Origin: Bryobacterales bacterium
GTDB taxonomy: Bacteria; Acidobacteriota; Terriglobia; Bryobacterales; Bryobacteraceae
Assembly (NCBI GenBank): GCA_003132905.1
Contig: PKZC01000333.1
Location: 1-8,921, forward strand
Direction: 5' to 3'
Length of the DNA: 8,921 nucleotides
In this document: positions 1-8,921 of the stretch, one piece after another
Position numbering within the stretch: the stretch's first letter is position 1
How the letters are laid out: each line of letters starts with the position of its first letter
The notes under the pieces: generated by a model
Seen by the model: only the letters and a program-made list of their open reading frames with translations
Database searches by the model: none
What the model was told of the DNA's origin: nothing
Program-made: the position numbers and the translations under genes

Positions 1-601
1 ATTCTTCAATGAGAAAATGCTGTGGAGCGAAATGGGCCAAGCGGCGGCGCAACGTTTCGTACGCGCGAAACAAGAGCGACTTCAGCGCTGGAATGGAGCA
101 CTCCAGCACATTCGCGATCGCGGCGTAATCCATGCCTTCGTATTTATGCATGACCACGGCCGCGAGCTGCTTGCCGGGCAAGCTTTCAATCGCATCGCGG
201 ATTTCCTTGGCGTGATGGTCCACCAGCAACTGTTGATCGGCACGCAAGGTCTGATCGGGCACCTGGATCCTGCTGGCATCGTGCAGGGCTGCGTCCAGCC
301 GCAGGTGCGCGGTTTCGCGCCGGGTATCCCTGCGCCAGTTCAGCGCGACGTTGGTGGTAATCCGGAACAGCCACGTGCTGAATTTGGCCTCTGGTTGATA
401 TCGATTGCGAAAGCGGTAGACGCGCAAGAAGACGTCTTGCGCCAGCTCTTCGGCGATGGCCCGGTTGTGCACCAAACGGTAAAGATGGTTCACCACCTGG
501 CTGCGGTGACGATGTAACAGGGTTTCAAAGCTTGGCTCGTGCCCTCCGCAAACCTTCACCATTAAGGCCGCATCTGGATCGAGAGCCCACTCAGACACCA
601 T
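1..601 (-). CDS. ECF-type RNA polymerase sigma factor (RpoE-like), 3' end beyond the window
   Basis: Two hundred codons are open from an ATG at 601 down to position 2 with no stop, so the C-terminus lies outside the window. Region 2 is clear at about residues 25-80: the -10 recognition helix carries AEELAQDVFLRVYRF, followed by FSTWLFRITTN and NWRR. Region 4 follows a short linker and contains LPGKQLAAVVMHKYEGMDYA, then an IANVLECSIPALKSLLFRA helix-turn-helix for the -35 element. There is no sigma-1.1 or region 3, which is typical of the ECF group. The protein should direct core RNA polymerase to a small regulon. No anti-sigma gene is visible; it could lie just left of the window. The gene starts 60 bp after the stop of the 257-aa gene on the same strand, so they may be co-transcribed. 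The ATG has no good Shine-Dalgarno; it was chosen because DPDAALMVKV is the usual ECF beginning. Confidence 0.92.
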   Translation of the reverse strand, partial: MVSEWALDPDAALMVKVCGGHEPSFETLLHRHRSQVVNHLYRLVHNRAIAEELAQDVFLRVYRFRNRYQPEAKFSTWLFRITTNVALNWRRDTRRETAHLRLDAALHDASRIQVPDQTLRADQQLLVDHHAKEIRDAIESLPGKQLAAVVMHKYEGMDYAAIANVLECSIPALKSLLFRAYETLRRRLAHFAPQHFLIEE

Positions 602-661
602 AAGGGTTAGAACGCGCGGGCCCCGCGGTCCGTTTCGGCCTTAGCTGTAATGATTCGTAAA

Positions 662-1435
662 CTACTGTACCGGTTCCTGATGCTCGGGGAAGACGGCGTA
701 GTTTTCGGGCGGTGGGTAGAGGCTATACAGCAGATTGAGCCGCTTGCGCATGTGGCGGCTGGGCAGCTGGCGCGGGCCGGTTTCCACGTCGATATCGCAG
801 CAGATGCCGTGCAGGTACAGCGTTAGCGTATCGATCAGGGATTGCCGGACATAGTCGCGAAACGGCTTGGTCTCTTTGCGGATGTTGGTGTCTCGCCGCA
901 GCAGAGCCTGTTTCATGTGCCAGCTCTCTTCGTCCACTTCGCCGTGAACGCGCCCGTTCAACTCTTCGCGAAGCAGCGCGCCGTATTGGACGAGGGCTTC
1001 TTCAGAGCCATGATCGGCGGCCAGAGTGGCCAGGACGTGATAGAAGCGGTAGTGATACTCCGAAACGTCCTGATCCTTAAGCGCGAAGACCAGAACCTCT
1101 TCTTTATCGAAGCGGACCTGGGCGGCCCAGGATGCCCGGCTGTCGGGCGGTTTTTCGGTGACGACGAACTCATCCCGGCGGACGGTCCCTTTTTCTTTGC
1201 CATCCACGCGCTCCAGGTAAGGCACCAGCATGATGGACACCTTCGGCAGTAGCGCGGAAATGGCCGGCGGGAGGGCGGCGATGGGCTCTTCCAGGTACTC
1301 TTTGACATCCTCCTCGCTCAACGGCACCGAAGCGCAGAAGTAGGAGAAGGTGTTGCTGAGCGGGATCATCTCGCCGCGGAAACGCTCCGCGAACTGGCCA
1401 ACGCTTAGCTTAGAAAGATCGGGTTGCGCGGACAT
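662..1435 (-). CDS. Uncharacterised 257-aa protein upstream of the ECF sigma gene
   Basis: I do not recognise a named family. The protein is soluble: no signal peptide, no membrane helix, many charged residues. The N-terminal third is acidic and proline-containing, with a VKEYLEEPIAALPP stretch. A middle segment with KGTVRRDEFVV and VRFDKEEVLVFALKD looks like beta-strand structure, followed by helices (YHYRFYHVLATLAADHG) and a basic segment around MRKRLNLLYSLYPP near the C-terminus. A CC pair occurs in GICCDID at about residue 210. Its position directly upstream of the ECF sigma gene, same strand and 60 bp apart, could mean a linked role, but nothing in the sequence shows one. The ATG at 1435 lacks a clear Shine-Dalgarno. 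An extended -10-like motif lies about 25 bp upstream. Coding potential is convincing from length and codon pattern; function is unknown. Confidence 0.8.
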   Translation of the reverse strand: MSAQPDLSKLSVGQFAERFRGEMIPLSNTFSYFCASVPLSEEDVKEYLEEPIAALPPAISALLPKVSIMLVPYLERVDGKEKGTVRRDEFVVTEKPPDSRASWAAQVRFDKEEVLVFALKDQDVSEYHYRFYHVLATLAADHGSEEALVQYGALLREELNGRVHGEVDEESWHMKQALLRRDTNIRKETKPFRDYVRQSLIDTLTLYLHGICCDIDVETGPRQLPSRHMRKRLNLLYSLYPPPENYAVFPEHQEPVQ

Positions 1436-1458
1436 CTGGTGAGGGTGAAAGCTTCTTC

Positions 1459-1467
1459 ATTCTAACA
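1459..1467 (-). promoter_or_regulatory. Extended -10 promoter element for the 257-aa gene
   Basis: On the minus strand this reads TGTTAGAAT, which fits the extended -10 form TGnTATAAT with one mismatch. The predicted start would lie near 1452, leaving a leader of about 17 nt before the ATG at 1435. The place where a -35 hexamer should be (about 1482-1487) is the first bases of the inverted repeat of the neighbouring mobile element and does not resemble TTGACA. The motif is seen; its use as a promoter is inference. Confidence 0.4.
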
Positions 1468-1473
1468 CGGGGG

Positions 1474-1481
1474 CGGAGGAG
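1474..1481 (+). repeat. Left copy of probable target-site duplication
   Basis: CGGAGGAG directly abuts the left inverted repeat and matches CGGAAGAG at 3534-3541 in 7 of 8 bases. The length fits IS1-type insertion. One mismatch suggests an old insertion or chance; the chance explanation is weakened by its exact position at both ends. Confidence 0.55.
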
Positions 1482-1515
1482 GGTATTGTCCTAGAAGTGC
1501 GTGAAGCGCGAAATC
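1482..1515 (+). repeat. Left terminal inverted repeat (34 bp)
   Basis: Pairs with the reverse complement of 3500-3533, 29 of 34 bases identical and ungapped. It differs at repeat positions 5, 13, 15, 17 and 29. The shared core GCGTGAAGCGC has a small internal GCG/CGC symmetry. The transposase remnant starts about 45 bp inside this end. Confidence 0.8.
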
Positions 1516-1557
1516 CGTAAACAGCGACCGCTCGCTATGCTACCGTGGGACCGATGG

Positions 1558-2015
1558 CGAGAAGGGCTTCGCGCCGCTACTTCGCATCATCGCTTCCAAA
1601 TCACCTGCGATGCGTTCCGGCCCTACGTTCCCGCCATTGCCGATACGCTCGGTGACGGCGTTAGTTTTGCACAACTCATAAAGGTCTACGGCACGAAAGA
1701 AGAAGGCCGCGAAGCTCGCTACAGCCCGTCGCAAATAGTCCAAACGGAAACGGTACCGATATTCGGAAATCCCGATCCGAGCCGAATTTGTACCAGCATC
1801 ATCGAACGTCAGAACCTCACATCAGAATGCAGATGCGCCGCCTGACTCGGTTGACGAACGGATTCTCAAAGAAGTGGGAGAATCTGTGGGCCGCGTACTG
1901 CCTGCACTTCGCCTATTACAACTTCTGCCGGATTCATCGCTCGTTGCGCGTGACGCCCGCGATGGAAACAGGAATCACCGATCACGTTTGGGATTTGGCC
2001 GAACTGCTGACGTAG
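1558..2015 (+). pseudogene. IS1-like DDE transposase remnant, 5'-truncated and frameshifted
   Basis: The recognisable part opens in frame 1 with REGLRAATSHHRFQITCDAF, continues through RPYVPAIADTL, FAQLIKVYG and RYSPSQIV, then GNPDPSRICTSIIERQNLT. The reading then jumps to frame 3 (RMQMRRLTRLTNGFSKKWEN, YYNFCRIHRSLRVTPAMETG, ITDHVWDLAELL) and stops at 2013-2015. Joining the frames needs one inserted base near 1821, where family members usually read NLT-MRMQMR; a one-base deletion explains it. The second catalytic Asp (in ITCDAF) and the catalytic Glu (in IIERQN) survive. The N-terminal half, with the zinc-finger and first Asp, is missing: homology begins only about 75 bp from the left repeat. 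The frame from 1501 is open but its first ~19 residues are unrelated sequence. The enzyme would be inactive. Family assignment is from remembered motifs of IS1-like transposases. Confidence 0.85.
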
Positions 2016-2020
2016 GAATA

Positions 2021-2320
2021 TCACGGTTCTTTAGACATCGCGTGCATGAACATGTACCATGACTCAGGGTCCATGGATTCGGCATCATCGCCATCCATAT
2101 AGCGACGCCGAATCAGCCGAAGAAAGGATTTCTTGGCAGCTTCACTGATTAGCGCGAGGGATTCTCCTTGTGAGCCTTTGATAAAGACGCGACCACGATC
2201 ATCCCGTGACCCTTGGTATGTCCCACAATTCCCGCCTCCTGTTGCGGCGAGATATAGGCAATAGACATCTTCGAAGTCGTCGGGCTCATTGCCACCAAGC
2301 CACTCAATGAAGTCAGTCAT
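2021..2320 (-). CDS. Hypothetical acidic 99-aa protein, passenger of the insertion element
   Basis: I do not recognise the family. The protein begins MTDFIEWLGGNEPDDFEDVY, has a glycine-rich GGGNCGTYQG segment at about residues 29-38, a VFIKGSQGES strand-turn, then a helix AAKKSFLRLIRRRY and an acidic tail with ESWYMFMHAM. No signal peptide or membrane segment. The frame extends upstream to a TTG at 2329, but the ATG at 2320 is preferred because AGGA lies nine bases before it, whereas it would abut the TTG. The gene faces the transposase remnant tail to tail with five bases between stops and diverges from the next ORF with 39 bp between starts. The codon pattern and compact fit suggest it is real; the function is unknown. 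Confidence 0.6.
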   Translation of the reverse strand: MTDFIEWLGGNEPDDFEDVYCLYLAATGGGNCGTYQGSRDDRGRVFIKGSQGESLALISEAAKKSFLRLIRRRYMDGDDAESMDPESWYMFMHAMSKEP

Positions 2321-2359
2321 TTTATCCAATCCTATTCATCATGGCTTAGACTTAGCGAG

Positions 2360-2623
2360 ATGGAACCACTGGATTCTGTACTGCGCCGTGGCTGGACGTT
2401 TCTCGTAGAAAAGCCCTTGGAATTCGCGCGCGACCCGGAAACAGGACGTGCAGGGTTGATTTTCTTTTCCTCAGCTCATTTTCAAGGGAAGACGATTGAG
2501 ACTCCGGTAGGTTTGGTCCTGACAAAGGAAGCAGCACAAGCGCTTCTGCGGGATCTCTCAGAACTTGAAACTCTTCTGAGAGCAGCAACGTCAGGCCATA
2601 CCAAGCCAGATTCCGTCCAATAA
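2360..2623 (+). CDS. Hypothetical 87-aa protein, passenger of the insertion element
   Basis: Family not recognised. The sequence reads as a compact cytosolic alpha/beta protein: RRGWTFLVEKPLEF, then FARDPETGRAGLIFFSSAHF, a probable strand VGLVLTKEAAQALLRDL, and a C-terminal helix LSELETLLRAATSG. The beta-strand followed by a EAAQALLRDL helix resembles many small accessory proteins in which a strand-encoded sensor segment is followed by an amphipathic helix, but this does not name a function. The start ATG at 2360 has only a weak GCGAG upstream. It diverges from the 99-aa gene, so the 39-bp gap must hold or adjoin both promoters. An overlapping minus-strand frame at 2352-2966 is less protein-like. 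Confidence 0.55.
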   Translation: MEPLDSVLRRGWTFLVEKPLEFARDPETGRAGLIFFSSAHFQGKTIETPVGLVLTKEAAQALLRDLSELETLLRAATSGHTKPDSVQ

Positions 2624-2722
2624 ATTCGCGTAGTCGCTCGCGCAACGTCAGGGCAGTAGCGAATATCTGCCGACACTTCTGCATGCTAAACTCCGAGTGT
2701 CGCTCCGAATCAGATAGGAAAT

Positions 2723-2785
2723 ATGGACTCTCTAAACGAAGGACCGCCTGGCAGCGGGCTTTCGCTGTTCCTGAACCCAGTCTAG
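2723..2785 (+). CDS. Possible 20-residue leader or mini-ORF before the nuclease-like gene
   Basis: ATG at 2723 begins a 20-codon frame, MDSLNEGPPGSGLSLFLNPV, ending with TAG at 2783-2785, one base before the Shine-Dalgarno (AGGAG, 2787-2791) of the next gene. AGGAA lies just before its own ATG, closer than is ideal. The placement would allow translational coupling, but the peptide has no recognised relative and could be chance. Confidence 0.22.
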   Translation: MDSLNEGPPGSGLSLFLNPV

Positions 2786-2786
2786 C

Positions 2787-2791
2787 AGGAG
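2787..2791 (+). promoter_or_regulatory. Shine-Dalgarno site of the nuclease-like gene
   Basis: AGGAG seven bases before ATG 2799. It is the best ribosome binding site in the insertion element and decides this start. Confidence 0.6.
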
Positions 2792-2798
2792 AACGAAC

Positions 2799-3254
2799 AT
2801 GGCCGCGAGCCATACTCAATTCAAGAAGATCGCTTATGACAAGCTCAACGCGCGACAGAAAGAACAGTTCAACTTCCAAAAGATTGCGGCCACCCTGGCA
2901 GACTACGGCTTCAACTGCATTAAGCTGAGCGACGATTGGCAGGGCGCCGATTTTCTGGCTTACCACGTGGACGGTACGACGACACTGCGCGTCCAGTTGA
3001 AATCAAGGTTGGACATAAAGCAAAAATATCGCGACAAGAATATTTGGATGGCTTTTCCCCACAACAAGGCGTGGTACCTGATCGAGTATGACCGTCTTGT
3101 GGAAAAGGTTGGAGCGACAACGAAGTGGCTCACAAGTTGTTCGTGGCTTAATGACCATGGGTACTCCTCAGGAAGCATCAACCCTGAGTTGCTCGCGAGC
3201 CTTGCCGAATACAAACTTGGGCCAGTCTACGGTGTCGTGCTGGATGAAGACTAG
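2799..3254 (+). CDS. PD-(D/E)XK nuclease-like protein of 151 aa, passenger of the insertion element
   Basis: The protein matches a widespread uncharacterised bacterial family that I recall by its pattern: a lysine-rich N-terminus with NARQKEQFNFQKIAATLADY, then LSDDWQGADF, LRVQLKSR, KYRDKNIWMAF and a WYLIEYDRL segment. Asp51 in GADF followed by Gln66-x-Lys68 in VQLKSR on the next strand fits the D...(E/Q)xK catalytic layout of the PD-(D/E)XK fold, with Gln in place of the usual Glu as in several active members. It therefore probably binds or cuts nucleic acid, but whether it is active or what it recognises is not shown. No methyltransferase accompanies it, so a classical restriction-modification pair is unlikely. 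The start at 2799 is fixed by a strong AGGAG at 2787-2791, seven bases upstream. The protein is soluble with no export signal. Its length equals the family norm, so the gene looks intact while the transposase is decayed. Confidence 0.75.
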   Translation: MAASHTQFKKIAYDKLNARQKEQFNFQKIAATLADYGFNCIKLSDDWQGADFLAYHVDGTTTLRVQLKSRLDIKQKYRDKNIWMAFPHNKAWYLIEYDRLVEKVGATTKWLTSCSWLNDHGYSSGSINPELLASLAEYKLGPVYGVVLDED

Positions 3255-3330
3255 CTCCAAGCAACTTCGTTTGGTGATATTCGACACTGGCAGAGAGCCT
3301 TACAAAAGCACCGTGCGATAGAATCCAGGT

Positions 3331-3489
3331 ATGATAATCGGCCCAGATGAGACGCTACGAATTTTTTGTGCCGCACTCCAGGGCGTCATAATAGCAGGCC
3401 CAAAACAAACGCCAGACGAGATTGCGAAGCGAACAACCGAAATCGCTAGAGCTGCGGAGGACGCCTTCGCAAATATTGAGATCAGCTAA
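3331..3489 (+). CDS. Hypothetical small protein of 52 aa, passenger of the insertion element
   Basis: ATG at 3331 opens a frame to TAA at 3487-3489, giving MIIGPDETLRIF, then CAALQGVIIAGPKQTPDE and a lysine/arginine-alanine helix IAKRTTEIARAAEDAF. The second half has the heptad-like spacing and the PDEIAKRTTEIA phrasing of many small phage and mobile-element proteins, which supports real coding. There is no clear Shine-Dalgarno (only AGGT touching the ATG). It lies 76 bp after the nuclease-like gene and ends 10 bp before the right inverted repeat, so it is the last gene of the element. Function unknown; the intervening 76 bp show nothing recognisable. Confidence 0.5.
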   Translation: MIIGPDETLRIFCAALQGVIIAGPKQTPDEIAKRTTEIARAAEDAFANIEIS

Positions 3490-3499
3490 AAAGTGCGTT

Positions 3500-3533
3500 G
3501 ATTTTGCGCTTCACGCGCCTTTAGGACACTACC
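3500..3533 (-). repeat. Right terminal inverted repeat (34 bp)
   Basis: Read on the minus strand from 3533 it begins GGTAGTGTCCTAAAGGCGCG and matches the left repeat at 29 of 34 positions. Its GCGC-GTGAA-GCGC core could form a small stem. It ends the element 30 bp from the stop of the third gene of the toxin-antitoxin operon. Confidence 0.8.
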
Positions 3534-3541
3534 CGGAAGAG
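3534..3541 (+). repeat. Right copy of probable target-site duplication
   Basis: CGGAAGAG directly outside the right inverted repeat; pairs with CGGAGGAG at 1474-1481, 7 of 8 identical. Confidence 0.55.
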
Positions 3542-3563
3542 TGCCGGATTCGGGAAGACTGGC

Positions 3564-3725
3564 TCAGTGCGCAGGAGGGAGCTTGAGCGCTTTGCGGACG
3601 CGTGCAAATACGTCGCCTTCGGCGACACCACTGGCGTCACCCTCATCGATGACGCCCCTGAGGGCAGCAAGTTTCGCCTGGTATTGCTGCTCGTCGGTCA
3701 AATTGACCTTAGAGTCGGACACCAT
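3564..3725 (-). CDS. Small ParD-tail-like protein, third gene of the higBA operon (53 aa)
   Basis: The frame runs from ATG 3725 to TGA at 3564-3566. The second half, KLAALRGVIDEGDASGVAEG followed by DVFARVRKALKLPP, resembles the C-terminal toxin-binding segment of ParD/CC2985-type antitoxins (pattern LRA-I-EG-SG-AE-FDxxxFxARxR). The N-terminus lacks the ribbon-helix-helix DNA-binding domain that a full ParD has, and the protein is about 30 residues shorter than usual. The gene starts 15 bp after the higA stop. AAGGAG (3728-3733) lies only two bases before the ATG but five before the GTG at 3722, so the real start may be GTG 3722. It may be an accessory or decoy antitoxin, or an orphan fragment captured by the operon. 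The resemblance is from pattern memory, so moderate confidence. Confidence 0.6.
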   Translation of the reverse strand: MVSDSKVNLTDEQQYQAKLAALRGVIDEGDASGVAEGDVFARVRKALKLPPAH

Positions 3726-3740
3726 GGCTCCTTGGCGACA

Positions 3741-4022
3741 TTATGCGAATACCAGCCGTTTGAGCTTCAGCCGGTCCGTGCGAACCTGGGCCAAGTCATA
3801 CTGGGCTTGTTGCACGAGCCAGCTTTCTGCGCTGCCGCCGAAAACCTGGGCCAGCCTGACGGCCATTTCGGGAGAGATCCCGCGTTTTTCGTTCACCAGT
3901 TCCGATAAGGTGGTGCGCGTCACTCCAAGGGCGGCGGCCGCTTGCGTGATGCTCAAGCCGAGAGGCTCAATACACTGGCGAAGAACAAAGCCGCCAGGGT
4001 GGGGTGGATTCTTCATAGACAC
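3741..4022 (-). CDS. higA: HigA-family antitoxin (XRE helix-turn-helix)
   Basis: This 93-aa protein has the HigA signature: [20 protein letters not shown], then a lambda-repressor-like helix-turn-helix [20 protein letters not shown] with the wing [20 protein letters not shown], and [17 protein letters not shown] near the end. It should bind and neutralise HigB and repress its own operon through the palindrome upstream of higB. It lies 15 bp after the higB stop. GTG at 4022 is preferred over ATG at 4016 because AGAGGA (4030-4035) sits seven bases before the GTG. Length is normal for the family. Toxin-first order is the usual one for higBA systems. Confidence 0.93.
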
Positions 4023-4029
4023 GGTTTAG

Positions 4030-4035
4030 TCCTCT
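4030..4035 (-). promoter_or_regulatory. Shine-Dalgarno site of higA
   Basis: AGAGGA on the minus strand, seven bases before GTG 4022; it lies directly after the higB stop codon and selects the GTG over the ATG six bases later. Confidence 0.5.
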
Positions 4036-4037
4036 CT

Positions 4038-4316
4038 TCAGTGGTAATCCAGATAATTGACATCGAATGCGTCGTGGTCGTCAAAACGAAAAATCACCCT
4101 CCAGTTTGCGCGTACCGTCACGGACCAAAAGCCGTTCCATTCGCCCTTGAGCGAATGCAGCCTCAGGCCTGGCACATCCATATCGGCAACCACGCGAGCC
4201 GCATCCAGGCGCGCGAGAATGTCGCGCAACTTGCCGGCGTGTTCAGCAATCACACCCCGCGGGTCGTCGTCTCCGTAAAGGCGTTTCAGCCCTTTGTGAC
4301 GGATCGACCGGATCAC
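4038..4316 (-). CDS. higB: HigB-family toxin (RelE/ParE-superfamily ribosome-dependent mRNA interferase)
   Basis: The 92-aa protein starts with the family hallmark IRSIRHKGLKRLYGDDDPRG and ends with LRLHSLKGEWNGFWSVTV, RANWRVIFRFDDHDAFDVNY. HigB toxins cut mRNA on the ribosome; the basic and aromatic residues in the SLKGEW and NWRVIFRF strands are where the active-site residues lie in relatives. Length and both end motifs match intact family members. The start is GTG at 4316, and no Shine-Dalgarno precedes it; a promoter with near-consensus -35 and 17-bp spacer places the transcript start at this codon, so the mRNA may be leaderless. The gene is first in the operon and diverges from lpxB. Confidence 0.93.
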   Translation of the reverse strand: MIRSIRHKGLKRLYGDDDPRGVIAEHAGKLRDILARLDAARVVADMDVPGLRLHSLKGEWNGFWSVTVRANWRVIFRFDDHDAFDVNYLDYH

Positions 4317-4321
4317 TACAC

Positions 4322-4350
4322 ACCGTAACGCGTTACGTGACGGATGTCAA
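4322..4350 (-). promoter_or_regulatory. Predicted promoter of the higBA operon
   Basis: On the minus strand a perfect TTGACA (4345-4350) is followed after 17 bp by TACGGT (4322-4327), sharing three bases with TATAAT. Transcription would start about at 4315-4317, on the GTG start of higB. The operator palindrome covers the -10 and part of the spacer, fitting repression by HigA. The elements are seen; activity is inferred. Confidence 0.55.
4324..4337. promoter_or_regulatory. Perfect 14-bp palindrome, probable HigA operator
   Basis: CGTAACGCGTTACG equals its own reverse complement and begins eight bases upstream of the higB start. Helix-turn-helix antitoxins of this type bind palindromes in their own promoters. 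It overlaps the predicted -10 element, so bound HigA would block the polymerase. Confidence 0.65.
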
Positions 4351-4360
4351 CTTACGTTGA
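4347..4360. repeat. Short inverted repeat next to the higB -35 box
   Basis: TCAAC-TTAC-GTTGA, five-base arms. It overlaps the -35 hexamer and could be a second protein-binding site or part of an lpxB-side promoter. The rest of the 4361-4455 gap has no clear promoter; only the perfect palindrome CTAGCGCTAG at 4435-4444 stands out. Confidence 0.25.
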
Positions 4361-4455
4361 ATCCTCCGCATTGATCTCGGCTAGAACAACGGATTCATTC
4401 AGAGGAACGCGCGCGACGCCCGCCTGACCGATCCCTAGCGCTAGACTTAATATGA

Positions 4456-5634
4456 GTGGGCCAGAAAGTTTTAATCTCCGCCGGTGAAGCGTCGGGGGAC
4501 CTGTACGCCGCCGGTCTGGTGGAGGCGTTGCGCCGCCATCGACCTGACATCGAATTCTTCGGTTGCGCCGGACCGCGCATGCAGCAAGCCGGCGTTCGCG
4601 CCGTTGTGGATGCGCATAGCTTGGCGGTAGTCGGTCTGGTGGAAGTGGTGACCCACATACCCCGCATCTACAGCGAATACCGGAAACTGCTGAAGGCCGC
4701 GCGCGCCGAGCAACCCGAGATCGCGATCCTGACCGATAGTCCCGATTTCCATCTGCGTGTTGCGCGCCGGCTCAAGAAGCTGGGCATTCCGGTTTTCTAT
4801 CTGGTGGCGCCGCAAGTATGGGCGTGGCGCAAAGGCCGGCTGCCTTTGATACGCCGCACGATCGACAAGCTGCTTTGCATCTTCCCTTTCGAGCCGGAAT
4901 TTTTCGCCCGGCACGGCATCGACGCCACCTATATCGGACATCCGCTTACTCGCCTGTTGCGGCCGTCGGCCAGCCGCGCCGAACTACGTCGCCGCTTCGG
5001 AATCCCTGAAGGCGCTTCGCTGGTTGCCCTTCTGCCTGGCAGCCGTACGGGCGAAGCCATGCGTCATCTGCCGATATTGCTTGAGGCGGTGGAACGCATT
5101 CGAGCCGCCGCTAATCCGATGACACAATTTGTCTTGGCAGTCCCGCCGGGCACCATCCCGCTAGGGTCAAATTTCCGGGAACGGATTTCGTCGGCGTCCA
5201 TCCAACTCGTAGAGGGCAAGACCTGGGACGTGCTCGTCTGCGCGGACGTAGCCTTGGCCGCCAGTGGAACAGTCACCATTGAAGCGTGCCTGCTGGGAAC
5301 CCCCATGGTTACCTTTTATCGGGTTAACAATTTAAGTTGGTGGATAGGAAAGGCTTTGGTCAGGGTGCCGTTCTACTCGATGGTCAATCTTGTTGCCGAG
5401 CGCCGGATTGTACCGGAATTGATCCAGGATCAAATGACGGCGGACGGCTTGGCTCGCGAGGCTCTAGCGCTGCTCGAAAGCGAGGCTGCGCGGGAAGGAA
5501 TGCGGCACGATCTGGCCGAAGTGGTTCAAAAGCTCAGCGGCGCGCAGGATCCGCTGGACACAGCAGCATCGTTGATCGAGAAGCATCTGGCCGATAAGCG
5601 AGTAACAAAAGAGGAAATGATTCATGTCTCGTAA
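4456..5634 (+). CDS. lpxB: Lipid-A-disaccharide synthase
   Basis: LpxB joins UDP-2,3-diacylglucosamine and 2,3-diacylglucosamine-1-phosphate to give the lipid A disaccharide, at the cytoplasmic face of the inner membrane (GT19 family). The 392 residues carry the family motifs in order: SAGEASGD (8-15), FFGCAGPRM (34-42), GLVEVVTHIP (60-69), TDSPDFHLRVA (93-103), VAPQVWAWR (117-125), FPFEPEFF (143-150), YIGHPL (159-164), LLPGSR (192-197), ASGTVTIEA (269-277) and MVNLVAERRIVPEL (309-322). Glu11, Asp94 and Arg197 align by eye with the E. coli residues Glu15, Asp98 and Arg201. The start is GTG 4456: an in-frame TGA directly precedes it, and the ATG at 4452 is out of frame. No Shine-Dalgarno is visible. 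The last 11 bp overlap the next gene. The presence of lpxB implies an LPS-making Gram-negative host. Confidence 0.97.
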   Translation: MGQKVLISAGEASGDLYAAGLVEALRRHRPDIEFFGCAGPRMQQAGVRAVVDAHSLAVVGLVEVVTHIPRIYSEYRKLLKAARAEQPEIAILTDSPDFHLRVARRLKKLGIPVFYLVAPQVWAWRKGRLPLIRRTIDKLLCIFPFEPEFFARHGIDATYIGHPLTRLLRPSASRAELRRRFGIPEGASLVALLPGSRTGEAMRHLPILLEAVERIRAAANPMTQFVLAVPPGTIPLGSNFRERISSASIQLVEGKTWDVLVCADVALAASGTVTIEACLLGTPMVTFYRVNNLSWWIGKALVRVPFYSMVNLVAERRIVPELIQDQMTADGLAREALALLESEAAREGMRHDLAEVVQKLSGAQDPLDTAASLIEKHLADKRVTKEEMIHVS

Positions 5635-7600
5635 GATTTTGCTGATAGCGCTCACGCTAGGGCCCCTCGCGTTCGCGCAGTTGATGGCCGCGCAGGACAG
5701 AGGCAGCAAGTCAGGACGCATCAATGTGGATCATTACGCGATCGACGCGGAGATCAATCCGCGCACGCAAACTCTTACGGCCAACGTAAAGGTAAGGTTC
5801 AGCGCTCTGGACAACGATGTCTCCTCCGCTTCCTTCGAGTTGAACAACGCCTTCAACGTCTCGCGCGTGGTGGATGACGCCGGTCACCAACTGACAGCTT
5901 CGCGCTCTGGCCAGGACATGGGCGTTCGCCTGAACTTCCCCGCTCCGTTGGTAAAGGGCAAAGCCACCACCGTAACTTTCACCTACGACGGCCGCTTGAC
6001 CGGCCAGGAAGATTCACCGGTATTTGGCATCAAGTTCGGCGCCATCCAGAACGACATCACGTACCTGATGTATCCAGCCCGCTGGTTTCCAGTGAACGGC
6101 TACACGACCGATCGATTCACTTCCGATTTACACATAACCGTTCCCACTGGATACCAGGTGATTGCGAGCGGCATCGCGAGTTCGCAGCCCGCGGGTGCGG
6201 GCAAGACAGCGTTCAGCTTTCGGTTCGACAAGCCATCGTTTCCCGGAAGCATCGCAGTGCTGCAGGGCGATCCCGTAAAAGTAAGCTCCGAAGGCGTGAC
6301 ATCGACCGTCTATTTCCGGCAGAAGCAGAACATGGCGAACGCGTATGGCGAGGAGACGGGAAAAATCATGAGTTTCCTCAGCAGCATCTACGGCCTTGCC
6401 CCGCAAACGAATCTGACGCTGGTGGAAACCGAAGACGGCACCCCCAACGGCTACTCCGCGCCGGGGATCATTTTCCTGTCGCCGCGCGGCATCGGCAATC
6501 AAGTGGCTGGGCGGCTGTTAGCGAATCAGCTGGCGCGCCAATGGTGGGAGACGCTGGTTTCGCCGGTGGATCGCGATCATCTATGGCTAGAGAACGGCAA
6601 CGCGCGCTTCGCCGAACTGCTTTGGGACGAGCATTCCAACGGCCCGGCGGCGATGGAGGGGGATCTGCACGATACATACGTCGAGGCGCTCACGGTGGAC
6701 AATCCGCCCATGATTCAAGCGGCGCGTCTGGACGATTATTCGCCGGAGTATTGGGCGCTCACCGCCGGCAAGGGCGCTGCGATGTTGAACATGCTGCGCA
6801 GCGTGATGGGCAACGACAATTTCAACAAGCTGATGTCCAGCTTCCCGGAAAAGTACGCCTGGCAGTCGGTGAGCACGGTGGACTTCCGCAAAATGGCCGA
6901 GCAGATTTCAGGGCAGAACCTGCAGTACTTCTTCGTGCAGTGGCTGGAATCGAGCGGCGCGCCCGAATTCAAAATGGAATATACGGTGTTTCGGACTCAG
7001 AAAGGCTTTCGTGTGATGGGCAAGATCACGCAGGATCTGGATACCTTTCAGATGCCTGTGGATCTGAAGATCGAAACAGAAGGCAATCCCGAGACCAAGC
7101 GCATCGACGTGGTGGGAACATCGTCTGAATTCACCGTGGATACGTTCGGCAAACCGAAAACCGTCACCATCGATCCAGCGGGCGCGGTGCTGCGCTGGAG
7201 TCCGGCGATGCGTGTCGCCGTGGCCATCAAGAAGGGCGAGCAGTTCGCCGCGATCGGCGAGTTTGGCGATGCCTTGAAGGAATACCAGAGGGCCATTGAA
7301 GTGAATCGATCCAGCTCGCTGGCGCACTATCGCGTGGCCGAGGTTTTCTTTCTGCAGAACAACTACCAGTCGGCCGCCACCGAATATCGCGAGGCGCTGA
7401 ATGGCGACATGGATCCCAAATGGGTGGAAGTGTGGGCGCACATCAAGCTGGGTAACATCTTCGACGTCTCCGGGCAGCGCGATCGCGCGGTCAATGAATA
7501 CAACCACGCCATCCGCACGAAAGACGATACGCAAGGGGCGCAGGAAGAGGCCGCGAAGTATCTGAAGCAGCCGTACGAGAAGAAGCACACCAACGTCTGA
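5624..7600 (+). CDS. Secreted M1-aminopeptidase-like protein without a zinc site, with C-terminal TPRs
   Basis: A signal peptide (RK then a hydrophobic run at residues 4-20, possible cleavage after MAA at 23) sends the 658-aa protein to the periplasm or beyond. Residues 31-215 form the M1-type beta-domain (YAIDAEINPRTQTLTANVKV). The peptidase-like part, about 225-445, keeps the fold landmarks WW (307-308), WLEN (321-324) and GKGAAMLNMLR (382-392), but the HEXXH zinc motif is replaced by NQLAR (301-305), the downstream NEG that carries the third ligand reads ENG, and the GAMEN exopeptidase motif reads DGTPNG (271-276). It should thus not bind catalytic zinc. A beta region follows, then two or three TPR-like repeats (about 533-632: GEQFAAIGEFGDALKEYQRA and related). 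GAGGAA lies seven bases before ATG 5624, inside the end of lpxB, so the two are coupled. Likely role: non-catalytic binding or scaffold protein of the envelope. Confidence 0.88.
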   Translation: MSRKILLIALTLGPLAFAQLMAAQDRGSKSGRINVDHYAIDAEINPRTQTLTANVKVRFSALDNDVSSASFELNNAFNVSRVVDDAGHQLTASRSGQDMGVRLNFPAPLVKGKATTVTFTYDGRLTGQEDSPVFGIKFGAIQNDITYLMYPARWFPVNGYTTDRFTSDLHITVPTGYQVIASGIASSQPAGAGKTAFSFRFDKPSFPGSIAVLQGDPVKVSSEGVTSTVYFRQKQNMANAYGEETGKIMSFLSSIYGLAPQTNLTLVETEDGTPNGYSAPGIIFLSPRGIGNQVAGRLLANQLARQWWETLVSPVDRDHLWLENGNARFAELLWDEHSNGPAAMEGDLHDTYVEALTVDNPPMIQAARLDDYSPEYWALTAGKGAAMLNMLRSVMGNDNFNKLMSSFPEKYAWQSVSTVDFRKMAEQISGQNLQYFFVQWLESSGAPEFKMEYTVFRTQKGFRVMGKITQDLDTFQMPVDLKIETEGNPETKRIDVVGTSSEFTVDTFGKPKTVTIDPAGAVLRWSPAMRVAVAIKKGEQFAAIGEFGDALKEYQRAIEVNRSSSLAHYRVAEVFFLQNNYQSAATEYREALNGDMDPKWVEVWAHIKLGNIFDVSGQRDRAVNEYNHAIRTKDDTQGAQEEAAKYLKQPYEKKHTNV

Positions 7601-7609
7601 TCCGATCAG
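7597..7609. repeat. Short inverted repeat between convergent genes
   Basis: CTGATC-C-GATCAG spans the stop codon of the M1-like gene and the 10-bp gap to sixA. With one base between the arms and no T-run it is a weak candidate for termination. Confidence 0.2.
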
Positions 7610-7610
7610 G

Positions 7611-8096
7611 CTATTGGGCTGAAAGCTTCGACGTCAGCATCCAGCGCAGGACGCCGTGGGGTTCGGCCCCAAACCGCTCTATTTCGACGCAAGCGATCGC
7701 ACCCTTTTTGAAATCCACTTGAAGGCTGGGCGATCCAAGCAGATAGGCCGTCAACCGGCTGAACAACGGCTCATGTCCAGCAAGTAGAATTTGCGCTTCG
7801 TCTTTGTGGACGCGGATCTCATCCCAAACCGTCTTCGGCGACGATGCGGGCTCCAGCGCTTTGGTGCGCAGCAATTCGCCTTTGTAGTCCAGGATCTCAG
7901 CGGCGAGTTGCGCGGTTTGCAGAGCGCGCTTGTAGGGACTCGTCAAAATCAACGACGGCGCGACGCCGGCCGCGGCGGCTGTGCGCAAAACATTTCGCAG
8001 CTTCTTGCGTCCATCGGGAGTGAGCGCACGCTCGGCGTCCGGCTGGCCGGGCTGCCCGTCTTCGGCAACTCCGTGCCGGAGGATATAAATTTCCAT
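7611..8096 (-). CDS. sixA: SixA-type phosphohistidine phosphatase
   Basis: The protein is a short, single-domain histidine phosphatase of 161 aa, the length typical of SixA. The catalytic RHG motif is at 7-9 (IYILRHGVAED), where His8 takes the phosphate. TPDGRKKLRNV, ILTSPYKRALQTAQLAAEIL and the second histidine motif AGHEPLFSRL (His107) follow. E. coli SixA removes phosphate from phosphohistidine in signalling and PTS proteins; the substrate here is unknown. It is convergent with the M1-like gene, 10 bp apart, and divergent from the O-antigen-ligase-like gene, 18 bp apart. The ATG at 8096 lies where the family normally starts; AGGA abuts it, too close to serve as an ideal ribosome site. Confidence 0.92.
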   Translation of the reverse strand: MEIYILRHGVAEDGQPGQPDAERALTPDGRKKLRNVLRTAAAAGVAPSLILTSPYKRALQTAQLAAEILDYKGELLRTKALEPASSPKTVWDEIRVHKDEAQILLAGHEPLFSRLTAYLLGSPSLQVDFKKGAIACVEIERFGAEPHGVLRWMLTSKLSAQ

Positions 8097-8114
8097 TCCT
8101 GATAGCCTACTGGT

Positions 8115-8921
8115 TTGAAACTCGATCTCGATCGTAGCGCCTTTTATCTTACCTGCGGCGCGCTCCTCTCCATTCTATTCTCGATCGCCGTCTCGCAGAT
8201 TCTGCTGGCACTGGCGCTGGCGGCCGTATTGTTTTCGTCCACCAAGATTCGGCTGCCCCCGATCAAGCTGCCGCTGGGACTATTTATTGCCGGCACCGCG
8301 ATTTCACTGCTGGCCTCGGGACACATCGCCGAAGGCATGCCGCAGATCCGCAAGTTCTACGTGTTCTTTATTTTGCTGGTGGCGTACAGCACGTTTCGTC
8401 AAACGGCCGAGATTCGCACCGTCGTGCTGCTATGGACGGGCATCGCGACGCTCTCGGCCTTGCGCAGCTTCTTCCAATTCTGGCGAATCTATCAGCAATC
8501 GCAGGCGCAGCACGTCAGCTTTTACGACTTCTATGTTGGATCGCGCATCACCGGCTTCATGAGCCACTGGATGACCTTCGGCGGCGAAGAGATGATCGTG
8601 CTCTTGCTGCTAGCCGCGTATTTGTTCTTCTCGGGCGAGCACCGTTGGAAGCGGATTGGTTGGCTGTGCGCTGTGATTCTGGCTAGTTCCATGGTTCTGG
8701 GATTCACCCGCAGCATCTTCCTGCTGGGATTTCCAATCGGCTTGCTTTATCTGCTGTGGTTCTGGAAAAAATGGCTGGTAGCGGCTGTACCCGCAGTGGT
8801 GTTGATCGCATTCTTCCTTGGCCCGCACGCTTTAAGGGAACGGATCACTTCGGTGGTTAATCCGCATGGTGATGTGGATTCGAACCAGCATCGGGCCATC
8901 TTGCGCGAAACCGGGCTCCTG
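8115..8921 (+). CDS. O-antigen ligase family (Wzy_C/WaaL-like) membrane protein, 3' end beyond the window
   Basis: The frame is open from 8106 to the window edge (269 codons from the chosen start). An in-frame TAG at 8103-8105 precedes it, and TTG at 8115 is the only start codon before the first membrane helix; the first in-frame ATG is at 8337. The protein begins LKLDLDRSAFYLTCGALLSI and has repeated hydrophobic helices, among them SILFSIAVSQILLALALAA, FYVFFILLVAYSTF, MIVLLLLAAYLFF, CAVILASSMVLGF and WLVAAVPAVVLIAFF. A polar loop with VGSRITGFMSHWMTFGG and a later LRERITSVVNPHGD and SNQHRAILRE loop match the place of the Wzy_C periplasmic motifs. Relatives join O-antigen or other polysaccharide to lipid A-core, or polymerise it. 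No Shine-Dalgarno is visible. Whether it is a ligase or a polymerase cannot be told, because the C-terminus is missing. Confidence 0.85.
   Translation, partial: MKLDLDRSAFYLTCGALLSILFSIAVSQILLALALAAVLFSSTKIRLPPIKLPLGLFIAGTAISLLASGHIAEGMPQIRKFYVFFILLVAYSTFRQTAEIRTVVLLWTGIATLSALRSFFQFWRIYQQSQAQHVSFYDFYVGSRITGFMSHWMTFGGEEMIVLLLLAAYLFFSGEHRWKRIGWLCAVILASSMVLGFTRSIFLLGFPIGLLYLLWFWKKWLVAAVPAVVLIAFFLGPHALRERITSVVNPHGDVDSNQHRAILRETGLL

Follow-up and report, generated by a model that had tools for sequence, protein, structure and literature searches.

The window, i.e., the whole 8,921-nucleotide stretch of Bryobacterales DNA that was analyzed, contained a segment bounded by a left (1482..1515, plus strand, 34 bp) and a right terminal inverted repeat (3500..3533, minus strand) and flanked by two target-duplication copies, CGGAGGAG (1474..1481) and CGGAAGAG (3534..3541), that agreed at 7/8 positions. 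The arms matched at 29/34 positions (30/35 with one base added), and both these 34-bp repeats and the flanking direct repeat reproduced what an earlier note had read from the DNA. They represented the best 34-bp inverted pair in the whole window at arm spacings of 100–6000 bases, and 60 first-order Markov resamples of the window gave a maximum of 26 matches (mean 23.8) versus the 29/34 observed. The first bases of the right arm were identical (14/14) to GGTAGTGTCCTAAA, the end motif that defines a transposon group in relatives, and the left arm agreed with this motif at 12/14 positions. The empty site proposed by the earlier note as a check was clean on one side only: the nearest relative lacked the element and matched the left flank to 1475, but the right flank resumed only at 3752. 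The right flank of the segment lies in a rearranged toxin-antitoxin region that differed between relatives.

Inward of the left arm, positions 1516..1560 (plus strand) held the rest of a left module, comprising sub-terminal DNA and the first codons of a conserved left-end gene, whose ATG (1554-1556) is preserved and whose remainder was lost to deletion. Compared over element positions 6-83, the module shared 84.6% identity with the left end of the related element L151. An IS1-type DDE transposase remnant follows at 1561..2015 (plus strand), identified by tblastn to the L151 transposase, alignment A3, and blastn (81.8% to L151). Its part at 1561-1821 showed 89% identity in an alignment starting at residue 174 of a 324-aa relative, residues 1-173 were absent, and a frameshift near 1820 left the other frame open until the stop at 2015, bearing out the dead, truncated IS1-like transposase of the earlier note. 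Of the three presumed catalytic positions, it retained the second and third, whereas the first was absent together with the N-terminal zinc finger. The left end and transposase remnant were those of L151 with ~2.6 kb gone in between, such that the window copy lacked the left gene, a first cargo bay (bay A), and the transposase N-terminus.

All DNA from the transposase stop to the right end (2016..3499) constituted a second cargo bay (bay B), delimited by the family module border. Four passenger ORFs had been claimed in it, of which the one at 2799..3254 (plus strand) was convincing, with 1519 homologues in a protein search, and the other three lacked independent support. The 102-aa ORF, first placed at 2021-2320, in fact lies on the minus strand at 2021..2329 and has no known relative, and its status as a gene is uncertain, as is that of the 87-aa ORF (2360..2623, plus strand), which matched itself alone among 5.8 billion proteins; gene status was unsupported for the 52-aa ORF (3331..3489, plus strand). 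A Pfam scan of the four ORFs gave zero matches, and NCBIfam and PADLOC gave only three weak matches (E 0.008-0.24), which were taken as noise.

The product of ORF 2799..3254 is a 151-aa protein that is probably a PD-(D/E)XK nuclease, as suggested by its homologues, motif, and fold matches. Residues E22, D51, and Q66-x-K68 were invariant across 28 rows of alignment A1, and the predicted fold order and D...QxK motif resembled those of PD-(D/E)XK nucleases including Hjc, RecU, I-Ssp6803I, and the SPARDA nuclease. The top Foldseek and VIA-align matches had the PD-(D/E)XK fold, and a search of solved structures with the profile of the protein returned no useful match.

Further elements with the same ends were found, as the earlier note had anticipated, carrying perfect 8-bp duplications and different cargo. 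Related bacteria maintained the same ends and IS1-type transposase with changing cargo, and similar ends occurred in more distant ones; the lengths of the relatives ranged from 0.9 to 6.3 kb, plus one element of 385 bp. Elements were detected by end motif and duplication, a search that replaced an inverted-repeat scan (20/26 matches) by which most of them had been missed. Among 40 loci chosen by transposase match, 22 displayed the ends plus a perfect 8-bp duplication, compared to 0/40 loci for each of 40 decoys with shuffled end motifs; by the duplication criterion alone, 5/40 decoys reached one locus. The remaining 18 loci had no end pair with an 8/8 duplication, which counts against the main reading; some of them lie at contig ends, and L171, L190, L196, L197, and L204 do not. 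Exact 14-bp ends were present at 62 sites in 38 of the 237 genomes of the host family (three sites for the reversed control), and 7/9 inward-facing pairs had a perfect 8-bp duplication; approximately 38 of the 62 had no partner under the pairing rule, many at contig ends. Elsewhere in the phylum, the exact 14-mer was uninformative as its count (nine sites, 6/297 genomes) equaled that of the control (nine). A consensus-free search identified the same element type on three of four inspected alphaproteobacterial plasmids.

The target sequences were all different in 33/33 elements picked for perfect duplication, and the direct repeat was exactly 8 bp, reaching 9 bp in none of the 33. Ends varied between elements and agreed within one, such as in L205 with GGTAGTGGGGTCATAG at both. 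Copies with perfect duplications and no transposase gene were L113, L134, L156, L160 (retaining a transposase scrap), and L111.

The group transposase is a single-frame protein, mostly of ~310-325 aa, with a Cys-rich N-terminus in most full-length sequences (read by eye). For 6/6 transposases the best NCBIfam model was transpos_IS1 (NF033558), at 70.9-96.8 bits and thus under the cut-off of 100; PF03400 scored 26.4 bits for L115 (above the cut-off of 24.1) and 23.7 bits for L151. Some plasmid relatives are annotated in their records as IS1 family transposase. In alignment A3 (13 transposases plus the window piece) D190 and E255 were invariant and D117 nearly so, and we take these three to be the catalytic positions by comparison with IS1. 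The zinc-binding domain model shared by IS1 and IS1595 gave 19-27 bits (cut-off 28), and a sequence search of solved structures with the transposase gave no match. IS1 ends start with GGT and IS1 target duplications are mostly 9 bp. The group resembles IS1 in its IS1-like transposase, terminal inverted repeats starting with GGT, and short target duplication, and differs in the single-frame protein, 8-bp duplications, cargo, and models under the trusted cut-off. Like this group, the IS1595 family combines a zinc-ribbon transposase, 8-bp duplications, and passenger genes, but its transposase model (ISXO2-like) was absent among the matches here, where IS1 models were preferred and all scores were weak.

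The modules were ordered as left end, often a gene for a small basic protein, bay A, transposase, bay B, and right end; 14/36 elements had the left-end gene, at a distance of 21-78 bp from the left end. Transposase DNA was common to 271 of 351 pairs of 27 elements versus cargo DNA to 5 of 351, and homology between elements stopped at most 60 bp from the transposase stop in 478/542 ends. At the protein level, cargo sharing amounted to 12 clusters each linking two or three elements, which counts against the main reading. Turnover is thus far more rapid in the cargo than in the core, making the element a small vehicle with exchangeable bays.

IS-type elements are usually regarded as gene-free. 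MIC cassettes have the same ends as IS231 and no transposase, and the ends of IS231/MIC231 differ from those of this group. Copies L113, L134, L156, and L160 likewise carry the group's ends, duplication, and cargo without a transposase gene, and the window copy is functionally close to a MIC because its transposase is broken. A 2008 paper, in a passage citing the IS231-MIC231 work, describes passenger-gene DNA in IS copies, termed modular, and states that this aspect was unseen in other IS families as of 2008, perhaps for want of systematic search (PMC2266710). IS231/MIC231 (IS4 family, Bacillus cereus group) resembles this group in the extra passenger DNA in IS copies but differs in transposase family, and its extra DNA lies between left end and transposase compared to two flanking bays and a left-end gene here. 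The term transporter IS (tIS) is applied in the literature to IS copies whose passenger genes have no part in transposition (PMC3129680, PMC7986276), and a single tIS member is named for the IS6 family (PMC7986276). Passenger genes unrelated to transposition likewise lie within the transposase's ends in this group, but here all 28 transposase-bearing copies with perfect duplications exceed bare-IS length and the cargo varies per copy. The transporter IS and the modular IS231/MIC231 were rated as the closest known kinds and this group as a new IS1-type variant; no IS1-type cargo transposon was found in the literature searched, the coverage of which excluded most subscription journals.

Positions 1482-3533 of the window are read here as a probable deletion derivative of an IS1-type cargo transposon, to which we assign a probability of about 0.88 on the basis of the sequence comparisons. 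The target duplications suggest that the segment moved as one unit, which supports the main inference of the earlier note. An improbable alternative is that the cargo moves by another route, the nuclease-like gene having entered on its own as an integron-cassette or homing-type gene, and that the IS1-type ends play no part in this. The 151-aa protein had relatives in many phyla, and the transposon ends (at most 11/35 mismatches) were found around none of them in 50 genome loci and a single viral locus, such that the gene and the transposon are not constantly associated. No shared neighbor was present in the 43 loci compared (7/50 genome loci were excluded), 3/43 carried an integrase, presumably of integron type, and a homologue was identified in just 4/237 genomes of the host family, two of the four being weak. 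Against this route, the ends and duplication enclose the nuclease-like gene, and a rare passenger is to be expected since the family cargo is diverse and rarely shared. A search of the window element for integron attC core sites gave three GTTRRRY strings, all within the nuclease-like ORF, and no array.

It is very improbable that an ordinary IS1-type IS without a cargo-carrying lifestyle was later filled with unrelated genes by nested insertions. This is favored by the decayed core of the window copy, by most ORFs being unique to one element (102 singletons of at least 60 aa in 36 elements, spurious frames included), and by two short candidates that were not counted, L093 (1082 bp, duplication 6/8) and L088 (830 bp, duplication 8/8, arms 9/34), each holding a transposase fragment. 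Also uncounted were L120 (6/8), L170 = L123 = L090 (6/8), and L116 (5/8), with L170 and L116 included in the 36-element set and L170 in the 27-element set. However, the 28 elements that combined a transposase with a perfect duplication spanned 2.0-6.3 kb with a smallest of 2008 bp and no bare IS among them, intact transposases adjoin cargo where duplications are still perfect, and a similar layout occurs on plasmids of another phylum. Reading the ends as an attachment site or as an intergenic repeat of dispersed occurrence, and the segment as a recombination hotspot instead of a transposon, is hardly credible, as separate insertions have 8-bp duplications of different target sequences and a transposase lies between the ends, despite the variable toxin-antitoxin region on the right flank.

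Direct observation covered the ends and duplications as well as the borders of the modules and the turnover of cargo, and the sequences are consistent with transposition of the cargo transposon by the group transposase. Fuller relatives carry the complete set of modules (left end, in many copies the small basic-protein gene, bay A, single-frame IS1-type DDE transposase, bay B, and right end). Their transposase would bind the GGTAGTG-type sequences at either end and integrate the entire unit by an 8-bp staggered cut; by acting on both ends it would move everything in between. Broken copies may move in trans, copies may exchange cargo by recombining with one another where they share the left and transposase modules, and the cargo may serve defense or selfish maintenance, with a putative small PD-(D/E)XK nuclease in the window copy. 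A broader proposal is tentative and placed at slightly under even odds: that the group forms a distinct class of small transposons in which a chassis of IS1-type transposase and left-end gene carries two bays with defined borders and spreads cargo, with the window copy as a fossil. The small basic protein of the left-end gene would presumably bind DNA, and cargo would be swapped at the defined module borders.

The delimited transposase-bearing copies all have cargo room, recognizable borders, and near-complete cargo turnover. If this reading is true, the ends offer a handle to list numerous short gene-carrying units that lack annotation in these genomes, and the bays a hunting ground for small genes of unknown type with defense or selfish roles. 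A further question is how a two-ended element swaps its middle yet keeps its ends, left gene, and transposase.

Cargo types included methyltransferase-Mrr fusions, ImmA/IrrE-like regulators, antitoxins, thymidylate kinases, and a ClpP-like protease, and Pfam matches were absent in 18/38 cargo proteins scanned one by one. PADLOC matched 82 families in a set of 74 proteins; the 25 families listed among these were all of methyltransferase type, each in 4/74 proteins, and no enrichment of defense genes is claimed. Under the broader proposal, the bays would mainly spread genes for defense, toxin-antitoxin systems, and nucleotide metabolism, both inside a phylum and from one phylum to another, and the window copy would be one of the fossils outlived by such cargo.

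The element (window 1482-3533) was bounded by inverted repeats at 1482-1515 and 3500-3533 with 29/34 matches and flanked by CGGAGGAG and CGGAAGAG, bearing out the 34-bp ends and direct repeat described in the earlier note; none of 60 Markov resamples of the window scored above 26/34. One mismatch separates the two copies of the duplication, suggesting that the insertion is an older one, and the G+C content of the element was 52% compared to 59% in the 700-base flanks. The truncated transposase that had been placed between the repeats was likewise recovered as a remnant at 1561-1821 corresponding to residues 174-260 (89%) of the 324-aa transposase of the fuller relative element L151, with a second frame running on to a stop at 2015 and both frames matching one protein. 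The left 83 bp were 84.6% identical to the L151 left end and the match then jumped to L151 position 2654, within the transposase (81.8%), which indicates that the window copy has lost approximately 2.6 kb relative to an L151-like element, namely the left gene, cargo bay A, and the transposase N-terminus. No DNA match was found between the right cargo of the window and that of L151.

Upstream of the element, a gene on the minus strand (662-1435) codes for a protein of 257 aa that matched no Pfam family, gave one NCBIfam match at noise level, and had two strong matches among 396 genomes of the phylum, to which the acidobacterium L001 belongs. Its DNA was conserved in relatives beside a sigma-factor gene and lpxB, and a flank DNA search identified closer genomes in the family of those two matches, the best being G431 (82% over the upstream gene). 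The empty site foreseen by the earlier note was found in part: at the G431 locus the left flank matched to window 1475 and the element was missing, but the right border was unclean, the match picking up 87 bp later at window 3752 and window 3586-3696 matching further downstream. In three further relatives (L099, L100, and L059) the left-flank matches stopped at 1437-1441 and the element was also without a match. The element is thus absent from these relatives' sites, with the right border blurred by a toxin-antitoxin rearrangement. The region to the right (3564-4316) contains an antitoxin-like short ORF (3564-3725) and a HigA/HigB-type pair (3741-4022 and 4038-4316), all on the minus strand. 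The same interval in G431 held a differently ordered gene set, so the interval between 662-1435 and lpxB looks like a hotspot.

Other elements sharing the window ends, another expectation of that note, were present in relatives with perfect 8-bp duplications. Among the 237 genomes of the G431 family (the first family), 38 carried the exact 14-mer GGTAGTGTCCTAAA, at 62 sites in total compared to three for the reversed control. Nine inward-facing exact pairs had both ends on one contig, seven of them with a perfect 8-bp duplication, one with a 5/8 duplication, and one with just 4 bases between its ends. Four more elements were gained when the partner end was permitted to be inexact, and the elements flanked by perfect duplications in this end-based search measured 385, 928, 1351, 1608, 2170, 2519, 3126, 3210, 4038, 4110, and 4130 bp. 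Approximately 38 of the 62 exact ends were partnerless under the end-pair rule, and many of these were close to the end of a contig. MITE-like elements with the same ends were L111 (810-1194; 385 bp) and L116 (833-1163; 331 bp), with duplications of 8/8 and 5/8, respectively. Facing ends 4 and 6 bases apart at G609:C91:512434-512465 and G151:C119:578-611 might represent a junction of two ends or no more than a hairpin.

Loci were also chosen by transposase to avoid selection by ends, with matches in 85 of the 237 family genomes. Forty of the 52 best-scoring places were taken, the 12 left out being five already counted via their ends and seven mostly partial or with a stop. Ends plus a perfect 8-bp duplication were identified at 22/40 loci compared to 0/40 every time with 40 shuffled end motifs under the same rule; the duplication criterion alone gave 1/40 loci in five of the 40 decoys. 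The 18 loci failing the rule, several at contig ends and others not, included L170 (duplication 6/8). A set of 33 elements chosen for perfect duplication comprised 28 with a transposase (a few broken) and five without, all with different target sequences and a repeat never longer than 8 bp.

The 28 transposase-bearing elements spanned 2008-6267 bp (median 3602). DNA comparison of 26 of these plus L170 revealed conservation of three parts: the left end (with a small gene in many), the transposase, and approximately 30 bp at the right end. Homology ended no more than 60 bp from the stop codon of the transposase in 478/542 cases and extended further in nine. Transposase DNA was common to 271/351 element pairs compared to five for cargo DNA (at least 100 bp, counted inside the bays once the first 520 bp of the element and the 250 bp preceding and 60 bp following the transposase had been excluded). 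For example, L174 and L200 had left and transposase modules 80-87% identical and cargo without a match. At the protein level, 12 clusters joined cargo from two to three elements. The left-end gene was present in 14/36 elements, its product carrying a lysine/arginine-rich C-terminal tail in the ten copies examined, with 179 homologues (some in records named Bryobacteraceae) and no Pfam or NCBIfam match for the copies tested. A shared segment containing a G+C-rich stem-loop followed this gene in four elements (L174 380-464, L200 380-490, L167 389-515, and L182 380-514, element coordinates) and lay approximately 400-600 bp further along in L168 (960-1058) and L176 (771-871); folding z was -1.5 and -2.9 in two of these elements, and the segment might mark the start of bay A or a cargo entry point.

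The cargo included fusions of an N6/N4 methyltransferase with an Mrr-like domain (L115, L169, L173, with an Mrr score slightly below cut-off, and L175), HTH plus Peptidase_M78 (L173 and L180), thymidylate kinase (L160, L182, and L183), P63C (L115 and L201), MqsA-type antitoxins (two proteins), a SocA-like antitoxin, a dCTP deaminase-like protein (L192), NYN (L113), HATPase plus DUF4325 (L134), and an SDH-type protease plus DUF4145 (L170, the same place as L123). Individual scans gave no match for 18/38 cargo proteins. Relatives of the window nuclease-like gene (2799-3254; 151 aa) at L012, L036, and L042 each had a tyrosine integrase, which we take to be integron-type, within approximately 3 kb, and integron cassettes may be a further means of transfer for this gene.

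Transporter IS and mobile insertion cassettes are already known (excerpts of PMC3129680 and PMC7986276), and IS231-type elements have been termed modular, a property unseen in other families according to the excerpted text of PMC2266710. The group described here is the same kind of cargo-carrying, modular IS, differing in its IS1-type chassis, two bays (one on each side of the transposase), and left-end gene. Literature searches on passenger genes in the IS1 family yielded no report of such a group, ISfinder being outside the scope of the search.

A transposase search matched 28 plasmid records, of which the first four inspected were all alphaproteobacterial with transposases 38-41% identical. 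Ends sought without the consensus began GGTAGTG and were accompanied by 8-bp duplications at three of the four loci (arms 20-22/24), in Hoeflea (4224 bp), Mesorhizobium loti (3370 bp), and Acidiphilium multivorum (2634 bp); this search found no ends at the Methylocapsa locus. Three weak pairs with 14/24 arms appear to be chance matches. Two plasmid cargo classes, HTH plus M78 proteins (L208, L210) and SDH-type protease (L211), were also present in the first family. A small basic protein was encoded approximately 270-280 bp from the left end in all three elements and, by eye, appears to have a GG...A...R...IA..A pattern in common with the product of the left-end gene, which as a query retrieved no plasmid record. 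On the Methylocapsa plasmid, a Shedu immune nuclease gene was annotated at L209 1446-2624, approximately 2.4 kb upstream of the IS1-type group transposase.
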